This document shows positions 1 through 64,000 of a DNA stretch of 64,000 nt, in pieces. Position 1 is the first letter of the stretch. Every line of letters begins with the position of its first letter. The notes beneath the pieces are model-generated. The model searched no databases. It saw nothing but the letters and a program-made list of their open reading frames with translations, and was not told the origin of the DNA. This stretch comes from Phlyctochytrium arcticum (taxonomy: Eukaryota; Chytridiomycota; Chytridiomycetes; Chytridiales; Chytridiaceae): assembly GCA_025602905.1 (NCBI GenBank), contig JAHLKI010000030.1, forward strand, positions 62,001-126,000, given 5' to 3'. The position numbers and the translations under genes were made by a program.

Positions 1-115
1 AACCTGAACCTATGAAGGGCTCTACTTTATGACTAGATTCGTATATCCTACTCAGGCAATCATCCAGAATGTGACAGGGCCGTAAGGTCGGGGAAGAGAC
101 CTTTCACGAGCGAGA

Positions 116-731
116 CTAGAGCTCACGCTCCAACCAGACCATGGATGGTTCAACGCCTTCTCGCAAACTTGGGGTTTCACTGTTGACTGGGAATGGGACA
201 TCCTTTCCCTTATCTTCAAAGCCCATTCTCTTGTACCAAGCATGTATACTGCAATCAAGAATTAGTTTGATTCAAACATTTGAAGCAAAACCCGAAAACT
301 TACTCGGTCCGAGCTTTGAGCACAATGATATAGCATCGGGTACACCCCCGGCTCCTGAGGATTTCCATTGCAGCCTCTACCAATTTACGGCCAACCCCTC
401 CGCCCTGGACATCCGGCCGAACGGCAAACATGCCAAAGTATCCCATTCCCCCGTCCTCGACTTTCACATTGATACAACCGATGGGTTCGGGCTGTTCGGG
501 GACATGGTAGGCGAGAAAGATGCCGGTTGCAGGATCGCGGGGTGGGGAGAGGAGAGGAAGGAGAATGTCGGGGGAGAGGCAGCGGGGGGCCGCAATAAGG
601 TGGTTTTCGGTGGTCCATCCGGTGGTGGAGCGGTAGGCGGCATTTATGAGGGTTTGAAGGACGGGGACATCGGCTGCTGTTGCCGGTCTGATGTGGGGGT
701 GCAGACTGGGTGGTAGGAGTGGAGCAGTCAT
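116..731 (-). CDS. GNAT-family N-acetyltransferase
   Basis: This two-exon gene has exons 731-304 and 248-116 and an intron at 249-303 (GTAAGT...TTGCAG). It encodes about 186 residues. The acetyl-CoA loop is visible as RPDVQGGGVGRKLV, and the fold continues through a Cys-rich strand ending at the splice site. The second exon supplies the usual GNAT ending, WYKRMGFEDKGKD. Without splicing the protein would stop just after the acetyl-CoA motif, so the intron is well supported. The start at 731 (MTAPLLPPS) was chosen because it lies directly before the domain; an upstream ATG at 821 is in frame but adds only a non-conserved leader. The family transfers acetyl groups from acetyl-CoA to amines; the substrate cannot be told from sequence. 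Confidence 0.8.
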
Positions 732-3238
732 CTTTGGTCGGTCTTGGATTACAAGTGTAGATCCAATGGAATTTCGAAGCTTGGCCAACTTTTTTCCTGT
801 AACACAGACTCCGCCCTTCAATCAGTTCAAAGCCGCTGGCCTCGGGAACTGTATACATCTCATGCTGCTGCATCTATGAAGAAAGCACATTTATTACTTG
901 ATGCATAGGTGCATCAAGCTGTAAATATCGAGTGTAACAGATTTCTTTGGTAAATGAAAGTCCCTTTGGACGGTGAAAGGCATTTGATTTTTGGATTATG
1001 GTACAAAGATCATGGCCAAAACTCTCCTAAAACGATACATACACCAATCTATCACAATGCCCTGCCACAGGTCGTGAAAGAACTGTTCCGTACGCCAGCA
1101 TCCCTAAAAACGATGAAAGACCAAGGATTTCAAAATGTCTGTGTCCCAGCTGGCCGGCAAGTCATAGAGAATGGTGGTGGTGAGGCCGTAATAGTAGCGC
1201 CGATGGCCTCTGACTCGCCGGCTAGCATCTTGACCTAATGGATGTGTCCCCAAGACAGAAGCCTTCCTTCATCGCTGACCGAGAGCAAGTAACTTGAACC
1301 GCGGGTACAACCGATTCTCTGCCCTTTTCTCTCGTGAACTTCGGCTTACATGCCTAATCTGTCAGACAAGGCATGGTCTTCCAAATCTGACCCACATATC
1401 GCAATTGAAGTTTGCAAAGCCCCTCGGATCTCGTCCAAATGTGTTGGGAACGATTTCTCTTCCCGATCTCAAGTGTATGTTCAATTCTCACGGTAAATTT
1501 GACGGTATGCAATGACAACAGCCTGTGGCTCTCACATAGTACATCTCCGTGCTCGATCCGCCAAAACTTTTTCCTAACATGCTACCTCAAATTTGAGGAA
1601 ACACGTACCTATTATAGCCATCTTTGATCGTTCCTGGAGCCTTTAGTCTGAGATGAAGCGATACGCTTAACATAGCTCACAGGGTTGCAGACTTTGTAAA
1701 GATCTTGGCACACAGCCGAGACTTCAAGACGGCTGCGATTTAGATAGGGAAGTAATGCCTTTGACGATGAGGAAAGAAAGGTTTTTCTTCTCCTTCTCAA
1801 GATTTTGGCCTGCAACTCCTTGCACTTTCGGACCAAGTCTGGCGCTCTTGCTCTTGAATGCTTTGGAGACAAAAAATCTGGCGACGGGTGCTGACCATCT
1901 TGCACTAAACTTTCTCCAGCTTCATCGCCTATTCTACAAGCTTTTGAGCTGATGCCATGTACTTCCACACAGATTTCAGCAGCCCAACAAGTGCCGAAAG
2001 ATGATGAACGACAAAGAACGTTAGCGCCAGAGACAAATCTTGGCTCAAACGGCACTGGGTCAACGAATTGGATCAGTTTGAATTGGCGCTGATACATCTA
2101 CCTCTGGATAGATAGACCCAAATTCTTCAGGCTATCCGAATGAACCACACCCCAGGCATATACTCTGCTGAAAGATTGTAATACCGGTACACTAAAAGTG
2201 CTTCTCCTTTTGCTGCGGTTGGGATTTGGGCCGCTGGTTGCCAAAGTGCTTTCTCGTCCGCGCGTCGTCGCGTCCGTGCGCATTCTCAGAAATCTGTCTT
2301 CGGCATCCCACCAGCATTTCCGCACATTGCCAGCCGAATCTAGAGGCCATAGCAGAAAATCAGGTAAGTTATTGACTCCAGTGCTGGAAATAGCGAGGAG
2401 CGGCCTTGTTTGCTTAGGCTTCAGGGACAGGGCGTGAATATTGGGCGGGCCCCCTGTTGGTTGTTTGGTTGGCAATCTCGGCAAACGAAAAAGTTCCCAG
2501 AGTTTGCAAAAACAGACAAACCGTTGAGAGCTGCATAGGTGCCGGGCGCTGGGTGTCAACACGATCAGAAAGTTGAAGCTGAAAAAGAGAGCTATTCTCA
2601 CCGATCGACTGACCTTGGTTTTGGACTTGGGATTGCGGCGACGATTGTAAAGGAGAAAGAATTGGGGAGGCTGTCTGGACGGCCGCAAAGGAGTAGATCG
2701 TATACCTGGAGTTGAACTGAGAGCTAAAAGCGTTCCCTTCTCTTGCTTTTCTGCGGGGTTTGATTCGATAGGCATCGAATCTCTTTCCATTATTACCTTA
2801 TTACAGAAAACCAAATATCAATCGGGGAACCTCATTTCTATTCTCTTCCTCGCATCGCATTCTCGCTCGCGCAACAATTCAAATCAGGAAAATCTTCAAT
2901 CTCGTCACTCTGTCCGAGAATTGAAGTAACTCACAACGGCAAACCTGTCTTCCATACGGAACCGGATTCATCCGATCCAGTCGTCGGGAAAGGTTCCTAT
3001 ACCTAGCGGTAGCGACACTTTGAACGCTTCCCTCCCAGGATCGGTCCAACAACACGACGACGATCGTGCCGACGACAGAAACACCACCTCTCCGGACGCT
3101 AATTCATACAGCGCACCGTACACTTTACGTGCCCCTCGTCACTCGTTTCTTCCACGTCCCGTCTGGTCACCCGCCTCCCTTCCGTACGGCGAATCTCCCG
3201 GCACAAAAACTAACGACTGGACAAGTAACTTATCAAAC
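732..3238. other. Gene-poor stretch, no gene supported
   Basis: This 2.5-kb stretch holds several short open frames on both strands but none with a recognisable domain. The longest is on the minus strand at 2098-2814, a Ser/Arg/Pro-rich frame starting MVFCNKV. On the plus strand a strong donor (CAG followed by GTAAGT) sits near 2362 at the end of an Arg-rich frame with no clear partner acceptor. A short-exon gene may be hidden here, but I could not assemble one. The last ~200 bp are probably the promoter and 5' UTR of the phosphatase gene that follows. Confidence 0.4.
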
Positions 3239-4571
3239 ATGTCTGGCGTTGAAAGTCTCATTACGCAAGTGCAGCAGCCCTCGTCATCGACGGCGGCGGC
3301 GAGCAGTTCTACCAAAGATCCGCTTGCTGGCATTATAACATCAGTCCAACCGCCCGGTCAGGCTAACAGTAAGTATATTTCCAGCTCATGTAAACTAGCG
3401 ACTCAAATTAATAGTCACTCCAGCAACCACCCCGTCCCAACCAGCGGCAACATCCTCTCCCTCAACTTCCGTCGCCATTTCCAATCCTCCTCAACCATCC
3501 AGCGATGCCGCCACAAACCGACCGGCTACCAACTCTGTCAGATCTGGGCGTTCCTCATGGAAATCTATGCTTTCCTCCGTATTTGCGTGTTGTTACCCTG
3601 ATATGACACATAGTGAAGTGGACGTTGCTAAAGGCAAAGCAGAGGGCCACGCTTTATCAAATACGTCGGGAGTAGCTTCTGGAACTGCAATAGCGGCCGG
3701 GAAAGGTGCCGGAAAGGCTGGGGGCACTGGAGGGACTGGCACACAAAAAGACGGAAAGAATTTGGTACTCAAAGCGGCCGGACCAGCTGGAGATGTCTCA
3801 AAAACAAAACAGTCTGTGGTGGTACGTATTTGAGTATTTGCTTTCCTTCGATCGTTCGTCCGATTTACTTACGCCAAACAACAGCAACCTGGACCAAAAT
3901 ACCTTCTTAAACCGCTTGCACCGGAACACGCGGGCAAAAAGTGCCTTGTCCTCGATTTGGACGAAACCCTTGTACATAGTTCCTTCAAAGCCGTTCCTCA
4001 AGCTGATTTTATTATTCCTGTCGAAATCGATGGGCAGGTTCACAATGTTTATGTCCTGAAGCGTCCAGGTGTAGACGTATTTATGCAACGCCTGGGGGCC
4101 CAATTCGAGGTTGTAGTCTTCACGGCGAGTTTATCAAAGGTATGTCTGAGAAACGGTATTTTCAAAAGGTACCTGCGGCTAATATTCCCTCAATCTGCCT
4201 CTAGTATGCGGATCCAGTATTGGACAAGTTGGATCGGCATCGTGTCGTCGAACACCGGTTGTTCCGAGAAGCCTGTATACATCATAAAGGCAACTATGTG
4301 AAGGTTTGTTTTTGTGCATCTCTGTTGTCCTTCCCGCATCCTCATCTGCTACTTTTAGGATTTGAGCATGCTGGGTCGAGATCTCAAAGATGTCATTATT
4401 CTCGACAACTCTCCCGCCTCTTACATCTTCCACCCCACCAATGCTATACCGATTTCCAGTTGGTTCAATGACCCCAATGATACTGAGCTACTGGACTTGA
4501 TACCTTTTTTGGAGGATCTGAAGATGGTCGATAACGTCATGCTCGTCTTGGATAACTCGACGGACGAATAA
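3239..4571 (+). CDS. PSR1: Psr1/SCP-type CTD-like phosphatase (HAD family)
   Basis: Five exons (3239-3368, 3415-3821, 3885-4139, 4205-4303, 4359-4571) encode 367 residues. The N-terminal half is low-complexity (Ser/Thr/Pro, then Gly/Ala) and contains a SSVFACC segment resembling the acylated Cys pair of Psr1 and SCP proteins. The C-terminal half is a complete FCP1/SCP-type domain. It contains the catalytic motif [13 protein letters not shown] (nucleophile and acid/base Asp of the DxDxT/V signature), [26 protein letters not shown] and ILDNSPASY. All four junctions keep phase, and exon 4 begins inside the YADPVLD motif. By family this is a Mg2+-dependent Ser/Thr phosphatase, in yeast plasma-membrane bound and involved in stress signalling. 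The choice of Psr1 over other SCP-like members is inference. Confidence 0.87.
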
Positions 4572-4956
4572 GCCTCCTCACCGGGGTTTCCTTATTTTTT
4601 TGTGGCAAAAAAGATGTTTTCAAGTCGGTGCTTTTTGAAACGTTTTGTTTTTTTTGCTGGTTTATTTGTGAGGTCGTGAAACGCATCTACATTGCTGCTG
4701 TCCAATTGGTATAACTATTGGCAAATGATTGGGAGGGCGATGACGAGATCTTTTGCTGTCTAATATATAGGAATAGAAGGATATTACTGTCCAACTTGCA
4801 AAGTCTTTGAAGAAGGCAGAAAAGCTAGCATATTGATGCTATGCGCCGATAAATTCCTTTTGGACGGGAGTGTGTGATGTTGAATTCTATGTCACAAACA
4901 TACCATCTATAATCTCCTAACTATCTGTAATGCATAAATGTCTACGCTGTTCTGCC
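4572..4956. other. Convergent intergenic region
   Basis: This is the 385-bp gap between the ends of two convergent genes, the phosphatase (+) and the giant PARP gene (-). It is T-rich just after the phosphatase stop, consistent with a 3' UTR. No other structure was seen. Confidence 0.5.
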
Positions 4957-7900
4957 CTATTCGCTATCTGATCCAGACCCACATCCAGAACCAGAACCTG
5001 ATTCTGAAGCTGACCCACTATTGTCTAAATGGGATGCATAATCCTCACCACTTAGATTTTCCTCATCTTCTTCCACAGCCTGAGGCTCCTCAGTGGCTTG
5101 AGCATCCGGATCATCGTTCTCGTTGTATCCTGGGAACGATACGCGCGATGGACAAAACTCGAGACCATATATATTGGGTCCAGGCTCTGCTGCCATCGAT
5201 TTTGCAGCGTTCGTGTCTACATCGACGTCCATAACATCGGCATCTGGGTTCGCATCAGATATACCACCCGCCGGCACATCACCCATCAAATCCTCAATGA
5301 ATGATTCGTTGGTAACTTTCCAAATATTCCAGGCTCGAATTTGAGTAGCAGAGGAGGAACTGATCGACATGTGTATGTCGTTCCCGCAGACCTTGCGCAG
5401 TTGTATCGATTGAATTCCTACCGGCTCGAAAACGTCGCCAGCAAGTCCGTCACTTGTCAGGCGTGTTGCAGCTTGCAGCGCTAGCGACTCGTGGGCGGGA
5501 CTCCAAACAATCTGAAGAGCATGTCGATTGGGAGAGTCGGTACACGGTGGGTAAGTGTAATTGACGGTTGAAGTTGGTGTAACGAGAGTAGCGGTTCGAG
5601 ATTTCGAGCAGAGAGCAAGTGTCACCGTGGTTGCATGGTCTTCACCCTCGGTCCCGGAAAATGCAAACCAGACGTTGGGCTCGACAGTCTCCCGGCCCTC
5701 CTCGTCCACAATGTCAAAAGTTACATTGATAAAAATGGGTTGGTGGAGCTGTCGGAATATATTTTGCATGGCAACTTTGGCACGCGCGTCACTCGTTCCT
5801 GACAGATTAATCAAGCCGGTTGCTGGAGCAAGACTTGCTTGATTCTTCAGGGCGACTTTGGTAGGTTGCATGGCCCAAAGAAGGCTTCCGGATGTGTAAA
5901 TTGGGGGGTAAAAGTGGCAATGTTGCTTGGCATGCGATAGCTTGCCCTGAGAGCGACATTCCGTGCCGTACCAACAATTGGGCCGGTCTCTCACCGATGA
6001 TGGTAGTTTGTCCAGTTTGGACATGATGATGTCGTGAATAAAGTCTTCGAGCATCTTGTCGGCGCAATGATGGCACACATCACTGTTAAGGCGCATTCTC
6101 GTAACGGGTTGCCATCGCTTGGTATAAGATTGTGACGACAAAGCTTCCGGTAAGCATTTATCCCACAGCTCAGTAACTTCAAGGTTCTGGTGATATAGTA
6201 ATGCTCGAGCTACTTCCGATTCATACTTGTTGTCTTTAAAGGTACCTTCGGGCAGTTGGAAATCCTTCAATTTGCAGTATCGCTCACGATGTTGTTCGAG
6301 GGGTTGCACCTTGCCCTCAGATTTCTGACAGAGCAAACACATGTGGGAGCGGCGAACGAGCACCACGTATCGAATTCGAACCTGGCTTTCGCTGTACACA
6401 ATAAACTCGTTGTGTGCAAGTCGCTGTCTCCAGTAGTAACCCTTATTATCAGCTGCTCCTGTAGTAACAATGGGCGGACGCGGTATCTTGACCTAACACA
6501 AAATAATTGACCATTAGAAACAAATATCGCGAATGATGTAAGAAGTCGCAACCCACCCCGTCGTTGAGAATGATGACTTCACTCGGTTCTTGGGTACCAT
6601 GGCCCCATGTACTCTCGGTGCCTTCTTTAGGTTTCAGCAGAAACTCTGCGTCCGTTGTTTTGTAGCATTTGCCTAATGCTACCTCACATAGAAGTAGGCA
6701 TGCATAACCGTCAGTCTTGCCTCCCCAAGTAACTGCTGAGTAGTTTATGCTTTTCTTGAACATGTCAGCAAAGTATACTCCTTTGCCAAACATATATCCA
6801 GAGGCAGAGGCCTCCACAGGAGCAATGCGGAGACCTTGACTCAAGATACCCATCATATTTCCCATTCCAGAACCATGCCATAGGAGGCGTCTGTTCAAAT
6901 TGTGCTGATGGGGAGTGAACCTCTCTGTTTCGCCAGCACGGTCGACCTTGAGGAGTGACACAATTCCGTAATCTGTGGATGAGTCCGTCATGTAATCATT
7001 AACCAGTCGGAACTCATCGGTCGTGCGATCAAGCAATTCAGTCAAGTTACACTTCAGAGCTGATGCAACATAGTCGAGGGGATTGATCACTTTGCGCCGG
7101 GTATGTGCCGCAAGAAGGAAGTCCGATCCTGGTCCTAAGTACATGAGACTAGCCATCTTGACCAGCTCTTTGTTGAGGTTGTACTGGTCCAAAAATCTGC
7201 GCTCTCCAGGCTGCTTGATACCTTGCTTTGGTAGCAAGCGATAATATGCATTTGTCAAGTCCAATATACGAAGCCTTGTGGCTTTAAGGGCCTTCACATC
7301 CGGAATGCCGGTGCCAGACATTTTGGCAAGTGCATCACGAATCTCCAAGAGGATGCTGTAACCCTTCCGCACCGCATCTCCATCAAAGTCCCCAACTTGC
7401 AGGTCGACATCAGTGGCTTCAATGGCGTGGTCTACGGAACTTAAATCTGCAATAATGTTGATAAAGTCTTGCAATCCGTCGCTCAGTTGTGACGGCGGTG
7501 CGTCTTGAAGGTCCAAAGACTTCAACGATACGTGCTGATGTGTCGGAGCCTTGACAGGTATATACTTGCCACTTTTTTCGACGAATGCTGATGTCCTATT
7601 CTCCCACGAATTGCCTGACTTGGCACTGAAAATCTTCAGAAATTCCGCAATGCACTCTTCTCGATTTGAGTAAGGTGTGCGCTGATGCATGCCGGTCTCT
7701 TTCACATCACCCCAATTGTTGAAGAGAATGTATAGGTCTTGGACCTTGTTGTGAACCACCTGCATTTTGTAGAAGACGCCGAGACCATGAGAGCCTCTGT
7801 CGACATCAAATTTAGTCATGTGAATGTCGTAAAAGCCGCCATGATCATCGGCGACCACATGTGCCACACTTTGCGGCAGATTTAGAAGGGGACTGACTGG

Positions 7901-10900
7901 TGGAGGCTGCAGTCGTTTTGCTTCTTGATACTGCTCCAATGTCATTCCTTTGCTTGCGGCGATTTTGCGGAGCTTCTCTAGCCTTGTCTCCTCTGCGAGT
8001 TTGCGTAATTCTTGTCGACCTTCTTCCACATCATTGGCAACGTCCACATCAATGTGGCGAGAGGTTGTTGCAGGAACAGGGGTTAAGGTGGTTGAAGGGA
8101 CATTGACTGGCTGTGCTCCAAGTCCAAAAAGTGCTGCCAACATCGTATTTGATGTTTGGAGCTTTGCGTAATGCATCGGCCGCTGACCAGTTTTATCAGA
8201 TACTTCCAAATCAGCGCCGGAAAAAACGGCTTTTCGTAACATGGTGACATTCTCGAACGAAGCTATGGTTTGTGGTTGAACTATGTGATGAACAACGGTC
8301 CTTCCTTTGTTGTCAGTGACGTTCCACATGATCCCACCACCGTCGTCCATGCTGGATTCGAAATGACTGAGGATGGCTAAGAACGCGTCCATGTTATTTC
8401 GCCGAGCACACACCATCAATGAAGTCAATCCATCCGGGTTCGCTTCAGGTTTAGACTTCAGATTAACATCAACATTAAGGCTGAGCAATCTAGTTACGGC
8501 GGTTCGATCATCCTGCCAAATGGCGAGGTCGAGCAAAGTTTGGCCGGACTTGAAATCAAACAGCTCTGGACTTCGCGCAATTTGTGCTTGTTTGATTAAC
8601 TCCCAGCGACGGAATTGACCCGGTACGTCATTCTTTGCCTCAGAGGCAAAAAGAACGTGTTGAAGGAAGGATTCACCAGTCTCCGGGTCATGTTGAGTTA
8701 CATCTGCACCCGCTTTGATTAGTTCCAATACGACATTCGCATCTTTCATTGCAAATGCCAAATGAAGCGGGGTTTGGCCACTTTTTGGATGGCAGACATT
8801 GACTTGAGCCCCCGCGGCAAACAGTTCTTGACGAATGGCTTGAGTAGAGGTTAAACTCTCGAAGATAGGATGCAGGATAATGAACTTGTCCTTCTCAGTC
8901 ATATTGAACTCCCTAATGGATGGCTTATTGACGTCCGCTCCCGCGGCAACCAAAAACTTCACGATGGCATTGTTTTTATTCACAATCGCTGCCATAAGCG
9001 GAGTTGGATATCCACCATTGTCTTCAGAGGCCGTGTCATCGTCAACCGCAATCTTGCACGCAATCATTCTCTGGAAAATATTCGCATTAGTCAAGGAACG
9101 CTAAAAAAATCGGTAGTCTGGCCACTTACGTCGACGATATCGGCATCCCCCAATTGTACAGCCTGAAGCATAAGTGAGGGGCCGTGGCCGCTACGCACAA
9201 TATTTGTAGGCCACTCTTGATACTTTGCCAGGAGCGCCTTGCATATTTTCGAACTACGTGCCTCCAATGCGTAACTGAGCGCCGATCTCCCAGAATTATC
9301 AAGCGTAGGCAAAGTATTTTGTGGTAAAAGTGGCAGAAGTAAGTCGATCACAGTGGAATGGGCGTACTGCGCTACACAGTGCAGGGGCGTGCGGAGCGTT
9401 TTTTGGTCCAAAAATGCCATATTGAAGCCCTTTGCATGCAGCATCTCAAAGATTATGACCGAGTACTCCTCCCATTGGTCTGGCAGAGTTGGTTCAAAGT
9501 CACAACACACCAGAGGTAAGCTTTTATGATCGGCGTTTTCGCTCGACGCCTTGGCGATCAGCAGCTCGGCAATGTGATATTTTCCGGTACTCAATGCTGC
9601 GTGTACTGAGTCCAGAAATGGAAGCCCTTGCCCCTGCATCGTCATAAATGCCATGCTCATGAAACCGTTAAGAAGACTGTACTGAAAGGTGGATATTTGT
9701 GCTCCATCCACCTTGCAAAGGCTTCCCAAACTTGTCGCGCCCTTGTCCACAAGCATGGCTGCCAAATCCGCATGCTGATGCAACATTGCCAATTGCATGG
9801 GACTATTGCCGTCCGCATCTAACGCGGCAATACGTGATCCCCTCTCCAAAAAGTAGTTACAACAGGTAAATGCACCGCATCTCGCGGCATAATGAAGCAG
9901 AGTTCGGCCAAATATGTCAGGGACATCAATTGCAATATCGTCTCTCTCCAACAGCCAATTCACAACTTCAATGGGATCAGCCTTGATCTGACCAGTCGCA
10001 ATGTCTGAATCCTCCCAAAGCTCGGTGAGCCATTCACGGCCAAGCACTTCATATTGCTGAAGTGAGATTTTGGCACGCCCGGCCGCATCCCGGGCTCGCG
10101 CCGCTGCTGCACTTTCTCTTTCATGCACCTTTACATTAACGGCGGCAATCCACTTGTCGTCCTCTGTAACATTAGCGGGTTGTAGAGCGACGGATTGCAC
10201 TAATTTTGCTTGCTCTGTCTTCTGCTCTTCGAGTTCCTTCAAGTGACATTTCCAAATGTCCATATCGGCCCTCATCTTCTCTGTTTTCGCCATTGCAGGA
10301 ATGAAACCCGCATTAACAAACGCAATGTGCAAAGGCGTGCGCCCTTGGCAATCGACTGCATTGATTGACGCGCCTTTTTCAATCAGCAAACGCTCAATTT
10401 TCAAAGATGTGTTGACGGCATTTTTGGACTTTTGAACCGCAACATGTAAAGGTGTCAAGTCGATTTGGTTCTTGACCATAGGATCACCGCCAGAATCCAG
10501 TAGAAGTTTTACCGCTCTCCATTTCATGCTTCTGACCGCATGATGCAGGACATATTCCCCGTCGCCATCTTTGTCGTTTACATCTTCAGGCACAATCCCA
10601 GCCTTCACAAGATGCGCAATGCACTCCACGGATCCTGTCTTTGCTGCTTCCATAAGCGCAGTGGTTCCCCGGCAAGATTTGAGTTTCCAACTACTCTTTG
10701 CAGTTAGCAGACCTTCTACTGCAATTGCGCTTCCAAGACGGCATGCAATATGCAATGCTGTCTCCCCCGACTTGTTTTGTTTGTCTACATTGAGGTCCGT
10801 TCCTTTTTCCAAGAGGAGAAGAATGATACGGTCTTCGGCAAGTCGAGCTGCATGGTGTAGAGGGGTGTTTCCATCTTTGTCAGCCAATGCGAGTGAAGGG

Positions 10901-13900
10901 CGATTGAGCAGAGTGGCTTCTACAAGTTTGACATTCCTGGATTGTACTGCTACTGAGACCACCGTGGAATCATTTTCGTCCACACGCGAAGTATCCGCGC
11001 CCAAATTGATAAGTGACGTCGCAGGAATTAGGAGCTGCCGGCGAACGAAGTGCATGAGAGCAGTCTTCTGACTCGAGGGGGCGAAGTCCACCATGCCAGA
11101 ACTGTGCGAAACAAATTTTTCGAGTGATACTATTTGTTCTGACATTGTTTGACCTGGAGCGGCTCCCGCATTTCGCTTTGTTTGCGAAAATGGGTCAGTC
11201 TTGAGGTTTGCGACCAATAGCAAAGGTGTGTCGGTTGAACCATCTAGTTTGATGCACAGCCGAGCGGGATTCGCCCCGTGCTGCAACAGGAACGATACGC
11301 AGCTGTTTCTTTCCTTGATTGTGCCTGCCTGACAATTTTCTGAAAGGCCCGACAATGCCAAGTAGAGCGGAGTTCTCAAGTTACCGGTGAGGCTCCCGTC
11401 TGCACAACTACCAAAGTCACAAAGAGTGCGGACCAGCTCACTTTGATGGTACTGGGCTGCGAAGTGAAGACTTGTAAATCCCAACTCGTTCGGAGGCGGC
11501 TGATCATGCGGATGATCCTTGGGAAGCTGAACTTGTTCGTCAAATGTCAGATCATCTGAGCCACTCAACAGCCTCATCACTATCTGCAGTTGCTCCCATC
11601 GACATGTTAACCCTTTTGATCCAGCCTTCGATGAGGACTTGGATTGACTCTGCAAGGATTTAAGTGCCTCAACATGGAATTTGACAGCTGCCACAAGCGG
11701 AGGATATCCAGCGTCGTTCGCAGTCCCTAGCTACAAAGTCGGATAGAAATACATCAATTACACACACTCGCCGTATGCATCAAAACTCTATCTTACCATC
11801 TTTATTAAAACATCACGTTGCTGCTGCAACTTGGCCATCAACTGACTTGAGATTTTAGACTCGAACGGAACCTTGCCAACGTTGATACCCTTCAACTTGT
11901 CGGAAAACAGTCGCACGCCAGCCTTGGCAGCGATGTGAAAGGCATAATGCAAAATGGTATCTCCTTGACCGTAACGAGCGATCTCTACATCAGCACTGTG
12001 ATCCAAGAGCAAGTTAATCATAGGATCAGAGCCATGTTTCAACGCGAGTGCAAGTGGAGTTTCACCAGTCTTGGAGACGGCATTGTGTTCGATGTCTGTC
12101 AGAGGAATGAGCGAGGTCTACGTTAGTTCCGCAAACTAACATACCAGGCTGCTTGAAAAATATTTTAAGCATGTCCTTCCGGGTTCGCCACCAGTCACTC
12201 AGGTCATAAGCAAGTACTTCTTTGGCGTTGGAATTGGCATTGGCTTGCAAAGTCGATTTAGTAGCCGCCAAGATATGGAGCGGGGTCTCTCCTTTGAGAT
12301 TACGGATATTGACATCCGCTTTGTGCTCCAATAAACGAGTGAGTTTTTGCAAAAGACGTTTAGCTTCCTTTGCACTGGTAATCTCCTCATACATACAGCG
12401 ATGAAGCATAGAAATGCCTTGAATGAGATGTCAATTAGCAAAGAGGGCAGTATGGCCACATTTTGAACGCCGTACCGTCGTTGTCGCGATGATTGACTTC
12501 AATGTTGGGTAACGCAAGTAATGTGGAGACACAACGTGTGTGTCCCTTCATATCCGCAACCATCAGAGGGGAATACTTCCAATTGTTTGGGACATTGGGA
12601 TCCGCATCACCATAGCTCACTAACAGCTGTATGAGTGATGGCCACCCGAAACCTAGGGAATTGTTAAGTTCACAATGAAACTCCATTCCAAGCAGTTCTG
12701 TCTACCAGCGGCGTAGTGAATTGGGGTGTTGTCGGATATGTCTCTGCCGTTGGCATCAGACCCCTGGTCCAGCAAGAATTTTGCGACATCAAAATGTCCA
12801 TTCTTTACTGCAACATGCAACACCGTCTGGCCATTAGTATCAGCAGCGGTTACATCTCCTCCTGCCCCAATCAAAATCCGCACAATGTCTAGAAGTCCAG
12901 CTGCGGCGGCTAAGTGGAGAGCTGTGAATTTGGTCTTCTTGATGACTGCGCTGGGGGATGCACCAGCCTGAAGTAGTTTGGTGACGCTTTGAACATGTCC
13001 GTAATGAGCAGCGTAATGGAGTGCCGTGTAAGCCTCTGTAAAATGGATTGATCAGATACGCACTTTGAAAAAGTAGGTCGCCCCACTCACCTTTTAGTAA
13101 TGTATGGTCTGCTCCTACAGTTTGGGTCGCAGCCAATAAAATGGCAATGTTTTTTTCGCGCCCTAAACAGTGTCAAAGGATGACTATGCCAATGGCGTCA
13201 AACAAATCTTACCATATTTGGCGGCCAAGAGCAATGGTGTCAGTCTTGTGAAATCAGCTACGGAGGGGTCCATTCCTTTACTCAAAAGATACTCTAGGGC
13301 GTCCGGTTTTGTGGCTCCGGCAGCAAAGTGTAAACAGGTTCGACCTCGTGCATCCTGCTCAGAAGCCGCGTATTCTGATACTTCTTCAAAAAGCTCTTTC
13401 AAGAATTTGGTGCAGGGATTGATGGCTGCCAACCTGCAGGGAAAAATTACTCAGCTACCAAAAAATAGTCAAATTTCAATAGGATCATACTCTAAGGGTG
13501 TGATTCCGCTATTTTCAGTTGCCTTTTTCAGAATTTGATTTTTCCGATATGGAGTCAAACTTTCATGCTCGGTAATCTAAAGAATAGTCAGTACTTGGTT
13601 GGGTAACATTTCTTTACATCGAAACAGGGTCTAACCTTGAGGACTTCAATGTGCAGCTTATTAAACCCATGTCCATTTTCGAAAGCTTGTACCAAATGCC
13701 TTGCAATATGAAGATTTCCTGCCGCGGCAGCTTCATAGACCCCGTTTTTTTGGAGCATATGAGTTAGATCAGAGCCCAATGTTGGCGCAACCATTACGAG
13801 ATCAATAGTGGACTCTTGCAGATCTGGGTACGCCACAATGCGGTTAAGAACATCCCAAGAAATGCCTAACTTTTGCGCAGCGTAGTCTGGAGCATCATTG

Positions 13901-15558
13901 GAACTGCGCCCCTTAGGAGGACCAGTGCGTGCCAGTTTGGCAAGCGGATCACAGTTGGACGTTTTATAGAAGGCGTTGTTGCCCTCTCGGTTTCCTCGTG
14001 ATTCGTTCACAGATCTGTGCAACAGGATGCTCAGATGACATCCGCAGAACTTTCAATCCATACACTGAACAAGGGCAACTTACCGGATTTGACGGCCGTA
14101 AGATCTGTTAGAGACGTAACCGGTATTGGATGGGGAATGGCATTGATGATCTTTAGGTTCTATTCTTGAACGGTACACCGGGTCTCGATTTAGCAATAAG
14201 CCTAAGCTTCTGGTATCGTTTGCTACCGCCGCCATATAGAATGCCGTGTGGATAGGTGTGTCTGGCTTCACGCCCCAACTGCACGGAGGGGTATTTGTAA
14301 TGTCCGCCAGACACGATTCCAACAGAGGGTGATTTCCAGTCACTACAGCCCGTGCATATTCTCGACTAGAACAGACTGTGCAGCACTGGTAATCAATCTG
14401 ATCTACAGGCGTGCTTGGGTCTCGATCAGAGTGCGAGCACTTTGGGGCAGAAACTGTGCAGACTTTGTCTTTTTGTGCCGCTATTCTTTCCTGAATTTCA
14501 CGCTCGAGTTGCGCTGCATGTGCTTTGCCACCCTTTCCGGCCTTTGTCCTGCTGGTGGCAGCTTTTTTTCCTTTGCCTTTGGTTCCCCCTTTGCCCTTTT
14601 TGCGGGCAGGCTCATCGCTACCACTGTCACTCACTAACGCCGTAGGGAGAGCAGCTCGCGAATGTCCCACAGCAGCCTTCTTACTAGCGCGGATGCCGCC
14701 AGTCGACTGACGCGAGCGCTTACCGCTTATGGTGATACTATCTTGATCATCACCAGAAAGCGACCCGTCTCCCAAATATGTTTGGTCTCGCTTGATCGTC
14801 AGAGGGCGACGAGTATTACTCATGCTAGCATCGTACTCCTCGACAAGTTCAGAATCAACCTCGTCCGCAGGAAGCCACTCGTCGGCGTCGTGGGAAAACC
14901 CCTCCCATTTGACAAGATATTGCACTTTTCCCTGTTTGACCGAGTTAGTGCAATGTCAGAAATCCATAGCATGCAGACGCTCACCGCACGGGTCCTTTGC
15001 GCCAAAATCTTTTCTGCGAAGATGGTATTTGAATCCTCTCCGGAAAGCTGAGCGTCTGTTTCACTTTCTTCATCTTCGCTTTCATCTGATTCGACTTGCG
15101 TTCCTTCATTTGTAGGACTTGGCGCTCTAGGGGAAGGGACTCCAGACTTTCGAGGTCTCAAGCGCGATTCTTTCACTTCCACAGGAGGATCCGCATACTT
15201 TCGAGGTGATTCGCGTGGACGCCCAGCATCTGATTGGGAAACACATTAGATTTTGGGGGCAAAAATCGTATCACAGACTGCCTAGGGCATCGCTACCTTG
15301 TGCGTCGCTTTCTGAACTATCGTCGCGAGCTACGGTATTCAAGACTTTATGCTTTTTCTTGGCAGAAAATATGGCTATTTCTTGCAAGCCTTTTGCAGGA
15401 CTAGCTGCAATCCGAGTACTCTTTCTTCGGGGCGTTCCAGACATTGATGATGAGCCCGCATCGTCAGGAAAATCAAATACATCCTGCCCGTTGGCAGAAA
15501 TTAAGTCGGCTTGTTTTCCTACGGTGCTCTGCTTCCCCCTTTTACTCGTTCGTCCCAT
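4957..15558 (-). CDS. Chromodomain-ankyrin-WGR-PARP giant protein with CHFR-like Cys-rich C-terminus
   Basis: One gene of 14 exons encodes about 3,280 residues. Introns: 15230-15296, 14932-14984, 14015-14083, 13577-13635, 13434-13490, 13163-13212, 13036-13090, 12653-12705, 12418-12475, 12096-12144, 11731-11796, 9071-9129, 6493-6556; every junction keeps phase. Domains in order: basic/acidic N-terminus; chromodomain (~156-203, QYLVKWEGF, EWLP); Lys-rich linker; roughly three dozen ankyrin-type repeats (~400-2260); WGR domain (~2335-2440, core reads NWGDVKETG); PARP helical regulatory domain (~2450-2590); PARP catalytic domain with the full H-Y-E triad at H2663 (LLWHGSG), Y2697 (GVYFADM) and E2798 (NEFIVYSES); a Cys/His-rich module (~2821-2961, including CWYGTECRSQ); an acidic Ser/Gly tail. 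The triad implies poly-ADP-ribosylation. Start 15558 (MGRTSKRG) was preferred over an in-frame ATG at 15609. Confidence 0.85.
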
Positions 15559-17771
15559 CCTATCGGAAGTTTCGCCCAGCGTCTCTAGTCGGGGCACACA
15601 GAGGCACACGCGAAGTTTACCTCTGAAGTTACCTACGCGAGTTGGAGGACTTCGGCCGGGATATGGTTCATGAAGGCCCGTTCACGACCACTTTCTACTC
15701 ATGCCCTATAATTTGAGTGGGACAGCTTTGCCATGACAATGTCTTTGCCCGCTTTGCGGCTCAATCATTCATCAAGCCGGTGGCAGTGGCACGCGAATGG
15801 CGATGTCGATCGTCAGGTCGATCGTCGAAGATCGATATTGCTAGATCTTGTGTGAAGATCTTACGGTATTTGGCATGAGTGCACTTATTGAGCGACCGTA
15901 GGCATGCACAAAAATCACAACGTATGTACATTATATTCGGACGTGAGTTTCAGCGTGAGTGCATCGTGGTGAGTTTTGAATGTAGCTGCGGAATTCACCG
16001 GAGGCGATATACGGTAAGAGCGGATAGACCCGGGCGTACCCGAGCCTGTGTCTGAGCAGCAACGTGAGAAACGTACTTTTAAAAAATTCTTTCCCCACCC
16101 GCCCTCTCCTGATCATTTATTTACTATTCATATACATCTTTGGAAGGAGCCAGGGCCTCGATACCGGCTAATACAACCTTTGTCATACGAGTACTCGTAC
16201 GATTCGATGTACCCTATATATCGCCCAGGGTAAGCTAAGGAAAAAAATGTTGCTTTCTCTACTACCTTACAATTAAGTCACATGGTAGGTAGCTTTCGGC
16301 ACACGGCGTACTGTACGTATGGAGGGGGCACTATCGTCAAAGAATTAGAAAACCTATATACCACACAGTTATCCAAATTATTCCCTTGATTATCCTAGGC
16401 TGATTATCGGGTTTTTCCTTTGCCTTCTGTATACATAGCTAGACCATGTATACCAGATGGTGCAATTTTTGGTTATCTGTGCATTGTGCATTGTGTTGCC
16501 TGAAACTCAATACTAATTACGAAATTTAAATCATACCCAGAAAATTCCATTTCTTCGAAGAGCTCTCCATGGCCCTACGTATCTGTTCGCCACTCGGAAA
16601 TTTATCGCATTTTTTATATTACAAGTGCATGAACAGCACTATACTATGTGAAAATGGAAATTGTGAAATCCTGCTTCAATTGTATTCCGGGTCGTGCTCT
16701 CAGACTTTTAGTGTTCAGTTGCCCGGGCCTATGTCGGGTGAATTGTATTGGTTATTCTCGAAATTGCATTCTTTAGCGATGGGTTTTCCCATCCGACACC
16801 ATGGCCGGATGATTATCCGGACATATGCACCATCGGTATTTTAAAAAGGCCTCAGCCTCGATAAGATAGCACACATCTCGTCTGATGAAGGTGAAACAGC
16901 GACTTGATGAGTACCGCGTCAGCTCTCCCAGCAGCTCTCCAACGGACCAGCCCGGAGCAGTGTGCCCAGAACGACTAAAACGTTTTTCTATCCATCGAAA
17001 GCATTGTCCATTACCAAGATATCTGTAAGACCATTGTCTACCAAGTTATCTTTATTTGGAGAAGGCCAGGGAAGACCGGGTTCTCGAGTTTTGTGTAAAT
17101 TGTGAGTATGATATGATATTTTATTTGTTGAGGCTTTGTACCTGATCTGCCTGACAATGGAGGTTCGAAGGACTGGCTGGGGCTGGCGCCGGTCCACTAC
17201 AACCCAATATGATGCTTCGCAAAGTATCATAGAGCGCATTATAACAGGGGGTTACACTCCCAAAATGTACTTTGAACGCCTATTGGCCGAACATAACGCT
17301 TGCTTCAAAGACATTAACACTCTCCCCGACGTGGACATTCTAGGTGGATGCTTGGGTTTAGGGGGCTAAGACTGTCTTACCTTGATTGACCTTAAAGACT
17401 TTAAGACTATATACCGCTTTGACTTGGACGGAAAGGCCTGTCGCGGTTGGTCGCGACGCGCGAGTTCATTTTGGGACCCCAAAACCGGCGATGAATCGTA
17501 ACACATTTAGAGTAGTTTATCACAGCAGAATCCAGTCTGGGAGCATCATTGAAGCATAGGGCGCGTTCGGGCGTCAATATATTTGTTTACCCGGATCCTT
17601 GCTCTACATTACGCCCAGTCTTTCCTCCCTCGGGCGGAGGGTTGGGTCATTGTTGCAAGTATAAATGCCTGATGGAGCACCTACTCCCCAGGCATAAATC
17701 ACCACATTTGGAAACTGCCAGTGCGCTCCGCTTCATTCAGAGCCCCATCCCTTCCATTCCCGCAACCAATC
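15559..17771. other. Gene-poor 2.2-kb intergenic region
   Basis: No gene with a recognisable domain was found between the PARP gene (-) and the orphan gene at 17772 (+), so both promoters should lie here. It contains a 10-bp direct repeat (GTCGATCGTC at 15805-15814 and 15817-15826) about 250 bp upstream of the PARP start, and a 14-bp perfect palindrome (TACGAGTACTCGTA, 16186-16199). A 70-codon plus-strand frame at 17157-17369 (MEVRRTGWGWRR...) looks mildly protein-like but has no homology I recognise. Confidence 0.4.
17660..17666 (+). promoter_or_regulatory. TATA box of the orphan gene at 17772
   Basis: TATAAAT lies 106 bp upstream of the ATG at 17772, at a plausible distance for a core promoter. 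The assignment rests on sequence and position only. Confidence 0.5.
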
Positions 17772-18803
17772 ATGGTCTCTTTTTTCAAAACTCTCAAGAA
17801 AGCGGTTTGGGATGCCTATACCTCCGAGGACTTTTACACAAGCAAGATATCCACCATTGCAAAGGAACCCTCAAGAGTATTCACCCCAAAATCACCCACC
17901 CCACCCTCTCCACAACGCTCCAAATCATATCCTGTTAAATCAGAACGCTCGAATATACCAGCAGATATTTCCAAGCAGACCACTACTCGCCGAGAGCGAT
18001 GCGCGAGCGTCTTCAATGCACCAGTGCGCTTGAAGTTACCCAGATCAAGCAGCAAGGTGCGGTCTCACGCAATTTCGGATGCCGCAAAGGAGCGAAGGAG
18101 GATATCGACCCAAGTTGTCCCAGTCAGAATGGCATCCAAAACTTATATCGATACAGCATCTCCCGCATCGCGGACTTCACGCACGGACTCGGGTATTTCT
18201 ATTGGAGCGAGCTGGGATCGTTCGAGTGGAAAGTCCTGGACGTGCTATTCCCCCGAATCAAATTCGGTTGGTAGGCTTTCCGGCAATACTTACTGGGTCG
18301 AAGAGGATGAGTGCCCTCTGTATGTGGTCCAACAGCAGGCTCTCGCCAGTCAACGAGGACGCGTTCGTTCATACTCTCAAGGCATGGTGCCGGCACCCCG
18401 CCCTACAACGACTTACGCGTTCTCCCCTGCAACACGTCCCTCTTCCTACATGGAGGACAAGAACAACCATCACGACGTTCCTCATGGCTCGTCCATGTCT
18501 ATGCGTCCAACCAGTCGGAGCGGTCGCACGTCCATCTTTGTTCGCCGTCCAAGTCTTCCTCTCGCGCTCCCCTACACAGCACCAGCAACCTGCATCATGC
18601 CAGCCCCCACCAAAAACAATCACCAGCAGCATTTCCCCTCTGAACCTTCACGACCACGTCCCACTTCACACTACCCGATGCCCACCAAACGATTGTCGAT
18701 GGCAGAAGCACGCGTCCCCCACGGTCCATTTATTGCCAATCCCACCTACTACACCCACCCATCAAGTGTCAACATTATGGCGGCTTCTGCAATGAGAGTT
18801 TAA
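17772..18803 (+). CDS. Orphan Ser/Pro/Thr-rich protein
   Basis: A single open frame of 343 codons begins at MVSFFKTLKKAVWDAY. The first ~25 residues could form a short amphipathic helix. The rest is low-complexity and basic, rich in Ser, Pro, Thr and Arg, with several Ser-Pro and Arg-x-x-Ser sites that could be phosphorylated. No catalytic domain, membrane segment or zinc site is visible. An in-frame ATG at 17721 exists, but the later start gives the more structured N-terminus and fits the TATA box at 17660. Coding status is supported by frame length and the upstream TATA box; the function is unknown. Confidence 0.6.
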   Translation: MVSFFKTLKKAVWDAYTSEDFYTSKISTIAKEPSRVFTPKSPTPPSPQRSKSYPVKSERSNIPADISKQTTTRRERCASVFNAPVRLKLPRSSSKVRSHAISDAAKERRRISTQVVPVRMASKTYIDTASPASRTSRTDSGISIGASWDRSSGKSWTCYSPESNSVGRLSGNTYWVEEDECPLYVVQQQALASQRGRVRSYSQGMVPAPRPTTTYAFSPATRPSSYMEDKNNHHDVPHGSSMSMRPTSRSGRTSIFVRRPSLPLALPYTAPATCIMPAPTKNNHQQHFPSEPSRPRPTSHYPMPTKRLSMAEARVPHGPFIANPTYYTHPSSVNIMAASAMRV

Positions 18804-19438
18804 ATACTTCACAATCACCTCGAAATCTTACATCTTCCATTTTCTTGCCCATCCTGATACTTTAATCTATTTTTCTGCTTCACTTTCTCTTCTTGTATTT
18901 CTCTTTGTAAATTTTTGCATCTCCCATACCAATCTCTATTTATTCTTCACATTTTTTTTCCTTCGCATCATTGCAACAAAGCGAGTACTCGTTGCGTTTT
19001 TTCATTGAACTTTGCTTGTCCTGGGCACAGTATGTATGGCAAAGATGTATGTATTGACAGGTAGCGAAAGAGTCTGCGGTAGTGTAATCCAGTTATATAT
19101 ACCCTTGAAGCGAGAAAGTCAACGGTTAACTTCGAGGATGCCAGGGGCCCGTTGGTTACGGTACCGTATGCAGTGTCGGGTAAGCCCGGGTCCGCTCCTC
19201 AGGCTACTTATGCACCTCCGGTGAATTCCGATCACATCTGACGGCCTATCCTGGGGGTTTTCAAGGGTTTTTGGACCGGTTTTGCTTCTGAAAGAATGAT
19301 CCTGATGACTTCACCGACCCGCCAAAAGAATCTTATAGACCCAGTTAAAAACCCCCTATATAAAGGATGAGCATATGAAAAGCCGCTCTTAATTTTCTTG
19401 CACCATTTGTGAATAATTACAAAAAAATCAGTAAAAAA
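18804..19438. other. Intergenic region with annexin promoter
   Basis: The left part is T-rich and probably the 3' UTR of the orphan gene. The right part carries the TATA box of the annexin gene. Nothing else was seen. Confidence 0.5.
19357..19364 (+). promoter_or_regulatory. TATA box of annexin gene
   Basis: TATATAAA lies 82 bp upstream of the ATG at 19439. The position suits a core promoter with a short 5' UTR. Confidence 0.55.
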
Positions 19439-21372
19439 ATGTTCCACCAAACGTACAACCCGTCAATCGGTCAACCCGATATGATGGTATCTTCTTCTCA
19501 ACAATCGGTATTCCCAAGTACGGCAAGCGATACGCATACTTACCTGGCACCGGGTCGCCGTGGCAGTTACCCAGCGTCTCGGGAAACATCACCCAGTCCA
19601 GGACATACCGATACCGACCGCGGATCTCGTCGAGCGTCTGCCGCCCAAAATCTGCATATCCAAACTCGATTTGATGATCATGTTGAACCAACTGAAGTCT
19701 CTGAAGTGAATATTCCTGCGGTAGTTACATTTACGGTTCCGCAAGGTGTGTCCATCCCGTCTTCACCAGCGCAACAGCAATGGAATGGATCGGTTGCTGC
19801 TTCACCCACGCAGCATCTATCACCAAAATGGATCAATAACGGTCCCGATGCAAGACGGATGCAGTCTCCGAGCTCGCCCACCTTTCTTCACCCCACCGTG
19901 ACATTACAGCTTTCTCAGCAAGGAATCGATGCGCCGAGGTCGGCCGAAGTAGCGTCGCAGCCGCTCTCGAGAAGCAGCAGCGCAGTCAATTTCGCACAAG
20001 GACATACGCGTCGGCTGAGCAGCGCGAGCAGCATAAGTGACCGCGGGTATCAAAACCTCGAGCGAACTACCTCTCCTATGGGTCTTAGTACTGGTCGCTC
20101 TGGTTCTGTCATCATGATTGGGGACGAATACGGGCCTTTAACAAATCCTCAAGCTGCTGAGGATGTTCGGTTACTGCACAACGCTCTGAAGGGTGTTGAC
20201 GGTCATGGCGTAGGTGCGTGCACTTTGTTTTGCATCGCTTAGAGTTTGTTTTAGCGGTACTAATCATTGTTTTATCAGACAATAAAACTATTATTACGAT
20301 CGTGGGATGCCGGACCCCGGACCAGGCAGCACAGATTGCGCAGTCGTACAAAGCCTCTTATGGAATCAATTTGGCGGACGAGTGTCGAAAGCATCTCTCT
20401 AGCAATTTTGGAAAGTTGTGTGTAGCTTTAACTACACCTCTACCCGAATTCGATGCGGAATGTCTGCACGAAGCCATGGTATGGTTATGGTCATGTCCTT
20501 TCATACCTACTGCGCTGACAGTCAAGCATAGAGTGGCCTTGGTACCAGTGAAGATGTTCTCATAGAGGTTAGCCACACATTGGAGATGGCAATCAAATGC
20601 ATCTCCACTAACTTTGGTTGTAATTTTGTAGACTTTGATTGGACGCTCAAATGCAGAAATCAATTCCATCAAAGAAGCTTACTTTAACAAATATATGCGG
20701 GTTCTCGAAAAGGAGATTGTAAGCGAGACGTCAAGTCATTTACGAAAGCTACTGGTGGCCACGATTCAGGTTAGTCAACCACTTTCAGGATAGGTGAAGA
20801 CTTACTTACCCTGGCTATTCAGGCTCAACGAGATGAATCGGAGCAAACGTATGATGTAGAGCGAGATGTTGAGGTTTTGTTTCAGGAATCAAGGAAATCT
20901 TGGTGGAAGGGCCGCGATGAGAGCGTGTTTATTGCGACTCTGTGTGGACGATCTGATGCACATTTACTCCAAGTTTTTGATATGTACCAGAGAAAGCATG
21001 GCTCAACCGTAGAACAACTGGTACAGAATCAAACGGGCGGAGATTTGGGACGGGGATTGATGTGCTTGGGTACGTATAACGTAGCTTGCGCATGAAGTAT
21101 TCCTCAACTAAAGGCCACCTTACATAGTACACTCCGTGCAGAACCGTCCCGCACATGTAGCGACTCTCATCGAATCCAGCTTACACGCCGTGATTGGCAT
21201 CCATGACGGTGCACTCATTCGGTTGACTGCGCGATACCGAGATCCACGCGTTATGCGTCTTGTTCGTGATGCGTATGAACATGTCTATGGCAAGAGTCTA
21301 TATCGGCGGGTAGAGGATATGACATCGGGGGACTACAAGCGGCTTCTGTTACTTTGCATTGGGCTTGATTAA
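19439..21372 (+). CDS. Annexin with long disordered N-terminus
   Basis: Six exons (19439-20213, 20279-20478, 20532-20567, 20632-20769, 20823-21069, 21128-21372) encode 546 residues. The first ~235 are Ser/Pro/Gln-rich and probably disordered. Four annexin repeats follow: repeat 1 with GHGVDNKTIITIV, repeat 2 with GLGTSEDVLIETLIGRS, repeat 3 with WKGRDESVFIATLCGRS and repeat 4 ending DMTSGDYKRLLLLCI. Exon 3 is only 36 nt and encodes the G-x-G-T loop of repeat 2; skipping it would remove a type II calcium-binding loop. Annexins bind acidic phospholipids in a Ca2+-dependent way. The loop of repeat 1 has Val for the usual Thr and repeat 4 looks degenerate, so calcium affinity may differ between repeats. 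Confidence 0.88.
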
Positions 21373-21931
21373 GGATTCTATCATGGTTTCGGATTGTACA
21401 TACAAACATACAAACTTGGTCCACCTAAAAATATGCACAAACTTTTACCGTAGCCAGACGCTGTTACTGCTCTTAGACTTTTTCACTGCATAAGAGGCTA
21501 CCACTTCTGGCTCAGATTTTCGTGTTTTCACCAAGGCGGAATATCGGACAAATAAAAAAAAACCATTGATCCGCCAGTTACACTTCTCATACAGGGCCTT
21601 CACCAAATAAATCCTAAAAACCCCTGTTCAATCACAATGTAGTTAGCGATAAAGTCATATGTCAGCTTGCAGGTAAAGAATCCAAAAAAAAATCGGGGCG
21701 GAATAGACTATCTCGTTCGTTTCATTTGTCCAAATCGGGCGGGACTGACTTGAGTTTGAGGCGGCCGTGGAAGCAGCTGGTTGGCAGCAGCATCATCCAA
21801 GCTTCCACCTCGAAATCAACGCTCTTACACACCCCAAAGGACGACTATAAACAACAGGATACTCTTGCGAAAAAACAGGCGGACAAACTTAGTACGAAGA
21901 GCGGACCTACTTTACTGCTATATAGAACCGC
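21373..21931. other. Intergenic region upstream of SED5
   Basis: This 559-bp gap lies between the annexin stop and the SED5 ATG. It has A-rich tracts (around 21550 and 21680) and short spurious frames only. It presumably holds the annexin 3' UTR and SED5 promoter. Confidence 0.45.
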
Positions 21932-22987
21932 ATGACAGTACGAGATCGGAGTGCGGAATTCCACGCGGCAGTAGAGTCAATACTGTCGCGGTCAGGCAGC
22001 GTACTGCCTACCGAACGGCAACGACTAGTGAATGGACTAAATGGGGCGGTCTCGGGTCCGCAGAGCAAATCCGATTTTGCGCGGGCGGCCGCGGGAATAG
22101 GACGAGATATCAATTCAACCGTGGCAAAGCTGCAAAAACTCGCACGCTTGGCGAAACGAAAGACGCTGTTTGACGACCGACCAGTGGAAATCAACGAACT
22201 CATTTACATTATCAAGCAAGACATTGCCAAGATAAATCAACAAATAGCGGGACTGTCATCATGGATGAAAAAGAATGGGCCAAATGCCAATCCTCGAGGG
22301 GGTGCGGGTGGAACAGGGAAGGCGGCGGGGAGCAATAAGCAGATGCAAGAGCATTCCTCTAATGTGTTGACAAGTCTGCAGAGCAAGCTTGCCACGACGT
22401 CTACCGAGTTTAAAAACATTTTGGAAATTCGGACCGAGAATATGAAGGAGCAAAAGAATCGCCGGGATCAGTACTCGTCATTTACGGTCCCGCCATCATC
22501 GCAAGGATCTGGCTTATTGGGTGGGCAGGGGCAGGATTTGCTGGTCTCACCGCTGTATGACCCAGAGCGCAAGTCAACGCCAGCTCCGGGATCATCTAGT
22601 GCAGTCAATGGCGGTGGCTCGGTCGTTATAGATTTCGGCGCTGCCGGACTTGCTCCCGGAACACAACAGCAACAGCAACTCCTGATACCCACGACCTCCA
22701 ACGTCAACATGGAGATTATAGAATCGCGGTCGCAAGCCATCGAGTCGATTGAATCTACCATAGCCGAGCTTGGCCAAATATACCAAAACTTTGCGACCAT
22801 GGTGGCGAGCCAGCGCGAGCAGGTCCAGCGGATCGACGAGAATGTGCTAGACATTGAGATGAATGTACAGGGTGGACATTCCCAGCTAGTAACGTACTAC
22901 CAGAACATTAGCAGTAATCGATGGCTGATGATGAAGGTGTTTGCGGCTCTCATCTTTTTCTTTATGTTATTTGTCCTCATGACCTGA
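21932..22987 (+). CDS. SED5: Syntaxin-5 / Sed5 Qa-SNARE
   Basis: A single exon encodes 351 residues with the layout of Sed5. The N-terminal peptide MTVRDRSAEFHAAV matches the short motif by which Sed5 binds the SM protein Sly1. A helical Habc-like region follows (roughly residues 40-175), then a Gly/Ser/Gln-rich linker. The Qa SNARE helix follows, with the zero-layer Gln in IAELGQIYQNFATMV, and then a single C-terminal membrane anchor (VFAALIFFFMLFVLMT). The protein would act in ER-Golgi and intra-Golgi vesicle fusion. Its length is close to that of yeast Sed5. Confidence 0.93.
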   Translation: MTVRDRSAEFHAAVESILSRSGSVLPTERQRLVNGLNGAVSGPQSKSDFARAAAGIGRDINSTVAKLQKLARLAKRKTLFDDRPVEINELIYIIKQDIAKINQQIAGLSSWMKKNGPNANPRGGAGGTGKAAGSNKQMQEHSSNVLTSLQSKLATTSTEFKNILEIRTENMKEQKNRRDQYSSFTVPPSSQGSGLLGGQGQDLLVSPLYDPERKSTPAPGSSSAVNGGGSVVIDFGAAGLAPGTQQQQQLLIPTTSNVNMEIIESRSQAIESIESTIAELGQIYQNFATMVASQREQVQRIDENVLDIEMNVQGGHSQLVTYYQNISSNRWLMMKVFAALIFFFMLFVLMT

Positions 22988-23148
22988 TTCAACCCCTCCC
23001 CTCATATATACACACAAGTAATATCTTCTTCTTCTTTTTGGATTCCCGGGCCATCCTGCCCATAATACACCCTATTTGACGCGACTTTACGGTACCCATA
23101 TGGCCCAGAAAAAAAAGGAAAAGACTACTAAGTCGAACCCTAGCGCAT

Positions 23149-23158
23149 CGAATGTTCA
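23149..23158 (+). promoter_or_regulatory. Heat-shock element upstream of HSP104
   Basis: CGAATGTTCA is one inverted nGAAnnTTCn pair, the minimal Hsf1-type site. It lies 52 bp upstream of the TATA box and about 210 bp before the ATG. A further GAA sits downstream near 23180. Only one perfect pair is visible, so the call rests on both the motif and the gene it precedes. Confidence 0.5.
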
Positions 23159-23209
23159 CGTAAAATCCAGTCGCGCCGAGAATGTGACAGCACGCGACGG
23201 GAGCTCACG

Positions 23210-23217
23210 TATAAAAG
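23210..23217 (+). promoter_or_regulatory. TATA box of HSP104
   Basis: TATAAAAG lies about 150 bp before the HSP104 ATG and downstream of the heat-shock element, the usual order for a heat-inducible promoter. Confidence 0.6.
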
Positions 23218-23365
23218 AGCGAGTAGACCCCCGCTTCCCTCCCTCCACACATCAACCATCAAACAACTTAAGTATTCTGCTACCCATACATAGCACGCAT
23301 CGCTCTACTACTACTACGACCACGCATCGCACTCTACGCATCAGCATCAGCAACATCAGCCAGTG

Positions 23366-26029
23366 ATGAACCCAGAAATCTTTACCGACAAGACAAACGC
23401 CATCCTCACTCGAGCCCAGGAACTCGCTCGCGAATTTGCCCACGTCCAGCTCGCCCCCGTCCACATTGCGAGTGCACTCTTTGACGACGAAGATGCCCTG
23501 TTCCGATCCATCATCACGAAAGCCGGTGGCGATCCCGCCGTCGCCGAACGACGCCTGAAATCTCTGCTCGTCCGCCAACCCACCCAAGATCCACCACCAG
23601 ACCAACTCTCCTTTGCCCCCGCTACCGCCAAAGTTCTTCGCACGGCCGACGATCTTCGCAAAAAGCAAAAGGACACGCACCTCTCGGTCGATCATGTCAT
23701 TTCGGCTCTATTGGAACAAAACGATCTGATGACTGCTCTCGGCGAAGCAGGCCTGACCAAATCCACCATCGACAAGGCTATTTCACAAATTCGCGGTAAC
23801 CGACACGTCGACTCCAAAAGCGCCGATTCCACGTACGAAGCACTCTCCAAGTATGCCATTGACTTGGTCGATATGGCCGAAAAGGGAAAGCTGGATCCCT
23901 GTATTGGCCGCGACGACGAGATCCGAAGAGTCATTCGAGTGCTTGCCCGCCGAACCAAGAACAACCCTGTCCTAGTCGGAGAACCTGGAGTCGGCAAAAC
24001 GGCCATTGTCGAGGGTTTGGCCCAGCGAATCGTACGCAAAGATGTCCCGCAATCCCTCCAATCCCGGATTTACTCGCTCGACATGGGTGCCTTGATTGCT
24101 GGAGCCAAATACCGCGGCGAGTTTGAAGAACGACTCAAGGCGGTCCTCAAGGAAGTTTCTGACGCCAAGGGCAACATTATCCTATTCATCGACGAATTGC
24201 ATACCGTTCTCGGAGCTGGCAAGTCGGAAGGATCCATGGATGCTGCAAACTTGATGAAGCCCATGCTCGCTCGTGGGGAGCTCCGATTGATTGGTGCCAC
24301 TACCCTCGCGGAATATCAAAAGTACGTTGAAAAAGACGCAGCCTTTGAACGTCGATTCCAAATGGTCCAAGTCGGTGAACCATCCGTCGAATCAACCATC
24401 TCTATTCTTCGAGGTATTCGCGAAAAGTGGGAGACTTTCCATGGAGTTCGCATTCTCGACACCGCTCTTGTCACCGCTGCAACCCTGGCCGACAGATACA
24501 TTACAGCACGCTTCCTTCCCGACAAGGCCATTGATTTGGTCGATGAGGCCTGTGCCAACACACGAGTCCAGCTCGATTCCCAACCCGAAATCATTGATGT
24601 CCTGGAACGCAAACACCTGCAACTGGAAGTAGAAGCTACGGCACTCTCAAGGGAAAAGGACCCAGCTTCCGAACAACGTCTGGTCAAGGTCAAGGAGGAT
24701 ATGGCCCACATCAATGAGCAACTCAAACCTCTCAAGCTCCGTTACGAACAAGAAAAGGGCCGTGTTGACGACATCCGAACCCTTCGAACCAAGCTGGAAG
24801 ACCTCAAGCACAAGATTAGCGATGCCGAACGTCGCCACGACCTTGCCTTGGCTGCCGATCTGCGATACTTTGCCGTGCCCGATATCGAAAAGAAGATCAA
24901 AGAACTAGAGCAACAAAACAAGGAGGAAAAGCAGCGACTCTTGGACTCTGGCGGCGCTGGACAGCTTTTATCTGAAGTCGTTACTCCCGACCAAATCATG
25001 GAAGTTGTATCCCGCTGGACTGGAATTCCTGTCACCAAACTCAGCAAAACCCAGATTGATCGCCTGCTCCAACTATCCCAAGTCCTTCATCAACGCGTCG
25101 TCGGTCAAGACCAAGCAGTCAACGCTGTCGCGGAAGCCGTTCTTCGATCAAGGGCCGGTCTCTCTGGTGGTGGCACCATTGGCTCATTCTTATTCCTGGG
25201 ACCTACTGGTGTTGGCAAAACGGAGCTGGCCAAAGCTCTGGCAGCCGAACTTTTCGATGACGACAAGAAGGGACTTATCCGTATCGATATGTCCGAGTAC
25301 ATGGAACAGCATACCGTCGCTCGTTTGATTGGTGCTCCTCCCGGCTACGTTGGATACGACGAAGGTGGACAACTCACGGAAGCCGTTCGCCGACACCCGT
25401 ACTGTGTCGTGCTCTTTGATGAAGTCGAGAAAGCCCACCCTCAAGTTCTCAACGTCTTACTTCAAGTTCTGGACGACGGTCGCCTCACGGACGGAAAAGG
25501 TCGAGTCGTCGATTTCCACAACACGGTCATTATCATGACATCCAACGTCGGCTCCCACCTTTTGCAAGTCAGCCCAGTGGACGAAGCAGTCAAATCCGCC
25601 GTCATGAATGAAGTCCGCCGAACCTTCAAGCCGGAGCTCCTCAACCGAATGACTGATGTTGTCATCTTCCATCCCCTCTCCCGTACCGACCTCCGCCAAA
25701 TTGTCAAGATTCAACTGGCCGATATTGGCAAGCGACTGGCATCCAAGCACATTCACCTCAACATGTCCGACAAGGCCGCCGATCTCATCCTGGAAAATGC
25801 CTACGATCCACTCTACGGTGCCCGACCTCTGCGACGATACCTCGAACGCATCCTGGTCACCAAGATTTCCCGGATGCTCATCAGCGGCACACTCCAAGAG
25901 TACAGCGAAGCCTTTGTGGAGACGGTCGAAGAAGCTGGCGACATGCCCTTGACGGAAGAGGATCTGCAGGAAGGTGTGGTCGTTCGAGTGATCAGCATGG
26001 ACAATGGCAACCGGATGGATGCAGACTGA
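23366..26029 (+). CDS. HSP104: Hsp104 / ClpB-type disaggregase
   Basis: A single long exon encodes 887 residues (yeast Hsp104 has 908). The N-terminal Clp repeat domain starts [17 protein letters not shown]1 has Walker [10 protein letters not shown] (~205) and Walker [10 protein letters not shown]. The coiled-coil middle domain spans roughly residues 400-530. NBD2 has Walker [13 protein letters not shown] (~612) and Walker [12 protein letters not shown]. The C-terminus lacks the long acidic tail of yeast Hsp104 and ends NGNRMDAD. The hexameric AAA+ enzyme threads aggregated proteins through its pore together with Hsp70/Hsp40. The ATG at 23366 is the first in frame. The codon usage is strongly C-ending compared with neighbours, as expected for a highly expressed stress gene. 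Confidence 0.96.
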
Positions 26030-26363
26030 CTACACTCGGATCCCCCACAAGCCAAGCGTCGCGCGCATCCCACAAGCGAAAACGGCAAAGTCCCCAAGCG
26101 CCCTCGTAGCTTACTGTAGATATTACTATACCAATTTTGATTATCATGTAACTTTTGCATAGTCCCCGTAAATGCATAGTCCCCGTAAACATTATACCAG
26201 TTTTGCCTGTCGATTTCCACATTGTATTGATTTAGATCTAAATACATTTACTATCAAAAAAAAATTAAAGTGTCTGGCGTTCTATTAGCAGATTGTCCGG
26301 GAGTGTTAATGTACAAAAGGGCTCGTTGCTGGGGGGCATGAAACAGAAAAGGATGCAGCAGTA
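26030..26363. other. Convergent intergenic region
   Basis: This gap lies between the HSP104 stop and the stop of the phosphodiesterase gene on the other strand. A near-perfect short direct repeat (ATAGTCCCCGTAAA) occurs around 26159-26188. A poly-A tract follows near 26256. No gene is seen. Confidence 0.45.
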
Positions 26364-29300
26364 TTAGGAGACGTCGCCGGTATGGCTGGATTTCATACTC
26401 AAGCTAACGCGAGAGGCTAAAAGCTTCTTTTTGGAGTCTCTTTCTCGCATATTGATGAGAACGTCCTTGTTTCTCAGCAAGGTATCCAGCATAGGTTGAA
26501 GAGGGGTCACCTTGTTGACTTCTTCCAGCACTAAGTTACAAAATCCTGGTGGTAAGTAACGGCCGAACAACTCCACGAGGAACCAAAAGAAACTTACTGG
26601 GCTGGCACAGGAATTCGATAAAACCAAGCTGGCTTTGTGGTATGTTGATATTATCTCGATCCATAAAAGGGCTGACGGGCAATCCCAGTCGTTTCTCTTC
26701 GTCTCCTTGATTTACAAATTCTTTGATGAGCCGGTCCAGCCATGCGCAGTAGACTGGCCATTCGCGGGTCAAATTCGATACATCGGCGCATTTGATGAGC
26801 ATACGGAACAAGAGGGATCGGTCGTCTGGACTGTTTATGGGATCAAAGTTTGCCGATGCCGACACCTTGCAAATTTAAATGTTAGCCTGAAGTTCGGAGA
26901 CACAGGCTTGCAAAGTGTGAGAACTAACCTTGTTCTTGAAAATGGCCAAAGTGGTAAAGTGTCCGGCCATATCGGTTGCCAGGACCATATCGATAATTTG
27001 TTCCCGAACCTTGCGAGAGTCCTCCACTGACAAACTGGACAAAATATCCGTTTCTTCTCGGAGCATGATACTGAATGCGGTAGCCAAGTGGTGGTTCTCC
27101 AGAACGGATCGATCGTTATACAGTATGGCTTTGGAGTTGTGGGTGGCAATGAGAAAGTTGTTGTTTAGACCTGGATGATCGAGATCTGGAAGAACGTGTT
27201 CCCGTCAGGGAGTTGTCTTTGATGAAAAGCGCGATGGCACAAACACCTACCGTGGACGATTGCGGCTAAATAAGACGAAAAGAGCTCCAGATCGCTGATT
27301 TCTAGAGTGGTGCTTGCCAAAAAGCAGTACATGGCCTGGAGCACATCCGCCGCGTGTGAAGCATTATGGTCTGTAAAGTGACAGAATGAGTACTGTATGG
27401 GCATGTTACGTCTACCGCATCAAAACGTACATGGGACCTCGGGACGATAGACAAGTTCAATTCGTCGCATAAATCGTTGCATTTTGTCTGCTGGTATTTT
27501 CAATCGGTCCGAAATCCCGCTCACGGACATGACGTGCATTCCCATAATAGCCAATGGCCTCCCAGCTGTGACAGACTCCAGCTCGAAAATGGACCAGTTC
27601 CACTGGTCCATTGTTGCCAGCAACGCCTTTACCCGAGGATTATCCTTGGACTGATCTGATCGATCCACCGACCCTCTCCTGCGCAACTCCCGTTCTTTGA
27701 CGACCCCTGCCTGATTGAGCGGTGGTAGAAGTGGAGCATTGGAATCAAATAGCGGATTTCGCAGGTAGTCTTTGCCGACAAAACCAGATGAGTTTGTGCC
27801 GAAACCCGCGAGGAAGGGGGAGTTGGGTGCGGCTGAGGAAGGAAGTGAGGAAGTAGACGGGGAGGGCTCGACATATTCTGGTCCAGAGAGTGAAGAGAGG
27901 CCTTCTTCTAAGGTTGCCGGATCGGCAGCGAATGTGGGGCTATCGTAACGAGCAGGAAGCAAAGATAGTATATCGACTCGGCTTTGACCTTCCGCGAAAG
28001 AGTCTTGGGCAGAAGTGGTACCTGAATTTCCCGGTCGCTGTATTTGCCGTTTTGACCGGGAGGCTCTTGACTGCCCAGGTAATAGATTAAGTAGCCATGT
28101 CTGTAGATTGCATGATAAGTTTTTCGATAAACTTTAGGGGAGAAATCAAAACTTGGGGTGTACCTTTACTTCATGTTCTTGGTCAACTCCTACCACGGCC
28201 CCACTCAACTGTCCACCAAAATCCGGTATCAGTAATTTGTCTGTATCGCTTAACCAGGACAAAACATATCCCAAATGTTTGAAGGTTGCTGCGTCCAAAG
28301 AAGGGTTGGCCATCACACTCTTTATGGCACCGATCGCTTTTTCCAACGGACTATCCATATCGGCAGCTTGAAAACTATATTGCTTTTCCAACCCTTTCAA
28401 CCGTATTTTCAGTCCTTCATTGACAGTCCTCAAGCCATACGACATGACAAACATTCGACGTTCAATATTTTCGAGTACCCGAGTAATGCCCGTGGCGGTG
28501 CACACTCCACAGGCAAGATATACTACCATACAGTGATAGGATAGAGAGTGACGGTCGTCCATTGATGATGCAAATGCAGATACATATGCAATGAAGTTGA
28601 TGATGCCCAAAATGCACGTCATGTGTGAAGGTAGGGAAGCGATGCAAGGCAACCAAGCGATACTGATGAGATTGAACAGCCCGTACAACCACATATCACC
28701 ATCGGGGTCAACAACCCTCGGTCGAATAACTAGAGAGTATGTTCATCAGGATGAGATTAGAAGTGTGCACCATATCTGATCTTACTGAAACTTCCAGTAA
28801 AATTCAACGAACAGCAGATGAGGAAAATGTAGTGGCACCGCTGACTTAGGTAGGAAGTGGGCAGCCGGTAGTGCATAGCCAGAAGGGCTACGGAGGGAAG
28901 AAAGCTGCCAATCAGGAATATCATAACGTCTGATCTCCACTTATACCTACAAACCAAAAATTTTAAAATTGGGCATAGTGCAACTCCATAAAGTTTGTGC
29001 TTACTCGGTAGATACAGGTGAGTTTGGTGGACACCATCCTTGCGATAACCCAAAGCATCCGTTTCGCTCGGAAAGAACAGCCAGTAGAACGTATTGGGAA
29101 AAGAGTAAGATGTTGCCCGCCAAGAGAATCATGCAGCAGATGAGCCATCGCCGATGGTACTTGGACCACCACCAAGAGCGATAGTGTCGTTCCTTTTCGG
29201 GATCGTCGAAATACAGTGTCATCCAATTTTTGACCGCTCGCCACGAGCAGCGACATCTCCGCCTTCTCTTTCCCTCATCCACATTGGCAACTTCCTCAGG

Positions 29301-29576
29301 GAAAACAAGGCCCGATGTGATGCGCCGAAACAAACTGGATGGTGCCGATTTCGTGACGCTGGGGGAGGTGCTGTTCATAGGGATTGGGCCACTGCCAAAA
29401 TTTATAAAATCCCAAGCTGACATGCCCAGATTGTTATCCAGTCCATAAACGATTCGCTGCCCCGAGGGTGGTGCTGTCGTTCTGCTATACCGCTCCCCAT
29501 TATTCGTCCTAAGACTCGCTCGGCGAGAGTGGGAGGCTGGTGGTTGCCCGCTTTCCATAGACGAAGACTCCTCCAT
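26364..29576 (-). CDS. Membrane-bound class I cyclic-nucleotide phosphodiesterase
   Basis: Eight exons (29576-29005, 28946-28786, 28729-28164, 28070-27431, 27370-27251, 27185-26929, 26865-26598, 26545-26364) encode 921 residues. The first ~145 are polar and Arg/Ser-rich. About six hydrophobic segments follow in exons 1-3 (for example WLICCMILLAGNILLF, VMIFLIGSFLPSVALLA, LGIINFIAYVSAFA), then a helical linker. A class I PDE catalytic domain starts near residue 590, with YHNASHAADVLQ, the metal signature HDLDHPGLNNN (H686 onward), THNSKAILYND and ATDMAGHF. The HDx2Hx4N signature is intact, so cAMP and/or cGMP hydrolysis is expected at a membrane. The junction for the fourth exon was fixed by phase, since the nearest acceptor candidate breaks the frame. 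It is divergent from the channel gene. Confidence 0.88.
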
Positions 29577-30328
29577 ATAGAAGATTTGGCGCACGATAAC
29601 TGATGATAGATACTCATTTTATGAGTAGCTGCACACATCTCGGGTTTTCACCAGCCCAGATTAAGTCATCATTTCAGGGTCTTTTGCCGACATAAACGTT
29701 TTGCTTAGTTTCGAAGTATTGAATCAGGTATTCAATGGAGCTGCTCCGGAACGAGCTCAGTAATGCCGATATTCATAATTGTAAGTTTGGGTACAGATAC
29801 AGTACATACACCCGAACGCCTCGTCATGGATCATGGCATCAATTTCGTCGTATGAACAATAGAAATCTTTCTCCAAATCTTTGAAGATGCCAAATTGTTT
29901 GATCTGCGAAGATCCACGGGCCGTTCGAGGTGTAATTCCCACAAGAATATGAATTCGTCAGTCATCAATTTCATTCAATTGCTGCTGATGTAATACAAAC
30001 TCCGACCGAGTCGGACTCTCCAAAAAGCAGCCATGGATCAGATGATGTCGCAGGACTCCAAGGTAAAAAAGGTAAGCGTTCCAGTGTGCAAGGGTTATCC
30101 TTGGCTTCGGGAGTATCTTTCGAAGGGGGGAGACACGGATTTTATAGAATCCTTTGGGAACATCAATGTTGCCAAGGTTCCATCAAACATTAAACTTTTT
30201 TGCTTTGTCAATCAATCGAATTGCCCGATCCTTCGAAAACTTATTTGCCCGATCCTTATTACCATACGGTTGGGAACGATCACATGGAGTTGTTCGTTTC
30301 AACAGAGCATTAGTATCGGCAAAGCAGA
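29577..30328. promoter_or_regulatory. Shared divergent promoter region, PDE / CNG channel
   Basis: These 752 bp separate the start codons of the phosphodiesterase (-) and channel (+) genes, so both promoters must lie here and could be co-regulated. A possible extra first exon of the channel starts at ATG 30033 and could splice from 30071 to 30314, adding about 18 residues (MDQMMSQDSKVKK...). No TATA box is obvious. Confidence 0.45.
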
Positions 30329-33137
30329 ATGACTAGCGCGATGGACGATTGCATACGGCAGCTGGTTGATTTCAATGAACAATTACGGCAACAGCAGGAA
30401 ATTTTGCAGCGTTTGCAGGCTCAAATGGGGGCGCTCATGGTGCAAGTGCAAGGCCACTTTCCGGAAACGAACATCGGTGATCATGCCGGTGCGGCATATG
30501 GCAACCGCCCCGTACTCCGAACGGCCAGCAGCCATATCCCTGTATACCCTATAATACCGTTGATGGATGAAGCTGTGGAGAGAGCCCTCAGCATGGATTT
30601 CAATCCTGAATGTCCTCGAAGACGGCCTGAACAGCCACGGCTCTTGAAATCCCTGTCGGCTATGAGCTTTAAAGGAATTTTCGGATTAGTGCGAAATCGA
30701 ACACCGGAATGGCAAAAGACCACCGAAGAACTTCCGAATTTATGGGGAACAAATGTAAAGGAGGAACATAGTCAGGATTCCGTCGGTCAGTTCTCGGTAT
30801 TGGTTTCACTGAAATAGACTAGCTAAGTCTGTGGGTTTCCCGACTAGACTATCCGCCAGCCACCTCAAATGACTTGCTTGGGGCTCCCTTGTTTGGCACA
30901 ATGGACAGAATGCCTATGCAGGAAGAACCTTTTCTCTCCCAAAGCCCAACTTCGCAATGTGTCGCTTCAAACCTTGCCAAATCCAGCAGCAAATCACAAG
31001 TCAGTTTTTCGGCTGATGCACGCATTTCAGGCAAGTAGTGGTGTGACTGACTAGAGGGGGGTCAGACATTCACACTTCATACCTTACTTATAGATGAGGA
31101 GAATGATGTTAATGACATCGAGTCACAAACGCAACAACAACTACGGCCTCCACATTTTGGCTACAGTGGATCTGAGAACGTCTCCTCAGAAATATCGGCC
31201 CGGAGTAGATCGTCCCGCGAATCATCGGTACCTCGCACAGCTTCCAAAAGCCTAAGTATCCGTTCCCCACCTGCTGTGGTGTTTGCTCCAGCGCCGAACA
31301 AGAAAGAACCTCCGCCAGTCATCCCAAACACGGCAGATACTCCACAGCTTAAAAGAACAATACTAACTCAGCTCTACATACGGATATGCGCAGTTCCCAG
31401 GCACAATGAGTTTCGATTGCCTCTAGCCCCAGCGGAGTTTGCAGCAATGCTTGAGAAAGTCACAATCTATAATCCAGGCTTACTCATACATTCGCGATCT
31501 TTGCTGCGGAATTACTGGCATCTACTGCTCTCATGTAAGTTGTTACATCGACCGTCCTGAAAAAGTCTGACCAATCAAAGTTATGTATCTGTTCCTTCTG
31601 TTCTTCATTCCTATATGCGTAGGATTCGAGAAAGTGCGGTTGAACCTTCAACCTCTCAGCGTGCTGTGCACCATTCTGTTCGGCATCGATAACGTGATTC
31701 GCTGTTTCACGCTTCAGGTGGTGGAAGGCAAAATAATGCCGCTGAGGCAAACTGTGGCACGATACTGTACCCGGAGACTAATAGCAGATATCATCACGAC
31801 GTTACCATTTGATTTAATCTTCGGTTACCAAACTACAATGCCTTGGACCTTGACTTTGATCCGCTTGCTTCGCCTGTATGACATTTACTCGATTGCCAGC
31901 TCAAATCCATTCTACGCACATTTCAGTTCTTGGCTTCAAAATATCTTTGGGGTGGGAGGCAGTTTTATCAGTGTATGGATATTTGGCGGTCTATTGGTTG
32001 TTTATCTACATCTCTACGCCTGCGGAATGTTTCTCATGGGTCAAATCACCGATTACGAGAGTTGGAAGTTGATCCCGAGCGTACTTGCTGATGGCTTTGC
32101 ACGGCAGTATACGTGGGGACTCTTCTCAGCGGTTGCAAATACCTTCCCCATCACTGGATTCCGGTAAGGAAACTTCTTTTGATTAGTGTCTTTTAATGCT
32201 GATACAGGTAGATTAGCCCAGTATCTCCGTTGGAGCAATGGACGACGATTATTTGCTGTCTCGTAGGGGCCTTGATTTACGCCTCACTGGTGGGCACAAT
32301 ATCATCGTTCAGTTTCGGGCTGGATTCTTCAGGAAGGATGTACAAGCAGAAGATGGACGAAGTCAACGAATACATGGCTTACAAAAGCTTGACTGCTGCC
32401 TTGAAAACCAAAGTCAGGGCGTACTTTGAGCTCAAGTATCGCGGAAAATATTTTGATGAGGTAGCAATCCTGCGTGAGCTGAATGAAAGTCTTCGCAAGG
32501 TAAGAAAATGAGCTTTTGAAATTTGATTCTCACAACTTATCCTCCTTTCAAGGAAATTACAATCCACAACTGTAGGGATCTCATTGCAAAAGTGAATTTT
32601 CTTTTGCGAAATGTCGGTGATGGACGAGATATGGAATTCTTGGGGCGCATTGCAAGCACATTAAAGGCAGTTTATTATACCCAAGGGGACACAATTTTTG
32701 ATCAAGGATTGGTGAGCACTTGATTCAAGTATGATTCTCTTGGGGAAATCGACTGATTGAGATTCTGACAGGTGGGGAACGAAATGTACTTTATTCTATC
32801 GGGAACGGTGGAAATCATAGTTGGGAGTAAAAGAGTCGGCGCTCTCTCGGACGGGGCATTTTTCGGGGAGGTAGCTCTATTGGGCCAAGTTCCCCGTACT
32901 GCGACAATTCGGGCAGCGGCAGACACCATCGCGTACCGGCTGGACCGTAGCGACTTTGAAAATATTCTAGCCGATTTTGAGGATATGGCAGTCCGAATAA
33001 AACTTGTATATGAAGAGCGGATGGCGAAAGTGAGAAAGGAGAAAGAGGAAGCTGCTGCGGCGGCCGACAAAGGGAAAGTGGCCATTGCCCCACCAGTAAC
33101 CATTGTCAAAACAGTCTCTGTGAGTGACAGAGTGTGA
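30329..33137 (+). CDS. Cyclic-nucleotide-gated (CNG/HCN-family) cation channel
   Basis: Seven exons (30329-30785, 30848-31030, 31094-31534, 31581-32163, 32217-32499, 32553-32711, 32772-33137) encode 823 residues. The intron at 31031-31093 has a GC donor (CAG|GCAAGT) and AG acceptor. An N-terminal Gln-rich coiled coil and a disordered Ser-rich region precede the channel. S1-S6 cover roughly residues 345-590: S4 is RLLRLYDIYSI with few charges, and the pore reads ANTFPITGFRPVSP. A C-linker follows, then a cNMP-binding domain with the phosphate cassette FFGEVALLGQVPRTATIRA. The FGE and RTA residues that hold the cyclic phosphate are present, so ligand binding is expected. The tail is Lys/Glu/Ala-rich. 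Confidence 0.9.
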
Positions 33138-33413
33138 AAATAATGATGCCGGGGTGGATAATTCCGACTATATGTCGGAACATTCATTTTTTGGGGATCG
33201 AGACGCTTGACTTGACTTTAGTTCAGACAAAGAATAAAATGAATCAGGCTTGCTTGTGAACTGATCCCTTCTTGCGCAAATGTACAAAATACAAAGAACC
33301 TCTACCATGGTGGGATTGGGTGGAGGCATTAACCCCAGAACTTCAAGACGAAAATTAAGACTCTGCTATGCATAAACTGACAAATAAACTAATGTAGAAC
33401 TATACAAGAAAAA

Positions 33414-36138
33414 TCACCATCTCCAGGTAGGTGTGGATCCTTCCAATTCCTCGTCATGAAAGACACGCCAGGGGCCGCTGGACTGCCCGGCCAATGGATC
33501 ACCCGTCCATTCCTTAGCTAGCTCTTTTATGACTGCTTTTCTTGTTCGATACCACTTCCTTTGTGCAATATTTCCTTCGTAAATTTTAAGCAACTCTCTT
33601 TCATCTGAATGTCCGGGAAATCGCAGTTCTTCAACGGCGCCACGGAAGTTTGTCTTGGCGTCAAAGACTGTCATAACGGCTGTCTGCACGATACCTTCGG
33701 CACTAGCACGAATGGTATACCGTGCAGGGGTCGGCGGTGGTAGGTTTCCATCACCAACTACACCCTCCGTACCAAAGTATTGCAAAGAATGAATCATTCC
33801 GACTTGAACTGATGCATGCTTCGGGGATACATTTAATGCCTCCGTGATTGAGGGAGGTAACGTCCGATGCGCCGTGCAGGTTCCACTGCGAATGATGAAA
33901 AACTCCTCCACGTCGCTTCCTGAAATGATTGCAGTTTAAGCCATAAGTGCAGAACAGGTTTGTAGGCTAAAGTACCTTCTTCCACGATAACTGTACCGGG
34001 CAAATGTTTCCTCCAATTAATATACTGCGCAATTGATCTCAGGGAAGGGGCCGCCCAATCGTGGAACAGAGGCACTTTCCGCAAAAACATCATCTTTTCC
34101 TTCATCTCTTTTTCGTGAATAAAATATACGACTTTGTAGTCCTCCTTCTCGATATAGACCACCTCACACGGTTCCGCGGTGATGATACTTGCCGTGCGCG
34201 GTTTGTCATTGGTCAAAGCCAAGTCACCAAACCCTTCTCTGGTCACATATGTCCAATAAGCTTACAAGCAGGAAAATGATTTTTGACAGTTAAGTACCCG
34301 GCATAAAGTTTTGTAACCGGCACACTATCCTCAATGCGCCCGGTTTGAGAGACCTGAACAACGACGCTACCATGCAGGAGAATGTACCATGCCGTGCCAA
34401 CCTCGCCTAGTGAAGGTGTGAGCAAGAAGCTGAGCAATCTGCTATGGGGACGAACCTTGACGGAAGACGGCACGATCCGCTGCATAAGATTGATAGTAGC
34501 CGACCTTGCATAGTTGCTCAAGAATGAAATCGCTAACTTTTGCAAAAGCTTTTATCTTGCGAAGGAACTTGAACAAAACTTTCACATCCTCTGCCGTTCT
34601 TTCAAATCTGGACTTTTGCAAAATCGCTACGCTGGCCTCTTGGTCTGAATGATCTTGTGCCAAACTTCCGAGACGCCGCGCATCTACTCCAGCGTGAGTC
34701 GTAGTCCGGCGTCTGAGGGGAGGCGGGGCAGCTGCAGGTGTAGGTGTAGCAGGAACTACTGCTGCCGCGGTTCCAAGTCCCCCGCCTATCACCGAGTGAT
34801 GGCGCGAGATTGCCTGCATTTGGTTCTTTCGCTGCCGCAAAGTATCGCTGGCCTGCTTTTGAATCTGAATGTAGTCACGGATAAATCGCTTCACCGAAAA
34901 CGTCGAAGGATCCCACACAACGTCCTTAGAGCTCTAGTATTTCTGATAAGATATAGATCGGTAAAAGCTTTGAATCATCAATTTTCACTTACTTGCTCTC
35001 TGGACCAGTCAGCCAATGTCAGTGTCTGCGTGGTATTTTTCTGAAGGTTGGACGTAAAGTTCATGACTGCTCTAGCCTGTTCTGTGGTTAATACTTGAGG
35101 TTGCTTGTGGGATGAATTTCGCGAAACTTTTGCTGGCTGTTCAAGCGTAGCAGACTTCGATGGTGCAGATGATGCGGTGACTGTCGATGATGCAACTAGC
35201 GAGGTGGTGGTACCCAATGTTTGACTGGGCCCAGACCGTTCGTTTATGCCAGTGCGAGACTTGGGCCGGGCTAGGTTCGCAATACGTTCTGCTCTTGCGC
35301 TATTCAGCTCTTGCTGAGAAATTTCAACAGTAAATCTACTGGACCGACGCGACCAAGGACGAGAGGAGGAAGGGCGGGAGCTAGCGGGCGTGTTGTATAA
35401 GCTTATGGAACCATCGTCAGACGCTTTTACCACGCATTTTTTCACACAGCGCATAATGGCATCGTGTAGCGGGGGCTGATCACCTGCGGGTTCATCAAAG
35501 CGTATATTTTGTTCCTGTTTTCGAGCAGCATTTGCGGAAACAGAGACTGCGCGTGGCATCGCGGGGGGCTGTGGCTGCGCCTGAAGATTCTTGGATGCAC
35601 TAGGCTGCTTCTGTGACTGACTTTCGGCCATCTCATCTTTGTCCCAACCAATGAAAAGGTCGGGGGCAGACCGCGGCTTTACCTCCATGGTCCTATCCAT
35701 CGTGTCGGTCGAAATCTCCAATGGAATTTCTGGGGATTCGTACTTTTTCAGCAGCTGGGCCGTCGACTCGAAGAGCTTTGCTGCATCCACGACCAGGTCT
35801 TTCTGATCACCAGGTCGATGATATGCAGTTTTGGCTCCATTACTTCGTAGTTTGGCACTGCGGGGAGGAGACCTTGCCAAGTATGCATCATAGCTGCTCT
35901 GATAGTATGCGGGTTCGTGCTGGTGCTCAGGCTCGCGGTGCGTGAGCCACGTCGGAATCCGTTCCGGAGAGTTGCATACATTCTGAGACAAACTCCAGCG
36001 ATGCCGACCACTATGCGCCCGATCTTCTCGTTCTTTGTACTTTCGAATTACTTCTGGTGGTGGACGGTTATAGTTGGCCGCCAGGTACGATTCTGGATGT
36101 ATGAATGGCGAAGCAAATTGTAAGAATGTGGCTGCCAT
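33414..36138 (-). CDS. Protein with two cyclic-nucleotide-binding domains
   Basis: Five exons (36138-34993, 34933-34456, 34406-34298, 34238-33976, 33919-33414) encode 833 residues. The first ~480 are low-complexity with no domain. The first cNMP-binding domain (~505-625) starts FKFLRKIKAFAKVSDFI and has the cassette GFGDLALTNDKPRTASI, with Asp where Glu is usual but Arg-Thr-Ala kept. A second domain (~628-770) starts LRKVPLFHDW and continues TVIVEEGSDVEEFFIIRSGT; its cassette (YFGTEGVVGDGNLPPPTPARY) is degenerate. There are no kinase, channel or GEF domains. The layout recalls CNBD2-like proteins of animal sperm, but orthology is inference. It converges on the channel gene, 276 bp apart. Confidence 0.82.
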
Positions 36139-36452
36139 TTTTGACCCAATGCAAAAGCTCGGGATGTATTCAGCTTTCAGCGTCGGATGCTGGTGAGATG
36201 CATAGGATTTTATTTAACCTTCTTTTAGTGCCCCTAAATTTTAGCTCTAGGTGTAAAATGATGCTTCCTTGCAGCTCCGACGCTGCGCTGTGCCACATCC
36301 GCGACGCAGTGTGCGGCATTTTTGCCGGGCGTTCCTGAATTCAATTTGAAGATCACCGTCGAGACCGAAGGTCATTACATCGCGCCTTTGGGGAACTTTT
36401 CAAAATCTACCTTCGGCATACCTACAGATATTGAAGTTGACTGCAACGGAAA
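36139..36452. promoter_or_regulatory. Divergent promoter, cNMP-binding protein / cyclophilin
   Basis: This 314-bp gap lies between the two start codons, on opposite strands. No TATA box or other known site was recognised. Confidence 0.4.
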
Positions 36453-37378
36453 ATGAGCACAAGTCGAGCCTTCCTCGAGATACGCATCGGGGATGCCAAG
36501 TCACAAGAAGTGGTGAGACTCTCCCAACCCTCACAAAAACCCAATGTGTGTTCCTCTCGCACTAAAAGCAGTATGTAAAGTTGCAGGAGGCATATTCCAG
36601 GACTGCGTCGTTCATAGCCGCCAAGGCAAACGAGCTTGCCTTGGATGCAACGGCGAAACCAGAAACACTTGGTACGACCGCAACACTCTTGGGGAGGCTT
36701 AAGGCGTAAGCTTACCACCTACAAGTATAGAAGACTGGCAAAAAGAGCTGCTTCTAGAAACGTACAATGCAGATCCAGCCTGGAAATCCCGGGTACTGCA
36801 GCACGCTCGCGCACATAATAGTTTCGTTGGCAGGACACTGAACTCCTGGATAGGGCCCATTGGAAATGAATGAACCTTTAGAATTACCTGGCGGCCGGAT
36901 AGATTTTTCACTTTTTGATAAGGAATGTCCCAAAACGGTCGCAAACTTTGTCGCTCTATGCACGGGATCTGCTGGCCTTGCAAAGGCATCCAAAAAACCG
37001 CTTCATTACAAGAACACGCCGATACACCGAGTTGTTACGAATTTCGTCGCTCAAGGGGGTGATATTACTCGTTTTGACGGATCGGGGGGTGACAGTATTT
37101 ACGGTGGAACCTTTAATGACGAGAAGGCCGGACTGAAGATCAAATTCGAATCCAAGGGGCTATTGGCAATGGCAAATTCTGGGAAAAACACCAACACAAG
37201 TCAGTTCTTCATTACCATTGGAGATGACGCGCAAAAGCTGGCCAAGATGAGCGGCAAATACGTAATCTTTGGGAAAATCACAAGTGGGGAATCTGTCCTC
37301 GATCTCTTGGCCGAAGTGGCCACGGATGATGGCCAACCTATGAAACAGGTACAGATTGTGGATTGCGGTATTTACTGA
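36453..37378 (+). CDS. Cyclophilin-type peptidyl-prolyl isomerase with N-terminal helical extension
   Basis: Four exons are proposed (36453-36512, 36572-36671, 36704-36792, 36854-37378), giving 257 residues. The C-terminal ~165 residues are a cyclophilin domain: FSLFDKECPKTVANFVALCTG, HRVVTNFVAQGGDIT (catalytic-loop Arg kept), MANSGKNTNTSQFFIT and GKYVIFGKI. The usual Trp of the cyclosporin site is absent in this stretch. The N-terminus (MSTSRAFLEIRIGD..., AYSRTASFIAAKANELAL, DWQKELLLETYNADPAWKSR) looks helical. Splicing is unsure in two places: the first donor may be at 36510 or 36513, and the intron 36672-36703 would be only 32 nt. The cyclophilin domain itself is secure. Confidence 0.8.
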
Positions 37379-39028
37379 AAATGTGCATCATCAAGGTCCG
37401 GGCAACAGAGCTCTCCTCTGGACATCAATCAACTGATGCTATGCTGCCCGAGAGTTAATTGTGGCCTGCTTGCTGCACTAGACGGGAGGACAGAGGTATC
37501 ATCCATATTTTCCTCATCAGTGCAGATCCGGAACATTCATAGAATGGAAAATACTAGTGCAGTTCCAAATCTTAGATAGAACGGCGAACCTGTTTATGAG
37601 AGATACATGATGTAGTTTGACTCCCCATATACAACTCTGCCGGCTCAAATTCCAGTTGCGCTCTAATGGTCAAGGTCAAGCGGAGCAGCAACCATCGGCA
37701 TTGTAGATCCAGCAGCTCTTAGGGGGGATTGATCAACACAAGTATGGGCACATATGATATCTAGACTGGGAAACCGATGTGGACCTACGGGGTACAGCAG
37801 TCTTACCCATATGAGATTGTTGCATGTCACTGGAAAAGCACTTTGACGATCAGGCTACTGATTGGTGTATGTGTAATTTTTGCTCAGAATGCATTCTCTC
37901 GACACTCATACTTGATTCGGACAGTCTTTTGAAGTTACACTCGTTGAAACGAAATTTGCTTTGTAAATGTTACGCCAGTAACTGATATCCTTTGGACACT
38001 GCCAGGATTTTATCAACCCTGCGCAGGCCGGATTTAATTTCGAGGCCTGCGAAGTACAGTACTGTGCATAGGTTACTTTTTGAAGTGGGAAGTTCTGAAC
38101 ATGACGCTCAGAAATAAGGATCAACAACCTGATCAACAATCCATATGGAAGTGGCCAAGTGCCAAAAAAAATGGCCAAGAATCAAAAGTGTCTCAGCCGT
38201 CAACGTGTTGATTTGGACTGAACAAGATGATAACTACTATGTTTGATCAAGACATATGGCGCCAGCGGCAGTCTTACGAAAGAAGAGTATCGTCCGACTT
38301 CTAATGTCAATTTATACTTACCGGCCTTTCGCGGGGGGTCAAGTCTTGAACAGTAGTGTGGAGTGCAAAAATGCTTACAAGTTCGAAATTGAACCATGTC
38401 TTGCTACATTCAACGAATAGCAAACTTTCCTATAGCAATCCCTTTATATATATATGCCCTCCTGCACCGGTTCTGATGAGAAAATTAAAATTCTCACGAA
38501 ACGCCGCGTCCAGTGAATTCGGACGGATAGAACCGCATTCCAGCCACTAACAGCTCCGAACTTGCCGACGAAATCTTCCAGGACATGACATTCCACACCA
38601 GACGCCAAACCTACGCAAGAAAGAAGATTGGCGAGGGACGAAGACTAGGCGGGCAGTGAGAAGTTTTAGGCAGAGAAGAGTCCTGTGAAAGAAAGAGTGT
38701 ATTTTGTTGCATTTTGTATGATAGAAGGAGGATCGAACACGCCGACGTTTGAAAACCAACCTCAACCTCTACAGATATATACGTTGTCCATCAAATCCTT
38801 GTTCCTTTGGCCCGCATCAGCATGCAGGCGGTATAGATGGGTTCAGGAAAAAGCTTAAAGATCGTGGTAGCTTTCTCGGTTTACGGAAACGGTCCAGAAG
38901 AATAGATCCAAAATTGGGAGACAGCGAAACGTAATACAACCTGGTAAGGGCCTTTCGCAAGATATGAATGCATACGGACGCCAATCTAAAATGAATCGTT
39001 GGCATTGATTTGGTCGCAGTGCAAAGAG
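37379..39028. other. Gene-poor intergenic region
   Basis: These 1.65 kb between the cyclophilin stop and the PHD-protein ATG hold only short frames without recognisable domains. The stretch around 38435-38455 is AT-rich (ATATATATATG). The last part presumably carries the promoter and leader of the PHD gene. Confidence 0.4.
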
Positions 39029-42000
39029 ATGCCGCAGGATAGTCTTGGGCGAGCTCCGGACGACGCTGGGGCTCCCAAGGCGAGCGATGCAAACCATCAT
39101 GGACCTCCCATACAGCACCAGCGTCAGCAGCAATCACATCAGCCAGCGTACGTGACATCGTACTCTTATTCATACGCTCCACAGAACCAGCAGCAACCAG
39201 CACCACAATCACATCCGCCTCAACAATCATACCCATATATACCACAGCCGCTGCCGCAACAACCACCACCACCACATCCATCGCCTTCCCACTATAGCTC
39301 GCCGCATCGTACGCAACCACCACCTTCACCCCACTTTATATCTCCATATCATCCTTCTGGGTACTCCCATACGCCACCGCCTCTGCCGCCGTCTTCACAT
39401 CAACAGCATCAAGCGGGTCCGCCAGTATCCCCTGTTCGGGTATCACCTCAACATCCCTACCCTCACTACTCTTCCGCACATGCATCAGCAGCTAGTTCAT
39501 TTGCCGCACCTTCAGCAGGGCACTCTGTGCCCCCTCACGTTTCCCCTCTGTCGCATACCCAGCAGCACATGTCTGCCGTCCCCCCTCAGTCTCACCCAGC
39601 TCCTCCATATCCCCATCCCACAACTGGACAACCATCACTGCAGCAGCAGCAACCGTCGAGCGGTATCGACCATCGGATGGTGCCAGGCAACTTTGATCAG
39701 CATTATATTCCGGGGGTGATACATACGATCCCGGTATCATCACCCTCAGTACAAAGTTATGCCCATTATTCCCATCCAAGCCACAACGCGCCAGTATTAG
39801 TAGCAGGCACTAGCGCGGTTCCATACTCACAGGTATAACTTCTATACTTTGGCATTATGGACTTTGTAATGTGATTCTAATGATCTGGCACTCCGTAGCA
39901 AACATCACCACCATCATCAGGTCACCGACATTCATTTTCCCACGCAACCTCACTCCCTCCTACGCACCCGTCTCCACTAACACATCCTGCTCTGACCTCA
40001 CCATCACCACACCAGCAAACACCCCATTCGCACACACCTCAACACATCTCCCCTACCCATCCCCAAACACCATCGCCGAATGCATCCAGTCATGGGTACG
40101 TATCCTTCCCACCAGCTCGATCCGTAAGCACATCTGCCGGGCCATTTACCTCACCCTATCATGCCCGTCGTCCTTCTTACGGTACAGATCCATATTTTTC
40201 CCAGACTCCATCTGGACCTAATGCTGGATATCCGTCATCATCTGCGCCTGCGGTTCCCCAAAACCAATATGTCTACCCACCCGCCCAATATCCGACGTAT
40301 GACGGACAGGTTACAGGACAATATCCCATTCCACCACAATTGATTGGACCTTCCAACGCCAGCACTTCTAGTGATGGTGCTACATTACCGAATGTTAAGA
40401 AGCCCCGCAAGCCTGTCACAGGAAGGAAAGCTAGTAAAAGCAGCGCAGATGGTGGAGCAGCTAAACCTCCGCGACAAAGGAAACCGGCAGCCCCTCGGAA
40501 GAAGAAAAACGAAGGCATCGGCCAGTTGAATGGAGCGGAGCAGCAGCCCAAAGTAGCCACAAAGCGCAGCAAAAAGGACCAACCCGCCGTTGTAACGTCT
40601 GGCAGTACATCACTTGCCACGGAATCAACAGTTCTTCAAACCAATGTGCAACATCCAGGGATCGTACTGCAAGAACCTCTTCCGGAATCTGATCAGGTCA
40701 ATGTGAACGCCTCTGCCTCCCCACAACTTACCGAGTCTGCGCCTCCTAATCCATCGGACTTTGATATACAAGCCGCAGAGCAGGCCTATGCGCTCTTGTA
40801 CCGTCGTAAACGCAAGCGTATTGATTACGCGGCGTTGGTGGCTGGCAAGATTCGCTCCGCAAAGAACTCTGGGATGCTTAATGACGATGGAACACCGTTT
40901 AGTGGGGCAGATGAAAACGACAGTCAATCGGACTTAATATCACCGTCTTCATCGACCACACCCTCCGAGTACGGAAGCACCGGAGGTATGACTCCTCCGC
41001 TTGTGATTGGTGGAGGGACGAGTGGGAAGCTAAGTCCGGCTGCACTTCTCTCTGCGACAACTGCCGCCAGTTCTTCGGCTACAGCATCAACGGATGCCAA
41101 TAAGTTGTATTGTATTTGCCGGCAACCGCTTCGACAGCAGGATGATTCCCAATTTTTCATTGCGTGCGATGGTTGCGATGAGTGGTTTCATGGGGACTGT
41201 GTTCATGTCACCGAGGAGGAAGCTGGAGGGATTGCAAAGTGGGTTTGCTCGGCGTGTCAAGCTGACAATGGATTGAGCATAGTGTACAAGGAAAAGTGCC
41301 ATGCGAACGGATGTGGACGTTGGGTAGAGGACGAGGAGCCAGAAGGGGGTAGAGAAGATGTCGAAGCAGAAGTAGAGATCCCGGAAAAGATGGAAGGAGC
41401 GGGTCCAAGCAACTTAATGAATTCCAGCGACACCCCCGCGAGTTCTGATTGCCCGACTGCACCTGGCATCCTCTCTATTGATACCAAATTAACATCAAGA
41501 GCCACCACTCCTACCGGGAATATAACAGCAGCCGGTGCCCCCCTCTCTTCTCCGGCACAACTCTCGCAGCGCCCAACATTTCTGCCGCGTCGCAAGTACT
41601 GTTCGGCAGCTTGCGCTTATCGGGTTGCTAAGGGGCTGTATGCGAAACTCATCGATACCTCCAACGGAAGCCATCTCCCTCTTTTGCGCCCCAGCACTCT
41701 TCCGTTTACTGAACAGTCTCTTGTCGAATCTTTGCGTGACCGTCTTATACTTTTTGAGCGAGCGCGCGCAGCAGAAAAGGAGAATGAAGTACTCCTTGAG
41801 GAGCTTATAATGCAAAAGACTTGCATCAAATCGCTCATAAGGGCGTTGTGCGTGCGTCGCGGCCGCATCAGGAGAGCAATCAAGACGTGCGTGGATATTC
41901 ATGAACGTATCGTCAAAGGGGAAACGCTGGACGATATTTTGTGTCTCAGCAACGAGAAGGGTGATGATTCTGGGGAAGGCGAGGAAAAGGAGTCTGGTTC

Positions 42001-42373
42001 AAGTGGTCTCGCCAATGTCAGAGTGTGTTGCTTTGACCAGCGGATCGTGGACGAGTGGCGAGTTGAGGTCGATCCTATTCTCGTTTTTGTTGCCCCTGAG
42101 ACAGGGGCTCAAGTCAATAGCAAGCAAGTACCCGTCGATTCTAGTGAGAGCAAAAGCGCGATACCCCTCTGCGATCTCGCGCCGTATTTATGTACCCATG
42201 CCCATCACCGTCCCTGCCCGCTTCACGAAACATGGGAGCGCGTAAAGTACGCCGAAGTCGAAATGGAGATCAAGGATTGGATGATTGAACTGGACGTCGT
42301 CCGCAAACGAACCGCGGGGGTAGTTGCCCTTATGATGGCGCGGCGCAGGCTTTCTCGTTTGGCCCATCTTTAG
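39029..42373 (+). CDS. SPP1: PHD-finger protein of the Spp1/CFP1 (COMPASS) type
   Basis: Two exons (39029-39832, 39899-42373) encode 1,092 residues. The first ~440 are a Pro/Gln/His/Ser/Tyr-rich low-complexity region. A Lys/Arg/Pro stretch follows, then RRKRKRIDYAALVAGKI. The PHD finger has LYCICRQPL, FIACDGCDEWFHGDC and WVCSACQAD, i.e. C4-H-C3 with the Trp of an H3K4me-binding pocket. A second zinc-like region (KEKCHANGCGRW ... RRKYCSAACAYRVA) matches the Cys-rich segment after the PHD finger in Spp1 and CFP1, followed by helices. The role inferred is H3K4 methyl reading in the Set1/COMPASS complex. No CXXC domain is visible, as in yeast Spp1. The long Gln/Pro N-terminus is unusual. Confidence 0.8.
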
Positions 42374-42991
42374 TCCCGGGACTCGGGAATACTGTATCAC
42401 ACTTTCTTTTGGTCGGCGTACCCGACTGCTTATTTATTTCTCTTACATGCTGATTCTTTTTTTTGTTTAATTTTTTTGCTTTTGATTTTGGATGGGTCGG
42501 AGTGTACATCATGTTTTTTCAAATATTGATTTCAACATAAAGTGAGAAGATCTTTAGCATCCGGCAACCCTCAGTACCAGTAATTAGATTTGACCCGGCC
42601 GAGTGGAATAGAACTGGGAATAGAATGAATTCGGCAGGTTGCGGGTGATTAATAAAAATGGAATGAGGAAGAGAGCCAGGGTACTCTTTTTCCATCAACC
42701 AGATGAACCAGAGGGCAGGCACAGCTTTTAAAGACGTATAACTCTAAAGTTTGCCACCATGGAGCGCTAAGGATAATATGAAAACTCCCATGGAATGAAT
42801 GCTCGGGACGAGAATTTCTAGTATAGTGCTAATGAAATTCCAGGAGGACCTCGTTACTATTGTTTTGTCATCAATGCAAAAGGAGAACGAAACGCGTGAG
42901 GACGTTTTCGAAAGGAGGACTCAGAGGAGGACTTGGTATTTCAAGATCTTCCATCCCCCAGTAAACATTCGGAAAGTTTGAAACGTTCAAC
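42374..42991. other. Intergenic region
   Basis: This 618-bp stretch between two plus-strand genes has a T-rich block near 42455-42480, probably the 3' UTR of the PHD gene. Nothing else was recognised. Confidence 0.4.
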
Positions 42992-44385
42992 ATGGCTACT
43001 GGAATTGTCCGCCAAGGAACAGTTACCCTCAACTTGTACTCGGCGCATCAGCCGTCGTTCAACCCAACGCGATCTCGCTCTGCCGACGCTCTCGCAGATA
43101 CCTCGCACCCCACTCCCCGGCCGAGCGCCTTCCAAACACTCTACTGTCCGCTAACAGCCTCCTTACGTCTACCAGTTCATCATGTCCGTGCCCGCTTTAA
43201 TCTGGTGGGGGACATATTCTTGATGCCACAACCGCAACGGGTAGTCTCTGCCAGCCAACATGTGGCTAGTCCAGGAGACGGGTCGAGTGATGCGGGTGAA
43301 GGAAAGGCTGAAGAGCTGCTCTTGGAGGATTCCGACGGAATGTCTATGCAAAAGTTTGAGGGGCGTGGAGAAGTCATTTGCTTGAGGGTTACAGCCCGAC
43401 CTGGTATGTCCTTTGCTCGGACGCGTTTGCATGTCTATAACTTCTGATGACCCGGGTTCTTTCCTTTATAGTCATAACAAGACACGAAGCGTACGCTGGG
43501 CAAACATCTCTGTCCAGTATATCATCCGACTTGTCTCTGCATTACACTCAATCGGAGGCCTGGAAGCCCGATCTCCCGGATTTGGATGCGTTGCCCCCTG
43601 ACCTCGAAATGTTGTTTGACCGCCTCTATCGTCGGAGCACTCAGTCTGCCGCGACGCAACATCTGCTCATGACCTACCTGCTCTGCGCGCTGGATGAATT
43701 GGATGGAAGTGAGGACGCAGCCGTAGCGTCTCGTGTTCCGATCGAGGTTGCAGTAAGAGAGACAAAGACAACTGACGGCTGGGTCAAATACTCTGGAATG
43801 GCAGATTATGTTGTAGGTGCCAAATCTGATATGAGCGGTTCCGGCAATCGGTAAGTTTATATGCGGCACCAACATCCCTCCCCTTGTTGACTGAATCAAC
43901 TTTTTAGCTCCTCACATCATCTGACACACCCATCGCTATTGGTTCATTCTTCACCCCACCTGTTTGAAACTGTCGCTCTCGCCCTTTCGCTTTCGCTTCT
44001 TCCCCTCAGTTCATCCAACTCCCCCATTCCGTCAAAAATCCACTTTGTACATCACACACCACCCACATTTCCTTTCCAACCGGGTACATTCCATTTCGGT
44101 TATGTTTCCCGTCCCGCAGTGCCCGGGCCTGCAACAATGGCGGTTTCCAAACCCGTACCAAGTTCTGAAATGGGGGGAAAGGATGGGGTGGATGAAGATA
44201 ATGTAGGGGAAATCTTTCGCTGGTTTATAGCAACTGCAATAGTTGCCATGGGAAGTCAGACTCCCATCCAAAAGAAGAATGCCGGCAAAAGACTCTGGTT
44301 TGGAGGTGGTCGGTTCGGAAATTTCAACTTTACTCCAATGGGAGATGCGCTAGACGTTGATCATGGAAGTGTACTTCATCTGTAA
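42992..44385 (+). CDS. Orphan protein, three exons
   Basis: Exons 42992-43403, 43472-43850 and 43908-44385 encode 422 residues. Splice sites (CCTG|GTATGT, TATAG|TC, CG|GTAAGT, TTTAG|CT) keep the frame across both introns, which supports a real gene. The protein starts MATGIVRQGTVTLNLYSAHQ, has a possible beta-rich stretch (LRLPVHHVRARFNLVGDIFL), and a helical segment (LEMLFDRLYRRS, THLLMTYLLCALDEL-like). The final part is Ser/Pro-rich and ends in a segment with two hydrophobic runs (VALALSLSLLPLSS, IFRWFIATAIVAMG), too short for confident membrane calls. No domain is recognised and no function is proposed. Confidence 0.62.
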
Positions 44386-44851
44386 ACCACAAGTAAATAC
44401 ACATGCTGGCCATTAATTTACGCGCAATGACTTTGAGCGAAACTCGTCGGTTTTCATTCTAACTATGCCAGCCTTCCTTGGCGGCTTTTGAACTGTGGAG
44501 TGTGTTTTGGCAAGCATTGGTGTACAAACACTGGTCCTAGTCGCAGGGTTTGCTATGCAGAGATCAGTGGTGATGGATCATGAGAGAAGGTTGGATACTA
44601 AATCTACCTATTGAGCAACGTGTCATTTTCAAACTCACCTCAATGCGCGTGATTAGCGTCTTTTGCGTTGGCAATGGGTCGAAACAGGCAAGACAGCTGC
44701 GCAGGAAAGGCAACCAATGGGGTTAGAACGGAATTAAAAATTCTAGCAAGAGGGCTAGGAAGAGTGAGAGAAAAAGCTGCTGATAAATAATCAAATGAAA
44801 AAGGCAAGAAGTCTCCATATCTATTTAAAACGGTCCCCTATCTATGCTATA
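44386..44851. other. Convergent intergenic region
   Basis: This 466-bp gap lies between the 3' ends of the orphan gene (+) and the PAQR gene (-). No gene or repeat was recognised. Confidence 0.4.
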
Positions 44852-46155
44852 CTATGAGTTGAACTTTGCAATCAAAACGTCCATTGGGATCGCGCATTCG
44901 GGGTTATGCTGATGCCAGAAGCGAAAGTCCCGAGTAACACCAAAATAGTGCACGACGGCAGCAGAAACAACCAAGAGATGAAACAATTGATGAGATTGGC
45001 CCTGTGCGTTAACGAGTTACGGAATATTCGAGTTTTCAGGAATAAGGGGCACATACCCAGATGTCAAACTTTCCTGGGTACCAGCGCTCAGGAACGCGGC
45101 TAGCGTAAATGAATGCACCCACAAGATACTGAAGTCCCATCGAGATCATGTACCAGAAACTGAGGTTTTGGGAAACAAATTGAAACTAATAGGACAATGC
45201 CATTAGTCACACGCACGTCAAAAGACATGCCCGGTTCCATCTCCTTACCCCATAAATGGACACAACATGAATGACAGGAATGACGGTGGAGCAACCCAAT
45301 GCGACGAAGCAACCTGTGCGAATAAATCGATAGGCCGGGGTAGAGAAGTGGCTTGACATGCACATGGCAAACTAGGGACAAAAATTGTAAGTAATTCAAA
45401 TTCTCTGGCGGGAAAATATTACACTAACCGTCATGAACCCAAAGACAGTCATCATTGTCAGATATGTGATTTGCAATTGCCGATTACAGTAAAAGGCGTA
45501 AAAGATGGCAGGCACTGATGAGCCGCTATGAAAAGACGCATTAGTGGTTGTCACAATATGGAGCTTCAAGATTCACCAACCAGATTTGAAATATGATTCC
45601 AACGTAATCAGCCTTGTTCCAAGCGATGCACACTGATCGTGAATGGCATATAAAGGTATGGAATGTCGCAGAGAGTCCCAAACAAAGGATGGAGGCTGCA
45701 ATGAAGATAGCAATCACAACGTAGTCCGACCATTTAGCTGTGAGTACTTTTTCCAGCTCAAAAAGATAGGCAGCAAGAAACCCCGTCATGAAAGCAATAG
45801 CGCCCAAGAGGTGCGAAAAGATGTTGCCGGTCTCATTGTGCACATAGAAGAGCGATTTTATGCAGCCTTTGTACGATTGTTGCAAGCGGCGGTAGCCTGT
45901 GAGGATAAATATGTTATCCTAGTTGTGATAAGGGAGTTAGTCTCATGCACTGGCGATAGTTTGAAGGTAGAACTGTACTTTTTGCCAAGGTAGGAGCTCG
46001 GTAAACTTGAGCGTCAACGTCTTGGAGCGAGAGCTGCCTTCTACTTCGGTTGTTTCCACGACATCACCGTGCGACACCACAACGGTTTCGCTGGACGCCT
46101 GCTGCTGGGGATGATCACTTTCCGAAGTCGAGACAGTCCGCTTTCGCAGTGGCAT
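44852..46155 (-). CDS. PAQR / Izh (adiponectin-receptor-like, haemolysin III) membrane protein
   Basis: Six exons (46155-45979, 45918-45581, 45525-45429, 45371-45249, 45185-45057, 45001-44852) encode 337 residues. A ~55-residue Ser/Thr/Glu-rich cytosolic N-terminus is followed by the PAQR start KSLFYVHNETGNIFSHLLGA, then seven hydrophobic segments. Zinc-site residues expected in this family are present: Ser and His in LGLSATFHTF and the C-terminal HxxxH in SHQLFHLLVV. In yeast, Izh proteins affect zinc and sterol metabolism; animal members are ceramidase-like receptors. Each junction was checked by phase. The junction at TG|GTTGGT (45580) uses a slightly unusual donor. It is divergent from the eL34 gene. 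Confidence 0.9.
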
Positions 46156-46696
46156 GTTTTAGACGACGGGTCAGGGTATCTAGGTATAGGGATGCTGTGG
46201 CCTGGCGAGATAAATTGGCAAGAGGCATGGCGGATAAACTCGAGAAATGACTTCGCGGCGGCTGCCGAATCCTCCAAGCTGCTCACGCAACGCAACTTGC
46301 CAGCCACCGGTCCTCGGTGCTTGACTGCGCCATTTGGTCACTGCAAAACTGTGCCGCCTCTCATGGTCGGTCCCGGCGCTTCGAGAAAGTATAGCGCCGG
46401 TGCCGAAAGAAGCTCTTCCTTTCTCGACCTCCCATAGGACAATAGGTAGGTTATCGCCAAAACGACCACGGACGAGACGGATGCGAGAAGACGACGAAGA
46501 ACGAGATGCGACGTGCGGATGGACGGATTCGGGACAGCTCGAACGGCCGATGGATGGATGGATGGTTGGGTCAAGCGAATTTTTGGAACTGAACACGGAA
46601 TTTCGCGGACAAGACATTTGACAAGACATTTGAACGAGCAACAAAACTGACGAGCCGACTTTTCTCCTCCGTTGTTTTCTTCATTCACAGTCAGAA
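46156..46696. promoter_or_regulatory. Divergent promoter, PAQR / eL34
   Basis: These 541 bp separate the head-to-head start codons of the PAQR and eL34 genes and must carry both promoters. It contains a short GGAT tandem repeat (about 46550-46565) and a repeated GACAAGACATTTG (46610-46634). No TATA box is obvious, as is common for ribosomal-protein genes. Confidence 0.45.
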
Positions 46697-47365
46697 TGGT
46701 TCAGCGTGTCACCTACCGCCGTCGTCTGTCCTACAACACCAAGTCCAACAAGACCCGGGTCATCAAGACTCCCGGTACATACGAGTTTTGCAGAGATCGA
46801 AACAGAGGCCATTTCTAACTGTACTCTGTAGGTGGAAAGTTGGCCGTCCTTCACATTGTCAAGAAGGCGTCTGCCCCCAAGTGCGGTGACTGTGGTGACG
46901 TTCTCTCTGGGGTAAGGACACGATACTTTGTTGTGGGAGTCGCATGGGAAGCACCTTGAGCGTTGGAGGCAAGCCGAATTCGGTCGCACTCGTGGGTACT
47001 AGGATGGTGCTGCTGAATCCGCGTGACAAACGGCAGGCTCCTGGCGATTCTCATACAAGTTTTGCGTATTATCAAGTCAAATCTAAGCAAATGGTTTCTG
47101 TTTATAGATCCCCGCCCTTCGTCCTACCCAGTACGCTCGTCTCTCCCGCCGTCAGAAGAGCGTCAGCCGACCTTACGGTGGCAGCCGATGTGGCTCTTGC
47201 GTCCGCTCCCGGTAAGTCATTCATGTCTAAATGTGACAGCGCCTGTATTTACGCGCGAATCTTTTTTGCAGAATCGTTCGTGCTTTCCTGATTGAGGAGC
47301 AGAAGATCGTGAAGCGTGTTCTCAAGGCCCAGCAGGCTGACAGCAAGAAGTCTGCTAAGAAATAA
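46697..47365 (+). CDS. RPL34: 60S ribosomal protein eL34
   Basis: Four exons (46697-46775, 46832-46911, 47108-47211, 47272-47365) encode 118 residues, the usual length for eL34. The sequence starts [20 protein letters not shown]. It has both Cys pairs ([10 protein letters not shown] and RCGSCVRSR), the basic core [18 protein letters not shown], and the Lys-rich tail. The protein is a structural component of the large ribosomal subunit. The second intron, 196 nt, is the longest in the gene and longer than most introns in this window; I looked for C/D-box snoRNA motifs in it and found no C box. Confidence 0.95.
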
Positions 47366-47975
47366 GTTTGACTCAATTCTGTATAAACAACATTAAGACT
47401 TTTGCATCCTTGATATTGCTTTCATCGTCAGGCTGTTTTTTTTTGTGACAATTTGGACGACGTTTTCAAGGACTCTGTGTTGGAAGGGGGCTCATATCTG
47501 GGATGGGAGAGCAACTATGTGAGGAGAGGAGATTACGCGAGCAGCAGAATTCTTTCTCTGTCCCTGGAGATGAAAACCAACTGAACAGTTGGGAGTGTAT
47601 TGACTGGGAATCACGCGGCGGGAAGGTTGGAGAAGGCATCCGTGCTGCAAAGCAGTTTTGGGGCACGAGCTATCGCGGACGTGAAGGGATGTTTGACAAC
47701 TGCCCGTACGGTAGTGTCCCAGATTTCAAGTATAGTGTCATATCTCTCATCTGACATGGGCTGCTCTAAGGGATGTTGAGCAGAGAGTTGGGTCCTCCGG
47801 TCATTGAGAGAAATCGACCACGTCCGCATGCGCTATGTCAATCTTTCTCTTTCCCGAGCTTTTGAATATTTGACGAACAGGAGAACACTGATGCTTCGAG
47901 ATTGCAGACGGACAATGTAACGGTTTGTAACAGGGCATCTTCATAAATTTAAAAGGTAAACAGCAACTCATAAGC
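47366..47975. other. Convergent intergenic region
   Basis: These 610 bp lie between the eL34 stop and the end of the zinc-finger gene (-). Short frames on both strands have no recognisable features. A T-tract around 47430-47442 suits the eL34 3' end. Confidence 0.4.
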
Positions 47976-50854
47976 TCAAGCATCAGAAAAAAAAAGGAAA
48001 GCAGGGATATTATTGCTTGAAAAAGCGTTTGATCGGTCTAAGGAGAGTTCTGCTCGGGACATGAATGGGCTGGTCAAGAACAATATAACATGCGACAAAA
48101 CATACCTCCAAACACTTTCTGTGCGCACAATGGAACGCTCCACAACGATGCTCTCAGGTTCCCAGTCACCTCCTCCATCTTCAGTGTCGCTACGCGTACT
48201 CTCTGTGGATGCGCGGTACGTTTCCAGAATTTGCTGTTGCTCAGCTTCCGATAATTGGCGCTGGACAATGATTCTGCGGCCACGACGACGTTTGTGGTTA
48301 TGATGGTGGTAGGCTCTGTGCGGGGATATGGGTGTGGGCATGGACGAGCTGGATGCGGAGGAGGTATCGTAGATGATGCGGGGTGAAGAGTGCGAAGACC
48401 CGGGTGTGGTAGGGGTGATGGAAGTGTGGATTCGGGGCTTTGTGACCACAGTTTCGTGCGACAAGATTTGCACAGTGGGAGTTTGCTGCTCTTGACGCTT
48501 CCGCTTTCGCGGTGACAACCGCTTGGCCCCTACGCCGGACGGTCCAGGCTCTGTTCGCTCCGTTTGTTCATTGGTGTGAGAACTTGGTGTTTTACTGCGA
48601 TTCTCCGTCGAGTTCACCATTTCCAGCACTGATGGGGGTATGTCCAGGGGTGGGGTTGGTTCTTCAAGGGTAATTAGAACGTTGGCCGTGTTAGCCACCT
48701 TCAATGCTCGTTTGGACGGAGAGCGCTGAGGTGAGCGTTGCGGTGGAATAGGTGCTAGGCGATCGTCACTGGAAGAGCTGGTATTAATGTGTGTTATGGA
48801 TTGCTCCGTCGTCATTACTCTCGAAGTAACTGTATTTGTAGAGATCATGGTCGACTTTCGTAATGTCGTACTTGTCCTCTTTAAGGGAATCTCTTCATAA
48901 TCATCTGACTCTGTGGTTTCCTGTAACGGCAGATCTCGCCCTAATAGTCCAGGCAGTCCAATTCCGATATTCGCCATCGCAGCAGGCATGTGTGTCGCGC
49001 TGCCATTGGCTTTGGCGGCTATTCTCTTCTCGAGGTGGTCGACAACATGCCTGACGCCCGTTTTCGCAACGCGTGGGGAGGTTGCTGTTGATGTGACGTT
49101 GGAGGGTTTGACAGCTGTTGAAGCAGGAGTATGTACGGATTTACCAGACTGGGAGGGAGAAAGAGTAAAAATCACTCGATGCGCACAGGGAATCAACTCT
49201 CCATTGCGATAGTACGTATGCCGGTTCCTGTCTGGCCACGCCACAATTTCGTATCTGAGAAGATATCCATCCTCATCTCGCTTAAACGTCCCCAATTTCA
49301 AATTGCGCTGCAGAATGCTCAAAATAGCAAACTGCAAGGTCATGGCCTTTTCAGAGTCGTTTGCGAGTGCATTCGCCAGACGTTCCACGTCCGGGTGACC
49401 CTCCTGGCACCGGAGTACAATTGACAGGATTTGATTGTTTACAGTGAGCAAGCGCTCTTGGGGAAATTTGAACAATTGTAGATATCCGGGACCCAATGTA
49501 GCATCTTCGGGCGCATCAAGTTGCTTTGATGCAGGGGATTGTGAGCCACGAGGCGAACGCTTGGAATTTGGCGGGTTGAGAAGGGACGCTGATCCGGGCG
49601 ACAAGATTGCAGATGTTGTCTCTGTAATCCGGGAATGACCAGTAGGTTGCCGAGTTGGAGATCCGCAGCTGCTTGGCTTCTTGCCGCGTGACCGGGATCT
49701 GCTGTTTGAGGATGATGGTGATCTCTTTGTCAACGGTCTAGTCTCAATTTCTACCACAGGTTCTTTGCCCTTAGGTCTACGAGCTCTGCCTCCAGAGCTT
49801 CGAGGTGATCCAAAGTCTTTTACACGTTCACTTCGAGGTGTTACGGGTACAGAGTCATTCATTTGTCCGCTCCGACGTGATCCAGGTGAAGAGTCAATTA
49901 TATTCCCGTTTCGAGGTGATCCGGATAAGGAACCATTCGTAGGCGTATCTTCAGCAGGTAAGTCGAATTCGACGGAGCTGTCTGCAGCGCCGATTTCCAT
50001 CATTGCATTAATCTCTTCTTCCAAGTCAACTTCCTTAGGATGACGGTTTGTGTCATTTGCAGGGAAAAGCTGGCGGCGGAGTGATGGGCTCTTGCTCAAT
50101 ACATCCGATGGAACTTTATGATCGGAGAGGTTCGGGCCGGATGTCCTGGCCGGTGATATCATGTCATTCGTCAAGAAGACATTGGGTGTCAGGACCGCTT
50201 GACTTTGCTTGGGAGGGCTTCTTGGAAGCTCTTCACCACCACTTCCTTCACACATTTGCATTCGCATGGGCGATGCAGCTGCCCTTCTTTCGGCCCGCTC
50301 TCGCACGCCCGCCCGTCGTGTCGTTGGCGTTGGAGACTTTTCGGACAGGTTAGAGCCCATGCGTGCTGCGGGAGTAGTCAAATATTCAGAGGGGACTCTT
50401 CCATGTTCTGAGTGGAAGTGGGCATCAAAGTGGGAAAACGATGTGAATTCTTGGTTGCAGATGCGAACACTACAGGGAATTTTGCTGGCCATGCTTGATC
50501 CCGACCTCACGCCTAATGGAAAGACGAAAAATGTCAGCAAATGGTCGGATCCTCCTGTTACATTGTCAAAAAAACACTTGTGTTTATTACACGTCAAAAA
50601 AAAGCACATGTCTCAAGTATAACTCCTTTCGAAAGCCCCTTTTTAAGGAATCCCCTCTTACCTTGAGTACCAATTCCATTCTCATGCTGACATCCCCAGG
50701 CGGCCGGTCTCGTTTTGCAGACTTTCCCGCACGTCCCGCACGTCCTGTCTTGGAGAGGACATGCACATGACTCGCGTAAATGTGTCTTTAGCGCGGGTCT
50801 TGTGGAGAGACGAAAGAAGCATAAAGGACACTCTTCTTTTTGATAGGATGACAT
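47976..50854 (-). CDS. Zinc-finger protein of unknown function
   Basis: Two exons (50854-50662, 50512-47976) encode 909 residues. The N-terminal ~100 residues are Cys/His-rich: ECPLCFFRLSTRPALKTH, SCACPLQDRTCGTCGKVC and a C2H2-like finger CSVRICNQEFTSFSHFDAHF...H that spans the splice junction region. A long Ser/Pro/Arg-rich disordered stretch with many SPR/SP sites follows. A folded segment (~GPGYLQLFKFPQERLLTVN through DRNRHTYYRNGELIPCAHR) has no homology I recognise. Another disordered region and a Lys/Arg patch (PHRAYHHHNHKRRRGRR) follow, suggesting a nuclear protein. The last ~45 codons may be altered by a possible 36-nt intron (donor AG|GTATGT), so the C-terminus is unsure. Confidence 0.68.
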
Positions 50855-52201
50855 TGGACAGCAACTTTTTGAAACACTAGGTTGTGATGATTGACGCATA
50901 ATTAGCAAAACGCCTAAATGGTACATGTCCTTTGCGCCAGTACTTACAGCTAGGTTCCAAAGAATGTCTCTGAGGAAAATTCTGGACAGAGACGGCTGGA
51001 GGAATGTCTCAGTGCAGAGTGTGAGAACTTGCTGTCTGCTGGCTGTCTGACACACACTTCCGGGATCAGATTCGAGATCCAGTCTCGCACTGACAAAAAG
51101 TACGTCTTCTTCCTGCGGTCGCTTCTTTCCCGAAGAGCGTGAGTGCTGATCTTTATGCCCGCTATTCGTTTCTCAACGCCTCCTCATAGGCGCGAGCGTC
51201 GCTTTGAGGCAATCTTGCGGGAAGTCCGTCCGCGTTCGGTTGTTCAATTGAAAACCTCGCGTTAGGGCTCGCCACGCTGCGACGACTCCTCCAGCGGAAT
51301 TTACCTGGGAATTTACTACCGGTATTGGCGGGTTCTCAACGTACGATATATCATTACTTAATGGAAGCAGGAGGAATATAGAGAGAATAATAATATATCG
51401 TGCTTTCACTACTTGGTTATGAGGGCATTGAGCAAATCTAATAAATATGTATCTGCCATAGTTTTCAAACTGGGCCCAGGTCCAAGTCTATATATTTCCT
51501 TGCTTTGTGTGGGAAGAAAGGATTTCTAGCGACCGGGCTCTAGCCATGCATCAACCAGATGCAAAATCAAAATCTGTATTGTCCAATTCATACAAATCTG
51601 GTCTATTGCAGCAAGGTCCAACGACACTCTATAGATATAGTTTGCGTAACGTTCTCCGCCCATTTACCGTTTCCTTATTTTTTCCTGTTCTACTTCATGC
51701 CAGGTTATAGGAACTACCAATTTCCGAGGAAGGTTTAGTGCAGAGGATCACCTACTGTACTTTCAAGGAACCCTTGCGACAAGCAAGACCCTCGCAACGA
51801 TCCTCAATCCGTAGCACCAGCAAAGCCAATAATGGAAGCGTCAATGTTTTCGGAGGATTCTTACCAATGGCGGGTCCTGGCTCCGCCGCCGAAAATAGAA
51901 TAAATTTCACCACACAAATATCATGATCTGCAGTAGTGCTAACTGTATTCCAGATTAAGGTACTAACACAATATTTGGCGGGATACATGAAAAACTTCGA
52001 GAATTAATCAGCGTGAGCCCTGGGCGTGTGGAAAGTCTATTCAAGTCGTCCAAATAGTATGGTTCTGACCACAAATAAACTTTCTTTTTATCATTCCAGC
52101 TCTTTACTTTACTCTCCCAATAAAGAAAACCCTTGGCGAACGCTCATAACTTCTCCGATTGCTAAAGTGTTGACCGCTTGGGTGGACTTTTATATTTCTT
52201 T
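50855..52201. other. Divergent intergenic region
   Basis: These 1.35 kb lie between the zinc-finger gene (-) and the seven-TM gene (+). The minus frame stays open upstream of the chosen start (to 51055) but shows no conserved sequence, so additional 5' coding exons are possible but unsupported. Nothing else was recognised. Confidence 0.35.
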
Positions 52202-53582
52202 ATGTCTTCGGATCCACCATCATCAACCGATGTGCCCACCTTTGACCCGGCCGTCGATTGCGCAGGCTGGGTAGACAAAGATGCCGGCCTCGACTGGCCC
52301 CATTTCTACATCGTCACCTATACCACCGCCCTCATCGGCCCGTTCCTTCTTCTCGCTACATTTGCCGATGCCATCTATAATATACGGCATCCAGCCGTCA
52401 AGCTGGGCCTGGCACTGTCTCTGGGTGCCCACTCGGCCAACATGATTGGAGGCATAATATACTATAACACCTCTAATGTCACTTTCCAAGTGGGACTCAA
52501 TTTCCTATGGGCGTTTTTTTCGGCGGTAGAGCATTGGGCTATTACGCATATGCTGCATGCGCGAGTACTGGCTGCAAGTCCGCAAATCTCAAAATGGTAT
52601 GTTTGCAGCAACTATTACGTTAAGATTGAATGATATACTTACCAACATCCATAATGATTAGGATAGCTCTATTGCTTCAGGCTTTTGTTCATTTGGTTTT
52701 TATTTTTACGTTGCTAGATCAAGGATGTAAGTTTCCGAGCATGTCCATGAGTGAAAACTGAACATAACTAATTTCTATTCATTTTTTTTTGGGATATCAA
52801 GATTTTGCAGTACAATCAGCAACCGATCTGGACATGGCAGATTACAATCCCGTGCTCAGTTATGTTAATGCCGTATACCCCGTCGTTATCGATTTTCTGC
52901 TGTATGGGCTCGTGGCCTACCGGTATGTGGATTAAATGCGGATACAACTCACAGATGAAGTAAGACTAAACGGGTTTTCCCACACAGTGTTCACACGACA
53001 TCCGCAATCCTCCGTCCCGGCGAAAACACCCGCCGCAACACTAAATCGTTTCGTTCTTTTGAAAGCATCCTCTTTGTCAACCAGATCCTCCGCGCCCTCT
53101 TTTTCATGCTGGTAGAAATCCTCGGGCTCGTCTGTGGAGTCTACTGGTACGCCTTTTCCGTCCCCATTGTCAGTATCTACACCATTGTCAAAGTATACCG
53201 CCCCTTCATCATCATTACGGATATGCACCGGATACGGATTATGGAACATGCCCGGAGCAGGACCCAAGGGCGGAGTCGAGATAATTTTGGGCCGGAATTG
53301 GACTCGAAGGCTCAATTGGCGCGATCGAGAAGTACGCTGGGAGCCGCCCGGCTCCTTGATAAAGGCGACTCGCGGATGAACCTCGCCCTGTTGGCTATAA
53401 ATGATGGGCCGAGCCTGCCAATACGACAGTCCATGGACTCCACCGCAAGAGTATCCACCGTCCGGAGTGTGAACATGGACACACCCTCCGCTCTCCTTGC
53501 ACCCATCAAGACGATGGATGTCGGACTGGGTGACCTCAGTGAGCACACGGACCTGCCCGAATCACCAGGAGGGCAGGTGTAA
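52202..53582 (+). CDS. Orphan seven-transmembrane protein
   Basis: Four exons (52202-52596, 52662-52726, 52802-52922, 52988-53582) encode 391 residues. Seven hydrophobic segments are visible: HFYIVTYTTALIGPFLLLA, LALSLGAHSANMIGGIIYY, VGLNFLWAFFSAVEHWAI, IALLLQAFVHLVFIFTLL, VNAVYPVVIDFLLYGLVAY, ILRALFFMLVEILGLVCGVY and VPIVSIYTIVKVYRPFIII. A ~120-residue Ser/Arg-rich cytosolic tail follows. An Asn-Val-Thr site lies between TM2 and TM3. It does not show the microbial-rhodopsin retinal motif, a DRY-type GPCR motif or RTA1 signatures. The topology suits a receptor or transporter, but no family is recognised. A decayed copy follows directly downstream. Confidence 0.78.
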
Positions 53583-53720
53583 TTTGCATTTTAACAATGT
53601 TGTTTGTTAAGTTTGTGTGTGTGTGTAGTGTATGAATGATCAATTTGTTCATGAAATTACGCAAAAAGTTAATGGACATAACAAGTGTTCCAAATCGTGC
53701 CTGGGAAAATTATCACTAGC

Positions 53721-54340
53721 TCGACTGGACCCATTTTTCATTGCCACTCATACCATCGCACGCCCATCGGCCCACCATCCTTCTGCCGATGCTATCCATA
53801 ACATACAGCAATTCAGCCGTCAAGCTGGGCTGGGTATTCCAATATGCCTGGAGAAATAACATGCTATGACAAGCACATTGCACTGCCGCCCCGTCAAAGG
53901 AGGAGAAGGGGATGATCAATTCAAAGAAAAGCAAGCTAAGAATAATATCATAAGTGTAAAAAAAAATTCCTTTACGATAAGATAGAACAGAATGAGCTGG
54001 CGGATACACAGCAAAGGCAAATGAGACAGTCTAAGGGATGCTTAAATATTGTAAATGGGACAAGATGCCTGATATAAAGACCACGCAGCAGGGTATAAAC
54101 GAAAAGTAGAGTTTTTTTTTAACTAGTTACCTACAGCTAGCAGCAACTACTGACCCGCTTTCGCCTTTAGCAGCAAGACATCACGCATGTCGCGAGTCCT
54201 GGCTGTAAGTCCGCAGATGGTACTCGGCAACAAACTAATGGAATCAACTGTCACTTAGTCCGCCATGCCAGATTATTGAAATCCCGTTGTGTATGTAGTG
54301 ATATGAATGATCAAATTGTTCATGTGAAGTGACGCAAAAA
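53721..54340 (+). pseudogene. Decayed tandem copy of the seven-TM gene
   Basis: Three blocks repeat the gene upstream in the same order and strand. Block 1 (53721-53832) matches exon 1 at 52290-52411, including TCGACTGG, ATCGGCCC and CAGCCGTCAAGCTGGGC. Block 2 (54185-54237) matches the end of exon 1 and its donor at 52555-52618 (GGCTGTAAGTCCGCA against GGCTGCAAGTCCGCA). Block 3 (54288-54340) matches the 3' flank at 53621-53668 (TGAATGATCAA, TTGTTCATG, ACGCAAAAA). Frames are broken and most of the gene is missing, so this is a relic of a tandem duplication with large internal losses, not an active gene. I could read the homology by eye only; exact limits need an alignment. Confidence 0.75.
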
Positions 54341-54392
54341 AAAAGATAAATGTACAATGGCAAAGAGTCAAAGACTAACACTAGCTATATAT

Positions 54393-56839
54393 CTAATACG
54401 CAAAGATTTGAGCCGACCACGGAGCTACAACGACCCACAATCCTTGTTGTGTCATTTCCTGTCGGTTGCGTTGGTATACCTTCCCAGACAAGAGTTCCTT
54501 AACGGGTACCATGTCCCCTTGTGCAGCGGGATCGGACAGGAGAATCCGGCCTTGTCCTTCAGAGTTGCTATGGTTGACGACAACCACAATGTTGCGGGGG
54601 TTGCTGTCGGACCCGTCCGCACCAGCTAAAGTCCACTTGTACGAAATCAACCGCCAAGCAGTATTGGCCTCGGTGCCACGAACGTCGGCAAGTTCCCATT
54701 GGCCTTCATGGAAGATGGGCAGAGCGATGGTGTTCAACAGCGAGCGGTAAAAGTTGGCGAGGTCTTCGTTTACGGGTTCAGGAGTTGAGCGGCGGAGTTG
54801 AACAAGCAGGCGTTTACGTTTTCCTTCCAGCTAATGAACGAGACAGATATTTAGTCCATGCATCCAATACAAGTCTCGGAAGGTCATAACATACCTCTCC
54901 ATACCACATGAGACGTGGCCCAGGAAGCGTCAGACTTGCTACGGCGGCAGATTTGTGTTTCTCCTCAAATTCGACAACAGCGCGTTCTTCATCGTGGTTC
55001 TCCACAAAGTGGGTTCCGTGACGAAGCCCTTCCTGTCCTTTGCTCCTCAGATAATTCCGGATATTGTCCAAATGAGGGTTCTTGGCAGCCAGTAAATCGT
55101 AGACAGACTTGTCATAAGTGGAATTGAAACCGAGCCCCTGCAGGCGAGTGTCCAGAGCGGGTTTGAAATCTTGCCAGTCGTAGACTTCGGCAGTCATGAA
55201 AAAGTTGGGGTGAGCGCTGCGAATGGCAGGCAAAACGTCGGTCCAGAAATCGGTCGCGGGTGGAGTGTAGCCGTTGGCACGAAGAACAGGTCCCCAAGTC
55301 TGGAGCGGATATCATCAGTAATCTGAATACCGATTAGGATTGAAAGTATTTCTTACCCTTTCGATAACATCATTTAGCAACAGCATGCCCATGTCATTTC
55401 GCAACATGTCGCATTGGCCAGCAACTTTGATAATCTCGTTCTTCATGGCCTGGTGGACTTTGGGGTTCCAGTAGTTGAGCTGAAGTGTATCAACCCATGC
55501 ACCCGAGTAGAGATCCTATAAACATAGTGTCAGAATTTGCTGGTAAATTCTTTTCATGGCAGCAGTTCAACGTACCCGTCCATGTGCACGGCCTTGCCCA
55601 TCGAAATCAATGTTGGCCGGAGGATTGTTCTGGGGGCGTTGAATGAAGAAGTCCTTTTTGTCGTCTTGCGAGCACCAGGTACAGTCAACGGCAACATGCT
55701 GTTATATAAACAAAACTGTTAGAGCCCCGTTTATGGTCCAAAATAGTCATTTACGTACGTTGGGAACAAAGTCCAGCATGAGCTTGATACCACGGTCGGC
55801 CAACCGCTGTCGTAGCTTGGCCAGTGCTTCATCACCACCGAGTTCAGGGCTGACCTTGTCTGTATAAAATACAGAATGGGTAATGCGTTCCATTCGAGAA
55901 GGATGAGCCCAACCACTTACATTCTTTAACCGCGTAAGGGGATCCAATCACATCGTCCTGAGAGTAGCCAGGGAGATGCTTGTTGTAATTGTCGACTCGC
56001 GATTTCTCCACACGGTCAACATTCTCCAAGGCCCAAGTTCCAAGAGTCCAAACGCCTTGCAACCACAAAACATCAATCTTGCGGTCTTGAAAGTACTGAA
56101 GTTCTGAATCTGGGATATCGTTCAAAGTGCGAATGTTGGAACCACGCTTTTGTTGCAAGTCGTAGATCCAAGGGCGAGCAGGGATTTCAAACATGGAGAA
56201 ACCGGATGGGTGGACATCGGCTTCGAGGATGCGGCGGCGACCGACTGCAACGTCGGTTTGCGCCGCGAGAGTGCCGTTGGAGGCAGGGGCCTGAGGGCGA
56301 GCGGATCTGGGCGCGAGTCCAGCAGGGGCAGGAGCTTTGGTAACGGGTTGGGTGGAACGAGCGTTGATGACAGGTTCGGCGGCCGGGGCAGTCTTGACGC
56401 CAGCGACAGACTGAGGAACAGGCTTTCCTTTGGCGGCAACAGCCCCATCAACGACCAGGGCGGCAACGCCGGTAGATTTGGGCGCGGCGGCTTTTAGAAA
56501 GACAATGTTGCGTGAATCTGCTGCTGGAACGGATGCAGCTGATGCTGACACGGGTGCATTGGATGATAATGTCTCGGTCGAGGGAGTCTTGCGCGCGGCG
56601 GCAGTGCGACGCGATGCACCGGATCGTTTCTTGGGCATGTCTCTGGTGAATTGGGATGGATCTGATGCGGACAGACGGGATGAAGCAGCAAGGGCGTTTG
56701 GCTTGGCAGCAACAGGGTCGACGACTATGAAAAGTAGGGCGAGAACAGTAGCCAAGATGCAGAGGAAAAATGAGGAAGGGGAGCGCCAGCGAGGGGAGGG
56801 ATGGGTGGCTTCGCGTCGCAGGGGGACCGATGAGCTCAT
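54393..56839 (-). CDS. Membrane-anchored GH13 (alpha-amylase family) protein
   Basis: Six exons (56839-55921, 55859-55759, 55698-55576, 55515-55357, 55299-54895, 54830-54393) encode 714 residues. The N-terminus is short, basic and followed by one hydrophobic helix (FFLCILATVLALLFIVV), suggesting a type II anchor or signal peptide. An Ala/Pro/Ser-rich stalk of about 180 residues follows. The GH13 barrel then has the four conserved regions: DFVPNH, MLRNDMGML (nucleophile Asp after Arg), FMTAEVYDW (acid/base Glu) and FVENHDEER (third Asp). The C-terminal beta domain ends WVVVAPWSAQIFAY. The catalytic triad is intact, so activity on an alpha-glucan is likely. The start 56839 is the first ATG in frame. 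Confidence 0.88.
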
Positions 56840-58359
56840 GGTTGGTTTGGTTGCTGGGTGGGTGTGCAAGATCGATGATTTGGGGGGATTCAATTCAAGA
56901 CGGGTTGCCCGAGATCCTGGCAATTTCGTTGTTTTTTTGGATGAGGAAGAGCCCGAGGTATTATTAGTAGGAACTTGATGTATGTAGAGTATGTATGGGG
57001 AGGGATGAGGTACTGGGATATCAAGACTGCAACCAAGGCCGGGTATTATGCGGATCAGACAACTCAGGCGGTGGCCAAGATGCTCTCCTTTTATGTATGA
57101 TGTTGGGATTCTTTCCCCGCGCCGGCAACGACCGGGGGGGTTGATCTCCTTTGCAGTGGGTTACGCAAAACAGATTCGGGCAACTGGCATGACTTTGGGT
57201 TTTGCACCCGCCCGCCGGAGCAAAGGCGCAGAGCTGGCCCCGAAATCATGAAAGTCATGCCCCGGATGTATGCCCAACATCATCCATCCCTTTGTTACCA
57301 TCCCCGGCTGAACCCAAGTGTGACGACACCCGATCACACATCATCAGTCCCCCGGCGGTGGGGTGGATCCGGAATCGCGGGCTGAGAATACTTCGAGTTC
57401 GCCAGCCTGGGCAGCTGGGCAGACCAACTCGCAAAACCCTTTTCACTCCGAGGTAAAGAGTAAACTAAACCTAATTCCTTCAAGCACTCATCCCTGAACA
57501 CGCTAACATGATCTAACTTTTTATTATTTAACTTTATCTTAAGATTCTGGTCTTTCATTTCTCGAACCATTTGACAACAAAACTGAGAGAATGTCGGGGT
57601 TTTCTTGGGACACGCCGTGCGTCGTTTTACGAACTCTCTTTTTCGACAACCGGGTCCGTGTTTGGTTTGGACCCCACGTGCTGCACATGTACTCGAGTAT
57701 GACCATGGTGTGTATGAATCAACTCTCGTGAGTACTGTATACGTACGTTACCGTGGTTCCAACGTCCGTCGCTGCGTCGCTGCCCAAACCAGTGCCCAAA
57801 CGCCGGAAACGCCGCAACCATTCCAACTTCCAATGTTGAATTTAATTTACAGCACTCGTTAAGTTTGACAGGGGAGAACGTGATGATCGTGTGCCGCGGT
57901 GCGTTCAGGGTTATTTCAAGGGACGCAAGATGCACTCTCCCTGCTGCTTCTCCGTTCTTTACCAGCGATCTTCTGGGCGATCTTGTTTGGAACACGCATC
58001 CATAATTTTTGCCGCTCGCTCTCATCAACCAACCATATTCACAGCTATTACTCAAGTAACACGAAGGACAACTCTATGATTCTTCATAGGTTGCTTTGGA
58101 TGTACGGTTTCATCGGGTTTTGGGCCTTTTGGCGCTGAGGGACGGAACACTGCCAGTGGTCGACAAGGGAACAAGACTTGTCCGATTCGTGGTTCTCCTC
58201 CTCGCGAGCCCGCGTGACTTTTTCCTGACATAAGCCTGCGACCCCGGTGCGACCCAACAATAAAAACCACCATATCAGAACCCCATATGCCAGAAACGCA
58301 AAAGACCCGGTCGTAAATTTAGAAGTTGGCATTTTTTTGTTGGAGAGAAAAAGAGGGAG
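56840..58359. other. Intergenic region before the transposon
   Basis: This 1.5-kb stretch lies between the GH13 start codon and the target-site duplication of the Mutator-like element. Both strands carry short frames without recognisable domains. The GH13 promoter should be at its left end; no TATA box was identified. Confidence 0.4.
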
Positions 58360-58367
58360 TCCTTCCC
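58360..58367 (+). repeat. Target-site duplication, left copy
   Basis: TCCTTCCC directly precedes the left terminal repeat and recurs at 61014-61021 directly after the right end. Eight bp is within the 8-10 bp range of Mutator-like elements. Confidence 0.7.
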
Positions 58368-58395
58368 GGGTGCGTATCGGGCGTAGAAGAACCAG
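58368..58395 (+). repeat. Left terminal inverted repeat
   Basis: These 28 bp match the reverse complement of 60974-61001 perfectly. Weaker similarity runs on to about 58432. The element begins with GGG. Confidence 0.85.
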
Positions 58396-58666
58396 TGGTT
58401 TGATCCAACTCATTTCTTCCCAAAACGTTAAATGGAGCGGACTTTGGTTTTGGAAATTTGGATTTTGGATCTTGCCCAGGATCTTGCCAGTCGCGTTGAG
58501 TGAGTTTTGCGATACTCGACGTTCAAGATCGCGGGCCCGTATTACCCCCAGACACCCTTGCACTTTGCTACTCACTCACAAAGAATCAGTTTTACTCAAT
58601 ATCTGTCATGTACTGTGCTCTTTACCAACTTCTTCGCTATTTTAACATTGCCGACTCTTTAGAACC

Positions 58667-60719
58667 ATGTCCGCACAAATCCGCGCGAATGCTCTTAGAG
58701 CAGAGGACTCCAGTATTTGGCCACTACGCCAGCGTTTGTTCAATCCAGGTCAACCCTTCACTTTACGTCTTCACGATTTCAACGAACAATGGAAGCTGGG
58801 CGACAACTTTTGGAACGTATACGGCACTAACAAGCGCGCCGACGGCGTTTTAACAACTAGCTACAAATGCAAATTGAAGAAACATCGAAAGTCGTCCGGG
58901 CCTCGTGCCGACAAGGAGGGAGAACCTTCAAAGAAGAGACGCATCACGTCTGTTTTCAACAGTGTCGATTGTGCGGCTCGTTTGCTAGTGATCAAAAATC
59001 CCGCAAACGGGACCGTTACTATTCAAATGCACCCGGATTACAGTACCCATTCCGCCGGCCACCACATATCAGATGTGGATGACGTTACCCTGTGCTCCCA
59101 AGCTAACGAATTCATCCAGAAAGAAGCCAATCAACCATATGCGCCTTGCCAGATTGCTGACGCTTTGCCAGAGATTATTGCGCGGTCCACCTCCCCTTGC
59201 AGAGCTGCGGCCCTTGGGCTTAGTCGCATCACGGCTCGAGCCGTTTGGAACAAACGATGGAAGGCGCGTAAGGTTGCAGCTGCACCCCCTTCATCGCTTG
59301 ACGAGGACGTCTCCCAAGCAATCTTAGATCTTCAAGGTGCAGGCTATGAAGTTAAGCGGTTTTTGATTGCATCCGACGAGGGGAATGTCCCGGAGGGATT
59401 TGCTTTTGCAACTGCTCGTGGCCTCGAGACTTTGGTGTCGAGTAGCTATCTGGTACAGCTGGACTCAACCCACAAGACCAACATCTACGATTGGCGTCTC
59501 TTCACGGTGATGGTCCGCGACAAACACGACAGCTGGATTCCTGCCGGCCAATTTTATACTAGCGTTGAAAATGCTTGCGCGGTTAACGGGGGCCTTCAGA
59601 CATTGCGCGATATGGTATCTGCTGGTGGATTCGGCACCTGGCAACCACGCTACTTTTTGATTGATCAATCGCATGTGGAAAAGAACGGAATCCACAAAAC
59701 CTTTCGGGGAATGGAGGCTGGAGAAGAGGAGGTATACGTGAAGTTCTGCAAGGTAATGTGATATATTTTGAGTTACCTTGGAATTCAACTTGTTGAATGA
59801 TTCTTAGGTGCATTTAATTCGGACATTGATGAGAAAAACATCAACACACCCTTCAACGTTCCGAAAGATGTTACATGCCATGAACAAAACCACTCGACTT
59901 GGGGCACGTCAATTGGTGGAAGAGGCGATTGCCGGCGCACCCCAAACGATTAGTACCTATCTCACCACGTACTGGTCGAAATCGACCGATATCGAGAGCT
60001 GGTCAATGGCCGCAAGGCACCGCTCGCCTGTTCTACTGCAAATCACCTCTACAAATGCCCTCGAGTCATACCATAGATTGGTGAAGGCCCCGGGGAAATG
60101 CACGAAGCGATGCAGTCTTTTGCGAGCAGCCCGCGCTCTGGTGAAGGTCAATAAACAACGCTGGCTAGAGGCCGACCGTACAGCGACTGTATTTCGTACC
60201 AAGACCTTGAAACGCCTCAACGCCTACCCCGAAATCGGGAAGTTTCCGTACCCCATCCAGAGACTCCTGATCGATCAGTATATGGCGGTGGAGAAGCGTA
60301 TCGCTAAAGGAAAACCCATCCCTCAACTGGAGGGTGATTGTCACTGCTTGTTTGCGCGACAGTATCAGCTACCATGTAAGCATGTGTTCCATGCAGACAG
60401 TTGCAGCGACAGTCGCATATTGACACCCGAGCGATGGGAAAGTTACGCCATTATGTTCGAAGAGTGTGGGTACGAGGTTTACGAAGGAAGGGAGACAGTG
60501 TCTGTACCGGTCGTACTGCCCGAGATTGATGTTGCCCGTGACTCTAGAAAGAGAAAGGTTAAAGCCGCAGGTGACGAGATTATGAATTTCTATTTCCGTC
60601 TAGAAGATCAAGTGAAGGATCAAGATCCGCTGGCCTGCGGCAAGTTGGACAAGTTTATTGCGGACCTCTTGAGCTTTACAACCACCAACACTATCTACAC
60701 TTTCCATCAGGAAAACTAG
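58667..60719 (+). CDS. MULE transposase with SWIM zinc finger
   Basis: Two exons (58667-59752, 59808-60719) encode 665 residues. The N-terminal ~150 residues hold a likely DNA-binding region with a Cys/Lys-rich part and a nuclear-localisation-like EPSKKRRIT. The MULE catalytic core shows LVQLDSTHKTNIYDW (first Asp), YFLIDQSHVEKNGI (second Asp) and a C-terminal TNALESYHRLVK (Glu region). The SWIM zinc finger is complete: CHCLFARQYQLPCKHVF. The 55-nt intron (AAG|GTAATG ... CTTAG|GTG) keeps phase. It lies within terminal repeats, so its job is cutting and integrating this element; a domesticated role is less likely while those ends are intact. Confidence 0.9.
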
Positions 60720-60973
60720 ACTAGAATCAGGATAGCATCGGGATCTTTTGCCATCATTACTTCCAGCAGATAGACTTATTGCGGGTAGCAAGGTTGTATA
60801 TGTTTTGCCAATTATTACAGTGGTTCTCGTCCGTTCTCGGGTTCGCGTCCATTTTTCCTGCAGCACGTCGCGTTGCGTCTGTTGAATAACTTGAATTCCT
60901 TCGGACCTTCGCGTCAAAGGCTGAATTTTGATCATTTAACTAATTTGGGAACAAATTACAACTGGTTCGATTT

Positions 60974-61013
60974 CTGGTTCTTCTACGCCCGATACGCACC
61001 CTCTAGCGCACCC
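60974..61013 (-). repeat. Right terminal inverted repeat with 12-bp extension
   Basis: Positions 60974-61001 are the inverted match of the left end. The further 12 bp to 61013 end in GCGCACCC, repeating the terminal motif, and are followed at once by the target-site duplication. The reverse complement therefore starts GGGTGCGCTAGAGGGTGCG. Confidence 0.8.
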
Positions 61014-61021
61014 TCCTTCCC
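61014..61021 (+). repeat. Target-site duplication, right copy
   Basis: TCCTTCCC, identical to 58360-58367. Confidence 0.7.
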
Positions 61022-61335
61022 GGATATTCGCTTGAGTGTTCATATTCGGGTATATTTGCGTGATTCGGGCATTGGGAAAAAGAAGGGAGCCATGATCAAT
61101 TTGGGATGCAGCATCGAAGAGTACGGTTAAAGTTACGAGGAAGGGAAAGTCCCCGCATCAAGGAAAGTCCGCATCAGAAAATCAGAAACTCAGAATAAGG
61201 TCTGCTGTACAAGTGAACTCGGGTCAAGACAGATCCTCCTGATAATAGTTGCTTGCCAAAAAGAATGAATACATGTATAGATGTTTCACTATTTACACAA
61301 TACGACAGACTAAGTTACACTGGTATAAGTTAGGT

Positions 61336-64000
61336 TTAAGACCGATATGTAGTAGCTCTGTGCATCTCCAACAGCCGGTTTTCCAACCGCTCCTTGACCC
61401 GCTTAAAGTCCTCCACCAGTCGGTCACGCTCCCGCTCCAAAGTGTCAACCAAGCTCTCCAATGCTTTGCGCTCAGCGGTGTGCATTTCCTCTTGAGCTGC
61501 AACCGCTTCTTGATGTTCAAAAAACTGCCGATTGAGTTTCTCTTCCAGACTCTTGACGTCCTGCCGTGAAATTTCTGCGTCCTTGGTCGCCACATCCAAC
61601 AAATCTACCAGCTCATCAAACTCTTCACGGAGGCGGGCGAGCGAGATTTGCGCATCTTGCTGGGCCGCGGTTGCTTCCCGGCCAGATTTATACAACAGCT
61701 CACGAAGATCCGTATTGGCTTGCAGCTCGTGACTCCAGATCTTGCGGAGCTCATCGATTTGACGCTGTAGGACTTTCTCCTGCGTACTCTGGCCGCGCTG
61801 GGCGCTATTGTTTTCTTGCGTCATGGCTATGAGGGCGTTTTTAAGGACTTCCACTTGACCCGCATGGTCATTCACAAGGGCATGGCAGTTATCCAGTTGA
61901 ATAAAATACTGCTCGGCCGCAGCAGCCTTTTCTTGTAGATCCGCATATTCTCCCGGGCTCAGGTGATACGAGTTGTCATGCTCCTTGTGGGTGGGCAACT
62001 TTTCGAAGTCAGACTCTTTGCGACGGTTGACAATGGCGCCGCTCAAGTAATTGACTTCCTTGGTCAGTGTCACATGTTGGTCTTCAATGTCATGCAGCCT
62101 CGTAATCAAAATGTTGACATCGTCCAGCATCCGTTTGGGCAAGCTTCCGTGTTTATTGACATCATTTGTTTGCAGAGACCGGACAAAATCATCCTGGCAA
62201 GCTATGAGGTCTGAAACTGTGATTTGGTAATCCCCTACAGCCGTCACAACGTGGGCCGCAACCGCGCGAATGTCTGATAGACCATTGCTGCTGGAACTCC
62301 CGGTCACCGACGGCCGTTTGACTGGTCGCCGCGTCCGTTCTTTATTTGATGCATTTAGTCCATTCCGCCCACCAGCCCGATGAGCGTCTTGCTCATCATC
62401 CGCTTCATAGGTATCAGCATAGGTATCAGTGGTATGGCCATCCCTGTACGGACCGCGCTGCTGTTGCTGCAGCTGCAGTAACTGTGTTGTCTTGACTTCC
62501 AAATCCCGTCGCAAATTCGCCACATCCTCTCGCAGCAGTTCTCGTTCTTTGACAGCTCGGTCCAGCTCGTTGGCATGGAAAGATTGAGTATCCTCCAAAG
62601 AGTCTTGCAGGCTTTTACAGGCTCGGCGCTCCTCCTCAAGCAATCCCGCAGAACGTTCCAGTTCACCATGTAATTCGTCAATACGGGTACTATATTCGTC
62701 CATTCGCTTTTGTAAACCCTTTTCTCGAGACACGAGAGTCTCGATTTCCGCATCCCGGTCACGGATTCTGGCTTCATAATCGTTACGGAGTTCGTGCGTG
62801 GATGATTCCAATGCAGCAAGTTGCTTTTGGAGAGCTTGAACCATGAGCGTGGTGCTATCACGCTCATCAATGGCCGATTTGAGCTGGCTGTCCAATGTTT
62901 CAGATCGGGTTTGTGAATCGGACAAACTATTCTGCAGGTTGTTGAGTTCGATTAATTTGGCTTCGTACTCTTCACGCAACGCGTCGAGTTCGATGGCATT
63001 TTCGTCCAGAGCTGTTTTAAGTTCCGCATTACGGTCCCAAGCTTCTTGCTTTGCATCGGCCGCCTCTTTTGCAGTGATTGCCAACCTGGACTCTGCCTCC
63101 TGCAGCTTGTGGGTGATCTCAGCGACATGACGTTCTGTCTCCGCCATTCGCTGCTTATATTCCAGTTCCGCATGCTGGAGGCTCTCGCGTTCGGCCGTGA
63201 CCGTCGCCAAATCAGATTCAACGGCTGCAACCCGCGTTTCCAATTCTATTTTCCGGGACATTAATCCCGCAACCTCTTCTCCCAATTGCAGAGAGCGCTC
63301 TTGTTCCGCACTCAACCGGTCCTGGGCGTCAGTCACGGTTGTCCGAAGCGGTTCCACCTCCGTCTCTTTATACTGCGAAAACTGTGATTGCAAGTCGTCC
63401 AAAGACTGCTGTAAACTCCTACAAGTCTGACGTTCCTCATTGAGCAGTCGTACAGTATCGTCCAGTTCAGCACGGGTCACGTCTACACGCGTACTGTACT
63501 CTACAATCTGAGCGTCCAACTCCTTCTTTTGCGAGCTGATACTTTCAAGCTGCAAATCACGGTCGTGCAGTTTAGACTCATACTCGTCGTGTAAAGCATG
63601 TGTCGCTTCTTCCATCTCAGCGAGATGTTCTTGTAAGGTCTGTACAGTTTGTGAGCCGCGATCCCGCTCCTGAATCGATACTTTGAGCTGATTTTCCAAT
63701 GCTTCACATCGCGTTTGCGAGTCGGACAGCAGGTTTTGCACGTTATTAAGCTCGACTAATTTGGCTTCATACTCTTCACGTAACGCGTCGAGCTCAATGC
63801 CATTTTCGTCCAAGGCTGTCTTCAGTCCGGCGTTGCGGTCCCAAGCTTCTTGCTTGGCCTCAGCCGCGTCCTGTTCAGTAGTCGCCAGCCTGATCTCTGC
63901 CTCGTGCAACTTTTGGGTAGTTTCAGTGACCTGACGCTCCGTCTCCGCCACTCGCTGCTTATATTCCACTTCGGCATGTTGAAGACTCTCGCGTTCGGCC
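61336..64000 (-). CDS. Large coiled-coil protein, 5' end outside the window
   Basis: An open frame runs from beyond the window edge to a stop at 61336, giving at least 888 C-terminal residues. It is almost entirely heptad-rich Glu/Lys/Leu/Gln sequence. A basic, Ser-rich break (NASNKERTRRPVKRPS, SSSSNGLSDI) separates an N-terminal repeat region from a C-terminal coiled coil that ends ENRLLEMHRATTYRS. The N-terminal part contains two copies of a ~268-residue unit (for example AKQEAWDRNA, DALREEYEAKL in both). No motor, membrane or kinase domain is visible here. Roles in cytoskeleton, centrosome, basal body or vesicle tethering would fit, but none can be chosen from this fragment. Confidence 0.82.
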   Translation of the reverse strand, partial: AERESLQHAEVEYKQRVAETERQVTETTQKLHEAEIRLATTEQDAAEAKQEAWDRNAGLKTALDENGIELDALREEYEAKLVELNNVQNLLSDSQTRCEALENQLKVSIQERDRGSQTVQTLQEHLAEMEEATHALHDEYESKLHDRDLQLESISSQKKELDAQIVEYSTRVDVTRAELDDTVRLLNEERQTCRSLQQSLDDLQSQFSQYKETEVEPLRTTVTDAQDRLSAEQERSLQLGEEVAGLMSRKIELETRVAAVESDLATVTAERESLQHAELEYKQRMAETERHVAEITHKLQEAESRLAITAKEAADAKQEAWDRNAELKTALDENAIELDALREEYEAKLIELNNLQNSLSDSQTRSETLDSQLKSAIDERDSTTLMVQALQKQLAALESSTHELRNDYEARIRDRDAEIETLVSREKGLQKRMDEYSTRIDELHGELERSAGLLEEERRACKSLQDSLEDTQSFHANELDRAVKERELLREDVANLRRDLEVKTTQLLQLQQQQRGPYRDGHTTDTYADTYEADDEQDAHRAGGRNGLNASNKERTRRPVKRPSVTGSSSSNGLSDIRAVAAHVVTAVGDYQITVSDLIACQDDFVRSLQTNDVNKHGSLPKRMLDDVNILITRLHDIEDQHVTLTKEVNYLSGAIVNRRKESDFEKLPTHKEHDNSYHLSPGEYADLQEKAAAAEQYFIQLDNCHALVNDHAGQVEVLKNALIAMTQENNSAQRGQSTQEKVLQRQIDELRKIWSHELQANTDLRELLYKSGREATAAQQDAQISLARLREEFDELVDLLDVATKDAEISRQDVKSLEEKLNRQFFEHQEAVAAQEEMHTAERKALESLVDTLERERDRLVEDFKRVKERLENRLLEMHRATTYRS
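62560..64000 (-). repeat. ~804-bp intragenic tandem repeat in the coiled-coil gene
   Basis: Landmarks recur at a spacing of 804 bp (268 codons): GCTTATATTCCA at 63153 and 63957, CTCTCGCGTTCGGCC at about 63181 and 63985, and the codons for AKQEAWDRNA and EYEAKL. One full unit and most of a second are inside the window, and sequence at the edge belongs to a further unit. The spacing is a multiple of three and of seven codons is nearly kept (268 = 38 x 7 + 2). Confidence 0.7.

Follow-up and report, generated by a model that had tools for sequence, protein, structure and literature searches.

A predicted single-chain ankyrin-type Clade 1 PARP with an N-terminal chromodomain and a CHFR-like zinc module in the chytrid Phlyctochytrium arcticum

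The ankyrin-type Clade 1 enzymes are a thinly studied branch of the PARPs, going by those parts of the literature that were searched. The subclade combining ankyrin repeats with WGR, PRD, and PARP domains was named Clade 1A in 2010, fungi included (part of PMC2964712). Dictyostelium ADPRT3 is also a member, and Caenorhabditis elegans PME-5 is similar. In the sections of PMC2964712 and PMC4245714 drawn on here, the H-Y-E triad is assigned to almost all Clade 1 members; the sections of PMC4245714 also report combinations of PARP with PBZ and, as a 2014 survey, found no PBZ in fungi. A later report placed a PBZ in the DNA ligase E of Mortierella (part of PMC10665377). A chromodomain, ankyrin repeats, and a PARP fold are also brought together in the HUSH silencing complex, which unites MPP8, the carrier of the first two, with TASOR, a pseudo-PARP (part of PMC7532188).

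Here, a 64,000-nucleotide window of the P. arcticum genome was analyzed. On its minus strand, a spliced frame shares the ankyrin-WGR-PRD-PARP order of Clade 1A and extends it at both ends (Table 1). We consider the encoded protein to be probably a new domain variant of the ankyrin-type Clade 1 PARPs. The initial annotation had put it forward as an undescribed system. The ankyrin, WGR, PRD, and PARP part of that claim falls within Clade 1A, and PARP with PBZ had been reported; within the literature searched, the N-terminal chromodomain and the CHFR-type CRD on an ankyrin-type PARP look undescribed. The word "chromodomain" does not occur in the main text, figures aside, of PMC2964712 and PMC4245714, and the portions consulted give no CHFR-type CRD for Clade 1A PARPs. 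Among the titles and abstract beginnings listed by searches of open-access full text, none described a chromodomain, ankyrins, WGR, and PARP in one protein; all four words co-occur in PMC8841529, PMC7464352, and PMC3599309, three of the papers so listed.

Table 1. Features of the predicted gene (positions in the window)
Feature	Position	Strand	Residues	Basis or remarks
Whole coding region	4957..15558	minus	3,280 aa	14 exons, single terminal stop
Chromodomain	14830..15023	minus	157-203	Pfam Chromo; split by intron 14984-14932
Remainder of exon 3	14086..14829	minus		Basic linker, then Cys-rich stretch and weak ankyrin-like element (residues 346-452)
Exon 4	13636..14014	minus		73 open coding-like codons ahead of first Met
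Ankyrin array	8225..13342	minus	638-2213	Pfam Ank families; introns 6-12 inside
WGR domain	7589..7831	minus		Pfam WGR, 48 bits (cut-off 22); genome match too
PARP regulatory (helical) domain	7070..7492	minus		Pfam PARP_reg, 37.2 bits (cut-off 26.8)
PARP catalytic domain	6355..7018	minus		Pfam PARP, 141.8 bits (cut-off 26.7); split by intron 6556-6493
Distal half of CHFR-type cysteine-rich domain	6034..6261	minus		zf-CRD profile and PDB CHFR
PBZ-like zinc finger	5914..5985	minus	2939-2962	C-x5-C-x7-H-x5-H
Region after PBZ-like finger	5263..5910	minus		No Pfam match (E up to 10), no second genomic copy (E up to 1)
Acidic Ser/Gly-rich tail	4957..5262	minus		

All 13 introns of the model are GT-AG and 49 to 69 nt long (67, 53, 69, 59, 57, 50, 55, 53, 58, 49, 66, 59, and 64 nt for introns 1 to 13), and the GC content is 0.489 in exons and 0.415 in introns. 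The single spliced frame proposed earlier was reproduced in coordinates, intron count, and length. The exact length is uncertain because the choice of splice sites decides it: introns 4 and 5 were positioned by visual inspection, and the candidate adopted for introns 1 and 8 ranked lower than another on a simple signal score (3.5 versus 4.5). Each of six alternative splice choices, made alone, kept a single open frame of 3,257 to 3,286 residues. When codon usage was trained on two other frames of the same window, the chosen frame scored best in 13 of 14 exons, with a near tie in exon 2 (0.054 for the chosen frame versus 0.082 for +1). Scans for relatives yielded 17 pattern stretches in prokaryote contigs and nine in viral contigs (none for the last exon), with no relative among them, as expected for a eukaryotic gene.

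A Pfam search of the spliced protein bore out the named domains, with Chromo, ankyrins, WGR, PARP_reg, and PARP above cut-off. Exons 6, 8, 9, 10, and 11 each carry an ankyrin model above cut-off when searched alone, and Ank_2 scored 187 and 246 bits in the two big ankyrin pieces; exons 4, 5, and 7 alone gave no Pfam match up to an E value of 10. A self-trained profile counted 28 ankyrin units in the protein, 25 of them within the array, yet none in exon 10, where Pfam Ank_4 reached 23.4 bits (cut-off 22.7). Exon 13 combines ankyrins with WGR, PRD, and the larger part of the PARP domain.

WGR, PRD, and PARP, all above cut-off, make up the Clade 1 domain set, and ankyrins N-terminal to WGR are the Clade 1A trait, a placement made by domain order. 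The PARP1/2-type core noted earlier was recovered by Pfam and by alignment, residues 403 to 831 of exon 13 matching the PARP1 core at an E value of 2.1e-55. In PDB, the catalytic domain is nearest PARP1 (1.3e-40) and PARP2 (5.5e-40), with tankyrase-2 far behind (4.2e-4). Intron 13 divides this domain, leaving profile positions 2 to 157 in exon 13 and 173 to 197 in exon 14, whose piece alone scored 18.3 bits, below the cut-off. Alignment to PARP1 placed the H-Y-E triad at H2663, Y2697, and E2798, so a PAR-forming enzyme is predicted. The core and triad are thus common to PARP1, PARP2, and this protein, which differs from both in having ankyrins, a chromodomain, and a putative CRD, in giving no zf-PARP, PADR1, or BRCT match in the scanned pieces, and in reading WGD instead of WGR. 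The tryptophan of that motif is retained and the arginine is replaced by aspartate. We took this as within-family variation because the WGR domain itself exceeds the Pfam cut-off; a literal Trp-Gly-Arg is not given as a defining trait of Clade 1 in the parts of the literature consulted. Binding of DNA breaks through WGR, proposed at the outset, is accordingly worded here as a possible, altered form of break sensing.

The CHFR-like cysteine-rich module named in the initial annotation is supported as a distal CRD half followed by a PBZ-like finger. The zf-CRD match is borderline (25.3 bits in hmmscan and 26.8 in the genome search; cut-off 26.3) and covers only half of the profile (73-152 of 158), and the last exon matched a CHFR chain in PDB (2xoc, 6.7e-6). 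The CRD is 30.6% identical over 85 columns to that of the CHFR encoded in the same genome; duplication of that gene is one possible source of the module. The finger agrees with the PBZ consensus at 7 of 10 positions, including all four zinc ligands, as does PDB CHFR (7/10); its ligand pattern, framed after the sequence was known, appeared in none of 2,000 shuffles. Pfam PBZ gave 11.3 bits, below the cut-off of 22.7, and a PBZ family search of the genome (E up to 1) missed both this finger and that of the genome's own CHFR. The protein shares with CHFR, an FHA-RING-CRD/PBZ ubiquitin ligase, the PBZ zinc ligands and, on a borderline match, the distal CRD half, whereas neither FHA nor RING was matched in the scanned pieces. 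An AlphaFold2 model of the last exon alone, made without an alignment, had a mean pLDDT of 34 and was set aside.

At the other end, Pfam Chromo scored 40.3 bits with the exons joined (cut-off 25.1); intron 2 cuts the domain, and the exon 3 part alone scored 30.3 bits. Its best PDB matches are HP1/CBX proteins (CBX5, 4.5e-10). Against Tyr24, Trp45, and Tyr48 of Drosophila HP1, which we take as the reference cage, it has Ile, Trp, and Phe, so that the three-residue aromatic cage is not complete. The first position holds Tyr or Phe in all 17 chromodomains that were readable by pattern among 20 fetched from the same genome, and it is the only independent position in this comparison because the pattern itself demanded Trp and an aromatic third residue. 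Where HP1 has Glu52, this domain has Ala, as do 2 of the 17. Two-aromatic cages are known in CHD1, and an incomplete cage may still bind methyl-lysine. The proposed methyl-lysine reading is nevertheless weakened, since Ile at the first cage position makes it doubtful.

The account that we favor, at slightly better than even chances, is that of a single gene encoding a nuclear ankyrin-type Clade 1 PARP, a PAR writer that binds its own product. The open spliced frame, domains, triad, and zinc ligands are read directly from the DNA; the nuclear location and every functional step we infer from them and from related proteins. As in its family, the WGR and helical domains would restrain the PARP1/2-like active site and release it on DNA or chromatin. 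The ankyrin array may hold client proteins, and the enzyme is predicted from its triad to build PAR chains on itself and on these clients. By homology to the PAR-binding domain of CHFR, the CRD/PBZ module would grip PAR chains, and the enzyme could in this way be retained or clustered at PAR sites. The N-terminal chromodomain would be an added chromatin or protein tether, its ligand probably not standard trimethyl-lysine, since the cage is without its first aromatic. A writer and a candidate PAR reader in one chain, joined by a chromatin-type domain, would permit a direct test of PAR read-write feedback, as in histone methylation.

That a single gene spans the locus is part of this favored account and is a prediction from the DNA. 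The weakest link is the joining of chromodomain exons 1-3 to exon 6, the first clear ankyrin exon. The join crosses introns 3-5 and exons 4 and 5, neither of them matched by Pfam on its own, and is supported by its splice sites and by coding signal. Two adjacent same-strand genes might have been wrongly joined there, one carrying the chromodomain (exons 1-3) and the other, an ankyrin-PARP, starting at about exon 4. Unspliced, exon 3 meets a stop right at the intron 3 donor; no Pfam ankyrin was matched in it, and exons 4 and 5 alone are equally without a match. Against this, the donor of intron 3 reads GTAAGT and its acceptor CACAG, and exon 4 needs an upstream exon, given the coding-like codons before its first Met (coding score 0.121 versus -0.109 and -0.463). 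The exon 3 tail also holds the weak ankyrin-like element, which scored 4.2 bits against a self-trained profile built on other parts of the same protein, a score equaled in none of 500 shuffles. A false join is, on balance, improbable. Somewhat less so, if still unlikely, is that the single protein reads methylated histone lysine through its chromodomain, binds DNA breaks through WGR, and writes PAR on methyl-marked chromatin. The HP1/CBX likeness, the remaining cage Trp and Phe, and the conserved WGR tryptophan agree with this. An HP1-type gene, its chromo and chromo-shadow matches separated by about 0.5 kb, is present in the genome, as is a Pre-SET/SET frame in which both models fall under cut-off. 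It has to contend with the Ile unmatched in the 17 compared domains, the Ala at the Glu52 position, albeit a shared one, and the Asp in the WGR motif.

The resemblance to HUSH invites a bolder, very unlikely proposal: a single-chain silencing and guarding machine in which the chromodomain and ankyrins would bring a live PARP to retroelement chromatin and the protein's own CHFR-type reader would grip the PAR, creating a self-spreading PAR domain as a living counterpart of MPP8-TASOR. The genome contains at least 150 scored chromodomain matches, and many of these fall within long open frames, a pattern that retroelements would produce. HUSH, however, consists of two proteins with a dead PARP (part of PMC7532188), whereas here the triad is present in one protein; the PARP domain is PARP1/2-like, the cage is incomplete, and convergence of common domains would suffice for the likeness. 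Least probable, we think, is an enzyme of tankyrase type, an ankyrin scaffold that works mostly away from chromatin. Ankyrins precede the PARP domain in both, here as a long array, but WGR and PRD are present here, no SAM domain was matched in the four protein pieces scanned (E up to 1), and the catalytic domain is much nearer PARP1 than tankyrase-2 of Clade 4. Identity with tankyrase was rejected on the missing SAM match and the distant catalytic domain.

For the favored PAR writer, the genome offers a PAR system to act in, since it holds two other PARP loci, two loci with PARG-type matches, a separate CHFR gene with FHA, RING, and CRD (contig C5), and a PBZ gene (contig C4), the sole place returned by the PBZ family search. 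An FHA in the open frame beside the latter gene was dropped for want of a Pfam match at 0.001. Set against the 2014 survey, the CHFR gene and the further PBZ gene make the lineage useful for tracing fungal losses. The host is a zoosporic fungus, and flagellar genes are present in its genome.

Re-splicing of the open frames reproduced the gene of the initial annotation: 14 exons and 13 GT-AG introns on the minus strand (4957-15558), encoding 3,280 residues. The introns are short (49-69 nt, mean 58.4) and all in phase, the assigned start Met (15558) comes earliest in its open frame, and the single stop lies at the protein end. Splice sites were selected by hand from signals, frame and fit to the repeats, those of introns 4 and 5 by eye. 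For introns 1 and 8, the chosen candidate scored 3.5 versus 4.5 for another, and ties occurred at some other junctions. When six alternative splice choices were applied one at a time, all kept a single open frame (3,257 to 3,286 residues). Thus, the gene is independent of any single choice, whereas its exact length is not. With codon frequencies trained on two other window frames (SNARE and Clp/AAA domains; see the table), the chosen frame scored best in 13 of 14 exons, the exception being exon 2, where the +1 frame was slightly higher (0.082 versus 0.054). Stops were present in the +1 and +2 frames of all exons except the stop-free +2 frame of exon 7, and GC content was 0.489 in exons versus 0.415 in introns.

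The predicted protein was scanned with Pfam in four pieces covering its whole length, and the initially proposed Chromo, Ank, WGR, PARP_reg and PARP domains all exceeded their cut-offs. A self-trained profile gave 28 ankyrin-like units at residues 342-2213, a rough count because exon 10, with zero units, carries a Pfam Ank_4 match of 23.4 (cut-off 22.7); the first three units had themselves served as seeds and score weakly once the training is restricted to later repeats. In alignments, the catalytic domain gave 1.3e-40 against PARP1, 5.5e-40 against PARP2, 1.2e-24 against PARP3, 2.5e-18 against PARP4 and 4.2e-4 against tankyrase-2, and the triad is H2663, Y2697 and E2798.

Domains of the minus-strand PARP gene and neighboring genes in the window
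Feature	Location	Pfam bits (cut-off)	Remark
Chromo	residues 160-203	40.3 (25.1)	
Ankyrin families	three of the four pieces		
WGR		48 (22)	
PARP_reg		37.2 (26.8)	
PARP catalytic		141.8 (26.7)	final 25 positions in exon 14, that piece alone 18.3
NIF-type phosphatase	window 3834-4571		neighbor
Annexin	window 20200-20565		neighbor
SNARE protein	window 21926-22987		neighbor; codon training
Clp/Hsp104-type ATPase	window 23294-26029		neighbor; codon training

That the locus holds two genes rather than one is unlikely, and the doubt is confined to the stretch from exon 3 to exon 6. Exons 2 and 3 are tied by the chromodomain and exons 13 and 14 by the catalytic domain, each split across its pair, and a Pfam ankyrin model was above cut-off in exons 6, 8, 9, 10 and 11, each alone, and in exons 12 and 13; exon 7 (23 residues) was not above cut-off on its own. 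A split would agree with the lack of a Pfam ankyrin match in exon 3 and of any Pfam match in exons 4 and 5 alone; the piece spanning exons 3-6 gave a single ankyrin match, in exon 4 (E 0.16). However, the exon 3 tail scored 4.2 bits to an ankyrin profile trained solely on residues from 700 on, with 0 of 500 shuffles as good (exon 4, 0.5 bits and 19 of 500), and exon 4 has 73 open codons ahead of its first Met, with the coding score best in frame (training set including exons 12-14 of the same gene).

The 153-residue C-terminal piece had two PDB matches at E up to 10, both human CHFR (6.7e-6 and 7.4e-6). The zf-CRD match was borderline (25.3 versus cut-off 26.3 in the protein scan; 26.8 in the genome search) and spanned only the profile's distal half. 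The zinc-ligand pattern, framed after the sequence was seen, occurred in 0 of 2,000 shuffles of the protein. A finger at residues 2939-2962 has 7 of 10 positions of the PBZ consensus as quoted in passages of PMC4030884, all four zinc ligands included, as PDB CHFR likewise has 7 of 10; His replaces the aromatic preceding the last His. The Pfam PBZ model gave it 11.3, below the cut-off of 22.7, and a genome search at E up to 1 matched one place, on contig C4, and neither this finger nor that of the genome's own CHFR; the model may therefore be poor on CHFR-type fingers. The CHFR-like Cys-rich module described initially was upheld by PDB matches and zinc ligands, but was borderline or below cut-off with Pfam. 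The genome keeps a separate CHFR gene (L049:720-2768, contig C5; a 682-codon single frame with FHA 45, RING 32.1 and zf-CRD 76.1 bits), and the module is therefore an addition to the PARP rather than a displaced CHFR. After the finger, a stretch of about 216 residues (window 5263-5910) matched nothing in Pfam, and the genome search gave no second copy; it is possibly an undescribed domain.

The initial annotation knew of no protein with all these domains. The ankyrin-WGR-PRD-PARP kind is already known, being defined as Clade 1A by Citarelli 2010 (PMC2964712), with members in Dictyostelium, fungi and Paramecium; Perina 2014 (PMC4245714) records Clade 1 PARPs of the ankyrin type from Amoebozoa, Opisthokonta and Saprolegnia, and a combination of PARP and PBZ from Entamoeba, Capsaspora and lancelet. 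Neither paper's main text contains the word chromodomain, and no PARP variant with a chromodomain and a CHFR-type end was found described in the open-access literature searched; that combination is therefore the part without a description found. The PBZ gene on C4 (L007:928-1827, minus strand) has a strong finger of 47.9 bits, in contrast to the 2014 survey, which found no PBZ in fungi (PMC4245714); Mortierella DNA ligase E carries PBZ, according to passages of PMC10665377.

The WGR motif is Trp-Gly-Asp, versus Trp-Gly-Arg in the genome's two other PARPs. Passages of PMC8150716 describe Trp as the main WGR-DNA contact of PARP1, with Arg touching Zn1, not DNA, in the crystal, and the PARP2 Arg as contacting a second nucleosome. 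Because zf-PARP had no Pfam match in the four pieces, the Arg-to-Asp change fits an altered interdomain contact and is not by itself against DNA binding. Binding of DNA breaks through this domain, as proposed initially, may still occur, with the Trp kept and the motif Arg lost.

The best PDB matches of the chromodomain were CBX5 and other HP1 proteins (4.5e-10), and the alignment to HP1 is gap-free between cage positions. The cage is Ile-Trp-Phe versus Tyr-Trp-Tyr in Drosophila HP1, and the standard methyl-lysine reading claimed initially is therefore doubtful as judged from these residues. Some methyl-lysine reading could still be retained with Trp and Phe, since chromodomains with two-aromatic cages, such as CHD1, exist. 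The genome has at least 150 scored chromodomain matches (190 candidates), many within long open frames, which are probably chromodomain retroelements. From 20 of these loci, 17 chromodomains, several being near-copies of each other, were read by a pattern that missed three loci. The first cage position was Tyr or Phe in all 17; their Trp and third aromatic are not independent evidence because the pattern required both. The Glu52 position is Ala here, a residue shared by 2 of the 17. In the genome's HP1-type gene (chromo and chromo-shadow; L054, contig C2), Tyr and Trp-x-x-Tyr are retained, according to a reading by eye that spans an intron. A Pre-SET/SET frame, both models below cut-off, lies at L053 on contig C1; with the HP1-type gene, it makes H3K9-type silencing plausible in this genome.

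The best reading of the open spliced frame, domains, triad and zinc ligands is a nuclear PAR writer that would also grip PAR. The protein would be located in the nucleus and activated by DNA or chromatin, the ankyrin array would bind clients, the CRD/PBZ module would retain PAR, and the chromodomain may be a tether. The boldest reading, a one-protein parallel of HUSH, in which MPP8 is chromodomain-ankyrin and TASOR a pseudo-PARP (passages of PMC7532188), is highly improbable.

In the genome (31.5 Mb, 91 contigs), a search at E up to 0.01 gave three PARP loci, one of them this gene. The PARP1-like gene on C25, read unspliced, has frames for zf-PARP, PADR1 (sub-cut-off) and BRCT, and upstream of the WGR-PARP gene on C3 lies a weak BRCT-like frame (E 0.029). 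PARG-type matches occur at two loci. The chitin synthase N-terminal family, which is fungal, had 7 matches, and that of the flagellar protein PACRG had 5, at two loci; the pair would suit a zoosporic fungus. The window neighbors of the PARP gene are ordinary genes.
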